DNA from: Zygnema cylindricum | Taxonomy: Eukaryota; Streptophyta; Zygnematophyceae; Zygnematales; Zygnemataceae | Direction of reading: 5' to 3' | Assembly (NCBI GenBank): GCA_037447655.1 | Contig: JBBHKE010003062.1 | Span: forward strand, 1-64,000 | Length of the DNA: 64,000 nt | Shown: one piece after another, positions 1 through 64,000 of the stretch | Numbering within the stretch: the stretch's first letter is position 1 | Layout: every line of letters begins with the position of its first letter | The notes under the pieces: generated by a model | Told to the model about the DNA's origin: nothing | Databases searched by the model: none | The model's input: the letters and a program-made list of their open reading frames with translations, nothing else | Made by a program: the position numbers and the translations under genes

Positions 1-559
1 TCTCTATAATCCACTTAAGAGGTTGGTGATCCGTGATCAGAGTGAAATGGACTCCGTATAGGTATGGTCTGAAGTGTTGGATGGCCCATACCGCCGCCAG
101 TAATTCCCCGTGATAGCTGCTGTAATTCCCCTCCGCTCGGTTATTACTCCTACTGGCGTAAGCTACCACATATTCGGCACCAGCATCATCCAGTTGGGCT
201 AAAACAGCTCCCAATCCAAACCGGCTCCAATCAGTGTAAAGGAGGAAGGGTCTTTGGTGATCAGGCATTCGGAGCACTGGGTGTTGCTTCAGGGAATCCT
301 TGAGGAACTGGAAGGCAATCTGTTGTTCCTCTGTCCATTGCCACTCCTGGTCTTTCCGCAGCAACTGGTTCAGAGGCTGAGCGTGGCTGGTAAATTCAGG
401 GATGAAACTCCGATAATAGTTAGCCAGGCCTAAAAATGTGCGGAGTGCTGAGACGTCCTGAGGAGGGGGTAGGGCATCAAGGGCTGCAACTTTGACCATA
501 TGAGGACCCACTGTCCAGGGTGTAACTTCGTGTCCCAGGTAAATAATTTTCTGGACCCC
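1..559 (-). pseudogene. Ty3/gypsy RNase H and RT thumb/connection region (partial)
   Basis: The minus-strand translation contains LLYTDWSRFGLGAVLAQ, YSSYHGELLAAVWAIQHF and LITDHQPLKWI, which are the three acidic-residue blocks (D, E, D) of gypsy RNase H; this enzyme removes the RNA strand during reverse transcription. Just upstream (to the right) the same frame reads FLGLANYYRSFIPEF, the conserved RT-RNase H connection. The frame differs by one from the RT core at 560-1467, so a frameshift lies around 560-590. The domain is cut by the window edge after the third acidic block. Confidence 0.88.
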
Positions 560-1467
560 AAAAATTCCCTTACCTGTAGACATTTCAAGCCTGTTGCTTT
601 GAGAGCTCGGAGTACAATCTGTATGTGCTCCAAGTGTTCCTCAAATGTCTTCGAGAAGATAATAACATCGTCGATATAGCACCGTGCACATTCAATCCCC
701 CGGAGTGCCTCGTCCATGGCACGTTGGAATTTGGCTGGCGCATTCTTCAGCCCGAATGGCATGTAGAGCCATTCATAAAACCTGGACCCTACCCAAAAAG
801 CTGTCCTTTCCAGGTGCTTTGGTTCCATCCCGATCTGGTGGAACCCATTTTTCATGTCTAGTGTGGAGTAGATGGTGGCCCGGGCCAGCGAGTCTAAAAT
901 CTCTTCCGGGGTAGGCATTGGGTATCGGTCAGGTACAGTTGCCGTGTTAAGCATCCGGTAATCTCTACACATCCGAAAGTCTACCGTTTTCTCAGATGAG
1001 TCCTTCTTGGGTGGGAGAACGGTTGGAGACGCAAACTCATGGAGTCCGGTACTTTCCTGCACCAATCTTGGTTCTACCTGAGTTTGTACCTTTGCCGTGA
1101 TGAACTCATTATCCTTAAAACTAAAAGGGTAATGCTTCTGCCAAACAGTAGACGTCTCGTGTATTAAATCGATTTGAAAAAGGGTTCATTTGTAGATGCC
1201 TACGTCGGTATCTGACCAGGAGAACACTTCTTTGTTCTTCTCCAACAGGTCCGAGAGCTGGGCCTTTTGCTGAGGGTCCAACTGCTCCCCTAAGGTCGAA
1301 TCCATCTTTCCGCGTTTCACCGCTGCCCAGGCCTCCGAGGGTCTACCCCAAGGGGAGATATCGAATTCCATCCCTACCTGCGTGTCTATCTCATCTCCTC
1401 CCGTTAGAATGTTACTGCTAACAACTTCCGCTAAGTTGTCCGTTTCCGAGCCTCCGCTCCCCCCCAC
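430..1467 (-). pseudogene. Ty3/gypsy reverse transcriptase
   Basis: RNA-dependent DNA polymerase of the element. Visible blocks are the template-grip segment VDFRMCRDYRMLN, STLDMKNGFHQI (first catalytic Asp), the conserved YMPFGLKNAPAKFQ and the active-site motif as YIDD (around 667-678), where YVDD is commoner. An in-frame TGA at 1186-1188 splits the reading frame just before the fingers region; the frame on both sides is the same, so it is a point nonsense mutation rather than a gene boundary. After LKATGLKC the frame shifts into that of the RNase H. The upstream segment (1186-1467) holds the variable spacer between methyltransferase and RT. Confidence 0.9.
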
Positions 1468-1619
1468 TGAGGAATCCCTTAATGTCGGTAAAATGTTGGG
1501 ACTGGAAAATTTTGATGATAAAAACTATTTTCTTGCCTCCCTCCCCCCCTCAAGCTGCAAGTGGGCCTGCACCGCTAACAACTTTGGAGCTTGAAGGTAG
1601 CTATTCCTCGATTGCAGAG

Positions 1620-2698
1620 ACTGTAGGCTAGAGAAGGCCAGAGAATGTTTTATCACCCACGTTATTGCATTTAGATCCATGTTTTTTCCGAGTAGGCTGC
1701 ACCGCTGGAGGTCTGAAATACCTGGTGCCGCCGTGCTGGTTGGTTGGAATCCTATGGCTTGTTCTCGTTAAGTCACCGTTGGCGTTGTCCAAATTCCATT
1801 TCTGCTGTCAAATATCATTCCGTTCGCTCCTTTTCGATACGCATGGCTATAAGGGAAGGAAACCAATGTTGGCACTGCTCGCCGTGGTGCTCCTGGTTGG
1901 TTGCAGTGGAAAAACGGAGGACGATCAGCCTTAGTTACTCGAGTGGCCATTCGTCCTGGCCCTAAAATTTGATGCAGGGTAATCTGGGGATCTGTTTGGT
2001 GGTTCTCTAAGAGCTGGTTCAGGACTGACAGAGGTATCAAATTGGTCCAGTATGCCCGAACTCTGTGAGCCCTGAACTTCAGATCCCAGTTGCGCCGCAT
2101 CGAAAACAAGTGGAGCTCGTAGAATCTGCTTGACTTTATTGCAGCTATTTGCGACTTGTTTTCTCTTAACATCTCCCGGGTAGACATTCTCCAAAACGTA
2201 CCCCACTGGTTGGTCTTGGGACTGCTGCAGCCAAGAAAGTAATTTGATCATCTGGAAGAAGGTTTGACTTCTGCTGTCCTGATGTCCCTCGCCTTTCCCG
2301 GCTAGAGAGTATCCTTGACATGGCCATCCTGCTATCACCAAATCCACTCGCTCCAGAATTGCGAGATGTGGTTTCAGGATATTGTCTATATTTTGCGGAA
2401 CACTCCAGTGAGATCTGCAGATGGCGGATACCGGAAGTTGTTGGGGATACAATTGGTGGAGTTGTTGTAGTCGGTATTCAATGACGGCCCGAGCATCCGG
2501 TAAAATTTCCACGGCCACATATGACTCCACTTTATGCCCAGCTTTCAAGACAGCTTCGAGGTCCGAGCTAATTCCAGAAAATAGGGATAATATCCGGAGT
2601 CCAGAATCAGGGATAGATAATGACACCACTTGTCGATTGAATTTTTGATTTTCGGGCGGAACTTCCGAAGATTTCAACCGAGGTTCTTTTTCCTTCAC
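1620..2698 (-). pseudogene. C5-cytosine DNA methyltransferase domain inside gypsy pol
   Basis: Transfers a methyl group from S-adenosylmethionine to C5 of cytosine. Seen in order on the minus strand: motif I LSLFSGI (about 2570-2593, SAM binding), motif IV with the catalytic Cys in AGWPCQGYSLAGKG (PC at 2318-2323), motif VI as LENV (about 2183-2194), a block HRVRAYWTNL in the next frame (about 2040-2067), and a C-terminal RCSLLGKNMDLN (about 1668-1706) resembling motif X. The frame shifts by one near 2085, between AAQLG and KFRAHRVRAYW, and a TAA at 1768-1770 interrupts the last 50 residues. The linear I-IV-VI-X order argues against the permuted plant DRM enzymes and is nearer a DNMT3-like layout; target specificity cannot be read here. 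It lies between protease and RT and replaces no retroviral domain. Confidence 0.88.
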
Positions 2699-2800
2699 AA
2701 AAACAGCGGTAAAGGATTGGTCAACTTCCTGCCGAAGTTTTATTATTTGTAATAATCTGTTCTTGTATCCCTCTTCCCACCACTTAAAAATAGGGAATTG

Positions 2801-3364
2801 CTATATTATGTCTGCGATATCAATGGCGCTGGCGAGCAGTTCCGTGGGTGTGTGGGTGGCATAGACGGGATAACATCCTGCGACGGGAGCATTATCTTTC
2901 CCCCTATTCCATAGATCCACGGGAACCACCACCTTGACTCTTTTTAGATCCTCAGGATCTTGAACAGTAAACTGCTCCTTCCACACACTTAATCCCATGT
3001 TCACCCTTGTCCAGGTGGCCATTCCCAATAAAATCTCAAACTGCTTACCTTCCACCACCAGGAAGGGAAGTTCAATTCAGACCTTTTGAACTGCGTCGTC
3101 AACAAACTCTATTCACATATCTTTGATTATTCCGTGTACTGGTTGGCTCCCACTGCTAACAGTACTTAGGCAAATGTCACTAGGAAAGATTTTCGGTTGG
3201 AGTTCTTCAAGCATTTGCTGGAGAGCCGATGTGGTGATTAGATTTGGGAGTGCTCTTGTATCGACAACTGCGTCTTGATACCCGCCGTATCCGTTGAGTT
3301 TGAAATTCCCTGTCGGGTTGAGAATTAACGCAACAGATAACGTTTTGTAGTCCATATCCATCAT
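2801..3364 (-). pseudogene. Retropepsin-like aspartic protease
   Basis: Would cleave the Gag-Pol precursor. The translation has the pattern AVVDTRALPNLI, in which the catalytic D-T-G-A has become D-T-R-A; the Gly to Arg change should destroy the active site. The C-terminal flap and strand region reads ELPFLVVEGKQFEILLGMATW. Two in-frame stops lie between 3058 and 3115 and another at 2801-2803; frame is constant throughout and continues into the methyltransferase. The start shown is only the edge of the open frame, since the domain is part of a polyprotein. Confidence 0.75.
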
Positions 3365-3415
3365 AGGGGTCTTTGGGTCTGCTGACCAAAAAACAGATTT
3401 GGCGTGATCGGCTCG

Positions 3416-4246
3416 CTATTTCTCCCCTCCTGAATGGATTTCCTCTCCGAGGGCTAGGATGAGAACTTCTTCCGGCAAGTTATGAGAAGAGGCCAGTGTT
3501 TTCACGTGAGTGAGAGCGTAGGGCATTAGATGCCTTACTAACATCACTGCTGGTTTGGAGGAAGGAGGTTGATTTTTTGGCGACGAAAAGAAGGAATCTG
3601 ATGGTTCCACCTGTTGATTTTCCTTCTCCCCCTTCCCTGCTTCCTCACTTTCTTGGTTGGATTCTAGCGCTGGCGGCGTTTCTGGCGTATTATCCTCCGA
3701 GCGTTCTGCCAAATATTTTTCGAACCAGTCTTGGCTGTCACGCGTCTCTTCCTCCTTTGCTAGTTCCTCCATCTTCTTTGTTTTAGTTGTCCTGTAATTT
3801 TCGAATCCAGGAGGCAGTTTCTTTGCGGCTGGTGGAGGTGGGTTTGTAGATTTTATTCCGAGACCTATGTTGTCGTTCAGGATGACGACCCTGGGGGTGA
3901 AGAACATACGTCCAGTAGCGTTCCTGTTGTGGTCTCGTGGAGCGAGCTTTTGCCGGTCCTTTCGTTGCGCCAAGGTGGAGTTGTGGAGCTTCCTATGAGT
4001 GTCCCCGACACCGACATTCCAGGCTCCAGAAAAGAAGGTCTGTGCGTGATGGGCTTTAGGAGGTTCCATGTCCCACCCCATCACCTCGTCATCGTCTTCG
4101 CCCGCTGCGGTTTCCTGTTCAAGCTCCGCTAGCTTCTGTAGTAATTCCTGTTTTCTCCGGTGGAATTTCTGGGCGGCCGTCAGAGCGGGAGTCTTGGAGG
4201 GCGATCTTAATTGCAGCGCTGCCAATTCTGTAGCCATGGCTGCCAT
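3416..4246 (-). pseudogene. Gag-Pol linker region of the gypsy element
   Basis: A 276-codon open stretch between the zinc knuckles and the protease, in the same frame as the protease and separated from it by one stop at 3416-3418. It is rich in Lys, Glu and Pro with a likely coiled segment (QKFHRRKQELLQKLAELEQE) near its start. No recognised catalytic motif is visible. By position it is the spacer preceding the protease in long gypsy Gag-Pol proteins. Confidence 0.6.
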
Positions 4247-5016
4247 TTGTTGGCTCTGCTGTTGGATGATAATTCCGGGGTTAATCGGGCTTGACCGGTT
4301 GGCTGTTGTTTTGGGTTATCCGGGGTGCGGCGTCCCCAAGGGTAAAGAAGCTGCAACGGGAGAGGATTCACGAAAGTTTCACCTTCTCCGGTGAACAGTG
4401 CATATTGCATCATCTCTTTGGGAACTCCATTCTTTCGGAAGCACTGGCCTTCCTTGTGACCCATGAAACCTCAAGCCTCACAATTGGAGCCCTCGGTAGT
4501 ATATTTGCCCCTCAATTCATTAGAGATTTGCGCTTCATCAAATTTTGGAAGTTTTATCTGTCGCAATTGGGCTTGCGACATCTTTGCAGTGTCAGATCGT
4601 GGCGTCGGCCGGTAATTATCTTTGTTAACCAGTGTTTTATCGTCTGACCCTCCTCCTTGCTTCCTTTCTTGCTGCCTCTTTGTCCTTTCAGCTCTCTCCT
4701 TCTCCCATTCCTTCTACTTAAGAGCAAATTCCGGTTTGAGCTTCCGGGGGCATCGCTTCCATCCATGACCTGTTTGTTGATAGTTTAAACAGTTATAGAG
4801 GAAGACAAGATCATCGGCCCCCATGGCTGGTTCGGATCCGCTATCCGCCACCTGTTTCCCCTTAAACTTCCGCAAAGCTAGGAGTTCGGCCGACTCTTCA
4901 TTTTCAGAAGGCATTTCTCCGACAAATCCTGCAAAGTTACCTCGGGTTTTTCCGGTTACCGCCTTTTCCTGGGCCTCTCGGTGGACAAAGTGATCATAAA
5001 GCTTGATAGCGGACAA
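4247..5016 (-). pseudogene. Gag nucleocapsid region with two broken CCHC zinc knuckles
   Basis: Nucleocapsid zinc knuckles bind element RNA. The first (about 4750-4791) reads CLNYQQTGHGWKRC, a CX2CX4HX4C knuckle whose second Cys is Tyr. The second (about 4446-4490) reads CEA-stop-GFMGHKEGQC, where the second Cys codon has become TGA. The linker between them is Lys/Arg/Gln-rich (AERTKRQQERKQGGG). Both knuckles have lost the same position of the four metal ligands, by different mutations. Frames change between 4714 and 4464. Confidence 0.75.
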
Positions 5017-5058
5017 ATAGATTTCTTTGGCCGTTGGATTGACGTCTTGGATGGCCTG

Positions 5059-5542
5059 TCACGCAATCCACTTATCGAGGGCTGCCTGCCCCGTCGGTCC
5101 GATTGAATTTCGGACGGCGATGAAATATTTAGTTGCCATGGCCGAAAGATCTATGGTTGAGAGTTTGGTCTTTTGACAGAGACTGGACAATCTGTTAAAA
5201 AGAGTCTGGGGTGTTTCACTCTTTTGGCAACGGAATTCCGTGAATTCCTTGATAGCGGATTCATTCTTTGATAGCGGATTCATTCCTCTCGGTGTAAAGG
5301 AGTCTCAAGGCATTCAAAAGAGTGGTACAGGGGGTTGGGTCTGCAACCATCCGAGTGGCTGCCCTGGCCTCCTGGATGGCCTGAAGCTGAGCGACATAGG
5401 CTCGTCCTTGTGCCTGCAATTTCATGTCTTCTGTGAAGAGGGCGGTGACAGGAGCGGCTGCAGCGGCAGCCAAGTCTGCTTTCGCCCGCAAGACTGCCTC
5501 ATCCAGGATAGGGTCTGAAATTTTGATGTTGGGAGCCATCAA
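5059..5542 (-). pseudogene. Gag capsid-like region (frameshifted by a 19-bp duplication)
   Basis: Reads ...FTEFRCQKSETPQTLFNRLSSLCQKTKLSTIDLSAMATKYF..., an arrangement like the retrotransposon Gag capsid domain that follows the N-terminal helices at 5261-5542. A 19-bp tandem duplication (5250-5268 and 5269-5287, tgatagcggattcattct plus one base) shifts the frame by one; the residues ESAIKE appear in both frames, which shows the break directly. A single TGA at 5059-5061 separates it from the nucleocapsid region downstream. Confidence 0.7.
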
Positions 5543-5680
5543 AAGAGGTTATCGCTCCTTATAATCAGCCAGAGCGCCACCAGCAAGATAATTTACCATC
5601 ATGGGGAAAAGCGTGGTTTCGAAGTCATCCGGAATGGCTGCGCCCCTATATTTGTTGATTTCGGATTGGGTGAAAGATTT

Positions 5681-7110
5681 CTACAGCAATTCAAAATCCG
5701 AGAAAGTGGTTCCTGAACTATCTCCCAAAAAGATCCTTACGTCCCCCATTTCTTTTTCCTCCTCTGTAAGGTTGGTAAACTGAGAAGAGGATGGTCCGGT
5801 TGGGCTGACAAACTGAACCAGTGAAATTACCCTTCGATCTGCGTCGTCTGACCCGGGGCCGCCTCCTTTTTCGGTAGAAGGAGCTGCCTGACGAGAGATG
5901 GGCACCCCCCCCAATGAGGAAGTTGCAGCTACTGGTGATTTAGCGCAAAAACCTGTATTTCCCTTGGGTTTATTTCTTGGGGAAAAAGAGACTATCAGCT
6001 TGGGGAAAGAAGTCCGAAATTTTGCTCCTCTATACCCACGAGAGGCTGGTTCTTCCCGGGGTACTGTTTCCACCGAGGGGATTTGGAGAAGTTGTTTGAC
6101 CACCAGGGGTCCTTTATGGATTGGTGGAGAAGGAGATGGAGAAGACAGAGGGCTACGAGAAAAAGGAGTCTGTTTCCTTGTAAGCCTTCTAGAGGCCTCT
6201 GGCGGAGGTGTTCCTTCGCTGGAAGCAAGAGAACACCGGTGAGGAGGAGAGTAGGCAGGGACGTCGTATTTGTATGGTAAGACAGGTGGGCCCGGGGACC
6301 CCAAACTGCAGCAGCCGGAGAAACAGATGGAGAAGAATAGGATGCTTGAGGTGGTGATGGTGGAGGAGTGGAAAATCTAAGGAAAATGTGTTGTCTCCGG
6401 TCGGGTTGTAATAACACCACGACCTCCCGAGTTGAAGACCCAGCCAGTGAGACAAAAGTGGGACGCTCAGTGGTGGCGGCTGCAACGTTACCCGTTAGAT
6501 CTGCACCCATCCCCTGTTTGTTAGGTTTTGTTGTTTCCCCCCCTTCCCGTTGAAGAGGAGACTCCAGTCTAAGTTCCGAGGAATTCCCGGGAGCTTGCCT
6601 CTCCGTAGGGGTTGTCTGCACTCTAGGTTGTCTCTCAGCAGAGGGACCTGTCTCTCTAGGAGGAGCTACCTGTCCACTAAGGATCCCTCTTGATATCCGT
6701 CTAGCCTCCCTTATGAGGAGCAATTCTTGTTCGAGGGCCCTCTTCCTCTCTTCTTCAAGAGCTTCCCAATCGATGGTGACGGGTTCAGCCCCCGCCGTAG
6801 CCTGACTCTGGGATCGCAGGATATGAACCAATTTTTGTGTACCGATCACCACCCCTGAGAGATCCACAATCCCCAAACCTAGTACCTCGGGATCGGTGGG
6901 TCTAGAACGCCACAACCCCTCAGATGGTTGAACCGCCGATGTAGATGGAGACTTTGAGCTCGGAGAGGTGGAATCGGAAGGGAAGAACGACTCCGTTTTA
7001 GGTCGGGGAGCGAACCTGCCCTTGCGGTCCCGATGATCGAACCTGTACCCCTTCTTTGGCTCGGGTAACCCTCGCTTGCTGGTTCCTTCCCCGGCCCGTG
7101 TTCGAGGCAT
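5681..7110 (-). pseudogene. Proline/serine-rich Gag N-terminal region
   Basis: Two overlapping frames make one broken coding region. 7110 to about 6290 begins with an ATG (MPRTRAGEGTSKRG), has a charged helix (WEALEEERKRALEQELLLIREARR) and Pro/Ser/Thr-rich stretches; the coding sense then moves to the frame of 5681-6304, which continues Pro-rich and ends in an acidic segment (LTEEEKEMGDVRIFLGD). A one-base frameshift near 6290 explains the switch. No fold is recognised. Position upstream of capsid suggests the Gag leader, but a separate small ORF is possible. Confidence 0.5.
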
Positions 7111-7164
7111 CGCCCCGCCGTGAGCCGGCCTGCAAGTTGCGCTGTCCTGAGAGGGGGTGGGTTG

Positions 7165-7820
7165 CTAATTTGAAGTTGATGGTCCCCCTTGTTTCTCCGG
7201 TACGGAGGTTGATGAGCCGCTCTCCGACGAACTGCTAAGTATCTCCACTACACCTCCCACTGGGCGTACTACTCTAGCTCGGTCAGACCTTGCTACCCGT
7301 TGCACCAACTCCTTCTTAACCTTCAACTCATGGAGATCATGAAGGGCTAAGATTTCTTTGCGACTTGGCCGGTTACGATCGGCCAAGATCTCAAGATCTA
7401 TGTACATTTCTGCTATCGGTGCCTTAATCGGGTATAGAGACCGATCTCGGGAAGGTGACCAGGGACCGCTTCCTTGTGGGCCAACCCCTTTCTACGGCTT
7501 TTAGGGGATAAGGGCGGCCTTTCCGCCTTCTCCGAAGCCCTAGCTCTGACTGACTCGGACAACGTTGGAAATTTCTCGGGGGAAAAGACAGGTGGAGGTG
7601 GAGGAGAGGGTCGCCTTTTTGGCTTCGTTGGAGGAGTTTCGAGTGCAACCTCCGGAAGCATTTCTCCCTTAAGAAACCGCTCTATGTGTAAAGGGGAGCC
7701 AAAGGGGGGTGCTTCCTCGGGCATCTGAGACTCTTCCTCTTGGGGCACCGCTTCCTGCCTCTCTTGCTCTTCCAATCTGACACTCGGAAGATCCTTATCC
7801 TGAACTTCTCCTCCCCCCAT
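7165..7820 (-). pseudogene. First open region of the gypsy element, probable Gag start
   Basis: An ATG at 7818-7820 opens a 135-codon acidic and Pro-rich frame (MGGGEVQDKDLPSVRLEEQE) that passes, after a one-base shift near 7410, into KKELVQRVARSDRARVVRPVGGVVE and a Ser-rich tail ending at 7165. Nothing upstream on the minus strand continues the frame, so this is the most 5' coding segment found. Function unknown; it may be a short upstream ORF or the Gag N-terminus. Confidence 0.4.
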
Positions 7821-9155
7821 AGTTGACTGGAGAGGAAGATCAAAATCCCCTTATAAAGTACTCCGCCTTGAGCACCTATCCTCTTTAACCTAAAGAGACA
7901 GGTTGCTGTTTCAGTACTGTGATGGTCTGTCGAAAGTCTAACAAAAGTCCTCTCAGAATCCACTATCCTGGTACAAAAGATTCTTGTAATCACCCTCGGA
8001 GGAAACCAAACCGAAGCCACAAAAAGAACTACCAAAGAGAGAACAAAGATACTTCCACTCAGAAAAATGAAAGGATAGAAATATAAATAATGCTGTCTCA
8101 TAATTAACAATATCACCTTGCCCTTAGAAAAATTGAGAATTAAGATAGAATATGAAAAATAGCAAGCGAACTCAACCTACCCTCAAAACGTAACAAAGAC
8201 AACAAAAGGAGACGAAATCTCCCTCCGAAAACCCCGGAACAGGTAAGGCCTCCTTAACTCCTTGGTTTCCGCGACCCGAAATTGGCAAGACCCTTCTTGA
8301 TTTCCAACAAACACCAGTCCACAAGTCGCCCAAACAGGAAAAGACAGTGCCAACCACCAAACCGGACTACGATTTCCACAAAGGACGGATGAAAATCAAG
8401 ATGGCAATAGGGTCACAATCACACACAAAACAAAAGTTCTCCACAAGAAAATTTGCTGGAATTTCTAGGGTTTTTCTCAGGAGACAGTACTAAAACAGCA
8501 ACCTGTCTCCCCCGGCCCTAAGTGCCTTATACAAGCAAAGTTTGTCCTACCGATAGTACCAAAGTCAAAGCAATACCAGGATCCAATCACTGGCCAGAAA
8601 TTGTTATTGTACGGACAGAAGACAAAACAGGTTGTACTACACTCAGGGCAAAAAGTTAGGCGACTATCTCCGGCTAGATTAGAAGCCACGTGTTTTTCTA
8701 TGGTACAATCCTGAGCAACAAAGTTCTAAATTGACGTGAAACGCCTAACTTTGACTCTCATTAATAAATGCTCTACCCGGCTGGCAGACCTGAACTAACG
8801 TCATACTGACAGCCAACATCAAAACCTACAAGACTATCCCAAAAGTTACGTGGCGTTCCACAATGTAGCCCCCAATGAGACATTTGGCAACTGGTCACAT
8901 GTAACAGGATGGTAATCTTTCGAACAGAGTAACTCCGTCGTCCGGCCTCCGTTAGGTGCGAAATAAAGTGCGTTTTGTTTTGTTAAGAAAATAGAAGAAT
9001 CTGGTCCAGCTGAGTGCGCTCTTTTCCCCGTACTTTAATGACCGTACAGAGGTAAAAGGCCCGTGAATCCTTGGTAAGATAAAAGGGGTGCCTCTGAAGC
9101 ACACGAGCTTGACAGCTGTCGAGCATGCCGGCAAACATCAGAGGAGGGCCCACTA
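7821..9155. other. Non-coding DNA upstream of the gypsy Gag, probable 5' LTR/leader, borders unresolved
   Basis: No convincing gene. By position this should contain the 5' leader and LTR of the minus-strand gypsy element. A TG-starting candidate edge (tgtagcccccaatgag near 8863) was seen, but no confident primer-binding site or matching 3' LTR is available because the other end lies outside the window. Confidence 0.4.
7895..8509. repeat. 26-bp inverted repeat 560 bp apart
   Basis: gagacaggttgctgtttcag... at 7895-7920 is matched on the opposite strand at 8484-8509, 25 of 26 positions. It lies in the presumed leader/LTR zone of the gypsy element. Its role is unknown; it could be the termini of a small inserted element or part of the retroelement leader. 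Confidence 0.7.
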
Positions 9156-9384
9156 TGTTGGATTGGCACGTGAAGCCGGTCCAATACGGGGTAGAATATG
9201 GAAATATCCATACTCGAGCTGCCCGTAATAAATGGGTACGGACCTGCCAGTCTCAACATCGAGCTGGTGGCACAGTGGTAGTGCGTTTGCAGCTGAAGTG
9301 AAAGGTCCCAGGTTCGAACCCTGGCCGGCTCAATTTTCCCAAGTGTGGGACATGTCGAATCCCGGATTTCTAGGAAATCTAACA
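9156..9384 (+). mobile_element. Solo LTR of a TRIM-like element with internal tRNA-like sequence
   Basis: Starts TGTTGGATT and ends AAATCTAACA, so it has TG...CA ends with a short inverted terminus. It is clearly homologous over its length to the LTR at 28336-28567 (shared blocks include the tRNA-like core, the tttccc..g.gggaca block and the ggattt-c-ggaaatc end). No primer site or polypurine tract adjoins it here, so it is a solo LTR or remnant. A clear target-site duplication was not found. Confidence 0.7.
9261..9332 (+). other. tRNA-like sequence in TRIM LTR (Pol III A and B boxes)
   Basis: 72 nt that fold as a tRNA: acceptor GAGCTGG pairs with CCGGCTC (one G-U), D arm GCAC/GTGC around AGTGGTA, and a perfect T arm CCAGG-TTCGAAC-CCTGG, followed by A73. 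The A box (TGGCACAGTGG) and B box (GGTTCGAACCC) fit the Pol III consensus. The anticodon arm is weak and lacks U33, so a working tRNA is unlikely. It is called tRNA-derived because it lies inside the LTR and recurs in the second copy at 28442-28514. Confidence 0.7.
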
Positions 9385-9520
9385 TGTCTATAAATCAATA
9401 CCGCGCATTTGTTTCGTAAATGAAACAAATACCGCACATGTATTTATTACGGCTACGATTAAATTAGATTCTAATCGGACGGCCGCAATTAGCGCCGAGA
9501 TCGAATTGTCAGATTTTGTA
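9385..9520. repeat. Fragment of a family B copia LTR
   Basis: Contains the hairpin block ccgcgcatttgtttcg...gaaacaaataccgc followed by tatttattacggctacgatt and cggacggccgcaatt, which matches the same blocks in the family B LTRs at 24746-24830 and 41811-41890. It directly abuts the TRIM LTR. No coding sequence is attached. Confidence 0.6.
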
Positions 9521-10442
9521 AGGATACATGTACTACTGTGGACATCGAAACGGCGGGTATTTATTACTCGGGACAACCCAAATTACAATTATGGATTAAT
9601 TAGTATGTATGTTTTTTTTCAAAAAAAATAAACTCCCAATTAGCATTAATAACACTAATTTTTTTTTTTACGCTATTTATTCCTTTACTCTAATAGCGAT
9701 TGACGGTCTACTGTACCGTAACATTTTCATTTCGTCATCTATTCTGTACGCGGCAATGTGAACCACGGAAGGCGTCAGAAAAATCAGATCGGATAGTCAG
9801 GAACTCACGATCGCGTCAGCAGCCCCAGAAGGATTTTGATGACTGGATCGGTAAATGGCTTATCCGCACGAAAAAAATTAGATCGGACGATCTAGATCGC
9901 CTCCGAAAAAATAAAAGTTTCACGGAATTGAATAACGTACGGCGTAAAAATACAACCCGCGAAATGCAAGGCGCCGACTTCGGTAGTCCGTACAGAATCG
10001 GGCACCGGAACAGGTTAATGCTCCCAGGAAAGTGTGAAACAGCTATTCTCAGCACGGAACGGCGCTGGACAATTAGTCAATTACCAAAGGGACGTTCGGT
10101 CAAATCCAATAACGACACGCTCCGTTTGGCCATTGGACCGCTCCGCGCCCCGAACCGCAGTCAGGAAATAATACTTAGCTTGGGTCCCCCCACCCTTAAA
10201 TAGTTCTGGGCTCAAGATCCTCACTATCCTGAGGCTCTTGCAGGAGGAGGAATAAAGTTTGGAAGTCACTCGTGTCACGTACCTAATGCTAGACGCAACC
10301 CTGAAAAAAATTCAATTCTGAAATATCATCAAATTAAACAGTTATACTGTACATACTATTTGCATAGAAACGAGCGGCCGAGGGGCGTCCACGTAGGTGA
10401 CTTTTACTCTAAAATTTTAAAACAATAAAATTCAGAACCGAT
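9521..10442. other. Intergenic sequence upstream of the hydrolase
   Basis: No gene supported. A 167-codon open frame exists at 9700-10203 but has no ATG near its start and no recognisable domain. The final 70 bp before the hydrolase ATG are AT-rich (aattttaaaacaataaaattc) and may be the core promoter or 5' UTR; no clear TATA box could be assigned. Confidence 0.5.
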
Positions 10443-11369
10443 ATGGAAGGTCCCGGCGTCAACAACTTAAATGTAGGTGCCACGTGGCAACACCGAGCGC
10501 TAATGGCCAACGGTATCAACATCACTTTCTACCAAAGCGCTTCACCTGCCAGCTCTAACGCTTCCGGCGCTATCCTTCCTATTCTTGTCTTTTTGCACGC
10601 CATGTGGCTCAACGGCGCCACTCTAATTGTCGACACGCAATCTCTCACTGAATCCTTCACTCTCGTCCTTCCCGACGCACGCGGTCACGGCTATTCTTCT
10701 CCAGTGCCAGCTGGCAGCTTCAGGATGAACCACCTGGTAGAGGACGCCGTGGCGGTCATCGAACACGTGTCACCGGACGAGCCCGTTTTTCTCATGGGCA
10801 CATCCATGGGTGCCGCAACGGCCGCACGTGTGGCGAGACGTTATCCTTCCCTTGTACGAGCGCTGGTATTGGAGGAACCGCCGTGGATTCGATTCCCGGG
10901 CGAGCCCGTCCATTGGTCCACCATTGATCCCGCTACTCACACGGAAATGCCGATATTTGTCCGTCAGTTAAAAAATATGACGGACGAGGAATTCGAGATC
11001 ATGGATATCGGCGGCGCCGCACTTCCGTCGCTGGCGATGTCAAATCTTGCCGCGTGGCGGATGTTCGATATCGATAATTGCGAGGGAACCCTAGGATCGG
11101 TGGATAGCGCGAACAATGAAGCGGTCCCGAGTATCGCCATGATGACGCTTCTGCAAATTGGCGATATCGAAGCGACGGGAAGTCAAATCAACGGTTCGAA
11201 GATTCAGCCGGAGGTGGCGAAGTACATCGTGAAGACGTACAAGGACGGTACTTTGTCGTTTTATGAGGGTGGAAACCACGTGTTGCATGAAGCGCCAACT
11301 GCGGAAAAGTGGTTGGATGAGGTGCAACACTTTTTCAGCAGTCAATCTGGTAAGACAGAGGAGTTGTGA
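10443..11369 (+). CDS. Alpha/beta hydrolase, intronless
   Basis: 308-residue serine hydrolase of the alpha/beta fold. The nucleophile elbow is GTSMG (residues 119-123, Ser121); probable acid Asp241 in LQIGDIEA and His279 in GGNHVLHEAP complete the triad. The oxyanion region reads FLHAMWLNGAT at 50-60 and PDARGHG at 78-84 is the usual strand-loop after it. Length fits single-domain esterase/epoxide-hydrolase-like members; substrate cannot be told, since lid residues are not diagnostic. The ATG is the first in frame and follows an AT-rich leader. There is no signal peptide or membrane segment, so the product is likely soluble. The ORF is complete, without introns, and appears richer in GC than the flanks, possible signs of transfer or retroposition. 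No operon-like neighbours. Confidence 0.85.
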   Translation: MEGPGVNNLNVGATWQHRALMANGINITFYQSASPASSNASGAILPILVFLHAMWLNGATLIVDTQSLTESFTLVLPDARGHGYSSPVPAGSFRMNHLVEDAVAVIEHVSPDEPVFLMGTSMGAATAARVARRYPSLVRALVLEEPPWIRFPGEPVHWSTIDPATHTEMPIFVRQLKNMTDEEFEIMDIGGAALPSLAMSNLAAWRMFDIDNCEGTLGSVDSANNEAVPSIAMMTLLQIGDIEATGSQINGSKIQPEVAKYIVKTYKDGTLSFYEGGNHVLHEAPTAEKWLDEVQHFFSSQSGKTEEL

Positions 11370-12445
11370 GTGTTTTTGTTGTTGTTGTTATAGTTTTTAG
11401 ATTGACGTTTTTTTTTTTTTCTTTATTATATTTGTGAGCTGTATATATTAGTTTGCAAAGTGCCATTTTTAAACATTGTTTAACTGCAGTTGTAAACAAT
11501 TTTAGTTAGGGACTTATACTTATAGTTAGCTGTTGCGATTAATTAATTGAGATTGGGCAGAGAAGTTGACCAGGTTTTGTAGATACTTTGAATTGGTTTT
11601 TTTGAAGTAGTGAGCAATCATTCTTTGACCAACTAGGTATGAGTTGGAAGCTAAGCTTTTTGCAGGCAGCAAATGGAAAAATTTACATTTTATGAATAGA
11701 AAGTTTTGTCAACTGAGTTGTTTATGTTCACCAAAGTGATTCTGAACCAAAGATTTTAAAGCAAAAGTGATTTTTAGTGATTTTTGTTTTTTTAAGTTAT
11801 AACATTTCTAAATTCCTCAAGTCACTTGTCGGTTGGAATTGTCATCACAATTATCATTGGCATCATTTCATTTAAGCTGGAATTAATTTTGTAATTTGAC
11901 TCTGGCTGAAAATTGTTGGCATGTTTTTTAAGGTTTTTATGATACTCAGTCAATAACTAACTAATTTTTATCTTAGTTGCCTGCATTCTTTTTTTTGTCT
12001 GGATAACAAGAAGTAGACAATGGTGATGATAAATGCATGTCATTTCCATTTGAGAGAACTAAAACCTAATTGACAAATTGTAAAATATCCAATTCCAAAA
12101 TTGATCTATTTGTCAATTGTTTTCTGTCCTACAAATTTGTGAATCAGTTTGACTTTCCAGGTCAACATAGGAAATTTCTGTCAATTACAACAATATAGAA
12201 CCAGCATTTAAAATAGTTTGCAAACAAGCAATTGCTTCCTTCTTCCCTCTCCCCCCTCCCTCCCTCCCTCCCTCCCCCTCCCGCTGGATTAATACACCGT
12301 CTTGCTTGGTATAGAATCGACTAGAAAAGCTCACAGAGTTTGGAAGTTGAATTGACCTTTGTTTTTTTTTATTTGAATTGTTACTTCTACTCATAATCAC
12401 TAAGATTTCAAAATGTTTCCAACTTCGGAAAACATCCGATTACTC

Positions 12446-12485
<40 letters not shown>

Positions 12486-13393
12486 AAGTGACTGACATAT
12501 ATTAGAGCTCAAGACTACAGAATCTACTTCCAGAAAAATTGAACTTTGTAGTAGTATCGGCAGTAAAAAAAGAAAGCGTATACTCTGATTACAATATAGA
12601 AACTGGTACCTCTTAGTAATAGAAGTAATTTATGGAGTAGGACAGAGTTACTTTTGTTCCAGACGCTTCGAGACAATATACCAGGATTCGGTTTTTAAAC
12701 AATGTGGATACGGATAACCCGTGACTTTGATTTAATTTTTTTGCCGGAACTACTTTTGAGTTTTCTAATATGGAGAATGCCATTGACCATTTTTTTTACA
12801 TTTGATGCCATATTATTTCCTTAAGCCTTTGTAATTCGAATGTATACCGTGAATCGCAATAAGCGTCAGAGAGACTAATTATATCTCTGTTTTTTCTGCC
12901 CAGTGAACACAAAATAGCGTTATTTAATACTTATTAAAAATTATATTTAACGCTAATTACTTTTTCGGTTCAGAATCATGCACATCAATCGAACCGGAAA
13001 TAGTAATACTGAAACAGTCCTCAACAGACTGACATCAAAAGGTTGATGTCAATTTAACATTTTTCGACACATTTTTTTTGCAGCATTATAATAACAAATG
13101 GATGATTTTTGTTTTGCTTTTTCCCTGAACTTAAAAATAACTCTTATTACAAGACCCCTGCAAATTCATCACAAGGATGTTGTGTATTGAGGAAAACTTC
13201 AAATGTTTTCAACTGCGTTCAATATTAACATATGTTTTCAAATATTCACAACATCATGTTGATAAATTTCCGGTAGTTTTTACTATTTTCAAATTTGGTT
13301 GTAAATACCTTTGCCAACATTCTTGACTCCTTTTCCGTCTTTCTCTTTCTTTTTCTCTATCTCTTTCTCTCTCTCCCTCTCTTTCTCTTTCTC

Positions 13394-13477
<84 letters not shown>

Positions 13478-13790
13478 TCTCTTTCTCTTTCTCTTTGATG
13501 AAGATGTGTACTCACCAACTTTTGTAAAATTTTATGACATTCAATGACAGTATGGAACAAGGCCAAAGGTTGATTTTCATTTTCAAATTAATTCTTTCTC
13601 TTCAGATTGGCTCAGCTTCAAGCAGTTAAGTTTTTGCCGTGTTGCCGTGTCGAAATCCATAAGGTAGAAGTTGAAATTACAATCGTGCAATACTTAAAAT
13701 AAAGAAACAGATTATTTGTTGTGACTAATACTATGTTTCATGTCAAAGAGCTCCATAGGTTATCCACATTTGCATATAAAAACCCTCTTT
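11370..13790. other. AT-rich intergenic DNA with simple repeats
   Basis: No gene supported. Starts with the hydrolase 3' flank, including T-rich tracts. Holds a (CCCT)n-like run at 12244-12282 and a run of 33 A at 12447-12479. The open frames in this stretch are products of low-complexity sequence. Confidence 0.7.
13325..13495. repeat. CT microsatellite
   Basis: A tract of tctttctct variants passing into uninterrupted (CT)n at about 13410-13470 and then ctcttt repeats. Open frames in three phases here (Ser-Leu or Arg-Glu repeats) are artefacts. Confidence 0.95.
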
Positions 13791-13794
13791 AAAC

Positions 13795-15005
13795 AGTTCT
13801 AAACCTACGCTTTTTAATCATATTTCCAGATATAAGGCTCTCCAGTTTCGATATAATGCCTTGAACACAACCATGCAAGTTCACGTAATCACTAAACCTT
13901 TCACAGCAGTTAGTATGGAAAGCAATTTTCAGATCCCTTTTTTTAATGGTGCTTAAAAGGCAAATCAAGAAAATTTGCTAAGTACATCGTGGTTGTTATC
14001 TCTTCAATAATTTGGCCTTGAGCAATTTACAATTTACATGGATATATTTTGGGTTGGGGTTGGGGTTGTAGTTCTGGCTTTGTCAGTTGTCGTGCTCTTC
14101 ATTTTGAGTTTGGGTGCTTTTATTTTCCTTGTTGTTGTTTTCTTTTTGTTTTTGTTGTGCTGTTATCTTATTCCCCTGCTGGTAGTTTTTCAGTTTCGGC
14201 CATGCCACCCCTTTTGTACCCCCGGACTGAGATGGTTTACCATCGTGCTTTTTAATTTATCCTGGGTTTTATATAAAACTGTCTAGATTTTCCCTACAAT
14301 GAATGACTAGTCAACGAAATCCACACAAATTACGGTGGGCATCCACACAAATAACAGTGGGCAAGTGGCGTGTAGTCATATTCCTCACACCGTAACATTT
14401 AAGAACAATTTCATCAAAGCTTCATTCTTATTATCTTATTATTAGTCAAAACCTTCAAATATGCAAAAAAACAGTTTTCTGCAAAAGTTTGAATATGTAA
14501 AAATTCTTTCTTCCAAACTTGCCCACCGTAATTTGTGTGGATTTCATTGACTAGTCATTCATTACAGTGGAAATCTAGACAATTTTATGTCTAAGGCCAA
14601 ATTATTGAATAGGTAATTACCATGATATTAATCTATTGAGCAAAGTTTCTTGATTTGCCTTTTAACCACCATAAAAAACCCTAAAAATAACCCTAAAATA
14701 AGCATACGTCTGAAATTTGCTTTCCATACGTATCGCTGTGGAAATCATAATGATTACGTGAATGTACATGGTTGTGTTCAAGACATAATATTGGAACTAA
14801 ACCCCGCAAATTGCATTAAAAAGCGCGATGGTAAATTATATGGAGTCCAAAGGTATAAAAGTGGTGGCATGGCCAAAACTGAAAAACTACAAGCAGGGCA
14901 AAAAAACAAGGAAAAGCAACTTGAACACATAAAATTGGTGCAGAAAACAAAGGCACTCAAACCCAAAAAGAAAAGCAATGGAGACCTTTATATTTGGAAA
15001 TCTGA
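13795..15005. repeat. Large foldback (inverted repeat) element with a transposed internal block
   Basis: The inner arms 14273-14341 and 14520-14590 are about 68-bp near-perfect inverted repeats (gtctagatttt...tgactagt...ccacacaaattac). Outward the homology continues: gcttaaaaggcaaatcaaga, caataatttggcctt and cttgaacacaaccatg in 13850-14035 recur inverted in 14590-14800. The left arm is interrupted at about 14036-14270 by a block that matches, inverted, 14800-15000. It resembles a foldback or MITE-like element rebuilt by a later duplication. A 119-codon open frame (14650-15009; ends KKKSNGDLYIWKSD) spans the right arm but lacks an ATG start. Confidence 0.7.
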
Positions 15006-15359
15006 TTAAACAGCGAAGGTTCCAAACTGGTTTAGGGTTTTGTAGGATTATTATTTGTAAACTGCGGAAGTACAATGAGCCTATGGAACTCTCCGACATA
15101 AAATATACATATTCGTCACAAGAGATAGAAGAGAGCAAGAGATAGAGAGGGAGATAGGCAATTAATTTAGAGGTTAGGCAATAAATTTAGAGGTTTTAAC
15201 ACAACAGTATATTGTACTTATTAGAAATGCCATTACTTCTAAACTTATAGAATACCTGAGGAAAGCAATAAGCTGTACAATTGGGTACAACATCAGAAGG
15301 GTCAGGGCACAAAAAAGTGTCTCCTTCTCCCCATAACACCATAGCCTGGGGCCTCCACC

Positions 15360-15930
15360 TGCCCGAAAAGAAAAAAACGATGATATCATCCACACTAAAA
15401 ATGGAAAACATAAGGACAGATGACGGCATCCTCATTACAGCCCACCTGCATCCACACTATAAACAGATAAAATATAAGAAGTTGGTAGCATTCACTACAA
15501 CAAACTGGAAAAGGAAAGAAAAAGGTGATATCCTCCACGATACAAATGGTAAGCACAAAGAAAGGTGATGATTCAGATAATTCAACAAAGGGCTTCAGAT
15601 CCGTCCGAACACAAACATCATGGATTGTGGATTGCAATTTTTTTTGGCACGGACGAAAAGATGAAATTATCCACACTATAATGGTGACCATGAAAAAAGA
15701 TCATGGCATCCACATGTAAAAATGATGGCCAGTCTGCCTTTCATGATTTCTATGGAGAAATCTGCATCAACACTATCCACGGTTGACTTAAAAAAGATGG
15801 TCGCATTCACATAAAAATGGTGAACATAAAGAAAACGGTCACATCCACTCCAAAAACAGCAAATGTAAAATAATGGCAACATCCATAATGGCAACATCCA
15901 TGCTATAAACGATACAGGAAAAAAAAAGAT
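15360..15930. repeat. Degenerate minisatellite, unit about 50-60 bp
   Basis: A recurring core, roughly gatg-atc-atccacactataaa followed by atggt-aacataaagaaa, is seen about ten times with spacing near 50-60 bp (for example around 15382, 15435, 15530, 15665, 15700, 15770, 15835, 15880). Copies are strongly diverged. No gene is supported. It directly abuts the left LTR of the family A element. Confidence 0.65.
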
Positions 15931-15935
15931 AATAG

Positions 15936-16573
15936 TGTAGGATCTTAAGCAAAAGACATTCACTCAAATATATTCACAAAACATAAAACATTACACAGCG
16001 GAAGCTCATAAAAGACAAGAGGAATATTCAGCCAAAAATATTTATAAGTGTTCTTGGCCGAAGCCTCTTTACATCATCTCTCTTCTCTCTTCTCTCTTCT
16101 CTCTTCTCTCTCTTCTCTCTCTTCTTTAAATAATCTCTACTCCAAGATTAATCATATAAGACTCAATTCATTATTCAATATACTCTACAGCGTACAACTG
16201 CTGCCTATATAATCGCTACTCTGCACTAAGAGACAGCAAGGTAAGACAAGCAAGCTGTCCCTAACTAACTGTCGCACACTGCAATGAAAGTTCCACGAAG
16301 GAAGGCGCACGCGCTTTCTTCCTTCGAAACGAATAACTCCAAAATTTGACTTTACACGTGTCGCTTCACGAACACACCTGCACGCAAAATGAAACACTTG
16401 CGCACGCAAACAAAAGTCACGCGAAACGAAATAGTACATTTCATTCACGATTAACAAAGGTAACGCCACGAAAAGTCGTCGTACATTTTGTATGATGATG
16501 TGACACTTTAGTCCAACAAATAAATGTTGGTATGACACTTCGCCAAATGCCGCAAAACGACAATATCCCAACA
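15936..16573 (-). repeat. Family A LTR (3' LTR of element 1)
   Basis: 638 bp, TGTAGGATC...CCCAACA on the plus strand, nearly collinear with 20271-20918. It contains a tctct tract near 16080-16125. On the minus strand the sequence just before it reads AAGAGGGGGAT, the polypurine tract that primes plus-strand DNA. Confidence 0.85.
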
Positions 16574-17207
16574 ATCCCCCTCTTATTGTCGGAATCACCA
16601 AAACTCCTCGACATAATCCAAGTTTCGGTTGTCCCCTCTCAAATACATCATGCGTGGCAGCTTTCGTCAACAAATATGCCGCCTCCTTTTTCGTCGGTAC
16701 GTACGAAAATACAATCTCGTTCGCCGTAACCAAATCTCTTACAAAATCTTCTTACAATATTGAGCTTGACTCAATTTAATGTTCCCCTCTTTTATCGCGT
16801 ATCACTTCAATCTCCAAAATATATCGTACCTCTCCAAGATCTGTCACTTTGAAATGTAACCAAAGGTAACGTTTCAACTCATTAATGCGCTCCTACTTGT
16901 CGCATGCCATCAAGAAATCATCCAGATAAACAGAAAATATCATTTGGTTAACTCGTTCACCTTTCACGTAAGCTCCAGATTCAAACGTAGTCTGTACAAA
17001 TCCAAATTTCAATAGTACTTGATGAAGTCTCAAATACCACGTGCGCGGCGCCTGTTTCAAACCATATAATGACTTTCACAAACGCCATACATTTCCTCCT
17101 TGCAAAGGAGACACGCCTTCCGGTACCTTTATGTAGTTTCCACGTCCATTTGATGGACATGCTTCTTCCCCATCGCTGCAAGTGCAATAATTATCCGTTG
17201 TGAGTCC
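16574..17207 (-). pseudogene. Copia RT/RNase H remnants, family A element 1
   Basis: From right to left: KKHVHQMDVET, AFVKVIIWFETGAAHVVFETSS and the active-site region reading VYLDDFLMAC, where YVDD has become YLDD; then a direct join to the C-terminal RNase H tail (DLVTANEIVFSYVPTKKEAAYLLTKAATHDVFERGQPKLG). About 620 bp present in element 2 (roughly 21090-21710) are missing at 16740, with short matching sequence (caaaatct) at the junction. Not functional. Confidence 0.8.
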
Positions 17208-18067
17208 TCAATCGTAAGTGAGTTTCTCCAGTTTCTTCCCCTTTGTCCTCCAAGAGCTCCATCTAATAACTTGCTCTTCCTCCTTTTCCTCTTTCTCTTA
17301 TTCAGATTCAATTTCAATTTCCTTCTCACTCGATTTAGAGCTTTGAGATTTCCGAATGTTCGAAGGCACTCGGGAATCCAAAGATCAGTTACTATTTCTT
17401 TCAAATTCAATTTCAACCGATTTCCCCAATTTTTTTTTCTGAGTTTTTACATTTGGTTCCTCATTGGATTTTGAATCCCCAATGTACGGAAAACTCTTAA
17501 TTTCACTCTCCTCATAAAAATCCAAGTTTTCCTTCAATTTCCCAACGGAATTCATAGCGGATTTGAGATCTTCATGAAAATGCACCTTTCGAGATTCCTC
17601 CACGGTGTGACGAGCCGCATCATACACTCGGTACAAATTCCCCTTCGCACTATAACCAATAAAAATTCTCGGCCAACACCTTGGTGCAAATTTCCCCTTC
17701 TTTTTAATTGATTCCATATAAACTGTAGCATGACATCCCCAAATTCTCAAATGATGAACCGTGGGCTTTCTACCACTCCACAACTCCTCCTGTGTTTTAT
17801 TCTCGAAAATCGAAGTGAGTCTTCGGTTACAAATGTAATTCGCCGTAAAATGGTGTCTCCCCACAAAAACATCTCTCGTCTAGAACTATGAACCGTCGCA
17901 CAGACTATTTCTTGTAAGGTACGATTCTTCCTCTCGGTCACTCCATTTGACTCCAAAGAATAAGGAGCCGTGAATTGATGCCTTACCCCCCCACTCTTTA
18001 CAATACCCCTCAAAAACAACAAACTCCCTTCTATTATCCAACCGAATGGACTTAAGCTTCTTGTCAA
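17208..18067 (-). pseudogene. Copia integrase C-terminus and INT-RT linker, family A element 1
   Basis: HQFTAPYSLESNGVTERKNRTLQE supplies the last catalytic Glu region of integrase; then a segment IFENKTQEELWSGRKPTVHHLRIWGCHATVYM and GKFAPRCWPRIFIGYSAKGNLYRVYD, which is the usual copia integrase C-terminal region, and an acidic/basic linker. Three frames are used, so at least two frameshifts occur. The linker is joined to IEDSQRIIIALAAMGKK after deletion of the RT N-terminus present in element 2. Confidence 0.8.
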
Positions 18068-19110
18068 TTTGCCTCTTGGCCATTACATGCCATTCTTTAA
18101 AATTTTCAAATGCATCCGATTTTTTTTTCAATAAATACACCAATGCCTTCGATGAGAAGTCATCAACAATCACCAAAGTATACTTATTACCTCCAATTGT
18201 CTTGGGTTTAATATGTCTGCAAAGATCGATGTGGACAACCTCCAAAGGATTTTGAGCTTGATGCTTGATGTCTTTATTCGGATGGGATTTCCGAGTTTGA
18301 CGTCTTTTGCTACATCCTCCGCATTCAATCACCTTCTCACCGGATGCGAGGTCCAAACCCCTCACCGAAAAATGACGAATCATCTTCTTCAAACTTACCT
18401 CGGATGTGTGACACATCCGATGATGCCATAAGGTAAGATCACCTTTCAACTCTGAAATTTGGTGTGAAATTCCCTCGGTGGGAACTTTAGATTTTGGCCT
18501 CCTCCATAAGAGCCGACTATGATTCCCATCCGTTACAACTCCTTCTCCAATTACATTTCCCTTCTCATTCCAAATCTCGATAGATTGATCACCTCTCGCA
18601 AGTAAGCTGCCACAACTCTTTTGGATTTGTGGAACGCTTAACAAATTAACCGAACCGTCCAAAATATAAAGAGTATTTTGAAGACGATACTCCGTCGATC
18701 TCTCTATCCCATCATTATCCCATGAAATAAGATCAAGCCGAACCGTGCCAACCGTACCAACCGAAATGACATGGCCGCTTGCAACCATAATAAACTTTGG
18801 AACCGTAAGTTCCCTTATGTCATCAAACAAGGTAGCATCCGTGCAAACATGGTGAGATGCCCCCGTATCAATAATCCAATGTTTCTCCAAATTTCCTCTA
18901 CTACTTACCGAATCAAGGGTAAGATTAAGAACCGGAAACTCATCACCGGTTTCATTACCATAGTCAAAGTAATTTGCATTACCGTAACCACGGCCACCAC
19001 CGCGGCCTCCTCCTCGGCCGCTATCTCGGGCGTTCTCTATCACCTCGTCTACCTCCTCTTCCACTCTTTGCATAACAGTGAGAGATCGTATGCCCCCACT
19101 TACCGCAAAA
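17886..19110 (-). pseudogene. Copia protease and integrase core, family A element 1
   Basis: Long open stretch with protease motif HWIIDTGASHHVC (catalytic DTGA intact), the pre-integrase zinc region (HHRMCHTSEVSLKKM then CGGCSKRRQTRKSH) and integrase core with VVHIDL and IRLDN as the first two acidic positions. Frame changes after FEGYCKEWGG to join the remainder at 17747-18067. The largest intact coding block of this family in the window. Confidence 0.88.
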
Positions 19111-20228
19111 ATGACATTGCTTGTCCTTATCCGGACAAGATGAAGACAAATGTCCAAGCCGGTTACACCGGTAGCATGTCATATTGGAAAGATCCGAAGG
19201 GACCTTCGGTGGACGACCTTGATCCCTCTTGTTGCCTCGGCCGCCACCACCACCTCTCGGGCCACCTCCTCTACCAGCGGCATATTTAAGATCCGGGGTT
19301 TTGGAAGTAGTAGAGTTGAGAACTCCTCCTCCTCCACTTGAAAAAGCCGATGGAGTTCCCTCCGACATTTTGATAAAATTGACGGTGAATCCAAAGGTGT
19401 TATCCGCTTTCGCTCGTAAAATAGCTTTAAGATGCGAAAGCCTCTTCGTAAAGCATTAAGAAAAACGCTTAACTTATCCGCATCTAAGATAACTCGGCCA
19501 TTGTTGATTAATTGCTCGAGTATAATATTGAAGCGCTTCACGGCATCATCGATCAATTCAATTGACTTGATTTTAAAATTCATAAAGTCCGTATAAACAT
19601 ATTGACCCTTGTTCTCAACGTCTTTCTCATATTGCTCCTCAAGTGCTTGCCAACACTCATGGGCCGTGCTGTGAGCAAAGAAATGATCAAGCACGGAAAC
19701 AGTGCAATTTTTCATCAAACTGGTCGTTGCCGCAATATCCTTCAACCTCTTTTGAGCACGTGCCTTACTCTCGAGTGGCATTTTCTCTTCTCCATTGACA
19801 ATCCTCCAAAGCATCTTGAGAATAAGTTGGCCTGAAATAAACTTCTTCCAAACGGCATAATTGGTGCCATTAAAGGCCACAGATTTCCCCGACATATTAT
19901 AATTTTTTTCGTTTTCCAATCCTTCGTCAAACTCGAACTCTTCTTCTTTTATCTTCGACTTTCCCTTCCTAATCCTCTCTTTTCTCTCACTCTCATTAGC
20001 TCCTCCAATGAATGGAGCGGTAGCCGGAAAGGAAGTGTTTTCTTTGCTCTCACTCGGTTGAGTTTGAAAACGGGAATCTACATATCTCATAATTGTATCA
20101 AACATTTCCTCAAATTTTCTCTCCGTATTTTGGGTCTCCTCAAATTGAGAACCCGAAAAACTGAACTCTCTTGCTCTCTCCGAAGTCGACATGGGGGAAG
20201 GAGTATTTATATTCTTCTTCCTCCCCAT
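19021..20228 (-). pseudogene. Copia Gag with two CCHC zinc knuckles, family A element 1
   Basis: ATG at 20226-20228 (MGRKKNINTP). Contains the copia-type Gag core, FNGTNYAVWKKFISGQLI and CWQALEEQYEKDVENKGQYVY, then a Gly-rich spacer and two intact knuckles CYRCNRLGHLSSSC and CHFCGKWGHTISHC. One frameshift near SVFLNALRRGF separates the capsid from the knuckle frame. The start is chosen because it lies 42 bp inside the LTR/primer site. Confidence 0.85.
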
Positions 20229-20256
20229 GCGCTCTCTCTCTATCTTTGAAGCACTA

Positions 20257-20268
20257 GCTCCGATACCA
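20257..20268 (-). other. Primer-binding site (initiator tRNA-Met 3' end), family A
   Basis: Minus strand reads TGGTATCGGAGC, two bases inside the LTR end (...CCTACA-AT). This is the 12-nt complement of the plant initiator tRNA-Met 3' end with one A to G change, the standard copia primer site. Confidence 0.85.
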
Positions 20269-20270
20269 AT

Positions 20271-20918
20271 TGTAGGATCTTAAGCAAAAGACATTCACTC
20301 TTAATAATTCACAAAACATAAATCATTACACAGCGGAAGCTCATAATAAACAAGAGGAATATTCAGCCAAAAAGATTTATAAGTGTTTTTGGCCGAAGCC
20401 TCTTTACATCATCTCTCTTCTCTCTTGTCTCTCTCTCTCTCTCTTCTTCAAATAATCTCTACTCCAAGATTAATCATCTAAGATAGATTGATTAATTCAT
20501 TCAATACTCTGCACATGTACACTGCTGCCTATATACTCGCTACTATACATTAAAAGACAACAAGGTAAAACAAGCAAAACTTAGCGTAGCGACGAAGTCA
20601 GTCCCTTGCTGATTGTGCACTCTTCAGCGAAAGTTCCATGAAAGAAGGCGCACGCGCTTTCTTCCTTCGAAACATCTAACTCCACACATCGACTTTACAC
20701 GTGTCACTTGACGAACACACCTGAACGCAAATTGAAACACCTGCGCACGAAACAAACAAGTGACGCGATACGAAATAGAACATTTCATTCGCGGATATCA
20801 AAAGTACCGTCGCGAAACGACGTAGTACTTTTTGTATGATGACGCGACACTTTGCGTCAAGCAAACAGATGTTCGTATGACGTTCGCGGAATGTCGCGAA
20901 AACGACAATAACCTAACA
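20271..20918 (-). repeat. Family A LTR shared by elements 1 and 2
   Basis: 648 bp, TGTAGGATC...CCTAACA on the plus strand. It serves as 5' LTR of element 1 (primer site on its left) and as 3' LTR of the body at 20919-22853 (polypurine tract on its right). It contains a ctct tract at 20421-20446. Confidence 0.88.
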
Positions 20919-20951
20919 ATCCTCCTCTTATTGTCGGAATCCCCAAACTCT

Positions 20952-22853
20952 TCAAAATAATCCAAGTTTTGGTCGCCCCCTCTCAAATACATCATGCGTA
21001 GCTGCTTTTGTTAGCAAATCTGCTGCCTCCTCTTTTGTCGGTACGTACGAAAATACAATCTCGTTCGCCGTAACCAAATCTCTTACAAAATGCCATTGGG
21101 TCCTGATGTGTTTCGTCCTCTTGTGAAACACATGATTTTTCGCCAACGCCATGGAACTCACGCTGTCAGAATAAATCGTCATACAACCAATAGGAATGCT
21201 TAACTCACGTAACATCTCCTCAATCCAAATCGAGGCCTTAGCTGCATGACACGCAGTCATATACTCTGATTTTGTGGAACTCAACGCAACCATAGGTTGT
21301 AGCCTAAAACTCGACGAGATCGCGGCTCCTCCAAAAATAAATACGTACCTTGACGTGGACTTACTTGAATCAAAATCGCCGCCCCAATCCGCGTCACAAT
21401 ACCCAACACAATCCAAATAATAATTGTGAAGTAAATAGAAGTCCAAGATCAATCGTTCCAACCAAATATCGAAGTATACGTCGTACGGCCTCCCAATGCG
21501 CCTTCTTTGGCTCGTGACAATAACGGGTGACGATGGAAACCGCGGCTAAAATATCTGGACGAGTACCAACGCTAAGGTACATAAGTGAACCAACCGCCTC
21601 TCGATATGGTACATCGATAGAACCTCAAACTTGCGAATGTGTAGATTTGCATCCAACGGCGTCGAAAGTGGTTTCGCGTCAATCATACCAAATCTCTCCA
21701 AAATCTCTTTACAATATTGAGTTTGACTCAATTTAATGTTCCCCTCTTTGTCGCGTATCACTTCAATCCCCAAAATATATTGTACCTCTCCAAGATCCAT
21801 TACTTTGAAATGTAATCCAAGGTAACGTTTAAACTCATTAATGTGCTCCAACTTGTCGCATGCCATCAAGAATTCATCCACATAAACAGAAAAGATGATT
21901 TGGTCAACTCCTTCACCTTTTACGTAAAATCCAAAATCGGACGTAGTCCGTACAAATCCAAACTTTAATAGTACTTGATGAAGTCTCAAATACCACGTGC
22001 GCAGCGCCTGTTTCAAACCATATAATGACTTTCGCAAACGCCATACATTTCTTTCCTGCAAAGGAGACACGCCTTGGAACCTTCATGTATACCTCTTCCT
22101 CCAACTCACCATTTAAAAACGCAGTTTCCACGTCCATTTGATGGACGTGCTTCTTCCTATTGCTGCTAGTGCAATAATAATCCGTAGTGAGTCGAACTTC
22201 ACCACGGGAGCATAAGTCTCCTTAAAATCAATTCCCTCACGTTGTTGCAAGCCCTTACAGACAAGCCTCGCCTTGTACTTAATAATTTCACCCGAAGCTC
22301 TAGTCTTCGTCTTAAATACCCACTTTGCATCTATCGCCTTTTTCCCCTCCGGTAATTTTACTTCCTCAAAAGTTCGATTATCAACTACCGATTTAAATTA
22401 TTTCTCCCACGCTGGTTTCCACTTACTCTCCTAATCAGTCGAACTCCTTGCCTCGACATAAGATTGAGGGTTGCCCGTCATATTTTCCGTAAGTGATTGC
22501 CACAAAAGAAACTCCGTCTTTTTAGCATCGGAAAGAAAATAATGCGATTTCCATGCATTTTCCCCTTTTCGATGGTAAGTGAGTTTCTCCGGTTTCTTCC
22601 CATTTGTTCTCCGTGAGCTCCTTCTAAGGACTTGCTCCTCCTCTTTCTCCTCTTTCTCTTCCTCTGATTCAATTTCAATTTCCTTCTCACTTGATTTAGA
22701 ACTCGATTTAGAGCTTTGAGATTTCCGAATGTTCGAAGGCACTCGGGAATCCAAAGATCCGTTACTCTTTCTTTCAAATTCAACTTCAACCAATTTTCCC
22801 AATTTCTTTTTCAGACTTTTTACATTCGGTTCCTCGTCGGATTCCGAATCCAT
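20952..22853 (-). pseudogene. Copia RT and RNase H, family A element 2
   Basis: Linker rich in Glu/Lys (EIEIESEEEKEEKEEEQVLRR) then RT: HQMDVETAFLNGELEEEVYMKVP, LRKSLYGLKQALRTWYLRLHQVL, active-site region FSVYVDEFLMAC (YVDD changed to YVDE) and LGEVQYILGIEV. RNase H at 20952-21461: YCDADWGGDFDSSKSTSRYVF, SSTKSEYMTACHAAKASIWIEEML, NHVFHKRTKHIRTQWHFVRD. Several frameshifts separate the blocks, and the RT N-terminus (22185-22430) is only partly open. Full-length relative to element 1. Confidence 0.85.
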
Positions 22854-24327
22854 GATTTATATTCTTTAAAATAAACCGAAGCCTCAAATCTGTTTTTCAA
22901 GAAATATACTCTAGAGTATCTAGACCAATTATCAGTGATATTAAACATAAATATATTCCCTCCAACTGATGGCACTTTGGCCGGTCCCCATATGTCAGTA
23001 TGAACCAAATCTAAAACCTTTTCACCATTATATGTTGCGACTTTTGGAAAAGGCAATCTGTGGGCTTTTCCTTGAGCACACCCACTACAATCATCCAAAG
23101 TCTTATTATCTCCAAAATGTATGCCCTCAACTACACCCGTTTTCTTCATTTCTTTCAATCTATCTAGATGCACATGTCCCAATCTTTTATGCCACATCAT
23201 CAAATCACTTACACCAGCATAGTAAACTCCCGTTTTTCCATTACTCAAATTCAGCCTAAACATTCCTTGGCTACCCTTTTCAGCTGTGAAGTACACTTCA
23301 TTCTCATAGCTAGCAACAAAGACTCTTTTCTTAGTACTAGTCTCAAAGCTCTTATCATCTTAGAGCGACGTAGAGATTAGATTCTTGTTCAACTCCGAAA
23401 TAAAAAGAATATCATAGAAAGTGACTATACATGTCTTTCCATCAACTAAGACTCTCAGATCCACTGATCCCACCGAATTGGTGGTCACTATTCTCCCATC
23501 CCCATACTCTATCTCTACTGTAGGGATCTTTCTCATTTTGGTAGACAATGGTTTTTCTCTACAAATATGCATAGAGGCTCATGAATCAATGATCCATCCT
23601 TCTTCAGGAGCTTCTTTGACTCCACCGAAAGCACACTTTTGCCTCTTTGGAATCTCCGGCTCACCTGTCACCTCCAACTCCTCGTTGAGGAGAAGTTCTC
23701 CATTGTCATCATCGACATCCTCTCCCACAACTTGTGTAACCACAAACGTTTTTTCTTTCCTTGCGGCTGGTTTTCCAATCGATTCCTCCTTCAATCTCAA
23801 CTCCGTCAACTTAGTGCACTCCGCCATGTAGTGTCCCGACTTCTTACAAAAATGGCACAGCCTCTTCAGAGCCCTTGGTGCAGATCCGCCATGGTTTCCT
23901 CTTCCTCCTCCACCAAAGTTCCCATAAGGTTTCTTAGAATCCTAATCCCCCCAGTTAGTACCAGCAACCAATGCTTAAACACTCTTTCCTCCCTTACGAA
24001 TCTCAATTCTGCTTTCCCGAACCAAAATCATCCCCACAACGAAGTTCCAGATCTAAAGATGATCTGACAAATCCTGAACCTTGTTAACAATGTTATCATA
24101 ATCATCTGGGAGTTTCATTAACAAAGTATCTTGTCTTTCTTGGTCTCCCTTTTCTCCGCACTCTCCAACTCCATGAATAACCCAGCAAAGTCATTACAAA
24201 AATCTAACATCTTTCCCCCTTTGTACACATATGCCTGTACCTTCTGATCTACCAGCTTCTGCTACTGAATCGTACCACTCTTGTAAATGTTGACAAGAGC
24301 TTCCGACAACTCGTCTACCCTACCCAC
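22854..24327 (-). pseudogene. Copia gag C-terminus, protease and N-terminal integrase, family B
   Basis: Right to left: Gag piece (DELSEALVNIYKSGTIQ, with a stop), knuckle CHFCKKSGHYMAEC, protease region with WIIDS, then GSVDLRVLVDGKTCIVTF, pre-integrase MMWHKRLGHVHLDRLKEM...CSGCAQGKAHRLPF and the integrase start VHTDIWGPAKVPSVGGN. Ends at FKEYKSW where family A begins. Highly similar to 36.4-39.0 kb on the plus strand. Stops between protease blocks. Confidence 0.85.
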
Positions 24328-24332
24328 ATGAA

Positions 24333-25339
24333 TGTAGAAATTAAAGGTTATTTTAGTTTTTTCTAGGTTGTGTAAAATGCAGAAAAGAAGCAAAGGCAGT
24401 CTACCTCTAACTCCTCTCTCAAGCTCCCACACTTGTCGCAGTCACTGAAAGTTGGAGAGGGAGAAAGAGTCATGGCCGCCAATGCTATCCAGACAGGGAC
24501 ATACTTTAGATTGGTAGATTTACCAAAATAGAACTTGACGGACCCAGGATTTGAACCTGGTACCTACCGTCTGTCAAAGCTGCCTGTAGCCAGTAGCCTT
24601 AACCAATTACACTAGAATCTAAGTTATATGATATAGGGTTTGATAAATAGATAAATCTGTACACGTAGGTTATTTCATTTAACGGGATATTTGGACATAG
24701 AAGCAGTTTGTAATGTACAACGTACGGAAAATGCGAAACGGATACCGCGCAATTTGTTTCGAATGCGAAACAAATATCGCGCAAGTATTTATAACGGCTA
24801 CGATTGAAGTCCGTTTTACTCGGATGGCAGCGAAGCATGCCGAGATCGTGGAATAGTTTTTCGGCGGTTTGCGGTCAACGCCACATCGAATGACATGTGG
24901 CATAAGCATATTGGAATACGGCATCTCCACGATTTCAGGATCGAATCCAAAAATGACATGTGTCGACTTATTGGCCATGTCGTGCAATGACCGTACAGAA
25001 AGTACACAGACACCTGTACCTTTCTGTCGATCAAATGTAGATCTTGAGTAGATAGAGTTTTACCCAGAAAAATTTCATAGATAAGACCTTCTCTCCCACA
25101 GAGCTTTTGTACAAAAGGTCAACTTTGACTCTTCATACTTACTGCTCAGAGGAGCAAATTTAGAGATTCTTTTTGCTATCGACTCACAGGAGTCTTGCCT
25201 TCACAGTGGTGAAGGTGGTCAGAGTTTTTGCCTGCCAAGGTGGTAGCTATTCTTGGTGAAACACAAAGGGGTCAGGGTTATCCTTGAGGCTTTGTGTGAG
25301 CTGCCTACTCTGAGGACATATAGAGGTCTCAGAGTTAAA
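24333..25339 (+). mobile_element. Family B solo LTR inserted antisense in a family B gag
   Basis: 1,007 bp starting TGTAGAAATT and ending TCAGAGTTAAA (normal end TTACA, mutated). Flanked by identical 5-bp target duplications ATGAA at 24328-24332 and 25340-25344. The gag reading (ATPHLH...) resumes on either side, so the insertion point is exact. Closest to the LTR at 41401-42431. Confidence 0.9.
24535..24620 (-). other. tRNA-like structure antisense to family B LTR
   Basis: On the minus strand the sequence reads TAGTGTAATTGGTTAAGGC (A-box-like) and, about 45 nt later, a T arm CCAGG-TTCAAAT-CCTGG with a B-box-like core. A 9-bp outer helix (24535-24543 with 24569-24577, one G-U) closes it. The same helix is kept at 41609-41651 (8 of 9) and 46348-46390 (with one G-U). 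It opposes the direction of LTR transcription. Confidence 0.6.
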
Positions 25340-25735
25340 ATGAAGATGAGGTGTAGCCACTCTTTGAGTGTGACGTCCGAGAATAAAATGAATCGTCACA
25401 GTATTGTTGAAATCCCAGATTTCGGTATCATTTGCCTCAATTTTGTGAGCATCTGCTACTGTAGCCAGTCCAGTAGCCATCGGTGTGAGTTTCTCCTTCC
25501 CCTTCTCCTTCCTTGTGTCCAACACGATGCTTTCTCCAACATCCTCTTCCTCCTCTGCTCCGGGAGACCTTCTTGTGAACCGAGATCCTCCAAACCTTGG
25601 TGGAACTCCCAATTTTACTGATGGCCATCGCACACGGCCACTCAAAATGCCCCATAGCCGTTTTTCAATCAATACACCCCTCGTCATGGTTTCCCAATAA
25701 ATGAACCCTGTTCCATTATAAATGGGCACCCTAGT
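25340..25735 (-). pseudogene. Family B copia Gag N-terminal part
   Basis: Reads VPIYNGTGFIYWETMTRGVLIEKRLWGILSGRV...EANDTEIWDFNNTVTIHFILGRHTQRVATPHLH. The pattern Y/F-N-G-x-x-Y-x-x-W, and D-x-x-I-W-D, is that of copia Gag. It is cut at 25344 by the solo LTR. There is no ATG at the expected place, as the first good codons follow the primer site directly. Confidence 0.82.
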
Positions 25736-25751
25736 GGATGGGCCCATAACC

Positions 25752-26720
25752 TGTAATTCTGTGACCTCCATTGGTACACAGAATGTCAAGCTTATGTGAA
25801 GTCTCTAGGATAGTATATGCACTTTTGAATTTGAAAATGAACAATTCTCACCCTGGGACGCAAAAACTCTAACCCACTACACCCTTGTGTAGCTTAGACT
25901 CCTCTGAGTGCGCTGCAAAAAGAATCACTGAAATTGCTCCCTTGAACATTAAGCTATGGCTTACCAAAGTTGGTCCATAAATACATGTGCACTCTAGGAG
26001 AGAGTCTGAAAAACCAAAAAATATTCTAAGCCCTAAGCTACCTCTCTAAACGTACTACTATGGTACTTCGACCAATCACATGACTGTAAAGTGCAAGAAG
26101 ATACAAGTACCGCTGTACTTCTTGTACGGCCATAGTACGGCATGGCCGTTGCGCTGACGCGTGTTCGTTTCGGAGCCTTAGTTGCTCCTCGCGTGATGTC
26201 TGCTGTCCAACCATATATTGCCACGTGTCATCCACCGACATCTGGTCTGCAATCCGCCAAACTGCTATTTTGGCATTTCGGCTCCACTATGAGCCTTTCG
26301 ATCAGATCCGGACATCTGATTTCGTCCGTCAAAATTAAATGTCGATTCGTATATTTCGTGCGGTCCTGATTTCGTGCGGACCGGTATGTTTCTATGCATA
26401 AATCGTCCCGTAAATTAGTTAAATTGAATATCCGGCGTTGTTTATCTTTAAATAAATATCGCGCCATATACGTGTATCGATTTCTTCAAGACCTACCGGA
26501 TAAGGCGGACAGCTAGTCCGTACGACCGTCATTCAGAGGTCACTGGATCAAGTCCCACAATTGACCGTCTATATTTTGAAGAAAAATATACTAGTGATCT
26601 GCCTGTCTCCTTTGCTGCAAGAGGCAGCCATGACTGCCTGCACGTCCTCAATGACTACAACAAGTATGAGGACGACAGTAAGGTCACAAGAAAGACTACA
26701 AAATACCTATCTTTTCAACA
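25752..26720 (-). repeat. Family B LTR with half-tRNA primer site
   Basis: On the plus strand it starts tgtaattctgtg and ends cttttcaaca, 969 bp. The adjoining 25736-25751 reads ggatgggcccataacc, identical (bar one base) to the anticodon stem-loop 5' half of plant initiator tRNA-Met, so the primer site is GGTTATGGGCCCATCC on the minus strand. A tRNA-like block is present near 26496-26570. Confidence 0.8.
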
Positions 26721-28191
26721 AAGTCTACGTCAAAGATACTTAATGGAGAAAAGCAAGTAGAGGACTTTAACACAGATTTTGATAGAAAATGTCATTTAAA
26801 CAGCAGAGAAATCATTTTAATCAGCAGAGGAATCAGTTTAACCCTAATCAGGGTCGGTTTAAACAGTTTAATCAAGGGCAAAATAGACAGTCTTTTATTG
26901 CTTGTTTTTATTGTTCAGAGAAACGTCATGGATATAGGTATTGTCATAAACTCAAAAAGGCAAATGTGACAAGTTTATATCGGCCAGCTTGGCAGAAAAG
27001 GCAAATGTGACAAGTTTATATCGGCCAGCTTGGCAGTAAAGTCAGTTTAACCAGGGCTTTTCTTGTCATCGGTTACAAAACAACTCATTGTTTTCTTCGT
27101 CTATCACTCAGGAAGATGAGTCTTTGACCTTCAATGAGCAGGATGACTCGAAGTTATTTGCCATGGCGCCAGCAATGGAGGGCTCAAAGGACGCCGGATA
27201 GATCATGGACACAAGGGCATTGACCCACATGTGTTGGAACAAATGCCTTTTTACCAATCCGAAGATAACACCTGCAAACAATATCTACTATGCTTATGGC
27301 ATGAGTGTCCAGACCTGTGCTCAAGGTGATGTTTCATTGCTGGTAGATGTAGGAGGAAAGCAAGTTGAAAGAACTCTTCATAATGTTTTGTATATTCCGG
27401 ATTTCAAAAAGAATTTGTTTTCTATTTCTCTGGTTGAGAGCAAAGAATTTGAGGTCACCCTTAAAGGGGGTAGGCAGGTTGTAAGCAAACTAGGAGAGGT
27501 AGCTGTCACAGGTACTGAAGATGCAAGCAAAATGTATCGCATGGATATGGCTAATACTAAGGAAAATGATGTTCTCTACTCAAGTGTTATGTTTGAGAAT
27601 GAATTATGGCATAAGAGACTAGGTCATGTTAATTATGACAGGTTGAAGAAAATGGTTATTGCTGGCAAAATCAAAGGTGTTTCTCTTACTAATCAGCCGG
27701 TTAAGACATGTGACGCCTGCTCTCTAAGAAAGATTCACAGGGTGCCATTTCCACAGGAATCAGAACATAGGCCTACAAAGGATTTGCAGCTCATCCATTC
27801 TGATGATTTAGCACCGGTTCAGGTGCTCTCTAAGAAAGATTCACAGGGTGCCATTTCCACAGGAATCAGAACATAGGCCTACAAAGGATTTGCAGCTCAT
27901 CCATTCTGATGATTTAGCACCGGTTCAGGTGCCATCTGTTAGGGGGGTTCGTTTTATGGTCACCTTTACCGACGAAGGTGTTTCTCTTTCTAATTAGCCG
28001 GTTAAAACATGTGACGGTTGCTCTCTAAGGAAAGATTCACAGGCTGCCATTTCCACAGGAATCAAAACATATGTCTACAAAGGATTTGCAGCTCATCCAT
28101 CATGATGATTTAGCACCGACTCAACTGCCATCTGCGGGGGGGGTTCATTTTATGGTCACCTTTACAAAAGACTTCTCCACGTTCACAAAGG
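26721..28191 (+). pseudogene. Copia family C gag-protease-integrase fragment
   Basis: Gln/Asn-rich Gag tail (FKQQRNHFNQQRNQFNPNQ) with knuckle CFYCSEKRHGYRYC, then a protease whose DTGA is read as DTRA (27208 on), ALYIPDFKKNLFSI-type strands, pre-integrase ELWHKRLGHVNYDRLKKMV...CDACSLRKIHRVPF and integrase start LQLIHSD. The region after 27717 is disordered by tandem duplications. Interrupted at 28191 by the TRIM element. Confidence 0.82.
27717..28130 (+). repeat. Three tandem copies of a 105-bp integrase segment
   Basis: A unit beginning tgctctctaagaaagattca and ending ttagcaccggttcagg occurs at 27718-27822, again at 27822-27927, and diverged at 28018-28122. Between the second and third is a 90-bp stretch that repeats part of the preceding zinc-region sequence. 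This scrambles the family C integrase. Confidence 0.85.
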
Positions 28192-28567
28192 TATAGAAAG
28201 TCCCATGTTCGAGTCCTGGCCGGCTCACTTTTCCCTAGAATGGGACATACCGAATCTCGGATTTCACGGAAATCAATATGGTATCAAAGCCAACGGGGTT
28301 GCGGATGGTGTGACCGACCTTCCCGTGAGAGGGGGTGTTGGATTGGCACTTGAATGCCGGTTCAATACGAGGTAGAATGTGAAACGTCACACTCGAAGCC
28401 GCCTAAAAATAAATAGCTACGGACTTGCCAGGCTCTACATCGAGCTAGTGGCACAGTGGTTAGCGCGCTAACAGCTCAAGTAAGAGGTCCTACGTTCGAG
28501 CCCTCGCTGGCTCACTTTTCCGTAGTAGGGGACATTTACCGAATCCAGGATTTCACGGAAATCAACA
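28192..28567 (+). mobile_element. TRIM-like miniature LTR retrotransposon
   Basis: A truncated 5' LTR (about 28192-28278, ends aatcaata) is followed at once by primer site tggtatcaaagc (28279-28290; one mismatch to the initiator tRNA-Met complement), a total internal domain of 57 bp ending in the polypurine run gagaggggg (28327-28335), and a full 232-bp 3' LTR TGTTGGATT...AATCAACA (28336-28567). No coding capacity. It sits inside family C integrase; the family C reading resumes briefly (ttatgaaa) after it. Confidence 0.82.
28442..28514 (+). other. tRNA-like sequence in TRIM 3' LTR
   Basis: Acceptor GAGCTAG pairs with CTGGCTC. Relative to the copy at 9261-9332, pair 6-67 changed from G-C to A-T on both sides, a compensatory change that supports the fold. 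A box TGGCACAGTGG is unchanged; B box reads CGTTCGAGCCC. The T stem has two mismatches. The same 3' half is in the truncated 5' LTR (ccatgttcgagtcctggccggctca, 28203-28227). Confidence 0.65.
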
Positions 28568-28571
28568 TTAT

Positions 28572-29756
28572 GAAACTCTATGGGCTCCATTCCCACACAA
28601 TATTTGCAGGTCCTAAGAAGCTAATCTAGATAGTGCCGACTCCAAGTTTTCATAAACCTAAATGATTGACCCTTTGACAATTAGAACCCCATTACAGCTT
28701 CACCCCTGTGAAATAAGACTTTCTGTGAGCTTAATTCCACCTGAGAATGCAAAGTTAGCGTATGAGTTTTGGATAACATTCCCCACTTTGACTTTCCCTT
28801 AGAAATGCAGCCACCTTGGTAGGCAAACACTCTCACCGACTACACCCCTATATAGCGTGGACTCCTCTAATTCCGCAACAAAAAGAATCACTGAAAATGG
28901 TCAACTGAGGTGATAGTTATGGCTTGCCAAAGTTTGCTTTTTATACAAGATGCCCTCTGGGAGAGGCGGCTACCTACCAAAAATATTCTAAGTCCTATCT
29001 CTCTCTAAGACTCTATCTACTAACGTACGACACCAATCACTTTACTGTGCCGTAGAAAAAAGTACAGGTGTCGGTGTACTTTCAGTACGACCATCGTACG
29101 ATATGGCCGAAATGTCAACACATGTCATATTCGGATTTGTTCCCGTTATCTCCGGAGTCGTCGCAATCCAATGTTGACATGCCACGTGTCACTTGACATG
29201 GCGATGAATGTAAAACGCCAAAAGTGTATATTCCGCGATCACGACGCCTATCGTGGCTGTCCGATCAAATCCGGCTATATTTCTTGCTGTTGAAAATAGA
29301 CGTGCGGTATTTGTTTCGCGGTCGAAACAAATGCGCGGTATTCATTTTCTATAATACATAAAACCGTACTCTATACTATCTATAACTGTATCTATGCACT
29401 ACGTTTATATTTTCAGTTAAATGAACTAGTCTACGTGTAACTATTTAAATACTTATAAAACCCCATATATACTATTAAAAGCCCTAGACTGAACGGACAA
29501 GGCTACCGGCTATCGGAATCTTGACGGTCGACAAGTTCCAGGATGAAATCATGGATCTGTCAACATCCATTTTAGTAAACCTACCATTTATCTACACTTG
29601 TCTCTCTGGATAGCTTAGGCAGCCATGGCTCTAGCACCCTTTCTAGCATTCAATGACTACAACAAGTGTGGGGGCTTGGAGAAGGGAGTCAGAGGCAGAC
29701 TACCTCTGCTCTTTTTCTATCCTAATAAAGAACTAGAAAATACTCAAATATCAACA
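28572..29756 (-). repeat. Family B LTR, diverged, minus orientation
   Basis: Shares with the other family B LTRs the blocks ggactcctct...aaaaagaatcactgaaaatgg, ctatctactaacgtacga..accaatca, gtactttcagtacg and the hairpin gcggtatttgtttcg/cgaaacaaatgcgc (29303-29338), and ends atcaaca. No gag is attached on its left, so it is a solo or truncated LTR next to the TRIM. Confidence 0.7.
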
Positions 29757-29880
29757 ACCAACAGAATGGTGTTTCAGAGAGACTAAACAGAACTATTACA
29801 GGGTGTGCTAGATCTATGTTAGCAGATAAAAATGTTGATATGAAATTTTGGGTTGAGGCTACTGAATATAACCCTAAATA
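29757..29880 (+). pseudogene. Copia family C integrase fragment
   Basis: Reads QQNGVSERLNRTITGCARSMLADKNVDMKFWVEATEY, the last part of a copia integrase core with the catalytic Glu. It continues the family C element broken at 28191 after a gap of roughly 75 residues. Confidence 0.75.
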
Positions 29881-31424
29881 GAATAAAGAAAAAAATAGAA
29901 TAAACTACGCTATTTGAGAATAAAACAAAAAAAAAGCGGGACGGGATTAGCGTACACAACGCTAATAGCGATTGGCGGTGTAGTGTTGGGTATCGGGTAA
30001 ATTCATATCGCGATAATCTCGATATTCAATATATCGAATATCGATCGAGCAGGATCCTCGATATATCGTACCGAGACCAACATAAATTATCGCGATATAT
30101 AGTATTTTTTAAATTTATTTATTTTATTTTTTTATATAATATGTTATTTTAGCGAAAAAGTCAAATTGTCTAATACGCCACGTACGCCGTGATTTTCGTT
30201 CCGTGACTTAAAGATAGACGTCGCAAAATGTAACCGACAAAAAAATACTAATTCTGAAATTGTAATGATTAATTATTTGGGGTATGGGGACACGAGGAGG
30301 TCTCTGTAATAGTACGGACAACAAAATTTATGTATTACAGAGGCCTCGGGTACATCTCGTATCTTTTGTCAAAAAGTTTTACACACGTGTTCTGATATGA
30401 GTGGTTCCACGTAGGTTGGGGGAGGGAACGTACGGATATACTTAAATTGAATTAAGGGACTCATTGAGTGGTTGAACAAGCATTGAGAAATGGACGGCGG
30501 ATCGCAAAGCGATGTGATGTACAATAATCGAAATGTTGAAATAGGCCGGTACGGCGCAGCTGCGACACAGACATGACAACGCAGCTGTGGTTACTTTGGA
30601 TAAATATGCGCCGCCGGTACAGAGCAGCTGCGGCGCAGATAAGACAACACAGTTGCGGTTATTTTCATATGATCCGTACGGACAACGCAACTAACGCAGC
30701 TGCGGATAATATGACAAACATAGATTCTGAGTAATGATGATTGTACGGTAATAGTTGCTTAGTGGTAGCTTTTTTTGTTTGACGTACGAAGGTTGCGAAG
30801 ATGTCGGTGTATATATTCGGTTCAACAGTTGTTTGTCTTTTTGCTAATTAGTTTATTAGTGGTGATTTGCTCAGTCTGACATACCTCAAATTATTCGGGT
30901 ATCTCACAATAGTTTAGGTAGATGGTAGATACCGTACGGCTGGTATGCCTCCGTACATTCAGTATTGAACTCTCTAAGTATAGCTTGTAAGACTTAGAAT
31001 ATTTTGATTATCACGGTCAAGTTTATCAAAGCAATGGCAGACTGTTTTCTGCATCTTTGACCTGTTGGTGTGATCACCTTCTTTAGTTCTTTCATGTGAA
31101 ACTTTGTAAAGTTATTCTGTGATATAGAATCTATATGTGTGTGCAATTTCATTTTATTCTGTTATCTCTATAAGATTCTGTGTGAGGTCTAAGTCGTTAG
31201 TTTGTGAAGTTGTCAGTTGTTTTTGTGAAACTTTGGAGCTTATATCTTCTAGATTCCTTGGTGGATTTGGTTGTAACTTTAGGAGCTTACAATGTCTATA
31301 CTATAGTGCTTATTGGTGTAGTTTGAGGGGATTTTATTTATTGTGGAGTAATCTGTGCTGTCTCAAACACAACTGTTTGAGGGGTAGTTTGTGGTGCTTC
31401 CGAGGGTAATCCATGGCTGAAATA
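29881..31424. other. Non-coding DNA with short repeats
   Basis: No gene supported. 29995-30105 is rich in tatcgcgata and atatcgatat palindromes. 30540-30715 holds two and a half copies of an about 75-bp unit centred on gcagctgcggcgcaga. Open frames here have no homologous look. Confidence 0.6.
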
Positions 31425-32435
31425 GGCTATGGAAAACAAAACCCAGATCCATTGAAGGTGGGCACCCTAGAGGGTGGGCCCATAACCTGCAATTCTGTGT
31501 CCTCTATTGGACTACAGAATTTAGGAAGCCTCTAGATAGTTTTTAACTAACCCACTTTCGGCCACAACTACTGCTGCCCTAGCAGACAAATTGTTAGTCT
31601 GACTGCACCCTTGAGCAATCTGGACTCCCTTGAGTTCGAAGAAAAAAAGAATCACTAAAAACGGCCAACCAGGCGATTAGTTATGAAGTGGCAAAGATGT
31701 CAAGTTTATACAAAAATTCTCTAAGGGAGAGAGGTCCCTACCTACAAAAGTCCTAAACCCCTCTCACAACCCCTATCTACTAACGTACGAACCAATCACA
31801 CGACTGTAGAGTACAGAAAGGTACTACAGCCGATGTACTTTCTGTACGGCCTGTGTACGGCAAGGTTATTGAGTGGACGCGTGTACACATTTAACTCGTC
31901 CTTATGTTCTCCAGAATTCTCGCGACCGAATGTTATCTCTCCATGTGTGGATAGGTCACGCCATGTCTGAAAATAGCCAAAGTGACCAATCCGGGATTTC
32001 TGCAGCGATATGTGCTGTCGGATCATAAACCGACATTTAATATTATCTGTCGAAATAAATGTCCGATTCATTTGATTCGTGCGAGGTAACGTTCGCACTA
32101 TATATTACTTAGTTCTATGTTCTTTCATTTGTCATTCCGTTAATGGAATTGAAGATCAAAACACAGTTTAAATAAATATCACACCCCATGTATGTTAAGG
32201 AAATCCTACGACAGACGAGTTAGAGCTGACGGCTACGCCTCGCTCTGCCGGTCGGAGGTTCGAGTCGTGTCGGACTCAACCTTTTGTTGAGAGTGACATA
32301 AGTCACGCTTTAATCATGCCTGTTTAACTAAGACAGCCATGGCTCAACCACCCTCTCTATTGTTGAGTGACTACAACAAATTGTTGTTTTCAAAGCTTTC
32401 TCCGCAGTAGATATAGCTGTGAGGGGAGACTTAAC
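31425..32435 (-). repeat. Family B LTR with gag start and perfect half-tRNA primer site
   Basis: LTR begins at 31488 (plus strand tgcaattctgtg). 31473-31487 reads ggtgggcccataacc, an exact copy of the initiator tRNA-Met anticodon-arm segment, so the minus strand carries GGTTATGGGCCCACC as primer site. Left of it 31425-31472 encodes the start of family B Gag (VPTFNGSG) before homology stops. Near 32215-32280 a tRNA-like block with B box ggttcgagtc is seen. The right border (about 32435) is approximate. Confidence 0.75.
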
Positions 32436-32699
32436 ATTTAGAATATTTTTGGATAAGTTAGATATAATACTTACCTTAAATAGTGTGACAGTGAAGTATT
32501 ACTCTATAGTAATTTGTACTGTCATATAAGATACGCGTCAGCATTTTAGATAACTCACAAAGTGCGGAATGGACTTGGACACATGTCGCCTATCGAACGG
32601 ATGACTTCGGTAGATCGAGCGGACGGGAAATGAACCGGACATCCGGGAACACAATTGTGAAGGGCAAATACCTGACGTTGGAATTTATCAAGTTAACGG
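32436..32699. other. Short unassigned stretch
   Basis: Nothing recognised between the family B LTR and the second family C fragment; probably the decayed outer part of one of them. Confidence 0.5.
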
Positions 32700-34703
32700 T
32701 TGAGATTCGAGTGGGGACCACAGCTCCATAGATTTACAAAAGTCTTACAGCTAATTCACTCGGATGTTTTGGGACCTGCTCAAGTGCCTTCAGCTGGGGG
32801 GGTTTGTTTTATGGTCGCGTTTACAGATGACTTCTCCAGATTCACTAAAGTTTACTTCATGAAAGAAAAGAGTGAAGTGTTCCGACAATTCAAACACTAC
32901 AAAGTTTGGGCGGAAAAACTACATGGTGTTCCGATTTTAGAACTCAGATAAGACAATGCGGAGAGTATATGTCATAAAAAATCGGAAATTTTCTGCTGGA
33001 TGAGGGTATAAGTCGCCAGCTCACTGTTTTTTACACTCTTCAGCAGAATGGTGTTACGGAAAGATTAAACATAACCATTACAGAATGTGCTAGATCTATA
33101 ATAGCAGATAAAAATATTGATTTGAAATTCTAGGCTGAGGCCCTTAACTGTGCAGTTTATATCAAAAAATAGAATTGGTTCTAGGTTTGTCATCAGTACA
33201 CCCTTTGAACTTTGAACAGGTAGAAAGGTTGATGTTAGTCATTTCACAGTTTGAGGATGTAAATGCTTTGTTTTGAACACCTCACCAAGCACTTGGAAAA
33301 TGGAACCAAATGGTTTACCAGGTATCATTATGGGGTATGATGATACTTCAAAAGGCTACAAAGTATATGTTTTTTATAAGCAAAAAGTAATTGTGGCTAG
33401 AAATATTATTATAAAGAATGAGGAAGTTTCAGCAGATCTATTTCACATGACAGAAAAACAGGATGAGGAAAAGTCACAAGAATATGAAATTTTGTTACAC
33501 TGTTAACAATTTATTTTTCAGTTGTTCGGCAACCTCTTGCAGAACCAGTGTCTTCCGGTCCTCACGTTCCTCTTCAGACTCAGATGGAGCAGTGTGAACC
33601 GGTCCAAAAGAAACAGCAACAAGTCAAAAGACAAACGAGGAACGTTAGGGATCCATCGGTCTTCGCCTCAAAATTTCCGGGTGGAGGAAGATCTAGCAGC
33701 TGTCTATAATCTGGATCACACTTTGCCAACTCTGCTAACCCAAGAGAACCTCAGACTACCCGAGAAGCCTTCTCTTCACCCGAAAGAAACACAGGATTAA
33801 GGCGCCAAACGATGAAATAAAGTCCATAATGGAAGCTCAAACATAGGAATTGGTTGATCAATCTCCGGACCGGAAAGCCATCGGCAGCAAATGGGTATTC
33901 AAACTGAATCTAAATCCGGATAACACCATTGAAAGATACAAAGTGAGACTTCTGACGAAAGGCTACAATTAGAAAGAAGGAATTGACTTTGAGGAGACTT
34001 TCTCCCCAGTGGTAAGGTTTCCAACTGTCAGAATTCTATTAAGTCTAGCTGCAATTGAAAACATGGAAGTGCATCAAATGGACGTTACAACAACTTTATT
34101 TCATGGAGATCTTGCATGGAAGTGCATCAAATGGATGTTAAAAGAGCTTTTCTTCATGGAGAGCTTGAAGAAATTATTAATATGCAGCAACTAAAAATAT
34201 ATGTAGAGAAATGAAAAGAAAAACTAGTCTATATCTGATGAAATCTTTGTATGGGCTGAAACAGGCCCATAGACAGTGGAACATGAAGTTAGATGAATTC
34301 ATCACTAAATTAGGCTTTAATAGAATCAATTCATATCATTTTGTGTATGTTTTGCAAGGGGAGGATGGTGTACTTTATATTGCTGTTTATGTAGATGATT
34401 TGCTGCATATTAGTAAATCTATGGATAAAATAAATCGCATCAAGAGAGCCTTAAGGTCCAAATTTGAGATGAAAGACCTGGGTGAGGCCAAAAACATTTT
34501 AGGGATACAAGTATACAGAGATAGAAAAAAAAACAGATAATATTAACTCAAAAGGAAGCTATTGGTTTCATGCTTGAAAATTTCGATGTGAAAGAGGCAA
34601 AAGGATGTGTCACTCCTATCGAATACAGACAGAAATTAGAAGGAGTTGATTCATATTCTGGTACTCTAGTTGATGAGAGCTTAGAGTTAACGGAGGAGGA
34701 TTT
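32700..34703 (+). pseudogene. Copia family C integrase-RT fragment
   Basis: Integrase LQLIHSDVLGPAQVPSAGGVCFMVAFTDDFSRFTKVYF, then QNGVTERLN with stops, capping region GIIMGYDDTSKGYKVYV, RT start SNWVFKLNLNPDNTIERYK, RT core SLYGLKQAHRQWNMKLDEF and active site YIAVYVDDLLHISKS (YVDD intact) to LGEAKNILGIQVYRD. A 55-bp tandem duplication (34061-34115, 34116-34170) doubles MEVHQMDV. The body ends abruptly at 34703 where a family B LTR is inserted. Confidence 0.85.
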
Positions 34704-35817
34704 TGTTGAAAAGTGATATTTTGTATTCTACCTTTTTTTTTAGTCTTGGAGTTCTCATACTTGTCGTAGTCACTCAAAATTGACAAGCACCCATGGCTGC
34801 CTTAGACAGATGAGAAGATATACAAAAGACAAAGCTCCTGCAAAAGTTATATTGACTCAAACGAGATTTGATCCTGTAACCTCTGGATGAGGACCGTACG
34901 GCATTGGCGTCAGCCTTTTCCGTTACGTCTTGATGAATCGATACACACATCATGTTTGATAATTATTTAAAAATGGCATGGCGACATATTCCTTTTAGCG
35001 ACTTTCAGAATGAAACGAAACATGGAACGTGTAGTACCGCACGAAATGCAGTACCGCACGAAATAAATGAAACATATATTTGATTTCGACGGACGAAATT
35101 AAATGTCGCGATCGACGTCTCGCGAAGCAAGAAGAAAATTTAAGCGGTCAACACGGAATGTTGACCGTCGAAATTCAACGGTCAACACGGAAATTTGACC
35201 GGTGAAATTCAACGGTCAACATTTATTGGGCGCGCCGTCAGATCGAACGATTGCAATTGATCACCGTTAAAAGAACGGACGGCACGCGTGAGTGCCGGTA
35301 TGCTGGAACGACTATCTGGGAGAAGTTCGGTGAAAAGGGAGGAAATGACACCTGGCATCATCCTATAAGATGCCGGAAGAAAAAAGGGACAGAATGCCAT
35401 TGACCTATTTTGCCACGTGGTAGACCGGGAATAGTGCCGAATATATCCGTACATAAAGTACGGCGGCTGTTGTACTTTGTATGTACAATAATTAGGGTAC
35501 TTCACTTTGATTGGTTAAAAGTAGCTATAAGAAGTTTTCAGGACTTAAAAAAAAAAAAAAAGTCCTCTCTCCCCGACGCCATCAGTACAAATATGCTTTC
35601 TTTGGACAACCATAACTTAATTCTCAGGTGAGCAAATTCAGTGATTCCTTTTGCACCAGAATCAGGGGAGTCCACGCTACAGAAAGGTGTAGTCAGTCAA
35701 AGTTTTTGGGTCCCGCAGTGGGACTTATTCATTGTCAAAGTCAAAAGTGCATATACTATCCTAGAGGCTTCACATAAGCTAAACATTCTGTGTACCAATG
35801 GAGGTCACAGAATTACA
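34704..35817 (+). repeat. Family B 5' LTR
   Basis: Starts TGTTGAAAAG and ends CAGAATTACA, 1,114 bp, inserted in family C pol. The primer site that follows (gaaaatgggccgacc) is a degraded form of the GGTTATGGGCCCACC site. An antisense tRNA-like block lies around 34853-34925. Confidence 0.8.
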
Positions 35818-35839
35818 GAAAATGGGCCGACCCTCTAGG

Positions 35840-36842
35840 GTACCCATTTTTAATGGAACAGGGTTCATTTATTGGGAAACCATGATGAAGGGTGCATTGT
35901 TTGAAAAACGGCTATAGGGCATTGTGAGTGGCCGTGTGTGTCGGCTATCCGCTAAATTGGGAGTTCCACCAGGGTTTGAAGGATCGCGGTTCACTGGAGG
36001 ATCTGCATGGGCAGAGGGGGCGGAAGATGTTGTAGAAAGCACCATGTTTGACAAAAAGAAGGAGAAAATCACACCGATGGCTAGTGGATCGGCTCTAGTA
36101 GCACCTGTTCAGAAAACAGAGGCAAATGATACTGAAATCTGGGATTTCAACAATACTGTGGCGACCCATTTTATTCTCGGGCGTCTCACTCAAAGAGTGG
36201 CTACACCTCATCTTCATGTGGAGAGGGCAGACGAGTTCTGGAAAACTCTTGTCGACATTTACAAAAGTAGTACGATTCAGCAACAGAAGTTGGCAGATCA
36301 AAAGGTACAGGCATATGTGTACGAAGAGGGAAAGATTTTAGATTTTTGTAATGATTTGGCTAGGTTATTAATGGAGTTAGAAAGTGCAAGGAAAAGGGAG
36401 ACCGAGAAAGAGAAGGTGAACACTTTGCTAATGAAACTCCCAGATGATTATGAGAAACATTGTTAACAGGGTCCAAGATTTGTCAGATCATCTTTCGATC
36501 TGGAATTCTATTGTGGGGATGATTTTGGTTCGGGAAAGCACAATTGAGATTCGTAGGGGAGGAAAGAGTGTTCAAGCATTGGCTACTGGTACTCACTGGT
36601 GGGGTAAGGATTCAAAGAAACCTTATGGGAACTTTGGTGGAGGAGGAAGGGGAAACCATGACGGATCTGGACCAAGGGCTCCGAAGTGGCTTTGCCATTT
36701 TCGTAAGAAGCCGGGACACTACATGGCGAAGTGCACTAAGTTGACGGAGTTGAGATTGAAGGAGGAATCGATTGGAAAACCAACCGGAAGGAAAAAAAAA
36801 GGTGTTCGTTGCGACACAAGTCGTGGAAGAGGATGCCGATGA
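35840..36842 (+). pseudogene. Copia Gag, family B (plus copy 1)
   Basis: FNGTGFIYWETMMKGALFEKRL-stop, then open to LLMKLPDDYEKHC; includes DTEIWDFNNTVATHFILGRLTQRVATPHLHVERADEFWKTLVDIYKSS and a Gly-rich tail. After one frameshift near 36450 the zinc knuckle reads CHFRKKPGHYMAKC, so its second Cys is Arg. Closely matches the minus-strand copy at 23.8-25.7 kb and shows the gag continuity used to place the solo LTR there. Confidence 0.85.
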
Positions 36843-37264
36843 TGACGATGGAGAACTTCTCCTCAATGAGTATTTGGAGGTGAAAGGTGAGCCGGAGATT
36901 CCAAGAAGGCAAAAGTGTGCTTTTGGTGGAGTGAAAGAAGCTCTTGAAGAAGGATGGATCATTGATTCAGGAGCCTCTATGTATATGTGTAGAGAAAAAC
37001 CATTGTTTACCAACATGAGAAAGATCCCTACTGTAGAGAAAGAGTATGGGGATGGGAGAATAAAGACCACTAATTTAGTGGGATCAGTGGATCTAAGAGT
37101 CTTAGTTGATGGAAAAACATCTATAGTCACTTTCTCTGATGTTCTTTTTATTCCGGAGTTGAACAGAAATCTTATCTCTACGTTGGTCTTAGATGATATG
37201 GGCTTTAAGACTAGTACTAAGAAAGGAGTCTTTGTTGCTAGATATGAGAATGAAGTGTACTTCA
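36772..37264 (+). pseudogene. Copia protease region, family B (plus copy 1)
   Basis: EEGWIIDSGASMYMCREKPLF holds the catalytic motif as D-S-G-A, and LVDGKTSIVTFSDVLFIPELNRNLIS is the usual following strand. The frame is open until the insertion of a foreign LTR at 37265, after NEVYF. Confidence 0.85.
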
Positions 37265-38499
37265 TGTTGTTCTTTGGTCTAGAATAGACCGCAGAAGCCA
37301 CCCAACCTATCATGCAAGAAGCTAAGCAAAGTTAGGCTAATGAACAATCATTTGAAATGCATCCTCCATATGCGTACACAGACGCAACAAACAACATTTA
37401 GGGTTTCATGGAATAATCAACATAAATAAACCCTATGACAACATCTAAGGTTTGATGGAATAATCGACATAAACAAATCCTAGTACAAATGCATAAACAA
37501 TGCATATCAAACATATATAAAATAACATAAATAAATAATAACAAACAAATGCATCACACATAAACAAAAGTATAATCAAATAATCATTATATCATTCAAA
37601 GTGCATGACCTAATCGACAACCCTAAAATACTACATATTCGGTCCCTACTTTTCTAACAAGCATTTATGATAATTCCTAACAAAGCTCTTTCCTATATAT
37701 ACATTTGTGAGCTGTCAACGAATCACTAAGTGTCAAAATAACCAACATAAATCACGTAACTGTCATTAAGTCCTATTTAACCACAATAACCAATTACTAA
37801 GAAAAACTAATCGTAAGCGTACACCTGAAAGTCAAGCAATCGTAAGGGTACACTTGTCTGTAAATACGACACATAAATTAAAGTGTCGATATCCTCATTA
37901 ATCACGTAAAATATAACTATTTTAATCAACACTAAATCATTAGTTCGCATAAAACAAAATATTGATGTTTCAAATAATTACACCGACGCATCCACAAATC
38001 CGCGTCATAAGTGACAACTTGCTTAGTCACTTGTCGATAAGTCCACGTAGTAACCCGTCATCACATACGTACGACCCACTTGATAGTACATCCAAAAATA
38101 GCGCGAACCACTTGCCGAAATGAAATCGTACTTTCCAAATCTTTTCCGTACCGAAACCGCGTCTTTTTCATAAATGCGCCTCTCACATTATGTTTCGTAC
38201 GGGCGACACACTTTTACAAAAACATTTCAAAATCGATTACATCGGATCGCTTCGCGATCCGTCGTCCATTTCACATTACGCAAATCGTACTCTCCGTAAT
38301 TTGATTCGCGTCACTCAAATTTGATTCCGTACGCTTAAAAACAATTCCTACCATTACTCCCCCAATCCGCAAATCCATTCCAACTTCCACATTAAATTCA
38401 GTTAGTACTCACGCATTACAAATCGCGTCGAGTACGCACGAAACCTCACGTACGCATGAAATGTCGCGTACGCACGAAACTAAATCTTCAAAAACAACA
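37265..38499. mobile_element. Solo LTR of an unrelated family, 5-bp target duplication
   Basis: 1,235 bp with ends TGTTGTT...AACAACA, flanked by CTTCA at 37260-37264 and 38500-38504. It splits family B coding sequence between NEVYF and TAEKGCQGMF, both recognisable from other copies. No coding sequence inside; the right part repeats acgtacgcacgaaa-type words. Not similar to LTRs A, B or the TRIM; orientation unknown. Confidence 0.88.
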
Positions 38500-39270
38500 C
38501 TTCACAGCTGAAAAGGGTTGCCAAGGAATGTTTAGACTGAATTTGAGTAATGGAAAGACGTGAGTTTACTATGCAGGTGTAAGTGATTTGATGATGTGGC
38601 ATAAAAGATTGGGACATGTGCATCTAGATAGATTGAAAGAAATGAAAAAAATGGGTGTAGTTGAGGGAATACATTTTGGGGATAATGAGACTTTGGATGA
38701 TTGTAGTTGGTGTGCTTAAGGAAAAGCCCACAGATTGCCTTTTCCAAAAGTCGCAACATATAAGGGTGAAAAGGTGTTAGATTTGTTTCATACACATATG
38801 GGGACCGGCCAAAGTGCCATCAGTTGGAGGGAAAAGATTTATGCTTACTATCACGGATGATTGGTCTAGATACCCTAGAGTATATTTCTTGAAAAACAAA
38901 TCTGAGGCTTCGGCTTATTTTAAGGAGTATAAAGCATGGAGTGAAAAGCTCCATGAGACACCTATAAAGAGAGTGAGGAGTGATAATGGGGGAGAATTCA
39001 CTTCTAATGAGTTTGAGGATTATTTGAAAGAGGAAGGGGTTCAACACCAAAACACTGTCCCAAAGAATCCAGAACAAAACGGTATAGCCGAGAGATTAAA
39101 TCGGACTTTAAGTGATAGTGCCCGTAGTATGTTGACAGATAAAAAAATAAGAAAAAGTTTTTGGGCAGAAGCTATGAATTGTGCTAACTATCTAAAAAAT
39201 AGAGTCCTTACCTCGGCTATAAAAGGCTAAACACCTTATGAAAGATGGACCGGAAGAAAACCTAATATTT
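38500..39270 (+). pseudogene. Copia integrase, family B (plus copy 1)
   Basis: Pre-integrase zinc region MMWHKRLGHVHLDRLKEM...CSWCA-stop, then core FMLTITDDWSRYPRVYFLKNKSEASAYF, VRSDNGGEFTSNEF (second Asp) and NPEQNGIAERLNRTLSDSARSML (catalytic Glu). Catalytic residues of the second and third positions are intact. Stops at 38718 and 39229. Confidence 0.88.
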
Positions 39271-39281
39271 CACACTTAAAG

Positions 39282-40836
39282 GTGTTTGGAAGTCAAGTGT
39301 TTAGTCTAAACACAAAAAAATCTGATTGGAAGTTAGATGCTAGAGGAAAGCCGAGATACTTACTTGGGTATGATGAAAATGTTAAGGGATATAGAGTTTA
39401 TGATCTCGGAAGAGAAGACATAATTCTAGTAAAACACTTGGTAGTTATGGATGAGGGAAAGTCCATAGATCCCTTTAAGTACACCAAATCGGTGAGGATT
39501 AGAATAGAATCCGAAAATGAGTTAGATTCAGATTCTTCTAATCAAACTCCGGTTCAGCCTAACCTTGCAGAGAAAGAGGAAAAACTGACCGAGAGTGACT
39601 CTCTCTTGGAGTCACAACATCCGGTTCAAATCGAGGAAGAAAACGAGGAAAGACCCGAAATAGACGATGAACGTCCGGAGATGGACTCCACGGAAAGGGG
39701 AGAAGGTGAAGTTGTTCGGAGAAACCCAAGATTACCCTCTATCCCAGCATCGGAGTTTGAAGGAGGAAGGAGAAGCAGTAAGAGACTTCGAGAGAGACAA
39801 GTGAACAACAAGGAAACTAAGCTGTCACATTTGAGCGAACCCCAAACTTACTCGGAAGCAGCTAATAGTCCGGAAGGTGATAGATGGGTGACAGCTATTA
39901 ATGATGAGATGGTTTCCATTATGGAAGCAAACACATGGGAGTTGGTGGATTGTCCTCCAGATAGAAAGCTGATAGGATGCAAGTGGGTATTTAAGTTAAA
40001 GCTCAATCCAGATAACACTATCGAGCGATACAAAGCCAGATTAGTGGCAAAGGGGTTCACACAGAAGGAGGGGATCGATTATGAGGAGACTTTTGCTCCG
40101 GTTGTTAGATTCCCTTCCGTCCGGATTCTACTTAGTGTCATGGCAGCGGAAGACATGGAAGTGCATCAGATGGACATCAAAACCGCTTTCTTACACGGAG
40201 AATTAGAAGAAGAGATCTTCATGCGACAACCGGAAGGATTTGTGGAGAAGGGAGAGGAAAGCAAGGTGTGCAGATTGATAAAGTCCCTTTATGGACTAAA
40301 GCAAGCTCCACGCCAATGGAACAAAAAGTTGGACGAGTTTTTGACAAGTTTGGGATATATTCGAATCAGTTCGGATCATTCTATCTACTTTTTGAGGACG
40401 AGGAAGGTATATTTTTCATTGCAATATATGTTGATGATTTGCTTGTTTTGAGTAAATCAATGGAGAAATTAATAGATTGAAAAAGGATCTAAAAGGTAGA
40501 TTTGAAATGAAAGATTTGGGAGAGGCAAAGTACATCTTCGGAATTCAAATGGAGAGAGATAGAGAAAAGAAAACAATTAGACTAACTCAAAAGGAAGCAA
40601 TTAGGAATATGCTTGAAAAATTTCAAATGGAAAAAACAAACAGTTGTACGACTCCAATGGACTTAAAGAAAGGAAATGAGGGGAGCTCGGAAGAGGGAAT
40701 CTTGATCTTGGATAATGAGCTAGGACCTGAGGAAAGCAAGTTCATGCAAACTATTCCATACAGACATGTTGTCGGTAGTTTAATATACTTTATGAAATAT
40801 ACTCATCCTGATATAGCAACAGCTGTGGGAGTATAA
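39282..40836 (+). pseudogene. Copia integrase C-terminus and RT, family B (plus copy 1)
   Basis: Starts FGSQVFSLNTKKSDWKLDARGKPRYLLGYDENVKGYRVYDL, then an acidic linker and RT: NTWELVDCPPDRKLIGCKWVFKLKLNPDNTIERYKARLVAKGF, HQMDIKTAFLHGELEEEIFMRQPEGF, SLYGLKQAPRQWNKKLDEFL. A frameshift near 40400 precedes the active site, read as AIYVDDLLVLSK in the next frame (YVDD intact), and another near 40470. The linker and RT are the longest open frame of family B (389 codons). Confidence 0.9.
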
Positions 40837-41232
40837 AGTAGGAGTCTCAATGATCCTAGGAAAAAAGATTGGGAAGCAGCCAAAAGGGTCATGCGGTACT
40901 TGATAGGAACAAGAGATCTATGGTTGCATTTGGGAGGGGATAATACTGACATCACCACTTGGAGTGATGCTAGTTATGGGGATGCTCCGATGAGGAGGTG
41001 TACTTCTGGGTATATGTTGTATGTTGGGAATGGGGCTTGCTGTTGGAGCAGTAAGCAACAAAAGGTGATTGCTCAGTCTACTATGGAGGCTGAGTATATG
41101 GCCTCGTGTTCGGCTGTGAAAGAATTGATGTGGGTAAAATATTTGCTTCAAGAATTGGGATATATGAAGAGCGGAGTGCAAAAAGTATTTTGTGACAATC
41201 AAGCTGCGATTGCAATTGCAGCAAACCTGTAA
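40837..41232 (+). pseudogene. Copia RNase H, family B (plus copy 1), truncated
   Basis: MRYLIGTRDLWLHLGG, TWSDASYGDAPMRRCTSGYML, SSKQQKVIAQSTMEAEYMASCSAVKELMWVKYLL and FCDNQAAIAIAANL carry the three acidic blocks of copia RNase H. The sequence stops before the usual H(H/Q)RTKHI tail; a foreign tandem repeat follows, so the 3' end and 3' LTR of this copy are missing. Confidence 0.88.
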
Positions 41233-41274
41233 CAGAGTTACGGAATTGGGTACTTAGTGGCTACGGCTAGGCTG

Positions 41275-41400
41275 CTATAGTTGCGATTTCAGAGCAGCGC
41301 AGTTGCGATTCCAGAGCAGCGCAACTGCGATTCCAGACTAGTGCAGCATAGCAGCATAACAACTTAGCGGCGTAGCAACTTAGTAGCGCAGCAGCGTAGA
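41275..41400. repeat. Short tandem repeat, unit about 25 bp
   Basis: agttgcgatttcagagcagcgc is repeated about three times to 41340, then gcagcatagcagcataacaa and gcggcgtagcaacttagtagcgcagcagcgtag, looser copies of a gcagc-gta motif. It fills the gap between two family B elements. Confidence 0.75.
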
Positions 41401-42431
41401 TGTAGAAATAAAAGGTTATTTTAGTATTTTCTAGGTTTTGCAAAATGCAGAAAAGAAGCCGAGGCAGTCTGCCTCTAACTTCTCTCTTCAGCTCCCACAC
41501 TTTTCGTAGTCACTGAAGGTTGAAGAGGGAGCTAGAGCCATGGCTGCCTATGCTGATTAGAGATAGAGTTACAGGTTGTAGATTTTGGTAGATTTACCAA
41601 AATAGAAATTGACGGACCCTGGATTTGAACGTGGTACCTACCGTGCGTCAACATAGCCGGTAGCCTTAGCCATTTAGTCTGGCATCATGGTTGGATATAT
41701 AGGGTTTCGTAATTATTTAGATGTTAACACGTAGCCAATTTTCATTCAACGGAATATTTAGACATAGATACAGTTGTAAAGTACGGCCACGGAACTTCCG
41801 AAACAGATACCGCGTATTTCGTTTCGAAGGCGAAACAAATAGTGCGCAAGTATTTATGACGGCCACGATTGTAATCCGACTTCATCGGACGGCCACGAAG
41901 CATGCCGAGATCCCGAAATGAGTTTTTTGCGGTTTATGGTCGACGTCACATCAATTGCCATGTGGCACAATCACATTGGATTTCGGCATCTTTGGGGATT
42001 CCGAGAACGAATCCAAAAATGACATGTGTCGACTTGTTGGCCATGTTCTACAATGGCCGTGCACAAATTACATCGGCACATGTACCTTTATGTACGATAC
42101 ACTCTTATGATTGGTGCCGTACTTCAGTAGATAGAGTTTTAGAGAGAGATAGGACTTAGAAACTTTTGATAGATTAGACCATCGCTCCCAGAGAGCTCCT
42201 GTACAAAAGGTCAACTTTGACTCTTCATAACTTACTGCTCAGGTGAGCAAATTCAGAGATTCTTTTTGCTATAGACTCAAGGGAGTCTTGCCTTTACAGG
42301 GGTGAAGGTGGTCATAGTTTTTGTCTGCTAGGGTGACAGTTATTCTTGCTGAAACACAAAGGGGTCAGGGTTATCCTAGAGGCTTCGTGTGAGCTGCCTA
42401 CTTTAAGGTCCTATGGAGGTCTCAGAGTTTC
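41401..42431 (+). repeat. Family B 5' LTR (copy 2)
   Basis: TGTAGAAATA start and tctcagagttt end. Contains the antisense tRNA-like block (41609-41690) and the hairpin cgcgtatttcgtttcg/cgaaacaaatagtgcg (41811-41849). The half-tRNA primer site is deleted: gag leader (caccatctagggtgcccacc) follows immediately. Confidence 0.82.
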
Positions 42432-43330
42432 ACCATCTAGGGTGCCCACCTTCAATGGATCTGGGTTAATCTATTGGGAAGCCATGATGATGGGAGCTTT
42501 GTGCGAAAAACGATATTGGGGTATCTTCAGTGGACAAGTGAAACGTCCACCTTCGGGATCTCCACCATGATTTGGAGGAGTAAGGTTTCTTGCAGCAACG
42601 GCTGCCTCAGCGGAGGAGGCAGATGATGGGGATTGTAGTGTGTCCGAAAAGAAAAAAGGGAAGGAGACACCCTTTACTCCTATTGCCACAGTACAAGGAG
42701 CGGCGACCGTGAAGACCACGGAGAACGATTATCAAATGTGGGAGGATGTATACATGGCTGCCAAGAACTTCATTCTCAGGCACCTTACTCAAGCTTTGGC
42801 CACTCCTCATCTTCACATTTACAAGGCCGAGGAGTTGTGGGTGAGTTTGGTGGAGATTTATAGAGCTGAAACTATTCAGGAGCTCCAGTTGGCTGAGCAA
42901 AAGCTAGTGAGTTACACTTACAAAGATGAAAGATGTTAGATTACTGTAATGATCTTTCTTGTTTGTATATGGAGATGGAAAGTGCCGGGTGGACAAGTAC
43001 AATGAAAATGAAAGTTAACACTCTTATCATGATAATACCAGATGAGTTCGAGAACAGAGTGTATCAAGTACAGGAAATGCCTGATAGTTTATGGAAATGG
43101 AACAAAGTGGTCCAGATGATACTTGTGCAAGAAAACACAATGGAGATTAGGAGAGGAGGAAAGAGCATTCAAGCTTTAGCAGTAGGAGAGGACCGATAGG
43201 GGAAGGATCCAAAGAAACCATACAAAGGGGAAAGAGATCATCCTAGAGGACCGAGGCCCCCAAAGGGTCTTTGTCATTTTTGCAAAAAGTCAGGACACTT
43301 CATCGCATATTGTGTCAAGCTGTCGGAGCT
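42432..43330 (+). pseudogene. Copia Gag, family B (copy 2)
   Basis: VPTFNGSGLIYWEAMMMGALCEKRYWGIFSGQVKRPPS, a Lys-rich segment, then YQMWEDVYMAAKNFILRHLTQALATPHLHIYKAEELWVSLVEIYRAETIQ, and zinc knuckle CHFCKKSGHFIAYC (all four ligands kept). Stop after GSPP and frameshifts near 42935 and 43195. The sequence is distinct from copy 1 (roughly two thirds alike by eye), so it is another subfamily. Confidence 0.85.
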
Positions 43331-44700
43331 GAGGCTCCAAGAGGACCATGGAGGGGGTTCTTCCGGAGGGAAGAAAAAGGCACTTGTGGTTTCAAAAGTG
43401 ACAGGAGAAACCGAGGATGAGTCTTCTGAGGAGGATGGGGAGCTTCTTCTTGACGAGAGTCTGGAGGAGAAGGAGATCCCTTGGAGACAGAAGTGTGCTC
43501 TTGGAGCAATTTGGGAAGCTCTATAGGAAGGATGGATTATCGACTCAGGTGCATCCATGCATATGTGTCGTGATAAGGAACTCTTCACTAAGCTAAGGAA
43601 AATCCCTACTGTAGAGATAGAGTATGGGGATAGAGAATAGTTACTACAAATCTAGTGGGATCAGTAGATCTGAAAGTCTTAGTGGAGGGTAAGACTTCTA
43701 TACTTACATTCTCAGATGTACTCTACATTCCTCAGCTGAATAAAAATCTTGTCTCTACGTCTGTGTTACATTAAAAAGAGTTTGATACCTTCACTCGAAA
43801 GGGAGTCTTTACAGCTAAGTATGAAGATGAAGTTTACTTCACGACAGATAAGGGTAGCCAAGGAATGTTTAGGCTTATCCTGAGTAATGAAAAGAAGAAT
43901 GTTTACTATTTTGGTGTTCCTAAGCTGATGATTTGGCATATGCGGTTGGGGCATATGCATTTTGATAGGTTGAGGGAAATGAAAAAACATGGGGTAGTAG
44001 AAGGCATTCAGTTTGGGGATAATGAAATGATGGATGATTGTAGTGGTTGTGCTTAAGGTATGGCTCACAGACTTCCCTTTCCCAAAGCCACCACATATAG
44101 AGGTGAGAAATTGTTAGATTTAGTCCACACAGATATTTGGGGACCTGCAAAAGTACCTTCGGTTGGAGGAAATAGATTTATGATCACAATAACCGATGGC
44201 TGGTCTAGGTACTCTGGAGTATTCTTTCTGAAAACAAAGTCTGAAGCATCAACTTACTTCAAAGAATATAACGCTTGGAGAGAGAAGTTGCATGAAACCC
44301 CCATTAAGAGGATAATGAGTAATAATGGGGGGGAATATACCTCTAACCAGTTTGAGGAATATCTAAGAGACGAGGGAGTGCAGCACCAGAACACTGTACA
44401 ATATAACCTGGAACAAAATGGGGTAGCTGAGAGGTTGAATCCAACACTAGGAGATAGTGGAAGCAGTATGTTGGCAGACAAGAAAATAGGAAAGAGATTT
44501 TGGGCTGAAGCAATGAACTGTGCCAACTACATTAAGAATAGAGTCCTTACCTCAGCTGTAAATGGAGTGACACCTTATGAGAGTTGGGTTGGAAGGAAAC
44601 CAGATATCTCACACCTTGAAGTATTCAGTAGCCAAGTTTACAGTCTTGACACAGATAGGAAGAACTAGAAACTAGATGCTAAGGGAAAACCTGGATACTT
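43331..44700 (+). pseudogene. Copia protease and integrase, family B (copy 2)
   Basis: Acidic spacer, WIIDSGASMHMCRDKELF (DSGA), LVEGKTSILTFSDVLYIPQLNKNLVS, pre-integrase MIWHMRLGHMHFDRLREM...CSGCA-stop, core LVHTDIWGPAKVPSVGGNRFMITITDGWSRYSGVFFLK, IMSNNGGEYTSNQF (the usual SDNG Asp is Asn) and LEQNGVAERLNPTLGDSGSSML. Ends EVFSSQVYSLDTDRKN-stop. Confidence 0.87.
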
Positions 44701-46144
44701 TGTGGGATATGATGAGAATGTTAAGGGATATAGAGTTTATGACTTAGCAAAGAAAGATATAATTCTGGTCAAACACTTAGTTGTCATGGATGAAGGGAAG
44801 TCATTGACCCCTTCAAATATACAAAGAAGATAAGAATCAGATTTGAGTCCGACAGTGAGGAGAACTTGGTCGTTCCCCGAAAGGGACATGAGTGAAACCG
44901 TGATTGCAGATTCAGGGGAGATCCGAGATACAAGAGACTCACCGGAAACCTTGCATACTCCTATGGATTTCGAGGACATAGAAGCAGTGGGACCAGAACC
45001 GGCTTACATGGACAAGGGAGCCGATGAGACAGTGAGAAGAAACCCAGACTTCCATCCATTCTAGCTTCGAAGTTTGAGGGAGGAAGGAGGAGCAACAAAA
45101 GGATACAGGAAAAACAGGTCACTCATAAGGTAATTAAGCTATCTCACCCAGATGAGCCTCAGTCTTACTCGGAGGCAGTTAATAGTCCAGAGAAAGAAAG
45201 ATGGATTAGAGCCATAAATGATGAGATGGCTTCTATCATGGAAACAAATACTTGGGAATTTGCGGATTGTCCTCCAGACAGAAAACCTATTGGGTGTAAA
45301 TGTGTATTTAAAATAAAACTGAACCCAGATAATACCATTGAGAGATATAAGGCTCGATTGGTAGCAAAAGGGTTCACTCAAAAAGAGGGGATTAACTATG
45401 AGGAGACCTTTGCTCCAGTTGTTCGGTTCCCCTCAGTAAGGATTCTCCTCAGTTTGGCAACAGCGGATGACATGGAAATCCACCAGATGGACTTTAAGAC
45501 AACTTTTCTTAATGGTGAGTTAGAGGAAGAAATTTTCATGAGGCAACTCGAGGGGTTCATGGAAGAATGAGAAGAGAGCAAAGTCTGCGGACTCATAAAA
45601 TCATTATATGGACTGCTGCTGGCTCACCGACAGTGGAATAAGAAACTAGATGAGTTTCTCACCAATCTGTGATATATCTGTATCAGCTCTGACCATTCTA
45701 TCTATATGTTTGAAGATGAGTATGGTGTCATTATTATTGCAATTTATGTGGATGACATGCTTGTGTTAGTAAGTCTTTGAAAAAGATCAATAGGCTAAAG
45801 AAAGATCTTAGGGGCAGATTTGATATGAAGGATTTAGGGGAGGCAAAATATATATTTGGGGATCCAAATGGAGAGATAGAGGGAAGAAGAATATTAGACT
45901 TACTGAGAAAGAATGAATAGGAAATATCCTTGAGAAATTCCAGATGGAAAATGCTAACAGTGTTACCACTCCCATGGACTTGAAAAAAATATGTGATGGG
46001 AGTGAAGAAGGAGGAGTGATGATCTTAGACGATCAGATGAGTCCAGAGGAGAGAGAGTTTATGAAGTTTGGGAAAGAAGAGAAATTTTCGGGAAAAGTGC
46101 GGGTTGAAAGAAAAATTTTTTATTAGACTAGAAAATAAGGGGAG
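44701..46144 (+). pseudogene. Copia RT, family B (copy 2), with deleted RNase H
   Basis: Capping region VGYDENVKGYRVYDLAKKDIILVKHLVVMDEG, linker, then RT NTWEFADCPPDRKPIGCKCVFKIKLNPDNTIERYKARLVAKGF, HQMDFKTTFLNGELEEEIFMRQLEGF, LIKSLYGLLLAHRQWNKKLDEFL and IAIYVDDMLVLVS (YVDD intact), LGEAKYIFG. After MENANSVTTPMDLKK...MSPEEREFMKFG the coding sequence jumps to the polypurine tract, so RNase H has been lost. Confidence 0.87.
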
Positions 46145-46452
46145 TGTTGAAATTAATAGATTTCTAGAGTATTTTCTAGGTTTTAATTTGTTAAGATAAA
46201 AGAAAAGAAAAGGACAGGCAGCCTGCCTCCACCTCCTCTCTCTAGCCCCCATACTTGTTGTAGTCACTGAAGGATAGAGAGGATGGTTGATCCATGTCTG
46301 CCTTAGTTCAACAGGCAGTTATTTTTAGTAGGTTACTAAAAATATACTTGACGGACCCAAGATTTTATCCTGGTACCTGCGGTTCGTCAAATTGGCCGAC
46401 AGCGGTCAGCTTTATCCTATTAGACTAGGACCAATGCTAAATGTGATAGTAT

Positions 46453-46534
<82 letters not shown>

Positions 46535-47241
46535 GCGAGGAACAAATCCATTTAACTAAAACTGTATATAGCATGCAAAGATACAGTTTTATGAAAGTAC
46601 GAAGTACGATTCTATTTCAAAACGAATATCTTGCATTTTGTTTCGATAGTGAAAAAAATATCGCGCAAGTATTTATAACGGCTAAGATTGCGTCTCGCTG
46701 AAAATCCAACGGCGCACATCATCGCCGAAATCCCGGAATTGTCACTTTGGCGTTTTCTGACGTGGCATGACCTGGAGCCACGTGGAGAGATGACATTTGG
46801 TCATGGGATTTCCGAGGAATGTACGGACGAGTGAAATGCAGACACGCGTCCGCTTAATAGCCCTGTCGTACATAGGCGGTACAAAAGGTACACTGGCAGT
46901 AGTACTTTTTTGGTACGGTACAGTAATCTGATTGGTCTGTACTTCAGTAGGTAGAAGTTATTAGAGGGAATCAGGACTTAGAAAATTTTGGTAGGTAGTC
47001 ACCTCTCCCTTTGAGAGTTTGTACAAATTGGCATTTTTACTGCCTCATAACTTATCGGTTGGTTGGCCGTTTTCAGTGATTCTTTTTGCTATGGACTCAA
47101 GGGAGTCCATGCTACATAGGGGTGTTGTCAAACTGTCTTTTTGTCTTACTGGACAGTAGTGGTTGTGGCTTGAAGTGGGTTAGTTAAATACTATCTAGAG
47201 GCTTTCGTATTCTGTGGTCCAATGGAGGACACAGAATTACA
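46145..47241 (+). repeat. Family B 3' LTR (copy 2)
   Basis: TGTTGAAATT start, CAGAATTACA end, 1,097 bp. Carries the antisense tRNA-like block at 46348-46425, a (TA)n tract at 46455-46531 absent from other copies, a degraded hairpin at 46631-46664 and the conserved ttcagtgattctttttgct near its end. Confidence 0.82.
46455..46531. repeat. (TA)n microsatellite within LTR
   Basis: About 77 bp of uninterrupted TA inside the 3' LTR, directly after the tRNA-like block. Confidence 0.95.
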
Positions 47242-48459
47242 CACCTCGAGTTCTACAAGGCTTTTGAGTTATGACCTATGTCTTCGGTTGACGTAAATAA
47301 GGTAACTCGTTACTCTCCACCCGAGGGGAATTGAGATTAGCCTTACTCTTTCTAAACAAACTTTGGCAGAAACGAGAAGCTTTGAGATTTATCTAATATC
47401 ATTTTTTGGAGATTTTAGCCTAAAGAGCTTCAAATGACCCTCCTTCAACATGTCGAGTAACATCCAATCTACATCCCTCGAAATATTACCATATCAATGG
47501 GCGAAGGCTTGGAAGGAGCATAACTTAAGGAAAAAACACATTGATTCCCTAACTCTTGCGCCTTGGGTCCCACGATTGATGAAATCCCAATTTCCATTTA
47601 CTCACTATGTGTCTTTCTCTCATCATCGAGCAACAATGCAAAAGTATGCCGACACTCACAACATCCCATAACCATCCACGAGTATGCCAGCACAAGCGCA
47701 AAGATGCGACAAGGAGTCCGCACGGCAAGCAAGATGGCAATAGAGGTCAAAGCTTTTCTTACTATGTCATCTTTGCCTTACAAAAAAGTCATAAGTTATA
47801 CGTCTTAGCTGAATCGAGTTCTCCTATGTTATATAGTGTCTAATCTCGAAAGCAACGAGGATGACGTTTGGCTCAATGACAACCCAATAGTACTGTGCAA
47901 CAATTGGGTGTCGGTGGGTACGAGTCCATTTCTTGACAGTGTCACTTCCAAACTAACGATGGTGTGCGGGCCTCATATGTACCACATATGCTCCTAATAC
48001 AATGGATGACTGCCAAGTGACGTAAAAAATGTATGGTCAAGAGTCTAAACCTCATGAAACAAATGGCATAGCCAGTCTCTTTTTGGGACAAGTCTCTTTC
48101 CCAAACGGGTATGTAATGGGCTACTGTAAGCTTGAATAATTCCCATCTATCCTCGTTAGCCTAAAATAGGGTAAAAGGATGCATGTAGCAAAACGGTTAT
48201 GGTCCCTCTGATTATACAATTTTTGTAGCTCAACCGTCCTATGAACTACGTCGTAGGGATCAAAGTTGTTTAGATCGAGGGTTTGGATGATCCTTCGGGT
48301 GAGAGAACTCAAGCCGTGCCTCTCCATGTTTTGAGGGCGTAATGTCCCGCCCTCGAGGAGGCCCAATATGTCCTATAGTCCTCATGCGTTTTTCCCATAG
48401 GAGCTTCTTCTCTCACTATATGGTAATTTCCCATGTGGCCGTGGTAAAATGTGCCCACG
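47242..48459. other. Unassigned DNA, no gene recognised
   Basis: Several short open frames exist (for example 47450-47671 plus and 48121-48366 minus, the latter reading RTVELQKLYNQRDHNRFATC) but none has a recognisable domain, an intact start and supporting context. They may be remains of an old mobile element. Confidence 0.5.
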
Positions 48460-48587
48460 GGTTTTGTTAAGAATCGAAAAAGTGCTCAAAAAGACGCTCA
48501 CACGTGATAAATCAAATCTCATAGCTGAAGCTTAAATAAACATATTCCACATAAAACACTCACGGCTCACAATAAAACATGTTGGCC

Positions 48588-48618
<31 letters not shown>

Positions 48619-49180
48619 AAGCCGAAGATTTCTCAATACAACCTCTCTCTTTCATAGATCTTCCCTCCTTAAATCTTCTTCTCTCTCTACATCTTAATGT
48701 GTCACTCCTTAAGACACATGATGCATCTCTACACAGACTGCATGATGCATCTCCCCAGACTGCATAATAAACAGATGGAAAACACTCACTAATATACCTT
48801 TTTGACACCGACAACTCACGACCACTAACTCCACTAACTTAAAACAGACGAGGGCGCCGAAGTCCACATGCGGTCGTGCGCCTAGGAAACATTCAAGCGC
48901 CGAAGCAAAGTGACACACACTAAAGGAACTAGACACGTACAACGCACTAAATATCATAGTCACTGTATAAGACAATACAAGACAAACGAAACCACACTGA
49001 ACCATCACACACATAAATAATGTACCGGCTGGGTACTGAACCACCGTACATTAAACAAACCACAGGTACTCCGATGCAAGTCGTGAAACCATACTCAAAC
49101 CCGAATCGCGCCACGCGAACCAAAAACGTCAACAAATCCGATGACGGCCGATTCTCCACAACTCATCCGCCGATTCTTCC
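48460..49180. repeat. Possible old family A-like LTR
   Basis: The order of short blocks resembles the family A LTR: gctgaagcttaaataaaca, then aagccgaag-ttt-tcaatacaacctctctct, then catgcggtcgtgcgcc near the far end. A (TA)n tract lies at 48590-48617 and a 20-bp repeat of actgcatgatgcatctcc at 48720-48770. Identity is low and ends were not defined. Confidence 0.3.
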
Positions 49181-50400
49181 AATAATCTTAACAGATTTTG
49201 CATCGTGACATTTGTCAAATGTTATTGGACAAACGTAAGGGTATGTCCCCATGTACTTGTAACTTAGCGAACTTACTTTTTATTTTAGCGCGGATCCGGC
49301 GTACTCAATTTTCAAGTGTCCCTATGTGTAAGAACGTATCGTAAGTTGCGTTTGTGACGATTGTATACGTCGACAATACCTGTGACGGTTGTCAACGTCT
49401 ACAATCTGTGTTGTCGGACGTTATTTTTTGGAACTGCTTGTGTTCCCTTTGATTTGCGAAATAAATAGCTTACTATAGTACCGTGTCAGATTTGCGACGC
49501 TAATCATGATGCCACGTACTTCCACGATACCAAAAGTACAAAGAACAATAATGTTGGAAAAAGAAAGTACAAAATTTTCATTTTTTTTGGTTTTTTGTTT
49601 GACCGACCGTAACCGACCGTCTTTTTTTTTCCTGGTGAGTCAACCGACCGTAACCGCCCGACCCCCAAAATTTGGCAACCGAATCCGTTCCGGATCCGGC
49701 GCGGGCGGTCGGTTAACGGTCGGTCACTGTTTCGGTTGACCGTTTGCGACCTCTGGAGAGAGGAGAGGGATAGAAAAAAGTAAATATTATCCAGCTATAT
49801 ATCGCTAAATCGACCCTTTGACGTTATCCTGGCCGATAATATCGGACCGCCATGCCGAGCGAAAACCGGCACCTCGGTTTGTTGTCTGTACCGAAGAACT
49901 GCCGGTACGATTGCGGTGCGCAACACTTCAAAAGTTTTGTACTGTAATGTACTGTACTCTTCAGTACTGTACTGTACTCTTCAGTACCATACTGTACTGC
50001 ATGTTACCTTCCTTGAAATGTGATCGAACTGCATGCAGCCGTGCAGCGTAGTAGGAAAGACTAAATGCTGTCCGGGTAAATTTTTGACGTGTTCTGCGCA
50101 GTTAATGCCTCATTATTTCGAATCTGATACGGGATTTAACATTGGCCACACATCGATTCCTTCAACCGCGCAAGACAACGTAACGTAGCAATTACTCGTC
50201 TTTAGGCAAAAGCTACAATTAACCAACGAAATCCACACTATTGGCGCCGAATACTGCAGAGGGAAATTCTGAAAGGTTGAGTTCACAGCAATCTTCTGGC
50301 TTGCAATAAGAAGGAGAGAAAGAAGGTCCTCTTCTGTTCCACCGCGAAGCCTTGTGAAGTAGGCTTTTCAAAAAATTGATTTGAATGTTCGAGTGATACG
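49181..50400. other. Upstream region of the ATPase gene with short repeats
   Basis: No gene. 49590-49740 is rich in accgaccgtaaccgaccg and its complement ggtcggttaacggtcggtc, able to fold back. 49940-50000 repeats tactgtactcttcag. Promoter and 5' UTR of the downstream gene should lie in 50.0-50.4 kb, but no element could be assigned with confidence. Confidence 0.55.
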
Positions 50401-50636
50401 ATGGTAGAGGCCGCACGTGTGAAGACTGTGGTCGCAAACGAAACAGAAGAGCGACAGAATGTCTCAAGATGCATTTTAGCAAAACAAGACAGTGGAGAGC
50501 ATTCTAAAAGAAAGGCAGCAGCAGAGAGAGAGTCACCGAGAGACGCACAGAAAGAGACGGAGAGAGAAAGATTTACTGCAGCAAAACAAGACAGTGGAGA
50601 GCATGCCAAGAGAAAGGTGGCAGCAGAGGGGGAGAA

Positions 50637-50670
<34 letters not shown>

Positions 50671-51981
50671 AAGGAAGTACGGAAAGGGAAGGATGCAGGG
50701 ATTAAGGTAGGAGGAGACGCTTCTCTGGCTGAAGGAAGACAAACCCTAGCAAAGCTCACAAATGGAGGCATAACAGCTCAGCAAAGCGTTAAAGAAGAAT
50801 CGCCCTTAAAGCGGAGGCTTCGTCAGAGGCCAAAACCTATGTCTCCTAAAAGACAAGGGAGGCCTCCTAGACCCGTGTCGCACTCTTCTCGAAGAAAAAA
50901 GCCTCTCCGTCATAAGAGACCAGCTCCTGTAAGAGATTTGCTTCTTCCATTGAGTGAGTTTTGATTCACAAAATGTTGGAAAAGTTGTAAATGTTGAAAT
51001 ATATAAAGGAACAGCAGGCTCCGGGATAGAAGTAGTATCTGTCGAACTCAATTAAGTTTGTAGGTTAGAAGATCAATCGCATAATTTGCAAGTTATAGAG
51101 GAGTTACATGAGCTCTGTAACTGGCGTCAGTAACGCAGTATTTATAGTATTCGTACAGAAAACTGTATGATTTGTGGAAAACGTACATTTCCTGTACGAT
51201 GATTTCTGGCCAGTATCGCCAGTGATAGCGTCTATGTAATTACTCTGTAAGTAAAATTATTTGTAGAGGACTACTGTATGTGATTTTTGTAGTTCACTTT
51301 AGAAGCATTGAAAACTAAGCAATCGTGGTTAGTTAGACACACATATGTTGTTCTTGTGTATCAAATTTTTTGACATGTAACCTGAGGTTTTTAAGATGAT
51401 CCTTGCAAGTCTTGTCCATTAGTTCCCATATGGTTGTTTTGAAGTAAACGTTGATTAGCTTTTTGGTGAATGTTTGACTCTATCAGTGGTGGTCATCTGG
51501 AGCCTCACGAACTTATGGTCATTTTCGTCAACTTGACTTCAGTTGTTTTAAGATAATACTTCTGTTTAAAGATTGTATAAGTGCTGGTTTAGTCAATGCC
51601 CCTCGTATATCCAAACAACGAAGGAACTGGGGTTACAGTTGTTCACGTATTGTTGTATGTATTTCTCTTTGTATAGTGTCATATGTCTTGTTGCTTACAT
51701 ATTCTTTGTGTATATTTTCACCATACAGTTTCGTATGTGTTGTTGTTCATGTGATGTTTCATTTATTGCCATTAGACAATTTCATATGCATCGAATTTGA
51801 TATGTTGCTAGGCATATTTCCATTCACAAGTTAGCACCTTGGACATGCTCTCTTTCAACAGGATCCTCCACCTTCTCGAAACTTGCGAAGGTCCAAACGA
51901 GTGAGACGTGTTCCTCCTGGCTTTGGGTTCTACACAAGCGGAGAAGGGCTTGATTGTGACGGTTTAGACGACGAGGATAAG
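50401..51981 (+). CDS. ATAD2-like gene, exons 1-2: basic N-terminal region
   Basis: Exon 1 (50401-50928) begins ATGGTAGAGGCC and encodes a Lys/Arg/Glu-rich segment ending SPKRQGRPPRPVSHSSRRKKPLRHKRPAP; QGRPPRP resembles an AT-hook core and the clusters could be nuclear targeting signals. Donor GTAAGA at 50929 is preferred to GTGAGT at 50954 because only the former keeps exon 2 in frame. Exon 2 (51862-51981) encodes DPPPSRNLRRSKRVRRVPPGFGF...DDEDK, changing to acidic. A coding GA-rich repeat is present at 50500-50690. Confidence 0.72.
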
Positions 51982-54900
51982 GTAACACAAAGTCTCTTTA
52001 AAGGGAATTTTAGATGTTGTTAATTCACTTAAGATTTCAACAGGGTCTGTTATGAGTGTTAACACTCTCAAGGATTGATGTGGATAAAGGTTGTTGTCTT
52101 TCAGAATGGTAGCAATGGCAGGTTAATGTCTTACAGTGTGTTGACCTCCTTTATATAATTTCTTTTATTTTTATTTTTTGCAGGAAGTATATTCAGATGG
52201 TGGTCACGAAAGACAGGAGGAACATGTGGACCTTGAGCTTCAAGTAAGTCAGGATGATGTCTCTGCTCAAGATGTTAAAGTGAGACCGAAATTCGAGCCT
52301 ACTGTTAAGGTAACTGAACCGCCAAGGAGAGAGGGTTTAAGACCTAGAAGGGGAGGTACAGCAGTAGTACAGGAAAGCAGGTCAGAGGAAGAGGACGAGG
52401 AGGAACAGGACGAAGAGGACGACGGAAATGGGGATGGAGATCAGCTTTCTCACGAAGAGGACGAGGATCTGGAGAGGGAAGAGGATGGAGAAGGAGACGA
52501 GGAGGAGGATGAAGGAGAAGGTGAGGAAGGAGAGGAAGGGGAGGAGGAGGAGGAGGACGAAGAAGGAGATCAAGGGCGACGGGAAAGAAGATATGCTCTC
52601 CGGAATAGAACAGAAGTTCAACGGTTTTCTCCAAGGAGGGAGGAACGCCCAGCTCGGGCAAGATCCCCTAGGAGGATGTATCCCCAGGGCGGGAACGGAG
52701 GAGGAGGAGGAGGAGCTGGAGGAGGAGCCGGAGGAGGAGGAGGAGGAGGAGGAGGTAAAAGGGGAAGAGAAGGTAGGAGACTAACGTCAAAAGGCCACAA
52801 AAGACACCACTCTTTACGGGCCGAAGATTCGGATGATTCCTTACTTGTTGATGAGATGGACCAAGGTCCGGCCGGTTATTGGGGGAGAGTTAGTAGACCT
52901 TCTGAACCTCCATGGATGCCTCCTGGTATTGAGATCCTTGGACCCTCAGCTTGGGGTTTAGGAGCTTCTGCAAATGGATGGGGGAGCCATGGGGATTGGC
53001 TTGCTGGGGGAGTAAACCAAGGAGGAGGAGGAGGAGGAGAGGGAGTTTCTGGAGGGGTTGGGGGACAGGGAGGAGGAAAATTTGCGGCGAAAGTTGGGGC
53101 TGATGTTCAGCCTATTCTGGTGGATACATCCGTCACATTTGATCAAATTGGTGGTCTTTCTCAATATATAAATTCTCTGAAAGAGATGGTTTTTTTTCCT
53201 TTGTTGTATCCTCAGTTTTTTGCTAAATATCATATTGCTCCCCCGCGAGGTGTTCTCCTTTGCGGCCCTCCGGGCACGGGAAAAACTTTAGTAGCTAGGG
53301 CCTTAGCAAGCACGGCAGCTCGGGCAGGTCAAAAAATAACTTTCTTTATGCGAAAAGGTGCCGATGTACTCAGTAAGTGGGTGGGAGAAGCCGAGAGACA
53401 GTTGAGAATGCTTTTTCAAGAAGCTCAACGATGTCAACCTTCAATCATTTTTTTCGATGAAATCGACGGTTTAGCTCCTGTTCGTTCCGGAAAACAAGAA
53501 CAGATTCATAACTCAATTGTTTCGACTCTTCTTGCTTTAATGGACGGTTTAGATTCGAGAGGACAAGTTGTGGTTATTGGAGCCACAAATAGAATCGATG
53601 CGATTGATGGAGCTCTACGAAGACCGGGAAGATTCGACAGAGAGTTTTTCTTTTCGCTGCCCGATGTCAAGGCAAGAACAGAAATTTTAGGAATTCATAC
53701 ACGGAATTGGAAAGATCCTCCCTCAGAAAGCTTAAGGAAGGAACTTGCCCAGTCATCTGTTGGATACTGTGGAGCCGATATGAAGGCTCTTTGTACTGAG
53801 GCAGCTATACGAGCTTTCCGAATGAAATATCCTCAAGTTTATGAAAGTGACGAACAGTTTGTAATAGATGTGGATTCAATTAGAGTGGAAAGAAGGCATT
53901 TTCTCGATGCCATGAAAGCCATTACCCCTGCGGCTCATAGATCAGCTGTAGTTCATGCTCGTCCTTTACCTCCATGGATTTCCCCTTGTCTTGAAAGTCG
54001 ACTGGGAACTATTATGGAAAAGCTTAAGGAGGTTTTCCCACCATTGGCAGCACAAGAATCGGAGGAGGAAGAGGAGGAAGAGGAGGACGAGAGAGAGGGT
54101 GACGGTATGCGACAGTTGACACGTTTCCTTGGAGCTCGATTTGGGACCGCCATTCCCTTCTTACAAAGGCCTAGGCTTTTGCTTTGTGGAAAGGCTGGGG
54201 CAGGACAGGTGAGAAGGAAGAGAGTTTTTGAGACGGAAGGGGAGAAGGATTTTGTTTCCTTGGGAATTTCTTTTTCAGCTTTCTGTGGGCTTGTTTAATG
54301 TGGCCTCACCTTTTTTTTTTTGTTCTCTCTGATTTTTTGTACACTCGTCAGTTTTATTTACTTGACTTTTTGTTACCGATTTTTTTAAAGGTTGTAATGC
54401 CAGTCCACAATGTGATTTATAAGTGAATCAGTTTGTGACACATAGTGACTCAGAGTTACTCAATAGTTTGTACCATTTTTTATCTTTTATTCTCTTCATT
54501 TTTCCTAGAAATCCAATGAATAGATTATGTTCTGACTTGTAGACTTATAGTGTGGATGGAGAAATTGGTGTGGTTTACAAATTTTTTGTATGTAAAAAGA
54601 AAGGGGCATGTATATATGCTTAAAGTCCTCAGTTTGACTTTCTTTGGAAGTTACTGTGGTCATACTAATTTATGTTTTGAAAAAGGGGTTCCCGGATTTA
54701 GTATGGGCCAGATGAATTAGATTGAGGGCTGTACAGAGTGTATAAATCTGAAAACACTGGACTTTCTTCCTTTTTTTATTTTTTTTATTGCATCGTTTTT
54801 TTTTGTTTGTGTCTACACGTCTGCTAATTGTTTTTGAAGTAATGGCCTTATTCTTAGACATTGCCTATAATCGCCTATCACCTAAATTTACTTAGATTCT

Positions 54901-57900
54901 TGCCCATTTTTTCGGAGGTGTGCACTTAGTAATCACTACAGAAAAACTATGAGTTCAGTCTATGTCGACCTATTTTTTGTTTTTAGGAAATGGTGGGAAA
55001 TGTATCGTTTTCCAATCCACTGTTCGACGTAATTAGTGTGGACATACGTAGGATATGGATGGGATTTTTTTTTGGTTCTTGCCAATTCATATGCTCAAGG
55101 AAAAGCGTGTGTGTGTGGATGCTTTTTGTATTTGTTTTCTTTTTACATGAATTTGTGATTTACACTAAATTTTTTGTTAGCCTTAACACAAAAAAAATGA
55201 TAAAGCATTGTGATCTACAACTCAACTTTAGTGTGTATACGACATTGCCCATGGCTATTAGAGTTACCCACTCTAATCTGAGTGAGTGATATTTGACCCA
55301 AAATTTTGTTAATTTCTTTCTATTTTGGTTAATTGGCCAATAATGAGCCCTGTGGCAAAACATAATTAAGTATAGTTAATTTTATAGCGTTATTATTCTC
55401 TATCCCGAATAGTGATAGGCAGTGTAGTTTCAATGGATCATGTATTTGTCTGTTTTTAGGGTTTTTTAGTAACTGGGAACTTTGTTGTGGTAATGATTTC
55501 ATGCGTAAGTACTTTAAATGTTGTCCAAACCTTCCGACTCATTTGCTTTTGTTTTTTTATCTTTCTTCTCCATTTTTCCCCTCCTCTGTTCTTTCTCCTC
55601 TTTCTTTGCTTTATTTCGTCGAGTTTCAGGACTATTTGGGACCTGCTGTCCTCCATGAACTCGAGAAATTCCCGGTCCACTCTTTAGGATTGCCTTCTTT
55701 ACTTGCCGATGCGAGTGCGAAAATTCCAGAGGAGGCTTTGGTCCATGTGATTGGAGAAGCCCGGAAAACTGCCCCTGCGGTCCTATTCTTGCCTCATCTC
55801 CAGCTTTGGTGGGAAACGGTAAGGCTTTCAGATATAATGGATCGCTGTTGGTAATGTAGTCCTATTCTTGCTTCATCTCCAGCTTTGGTGGGGAACTGTA
55901 AGGTTTTCACATTTAGTATGGATCATTATTGGTAACGTGTTTACAAACTGGGTTATGAAAAGCACACAAATACGGTGAAAATTTTATCTTAGTACCATAC
56001 AGGGAAGGAGAATATGTGTTGTTTTGAAAGGAAAAATGATAGACAAGGATTTGATGATTTTGCAGGTGGTCTTTTTGCATTAACTCCTGATTGAACTCTT
56101 AAGGGACCTTAGAGGCTTGGAAGAATTATCCTATAAAGCTCTAGCAGTCAAGTGGATAATTTACAAACATTTTTACGAAATTAAATTGAGTGATTTGGTT
56201 TCATAAAACAGAGAAGGTCATGTGGATATTGTTTTCTGAAGGGCAGCAAAAATAGTGAGAAATAAATCTTCTTGGTCATGATTGCTTACGGTTTGTTTTC
56301 AAAAACGCAAATAAAGTTGAAAGGTGCCGTTTTGAGTCATGAAAGCTTTGCAATATCAAATATAATCCATCTCTGAAATAAATTAAAGTCTCTTATTCTA
56401 CGAACTTCTCACGTTTTTGTAGTTTTATCATCTCTCATTCAGCAAAAGTATTCCCAGTTAAAAATTCAACTCAGTTTGAAAAGAAAAAAATAAAATTTCA
56501 GACTAAATTCCGCGACATGTCCTTTTATGATTCTTCTTGTAACCATAGTTTTGTCCTTAAACGTGTCTAAAACTCCTTTGACTCATCCTTTTTCAGAGAG
56601 ATGTTGCTTTTTGTATAATTCCTGCATTCCGTCCTTTTCCAGAGAGATATTGCTCTTCATAGAACTCCTCTGTTTCGTCCATTTTCAGAGAGATATTGCT
56701 TTTCGTTCAACTCCTTCGTTTTTTCCTTTTTCAGACCTGCATTTCGTCGTTTTCCAGATAGATATTGCTTTTTGTAAAACTCCTCCATTTCGTCCTTTCT
56801 CAGAGAGGTACTGTTTTTTTATCATGTTGCAGGCTCATGATCAATTGAGGGCGACTCTTCTCATGCTTTTGTCAGATCTTCCGTCAGCTCTTCCTGTTCT
56901 CCTATTGGCCACAGCCGAAGTGCCGGAGGAGGAGTTAGATAAAGAAGCTCGGGCGATTTTCGGGCATAATGTGTAAGCAGAGAGTTTAGACTCCAATTTA
57001 TTTGACTACTTTGAAATCTATTTCTTGGTCAAGATGGGAAATCTTACTCTGAAAAAAAAATAAAAAATTAGATAGTTACAGACAGACTTACTCTGAGCCC
57101 ATGGCTGAATATAGAGATGAATTTTGATGGAGTTTGTTTTAAGTTCACACTCGACTATGAGGTATTGTATTTGTACTTAGCGGGGAACCATTTTTGATCC
57201 TACAGCCAAATATAGGGATGAATTTTAATGAAAGTGGTTATAAACTATCACAAATTATCCATATACATATATTTGTATTTAGTGGTTGTATACTCTCACA
57301 AATTATCTATCCGTCTATATATGTACATATGTAGATGTATACATATTTCCCTTGCAGGTATGCCATTTCTGGGCCCACTGCTGAACAAAAAGATTGGTTT
57401 TATGAAATCCGCAATAGATTCTCACTGCCTAACTATCTTGATATGCCCATAAAACCTATGTCCATGTCCACACTTGCATGTATACCCTTTTTTTTTATTT
57501 GCGATTATTATGGACATCGGTGTAAACTCTCACTGATTCTCCATATATGTTATTTATCTTTGCAGATATACCATTTCGGAGCCCACGGACAAGGACAGAG
57601 ATGAATTTTTCAGACCTCTCACGGAAGCTGCGATGTCTGTCCCCCGAATAAGACAAAAAAAACTGAAAGAAAAACGTTCTATTCCAAACCTTCCAAAGGT
57701 TCCTGCGGTGGAAAAAGGACCAAGTCTAGCAGAATTGCAGTCAAGAATTGAGGCAGAGGAGCACGGGTTGAGAAGACTAAGGATGTGTTTACGAGACGTA
57801 TGTAACAGGTAAGAACCTCGAGAGTTTTTCTGAGATTTCTTGGGGTCTTTTGAAAACTTTGTGTTATTTCTGAGGGTTTTTTGAGGTGATTCTGGTGGGC

Positions 57901-60900
57901 TATACCGAGAGTTTTCCCGAAAAAAAAAACGAGGGTTTTAGGGTTTTTTTGGACGGGGTGGGAGGGGAGGGAGAGTTTCGGGTTTTATGGTTTTTTGTGT
58001 GTTTTGTGAAGGATTTATGCGACAGGTAATATTTTTCAACTCACATCTTTGTAGATGATGGATTTCGAGTAACTTTTGACTCAGTTTGGAGCTCAGTTAA
58101 CCAAATTGATTGGAACCTTGAAGATTAGATGTCTCGACGAAACGTTTGCTGTCTTTTTTTGGGGGGGGAGAGGGGGAGAGGGGGAGAGTGGGAAAGGGGG
58201 AGACGGGGAGAGGGGGGGAGTGTCCGTTGGCTTCGAAATAATGGTTTTCTTCCGGCATATTTTGGTCCAATTTGTGATTACTGTGGTTTATAGCGGTATT
58301 CACTTGTGGGATTTACTTATAGTAACGCCAGAATTTCACATAATAAATCTATTCAGTTGTTTGACGTTCTTTTTTTCCGTTTAGAATGTCAAGTTTGCGG
58401 TCTCTATCAAAGTACATTTTCAACAATTCTGGTTTTAATTATATTCCCTGATCTAAAAGTGTCAATAATCAGTGAGAGCGGTGTAGTTACATTATTTTCG
58501 ACTTTTAGTCCGGATCTATTTAACACCCCAATCTATATTATTTGTGGTACCTTGCAGCATGAAAATGCAATTAACATGTTCCACCGCTTATTACTGGACT
58601 CTAAAGATAAATATACTTTTGTTATCTTCATAATCTTAGAAGGACAGAAAGGAACACTTGTTCCCTTTGTGTAATACATGTTGTTTCCAAAAAGCAATTT
58701 AGTATTTTTGACTATCACTTTGGCTTTTGCTGACGAAAGACTTGTGCATTTGTGTCTTCCCTAAAACTGTCGAAAAGGACCAAAACACACTATCTTCGGT
58801 ACAGTCTCAATCTGTTGTTTTTCCTAAGACTGTTAAAACAGACTTTATCTACAGTCTTTACAGTACAGTGAGTTGTCGATTGTTGACGACTTTTTCTAAG
58901 ACCGTAGAAGTAAAAAACGCTATCCACGCTATTTTCGGTACAGGTTACTCCACGAAAAGCGGTTCAGCATGTTCCACTACCCTGTATTGGACGATGACGC
59001 CCCGGATTACGAAAAAGTGGTAGAGAAACCTATGGATGTGACGGCTCTCCTTCAAAGAGTCGATTCTGGACTTTATCTCTCCCGGGCTCAGTTTTTGCAA
59101 GATGTAGACCTTATTCCTGCAAATGCAAAGGTGAGTTTTGGTTTCTTTTTTTTTTACTTATATTAAAGACTCTACCTCTCCAGAGCTCAGTTTTTGTAAG
59201 ACCTGCAAATGCAAAGGTGGGTTCCGCTTAAATCTTTTACTTTTATTTAGAATTCGAGAATCTCAAAAAAAAAAAGCTTGAAAAGAAAATTTTCCCGCTT
59301 CCTTGTAAATCCCGCTTTCCTTTTCTCTGCTTTTGAGAACTTATCTATTTCTGTTTTGTGTCTTTTCTTTTATAGGCATATAATGGAGATGATTATCACG
59401 GGGCGAGAATTGTCAGTAAAGCTTGTGCTTTGAGGGATGCGGTGAGAGGCCAATACCCCCTTTTTTTTCTGGACTTTTTCTTTTTTAGTTCTTTCCATCG
59501 CATGCCTCTTCCCAAACTTTTCCCTGATGAAACATTGGAATGGACTATGGGGATATACAGTTCCCGAAGTGTAATTTTTGAATTTTTCGAAATTATACGT
59601 TGAACTAAATTATACGTTCTTTCAAGTTTAATTAACATAATAATAATAATAATAATGAATAATCGTGTTTTGGTGTTAAGGCATCCTAGCTACTGCACTT
59701 TGCGGTTATTAGAAAACTTGCGGTGGGAACAAGGTATTAATAAACTTTGAAAGTTTATAAATTGTGGATTTTCTTTACATGTTTTTCTTGGCATTGAACC
59801 TTATAGTCCACACTAATTTCAATCAGTTCTCACAAATTAAGTGTGTCCCGGAGAAACTCATATTTGTACTCGACAAATTTATGGTCTCAGATTCATACGA
59901 CGACCTTTACTGTGTAAATAGTGCGGACGATATTGGTGAAGAGTCCATTGTGAAAATCGTTAGTAGAGGAAAGAAACAATTAGCCTGTCTTTAGTCTTAA
60001 CAATTATAATTTAGTTATGAATGACGTGGACGATGATGAACCACTTATTGAATTTGTGGTATGAAACAAATAATTATTAACGCTATTTTGTTGTCAGATG
60101 CTAAAAGAAACTGGTGCCGTATTAGTGTTATTGACCATAATAGTGACCACAGTGAGTATAGGAATCGAGAGTCTCAGTAAAGAAAATAAAAAAAAATCTT
60201 ATTTCCACAATTTTTGGGGAAAAAAACGATGTCTGTGAAATGTGGTACTATATTTACATTAACCTCATATAACCCCATATAGTCCCATGTTCTCCTGCAG
60301 ACCCTGTTAACCCCATTTGACCACCCCTCAATCACCATTCAAATTCTAAACCCCATTTAAACACATTCAAATCATATTTCCTCTCCCTACAGGTCCACGG
60401 AATGCTCTCCCAAATGGACCCCTCTCTGGTAGTTTTTTGCGATAAAATCGTAGAGAGAGGTGGGCCCCTCCGACCTCCCTTCCAAACTGTCGTACCGCCA
60501 GCTCAGCAGCCTGTGGGGACAACGTCGTCAGGTCCTCCGGCCAATCAGAGCGCTCCAGGTGGCGCTGTCACAAGGGCGAGTGCGAGACTGAGAGGAGTAC
60601 AGCCGGAAGTGGATCTCAGTGTGGCTCCGGAAGCCTTGCTTCGACAGAAAAGACGAAGTAGTGACGCCTGTTTACACGGTAAGTAAGGGTTTTGAGCGCG
60701 TTTTAAAGTTTTGAGTGGGGTTTAATGTTTAAACTGCTGTTTAAGGTTTAAACTGCGGTTTAATGTTTAAAGTGCGAAGAACGCTGGCTGTAAAGTTACT
60801 GATTTTGTTTTAGTTTGCGTATTAGTTTGTTGAAATTTGAGTTTGAAACGGTGTAAAATAAGGAATCTTATTAGTTCTGTTGTTTAAATTTGCATTTGGA

Positions 60901-61177
60901 ACGGCGTAATATCATACTTTTTGTTAGGTTAGTTATTTGTTTGTTGACATTTGAGTTAGAATGTTGCGGGAGTATTTTTGCAATTTTTAAATTATGGTTG
61001 TGTTGGGTAAATTGCACTGTTGAGATCATAATGGTTACATGGAAGGTCAGTTTTACAGTTATGTTGAGTTTGATTATATACTTATTCCTTTTCTTTTTTT
61101 ATATATTTAACTTCTGGTTATTGATTTTTCAGATTTTAATGCTTACATGGTGGGTTAGGTCTTGCGTTCCATTAATG

Positions 61178-61224
<47 letters not shown>

Positions 61225-62432
61225 TATATACATACACATATATAGATATATATATACCTATATTTATACATATACGTATACATACGTACTTTTTACTTAT
61301 ACGTAATATTTTTCTTTTTCTTTTTACAGAGGGTCCTGCCACCACTAATTCGAGTCCGTGCAGCGAGTCTCCTCCGATTGCCGGCAGAACAGAAAATTTT
61401 CCGGGGATCGCTAAAAACATTTCGGAAATGGTAGCCAACCAGGTAGAAATAATCACAGCAGGAGGAGCATCTGAAAATTTTGCGGTAGAACCAGACAATG
61501 TTCTGATGGAGGTATCGCCTCCAAAATTATTTAATAAAGAGGGGAAAAAGGAGGAAAAGGAGAGGAAGGAAGGGAAGGAAGGGAAGGAAGGGAATGAAGG
61601 GAAGGAGGGGAAGGAAGGGAAGGAAGGGAAAGAAGGGAAGGAAGGTAAGGAAGGGAATAATGGGAAGGAAGGGAAGGAGGAAAGGGAGGTAAAGAAGGGC
61701 AAGGAGGGAAAGAATGTGTGTCACGAGGGAAATCAATTTGGAGACGGTAATAGGGGAGAGTTTTCAAGGGCTCCTAAAGAGGGAGAGCCCAATATTGTGA
61801 GGGAAAAAGGAGAAGGAGATGGGAGAGGGATGGTAGAAGAAAAGCTCCCTTTTGATTTGAATGTGGGGCCAATGGGCTGTTTGGAACATGAAGAAGAAGA
61901 GGATGGGATGGGAATCGAGGGAAAGGAGAGGGAAGAGAGAGAGGTATGTATAGTTGACGGTATTTCAGAGTCACGTTTAGTTACAACTTTGAAGCAAAGA
62001 GAGGGAGGAGGAATGGAGGGCGAGGGAAAGATGAGAGAGAGAAAGGAGGGAAAGGGAAAAGAGAAAGAGGGAAGAAAGAGAGAGGGAGAAGAGGAAGAGG
62101 GAAGAAAGGGAGAAGGAGAGGAGGGAGAGGGAAGAAAGGGAGAGGGAGAAGAGGGAGAAGAGGGAGAAGCAAACGAGGGAGAGGAAGAGGAGAGAGAGGC
62201 CTTGCATGTGATGTTGAGGGAGAGGGCGAATTTATTTAGAATGAAACTTGTGGTACGTACGGCTTTTGAGAGTTTAGATAAGCTCGAAGCTTTGAATGGG
62301 ACTCTATGGCGGGTAGTTAACAGTTTCCGTAAAATCAAGGATAGGAACGAAGTTTTTGATGCCTTGGAAAAATGTTTGGAAAAATATTTAGGTCATCAGT
62401 CGGATTCTTTGGATTACAGATGGACACCTTAA
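50401..62432 (+). CDS. ATAD2/Yta7-type AAA ATPase with bromodomain, ten exons
   Basis: Chromatin ATPase; relatives (yeast Yta7, fission yeast Abo1, human ATAD2, Arabidopsis BRAT1) bind histones H3-H4 and act on nucleosome density or silencing. Proposed exons: 50401-50928, 51862-51981, 52184-54208, 55630-55818, 56833-56972, 57566-57808, 58944-59130, 59376-59441, 60393-60678, 61330-62432. All junctions are GT-AG and phases agree, giving 4,887 nt = 1,628 codons plus stop without any break. Domain order: basic tail, acidic/Gly-rich region, AAA1 (about 540-800), degenerate AAA2 (about 885-1030), bromodomain (about 1083-1185), Lys/Glu/Gly-rich region, short C-terminal helix domain. The model is inferred from sequence only; exon 1 and any 5' UTR exon are the least certain. 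Confidence 0.88.
52184..54208 (+). CDS. ATAD2-like gene, exon 3: acidic region and AAA1 ATPase
   Basis: 675 codons. An acidic stretch (EEEDEEEQDEEDDG...), conserved basic RRYALRNRTEVQRFSPRR, and a Gly-rich tract lead to AAA1: VTFDQIGGLSQYI, Walker A GPPGTGKT (residues 577-584 of the model), Walker B FFDEID (639-644), sensor GATNR and arginine-finger GALRRPGRFDRE, so this domain should bind and hydrolyse ATP. A second acidic run EESEEEEEEEEDE precedes degenerate AAA2. The exon ends at CGKAGAGQ with donor GTGAGA; the open frame reading on to 54298 is intron. Confidence 0.92.
55630..57808 (+). CDS. ATAD2-like gene, exons 4-6: degenerate AAA2
   Basis: Exons 55630-55818, 56833-56972 and 57566-57808 encode DYLGPAVLHELEKFPVHSLGLPSLLAD, TAPAVLFLPHLQLWW and PVLLLATAEVPEEEL...FGHNVYTISEPTDKDRDEFF. 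With exon 3 the P-loop is CGKAGAGQ (no Lys-Thr) and the Walker B position has LPHLQ in place of acidic residues, so AAA2 cannot hydrolyse ATP, as in the family. Exon 6 continues into a basic helix region (RQKKLKEKRSIPNLPK). A second copy of the exon 6 start lies upstream at 57358 but has no good donor. Confidence 0.87.
55781..55938 (+). repeat. 79-bp tandem duplication of exon 4 end plus donor
   Basis: Unit 55781-55859 covers the last 38 bp of exon 4, its donor site and 41 bp of intron; 55860-55938 repeats it with about 12 differences, keeping a GT (gggaactgtaagg). Confidence 0.85.
56588..56830 (+). repeat. Intron 4 minisatellite of acceptor-like units
   Basis: Five copies of about 50 bp, ttttcagagagatattgctttttgtaaaactcct-c-tttcgtcc, ending 2 bp before the true exon 5 acceptor region. 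Each holds a pyrimidine tract followed by CAG. Confidence 0.85.
58745..58943 (+). repeat. Intron 6 three-copy repeat ending at the exon 7 acceptor
   Basis: Three diverged units of 65-75 bp starting ttcccta/tcctaaga-ctgt and ending tcggtacag or a variant. The last one ends in the acceptor used by exon 7. Confidence 0.7.
58944..60678 (+). CDS. ATAD2-like gene, exons 7-9: bromodomain
   Basis: Exons 58944-59130, 59376-59441 and 60393-60678. Reads LLHEKRFSMFHYPVLDDDAPDYEKVVEKPMDVTALLQRVDSGLYLSRAQFLQDVDLIPANAKAYNGDDYHGARIVSKACALRDAVHGML. ZA-loop P and PMD motif are present and the acetyl-lysine-contacting Asn is Asn1147 (AYN). The 66-bp exon 8 would be easy to miss; it supplies that Asn. The tail of exon 9 is Pro/Ala/Ser-rich. 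Confidence 0.9.
61178..61300. repeat. (TA)n-rich tract in intron 9
   Basis: Pure TA from about 61181 to 61217, then tatacata variants to 61300; lies 30 bp before the pyrimidine tract of the exon 10 acceptor. Confidence 0.92.
61330..62432 (+). CDS. ATAD2-like gene, exon 10: repeat-rich C terminus
   Basis: Open to the TAA at 62430. Encodes a run of Lys-Glu-Gly triplets (61550-61700), another of Glu-Gly-Arg/Lys (62040-62180), both from GA-rich minisatellite DNA, and then a well-formed domain ALHVMLRERANLFRMKLVVRTAFESLDKLEALNGTLWRVVNSFRKIKDRNEVFDALEKCLEKYL. That end looks helical and is likely the conserved C-terminal domain. Confidence 0.85.
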
Positions 62433-63699
62433 ATAGTAGAGACAAAATCTTACCTTTTTTAACTTTTTTGAATTGAAATTTTAGAAACTTTTGAATTTTG
62501 AAATTTTAGAAACTTTTGAATTTTGAAGTTTTATGATTAATTAGGTTTTTGGGGATTTTTGCAATATGTGCAACCGTAGTCAAAAGTAGGAGAGGTTTTA
62601 GCACTTAATGTTCGTTTTTTTTCTTCTATTTTTCGGTCTTTTTAGAGTTTTTTTGTTTTTTTTGTCCTTTTTGTCAGATGGCGAGGTTTCTTCACTATGA
62701 TAGGCGTATGAATTTTTGTTTTAAGTGCTCTCGGTAGGCAACTAAGGTAATTCCAGCTGGTCCACACCAATAAGGGAAGTTTATTTACTTTTGTTATTGT
62801 GTATATTCTGGTGATTGAATAGACGTATCTCACGTCAACTTTTTGTTGTATTGACATTTTAAAATAATGTCACTTTTCCTTTCGAAACGTATTCCTGAAA
62901 ATTGATATTTTTACCATCGAAAATGGAAATGGTAAACATACTCATGGTTTGAATATCTCAAACCTTGCAAGATTGAGAGCTCCACCGCTAATATTTTTCA
63001 CCACTTAAAACATCTTTTCTTTGTACACACTTGTTGTATAGTTTTTAGGGTTTCTAATTTTTTTAATGTGTTTCTATTGCAAATTCTTCATTTACTGCCG
63101 TTCATGTTTTCGTGTGACCATATGTATTTTGGAATATGCTATGCTGACTTTATTAAGTAGTGCAATGGTCTATGGGAACTACAAGGGTCGTCAAAAAAAA
63201 AAAACAAATGCTTACTGCAAATCGACATGGTGAGAGAAGCAGCCACAAATGATGAAAAAAGCAAAGCAAAAGCAATGAAAAAACAAAAATGACAAAAGAC
63301 AAGTAAAACAAAGACGCTCAACGACTTCAGGAAAGACCCAGAGTGCAAATGCCAAAATGGCCGAACCAAACCTTTTAAGAATTAGAACTAGAATGAAAAA
63401 TCTACAAAAAAAAATCTTAAGTCCCCAAAACCCGGGGGAGCACGGGAGGGAGTTCCGGAACACGCCGACATTGCGACTTGCATCGAAAGTAATTTGAGTA
63501 ATTTGAGGGTAATTTGTGTTTTTTTGTTTTTTTTGTGTTTTTTTGTGTAATGTATGCCTCGTTATAATTAAAAGATATGAATGGAGACAATGACCAAGCA
63601 TTGGAATGGAGCATTTATCGGGTCCAATTTTCATTGTATTGAAGTTCTCACTTCCTATTGGACAGATGAGCGCACAAGTAATATTGTGAGAACCATTGG
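62433..63699. other. 3' flank of the ATPase gene, no further gene recognised
   Basis: T-rich 3' UTR-like sequence. A 30-bp repeat (aaattttagaaacttttgaattttg) occurs twice at 62476-62528. A minus-strand open frame at 63212-63706 is hydrophobic and built from low-complexity DNA without a recognisable motif. Confidence 0.6.
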
Positions 63700-64000
63700 A
63701 TGACATATACCTCTCTCTCTCCCCTCATCTCGCTCCCCTTCTCTCCCACTGTCTCTCCCTCTCCTCCCCCCCCCCTCCCTCTCTCACCCCCCTACTCTCC
63801 TCCCCTCTCCCTCTCCCTCCCTCTCCCTTCCTCCCCCTCTCTCTCTCTCGCTCTCCCTCCCTTACCCTCCCTCTCTTTACCTCTCCCCCGCTTTCCCTCC
63901 CTCTCTTGACCTCTCCCTCCTCTCCCTCCTTAACTCTCCCTACGCCTCTCTCCCTTTCTCGCCTCTCTCCATCTCTCTCTCCCTCTTTCTCCCCCTCTCT
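63700..64000. repeat. CT-rich low-complexity tract to window end
   Basis: Imperfect ctctccctc repeats; open frames encode Ser/Leu/Pro repeats only. Confidence 0.92.

Follow-up and report, generated by a model that had tools for sequence, protein, structure and literature searches.

The window, by which we mean the whole 64,000-nucleotide stretch of Zygnema cylindricum DNA that was analysed, carries on its minus strand a retroelement that runs from about position 9114 to the contig start (position 1); the remainder is absent from the assembly, and the integrase would fall beyond the contig start. Identities are given against L010, a copy that is open through its Pol frame and was aligned to the window over L010 residues 1-244 and 242-423, and against the copy C1374. 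From 5′ to 3′ along the element, the features are:

8075..9114, minus strand: 5′ LTR (aligning part), 70.6% identical to the C1374 5′ LTR over 1068 columns
3638..8074, minus strand: leader and gag region whose CCHC-like knuckles are decayed; the ORFs contain CLNYQQTGHGWKRC and GHKEGQCF, by eye
2804..3637, minus strand: aspartic protease (PR), DTG changed to DTR, with internal stops; 72% identical to L010 PR, residues 1-279
2801..2803, minus strand: TAG between PR and DNMT, a position conserved across family members (stop in 28/28 loci)
2777..2800, minus strand: post-stop stretch CAATTCCCTATTTTTAAGTGGTGG (family form CAATTCCCNATTTCNAAGCGGTGG), from the alignment and 191 exact genome matches of the family form
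2074..2800, minus strand: N-terminal part of a cytosine DNA methyltransferase (DNMT) with motifs I, IV (PCQG), and VI (LENV); PF00145 1.1e-10; 68% identical to L010
1528..2073, minus strand: C-terminal part of the DNMT in another frame, with motif VIII and the IX-X stretch; 71% identical to L010 residues 242-423, by three-frame translation
2..1191, minus strand: reverse transcriptase (RT) and RNase H, cut by the contig start; RVT_1 2.5e-26 and RT_RNaseH_2 4e-35; 80% and 93% identical to L010

The gag region resembles the gag frame of L010, and the post-stop stretch differs from the family form at 2 bases. The protease motif reads VVDTRALPNL in the window versus VVDTGALPNL in 15/27 copies; the L010 protease itself matches Asp_protease_2 at 2.1e-4, scoring 22.3 bits, below the curated cut-off of 24.3. 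In the domain scan, the ORF at 1931-2800 (minus strand) matched PF00145, and the N-terminal part of the DNMT matched DNMT3C (8e-8) and DNMT3A (5e-6). This frame holds FSGISS, PCQG, and LENV, whereas AHRVRAYW and the stretch that follows lie in the separate frame (2073-1528); we take these to be motifs I, IV, VI, VIII, and IX-X, respectively.

A sequence-only reading of this locus had placed a DNMT with motifs I, IV, and VI between protease and RT, and the profile matches bear this out. It had also proposed that the DNMT shares its frame with both neighbors once a single frameshift is allowed. The frameshift near 2074 is there, but the DNMT also carries an in-frame stop at 1768-1770, the protease is separated from it by the TAG at 2801-2803, and decay continues downstream, where two more stops (1525-1527 and 1186-1188) and another frameshift, between 601 and 514, occur.

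Elsewhere in the window, several Copia copies occupy 16000-46000 (Pol_BBD, rve, and RVT_2 in the two ORFs scanned), a single open frame at 10413-11369 (plus strand) encodes an alpha/beta hydrolase (Abhydrolase_1, 6.6e-17), and an AAA ATPase ORF with an acidic leader lies at 52145-54298 (plus strand; PF00004, 3.3e-40), with an ATAD2/Yta7-type look by eye. A tRNA-Gln(CTG) match at 9261-9332 (plus strand) lies 147 bases beyond the edge of the LTR (9114). The 219-base block that contains it (9156-9374) recurs at 91.8% identity in L034:6360-6576; it may be a SINE or may reflect a landing preference.

A repeated Ty3/Gypsy family and selection on its DNMT

The DNMT frame of the window has at least 136 matches in the same genome, the weakest with an E value of 1.5e-45, so chance is ruled out; this count covers the window copy as well as two fragments of a single copy, with 135 of 1615 first-look candidates scored. 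Apart from the window (100%), the matches are 55-89% identical. L010 (1520 aa) and L011 (1525 aa) each have one open frame encoding DNMT, RT, RNaseH, an integrase with H2C2 and rve domains, and, at the C-terminus, a PHD-like finger. Capture within a Ty3/Gypsy polyprotein, as the sequence-only reading proposed, is supported by relatives with the DNMT in open Pol frames; neither family members lacking the DNMT nor a solitary occurrence was found, the DNMT following the protease in 28/28 loci inspected. It is free of in-frame stops in 12/26 copies with at least 70% DNMT coverage. In searches against the PDB, the L010 RT is nearest the Ty3 RT (3.5e-80; next non-Ty3 structure, 8r0s, 7.3e-56), the Pol order PR-RT-RH-INT is present in L010, L011, L024, L035, and others, and C1374 spans 16,255 bp with a pair of 1,186-bp LTRs that are 97.8% identical; all three features fit Ty3/Gypsy membership. 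No target-site duplication was seen at C1374, the one copy inspected for it. One RT match (G000:C961:71428-72081, minus strand) falls within a listed open frame of 5,743 aa, a length well beyond that of the Pol frames that we read.

Querying the genome with DNMT3A reached a second lineage, represented by L035, in which 2,395 codons without a stop encode gag-PR-DNMT-RT-RH-INT-PHD (gag and PR by eye). The L035 DNMT has at least 125 genome matches at 66-100% identity; between the two lineages the DNMT is 42% identical and the region from RT to PHD 47%. A host DNMT3 gene was not recognised among the 150 matches of this query, of which one (L035) was opened and others were recognised by position; such a gene may nevertheless be present. 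Open-frame relatives of the window copy establish the order PR, stop, DNMT, RT, RNaseH, integrase, PHD.

In alignments, the C5-methyltransferase motifs follow the canonical, unrearranged order, and the catalytic Cys, Glu, and Arg sites are each kept in 63/64 element DNMTs. Motif IV contains CQ in 63/64 (ECQ in 36/64 rows) rather than the Cys-Asn of animal DNMT3A, and we therefore call the enzyme DNMT3-like. CQ is the common motif IV in other C5 methyltransferases too, so sharing it is weak evidence for kinship. The modelled fold is closest to the DNMT3 catalytic domain. A bacterial or phage origin was considered and rejected, the sole viral-contig match of one scan being a phage enzyme on a phage-like contig.

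We mapped codons for 27 distinct copies, namely the window copy plus L004-L029 (L016 also represents L003), and compared dN/dS between copies, a check that the sequence-only reading had suggested. For the DNMT, dN/dS was below 1 in all 113 usable pairs (dS between 0.05 and 1.5) of 351, with a median of 0.32 and a maximum of 0.80; dead copies in the sample raise these values. The medians were 0.25 for RT (110 pairs), 0.26 for integrase (54), 0.19 for PHD (46), and 0.41 for PR (95). Between hand-picked pairs from different subfamilies, pS is near saturation in each domain (0.62-0.80), whereas pN is 0.17-0.22 in the DNMT versus 0.03-0.08 in RT. Because pS is this high everywhere, recombination was rejected as the source of high RT and low DNMT identity, and the differences between domains reflect constraint. 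An unconstrained domain would not be expected to remain near 70% identical between subfamilies at such pS. The DNMT has been under long-term selection in the family, weaker than that on RT. Two pairs look mosaic (L016-L017, pS 0.77 in PR and 0.32 in DNMT and RT; L025-L028, 0.63 in PR, 0.39 in DNMT, and 0.31 in RT), which suggests that L017 and L028 are mosaic in PR, counter to a simple tree-like history.

Any trace that self-methylation has left through mutation is at most faint, since the CpG observed/expected ratio is only mildly low: 0.69 in the window element and 0.64-0.69 across ten-kilobase stretches of its lineage and the element itself, against 0.74-0.93 in the rest of the window and 0.90 in L035. 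CpG transitions reached 0.077-0.095 per CpG site versus 0.026-0.044 elsewhere, a rate inflated because CpG in just one of the two copies was enough for a site to be counted; the excess fits methylation by the element or by the host equally.

The likely reading, in our view, is that the window copy is a defunct member, cut short by the contig start, of a Ty3/Gypsy family in which a DNMT3-like C5 cytosine methyltransferase is a core Pol domain that would work as follows. Ribosomes would mostly end at the UAG after the protease, and low-rate readthrough would yield DNMT-Pol at the Pol dose. The protease would then free the DNMT, which may act in or near the particle and methylate new cDNA or the place of insertion; the PHD finger next to the integrase could read histone tails at that place and steer integration. 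The sequence-only reading had likewise suggested that the enzyme could methylate new DNA of the element and might thereby affect silencing. Possible, if doubtful, is a different retained role for the same enzyme, namely methylating host chromatin or element RNA, or tuning copy number in the host's favor. Conserved catalytic residues would be expected for any substrate, the element shows little CpG loss, and RNA and host-benefit readings are offered in PMC5890265; the Pol position beside RT, however, favors action in the particle, and the modelled fold most resembles DNMT3, whose class acts on DNA.

The stop at the protease/DNMT junction

A stop lies exactly between protease and DNMT in all 28 loci; among the 27 distinct copies it is TAG in 26 and TAA in 1. 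The 24 bases after it, in their family form CAATTCCCNATTTCNAAGCGGTGG, have 191 exact matches in the genome, 170 of them preceded by TAG, compared with 1 match for a reversed control. The two frames that this in-frame stop separates are fused in L035, the second-lineage copy read, which has no stop at the junction, and in P0002, a relative. A conserved in-frame stop between frames fused in relatives is one mark of programmed UAG readthrough, and on this comparative ground we predict readthrough here.

The sequence after the stop was examined for a recoding signal. Degenerate codons are synonymously invariant at 5/8 positions in this stretch versus 104/782 in PR, DNMT, RT, and INT (0.0015). Because 6/754 windows are as invariant as the post-stop stretch, the other five falling within DNMT codons 27-69, this invariance is only suggestive of a recoding signal. 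A further group of codons that show no synonymous change between subfamilies lies at DNMT codons 55-69 of L010 and might mark an additional signal in RNA or DNA. A UUCCC/GGGAA hairpin is predicted directly after the stop, with 4/5 pairs invariant; the only change is one U-A to U-G pair, so covariation is uninformative. The tobamovirus-type readthrough context is CARYYA. Here the context is CAATTC (UAG CAA UUC), which fits at 5/6 positions, short of the full consensus. An alternative code in which UAG is sense was judged unlikely, there being no stop in the 2,395 codons of L035 or the 1,520 of L010.

We think it unlikely that the junction TAG is a plain end, with Gag-PR and DNMT-Pol produced from different mRNAs, by re-initiation, or by splicing. 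Although the AG of the TAG could be a splice acceptor, L035 does without a stop, and the case for readthrough is one of sequence, a plain end does not readily explain an in-frame stop in a conserved context between frames that are fused in L035 and P0002.

Relatives and history of the capture

A search with the DNMT region of the Pol frame returned 26 proteins, with Klebsormidium nitens, Closterium sp. NIES-54, Chromochloris zofingiensis, and Haematococcus lacustris among the species. A profile search aimed at cellular DNMT3s added 63, including another Chromochloris protein and one from Dunaliella salina; none of the 63 was named DNMT3. The window ORF alone as query found no relatives, probably because only proteins of similar length were candidates. 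Klebsormidium belongs to the Streptophyta, and Chromochloris, Haematococcus, and Dunaliella to the Chlorophyta. The DNMT lies ahead of RT in 7/26 proteins and after RT/RNaseH or next to integrase in 17/26; placement was undecided in P0003 and P0024 (Haematococcus). The DNMTs of these relatives are 32-52% identical to that of L010, and a PHD finger ends members of both placement sets. In P0019 (Chromochloris), a G-patch domain lies between DNMT and integrase (residues 737-780, 5.1e-5).

In IQ-TREE analyses, the RNaseH-DNMT-integrase set formed a clade with support of 97 in DNMT, 92 in RT, and 84 in INT, the latter two below the 95 usual for the bootstrap used. The window lineage joined the metagenome protein P0001 (98 in DNMT, 100 in RT and INT), P0004 joined K. 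nitens P0020 (100 in DNMT and RT), and L035 was weakly placed (42, 67, and 74). FastTree recovered the same split (0.997 in DNMT, 0.999 in RT). As the DNMT and RT trees agree on this split, the two domains appear to have traveled together afterward. The sole cellular row, human DNMT3A, groups within the PR-DNMT-RT set (support 67, branch length 2.26); this attachment fits an ancestral PR-DNMT-RT order and may be long-branch attraction.

We tentatively propose, with confidence just short of even, a Gypsy clade across Chlorophyta and Streptophyta with a permanent DNMT3-like writer and PHD reader, one ancient capture, one move of the writer from between PR and RT to the gap between RNaseH and integrase, and a UAG readthrough dose switch in the window lineage. 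The reading given above as likely includes part of this history: the enzyme would have entered the element long ago, changed its place in Pol a single time, and since then been inherited with RT. If related Gypsy elements had acquired a DNMT3 on two or more occasions, once next to PR and once in the gap from RNaseH to integrase, this would account for the two placements and for the DNMT3A row inside one set, and recurrent capture is known in dinoflagellates (PMC5890265, in the part available). Such separate captures seem unlikely: the split is the same in the DNMT, RT, and INT trees, the DNMTs retain 32-52% identity to L010, PHD fingers end members of both sets, and both share the CQ of motif IV where DNMT3A has CN, which is weak evidence. 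That the DNMT is a chance neighbor, or a host pseudogene hit by a retrotransposon, has negligible probability, since frames are open across it and the same junction occurs 191 times, even if the broken window copy alone could not decide.

Cytosine methylation is normally aimed at transposons, so an element that retains a methyltransferase of its own under selection turns the usual arms race around. If a green-algal clade with a fixed writer and reader is real, with its two lineages and more than 250 matches in one genome, the role of self-encoded methylation becomes testable by contrasting relatives that have the DNMT at two sites and that have or lack the recoding stop.

Comparison with known systems

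The closest known system is KnitGypsy-Dnmt3 of K. nitens, an LTR Gypsy element whose Pol frame, as in the window family, encodes an enzyme of the DNMT3 class. The 2018 report (PMC5890265, available to us in part, as are the papers cited below) describes it as intronless, under purifying selection (Ka/Ks <0.2), and independently acquired in that lineage; the enzyme showed no activity in yeast, an outcome that its authors call inconclusive. We infer that K. nitens P0020 (KFL_009030040) is a KnitGypsy-Dnmt3 copy. It shares the order DNMT-RT-RH-INT with the window family, behind a protease-like stretch seen by eye, so the suggestion of the sequence-only reading that placement between PR and RT extends the charophyte case fails; L010, L011, and L035 likewise have the DNMT in the Pol frame ahead of RT. 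P0020 differs in lacking the junction stop, and its DNMT is 42% identical to L010. The repeats of KnitGypsy-Dnmt3 have a DIRS-like layout according to a legend (PMC5890265), whereas C1374 has a direct LTR pair, and the PHD finger found at the Pol end in L010 and L011 is not named for KnitGypsy-Dnmt3 in the available text of that report (P0020 is partial).

The dinoflagellate elements SymbioDIRS-Dnmt3 and SymbioLINE-Dnmt also carry a cytosine DNMT but differ in class, using tyrosine recombinase or LINE machinery; SymbioDIRS-Dnmt3 has two Pol domain orders, and its de novo CG methylation was demonstrated in yeast (PMC5890265). Chromochloris P0019 and the metagenome proteins P0005, P0011, and P0016 share with the window family a homologous DNMT, Gypsy RT or RNaseH, an H2C2 and rve integrase, and a PHD finger, but place the DNMT between RNaseH and integrase. 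As in gammaretrovirus gag/pol, an in-frame UAG lies ahead of Pol domains (PMC4178896, PMC8310308); here it follows the protease, the DNMT comes next, and readthrough is predicted.

DNMT3 in LTR and DIRS elements is mentioned as previously reported in PMC12344493, and the available text of PMC6453930, PMC11540031, PMC9289625, and PMC12477816 contains no DNMT-Gypsy case. Among the matches listed, no paper described Gypsy elements with a DNMT in chlorophytes, a DNMT placed between RNaseH and integrase, the PHD finger, or the stop at the junction; subscription papers and preprints fell mostly outside this search, as did the figures and supplements of PMC5890265, whose Fig. 4c may show some of these. 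Within the literature searched, four features add to the record: the occurrence of such elements in chlorophytes, the other DNMT position, the PHD finger, and the stop after the protease. What was reported as an oddity looks like an old, widespread design.
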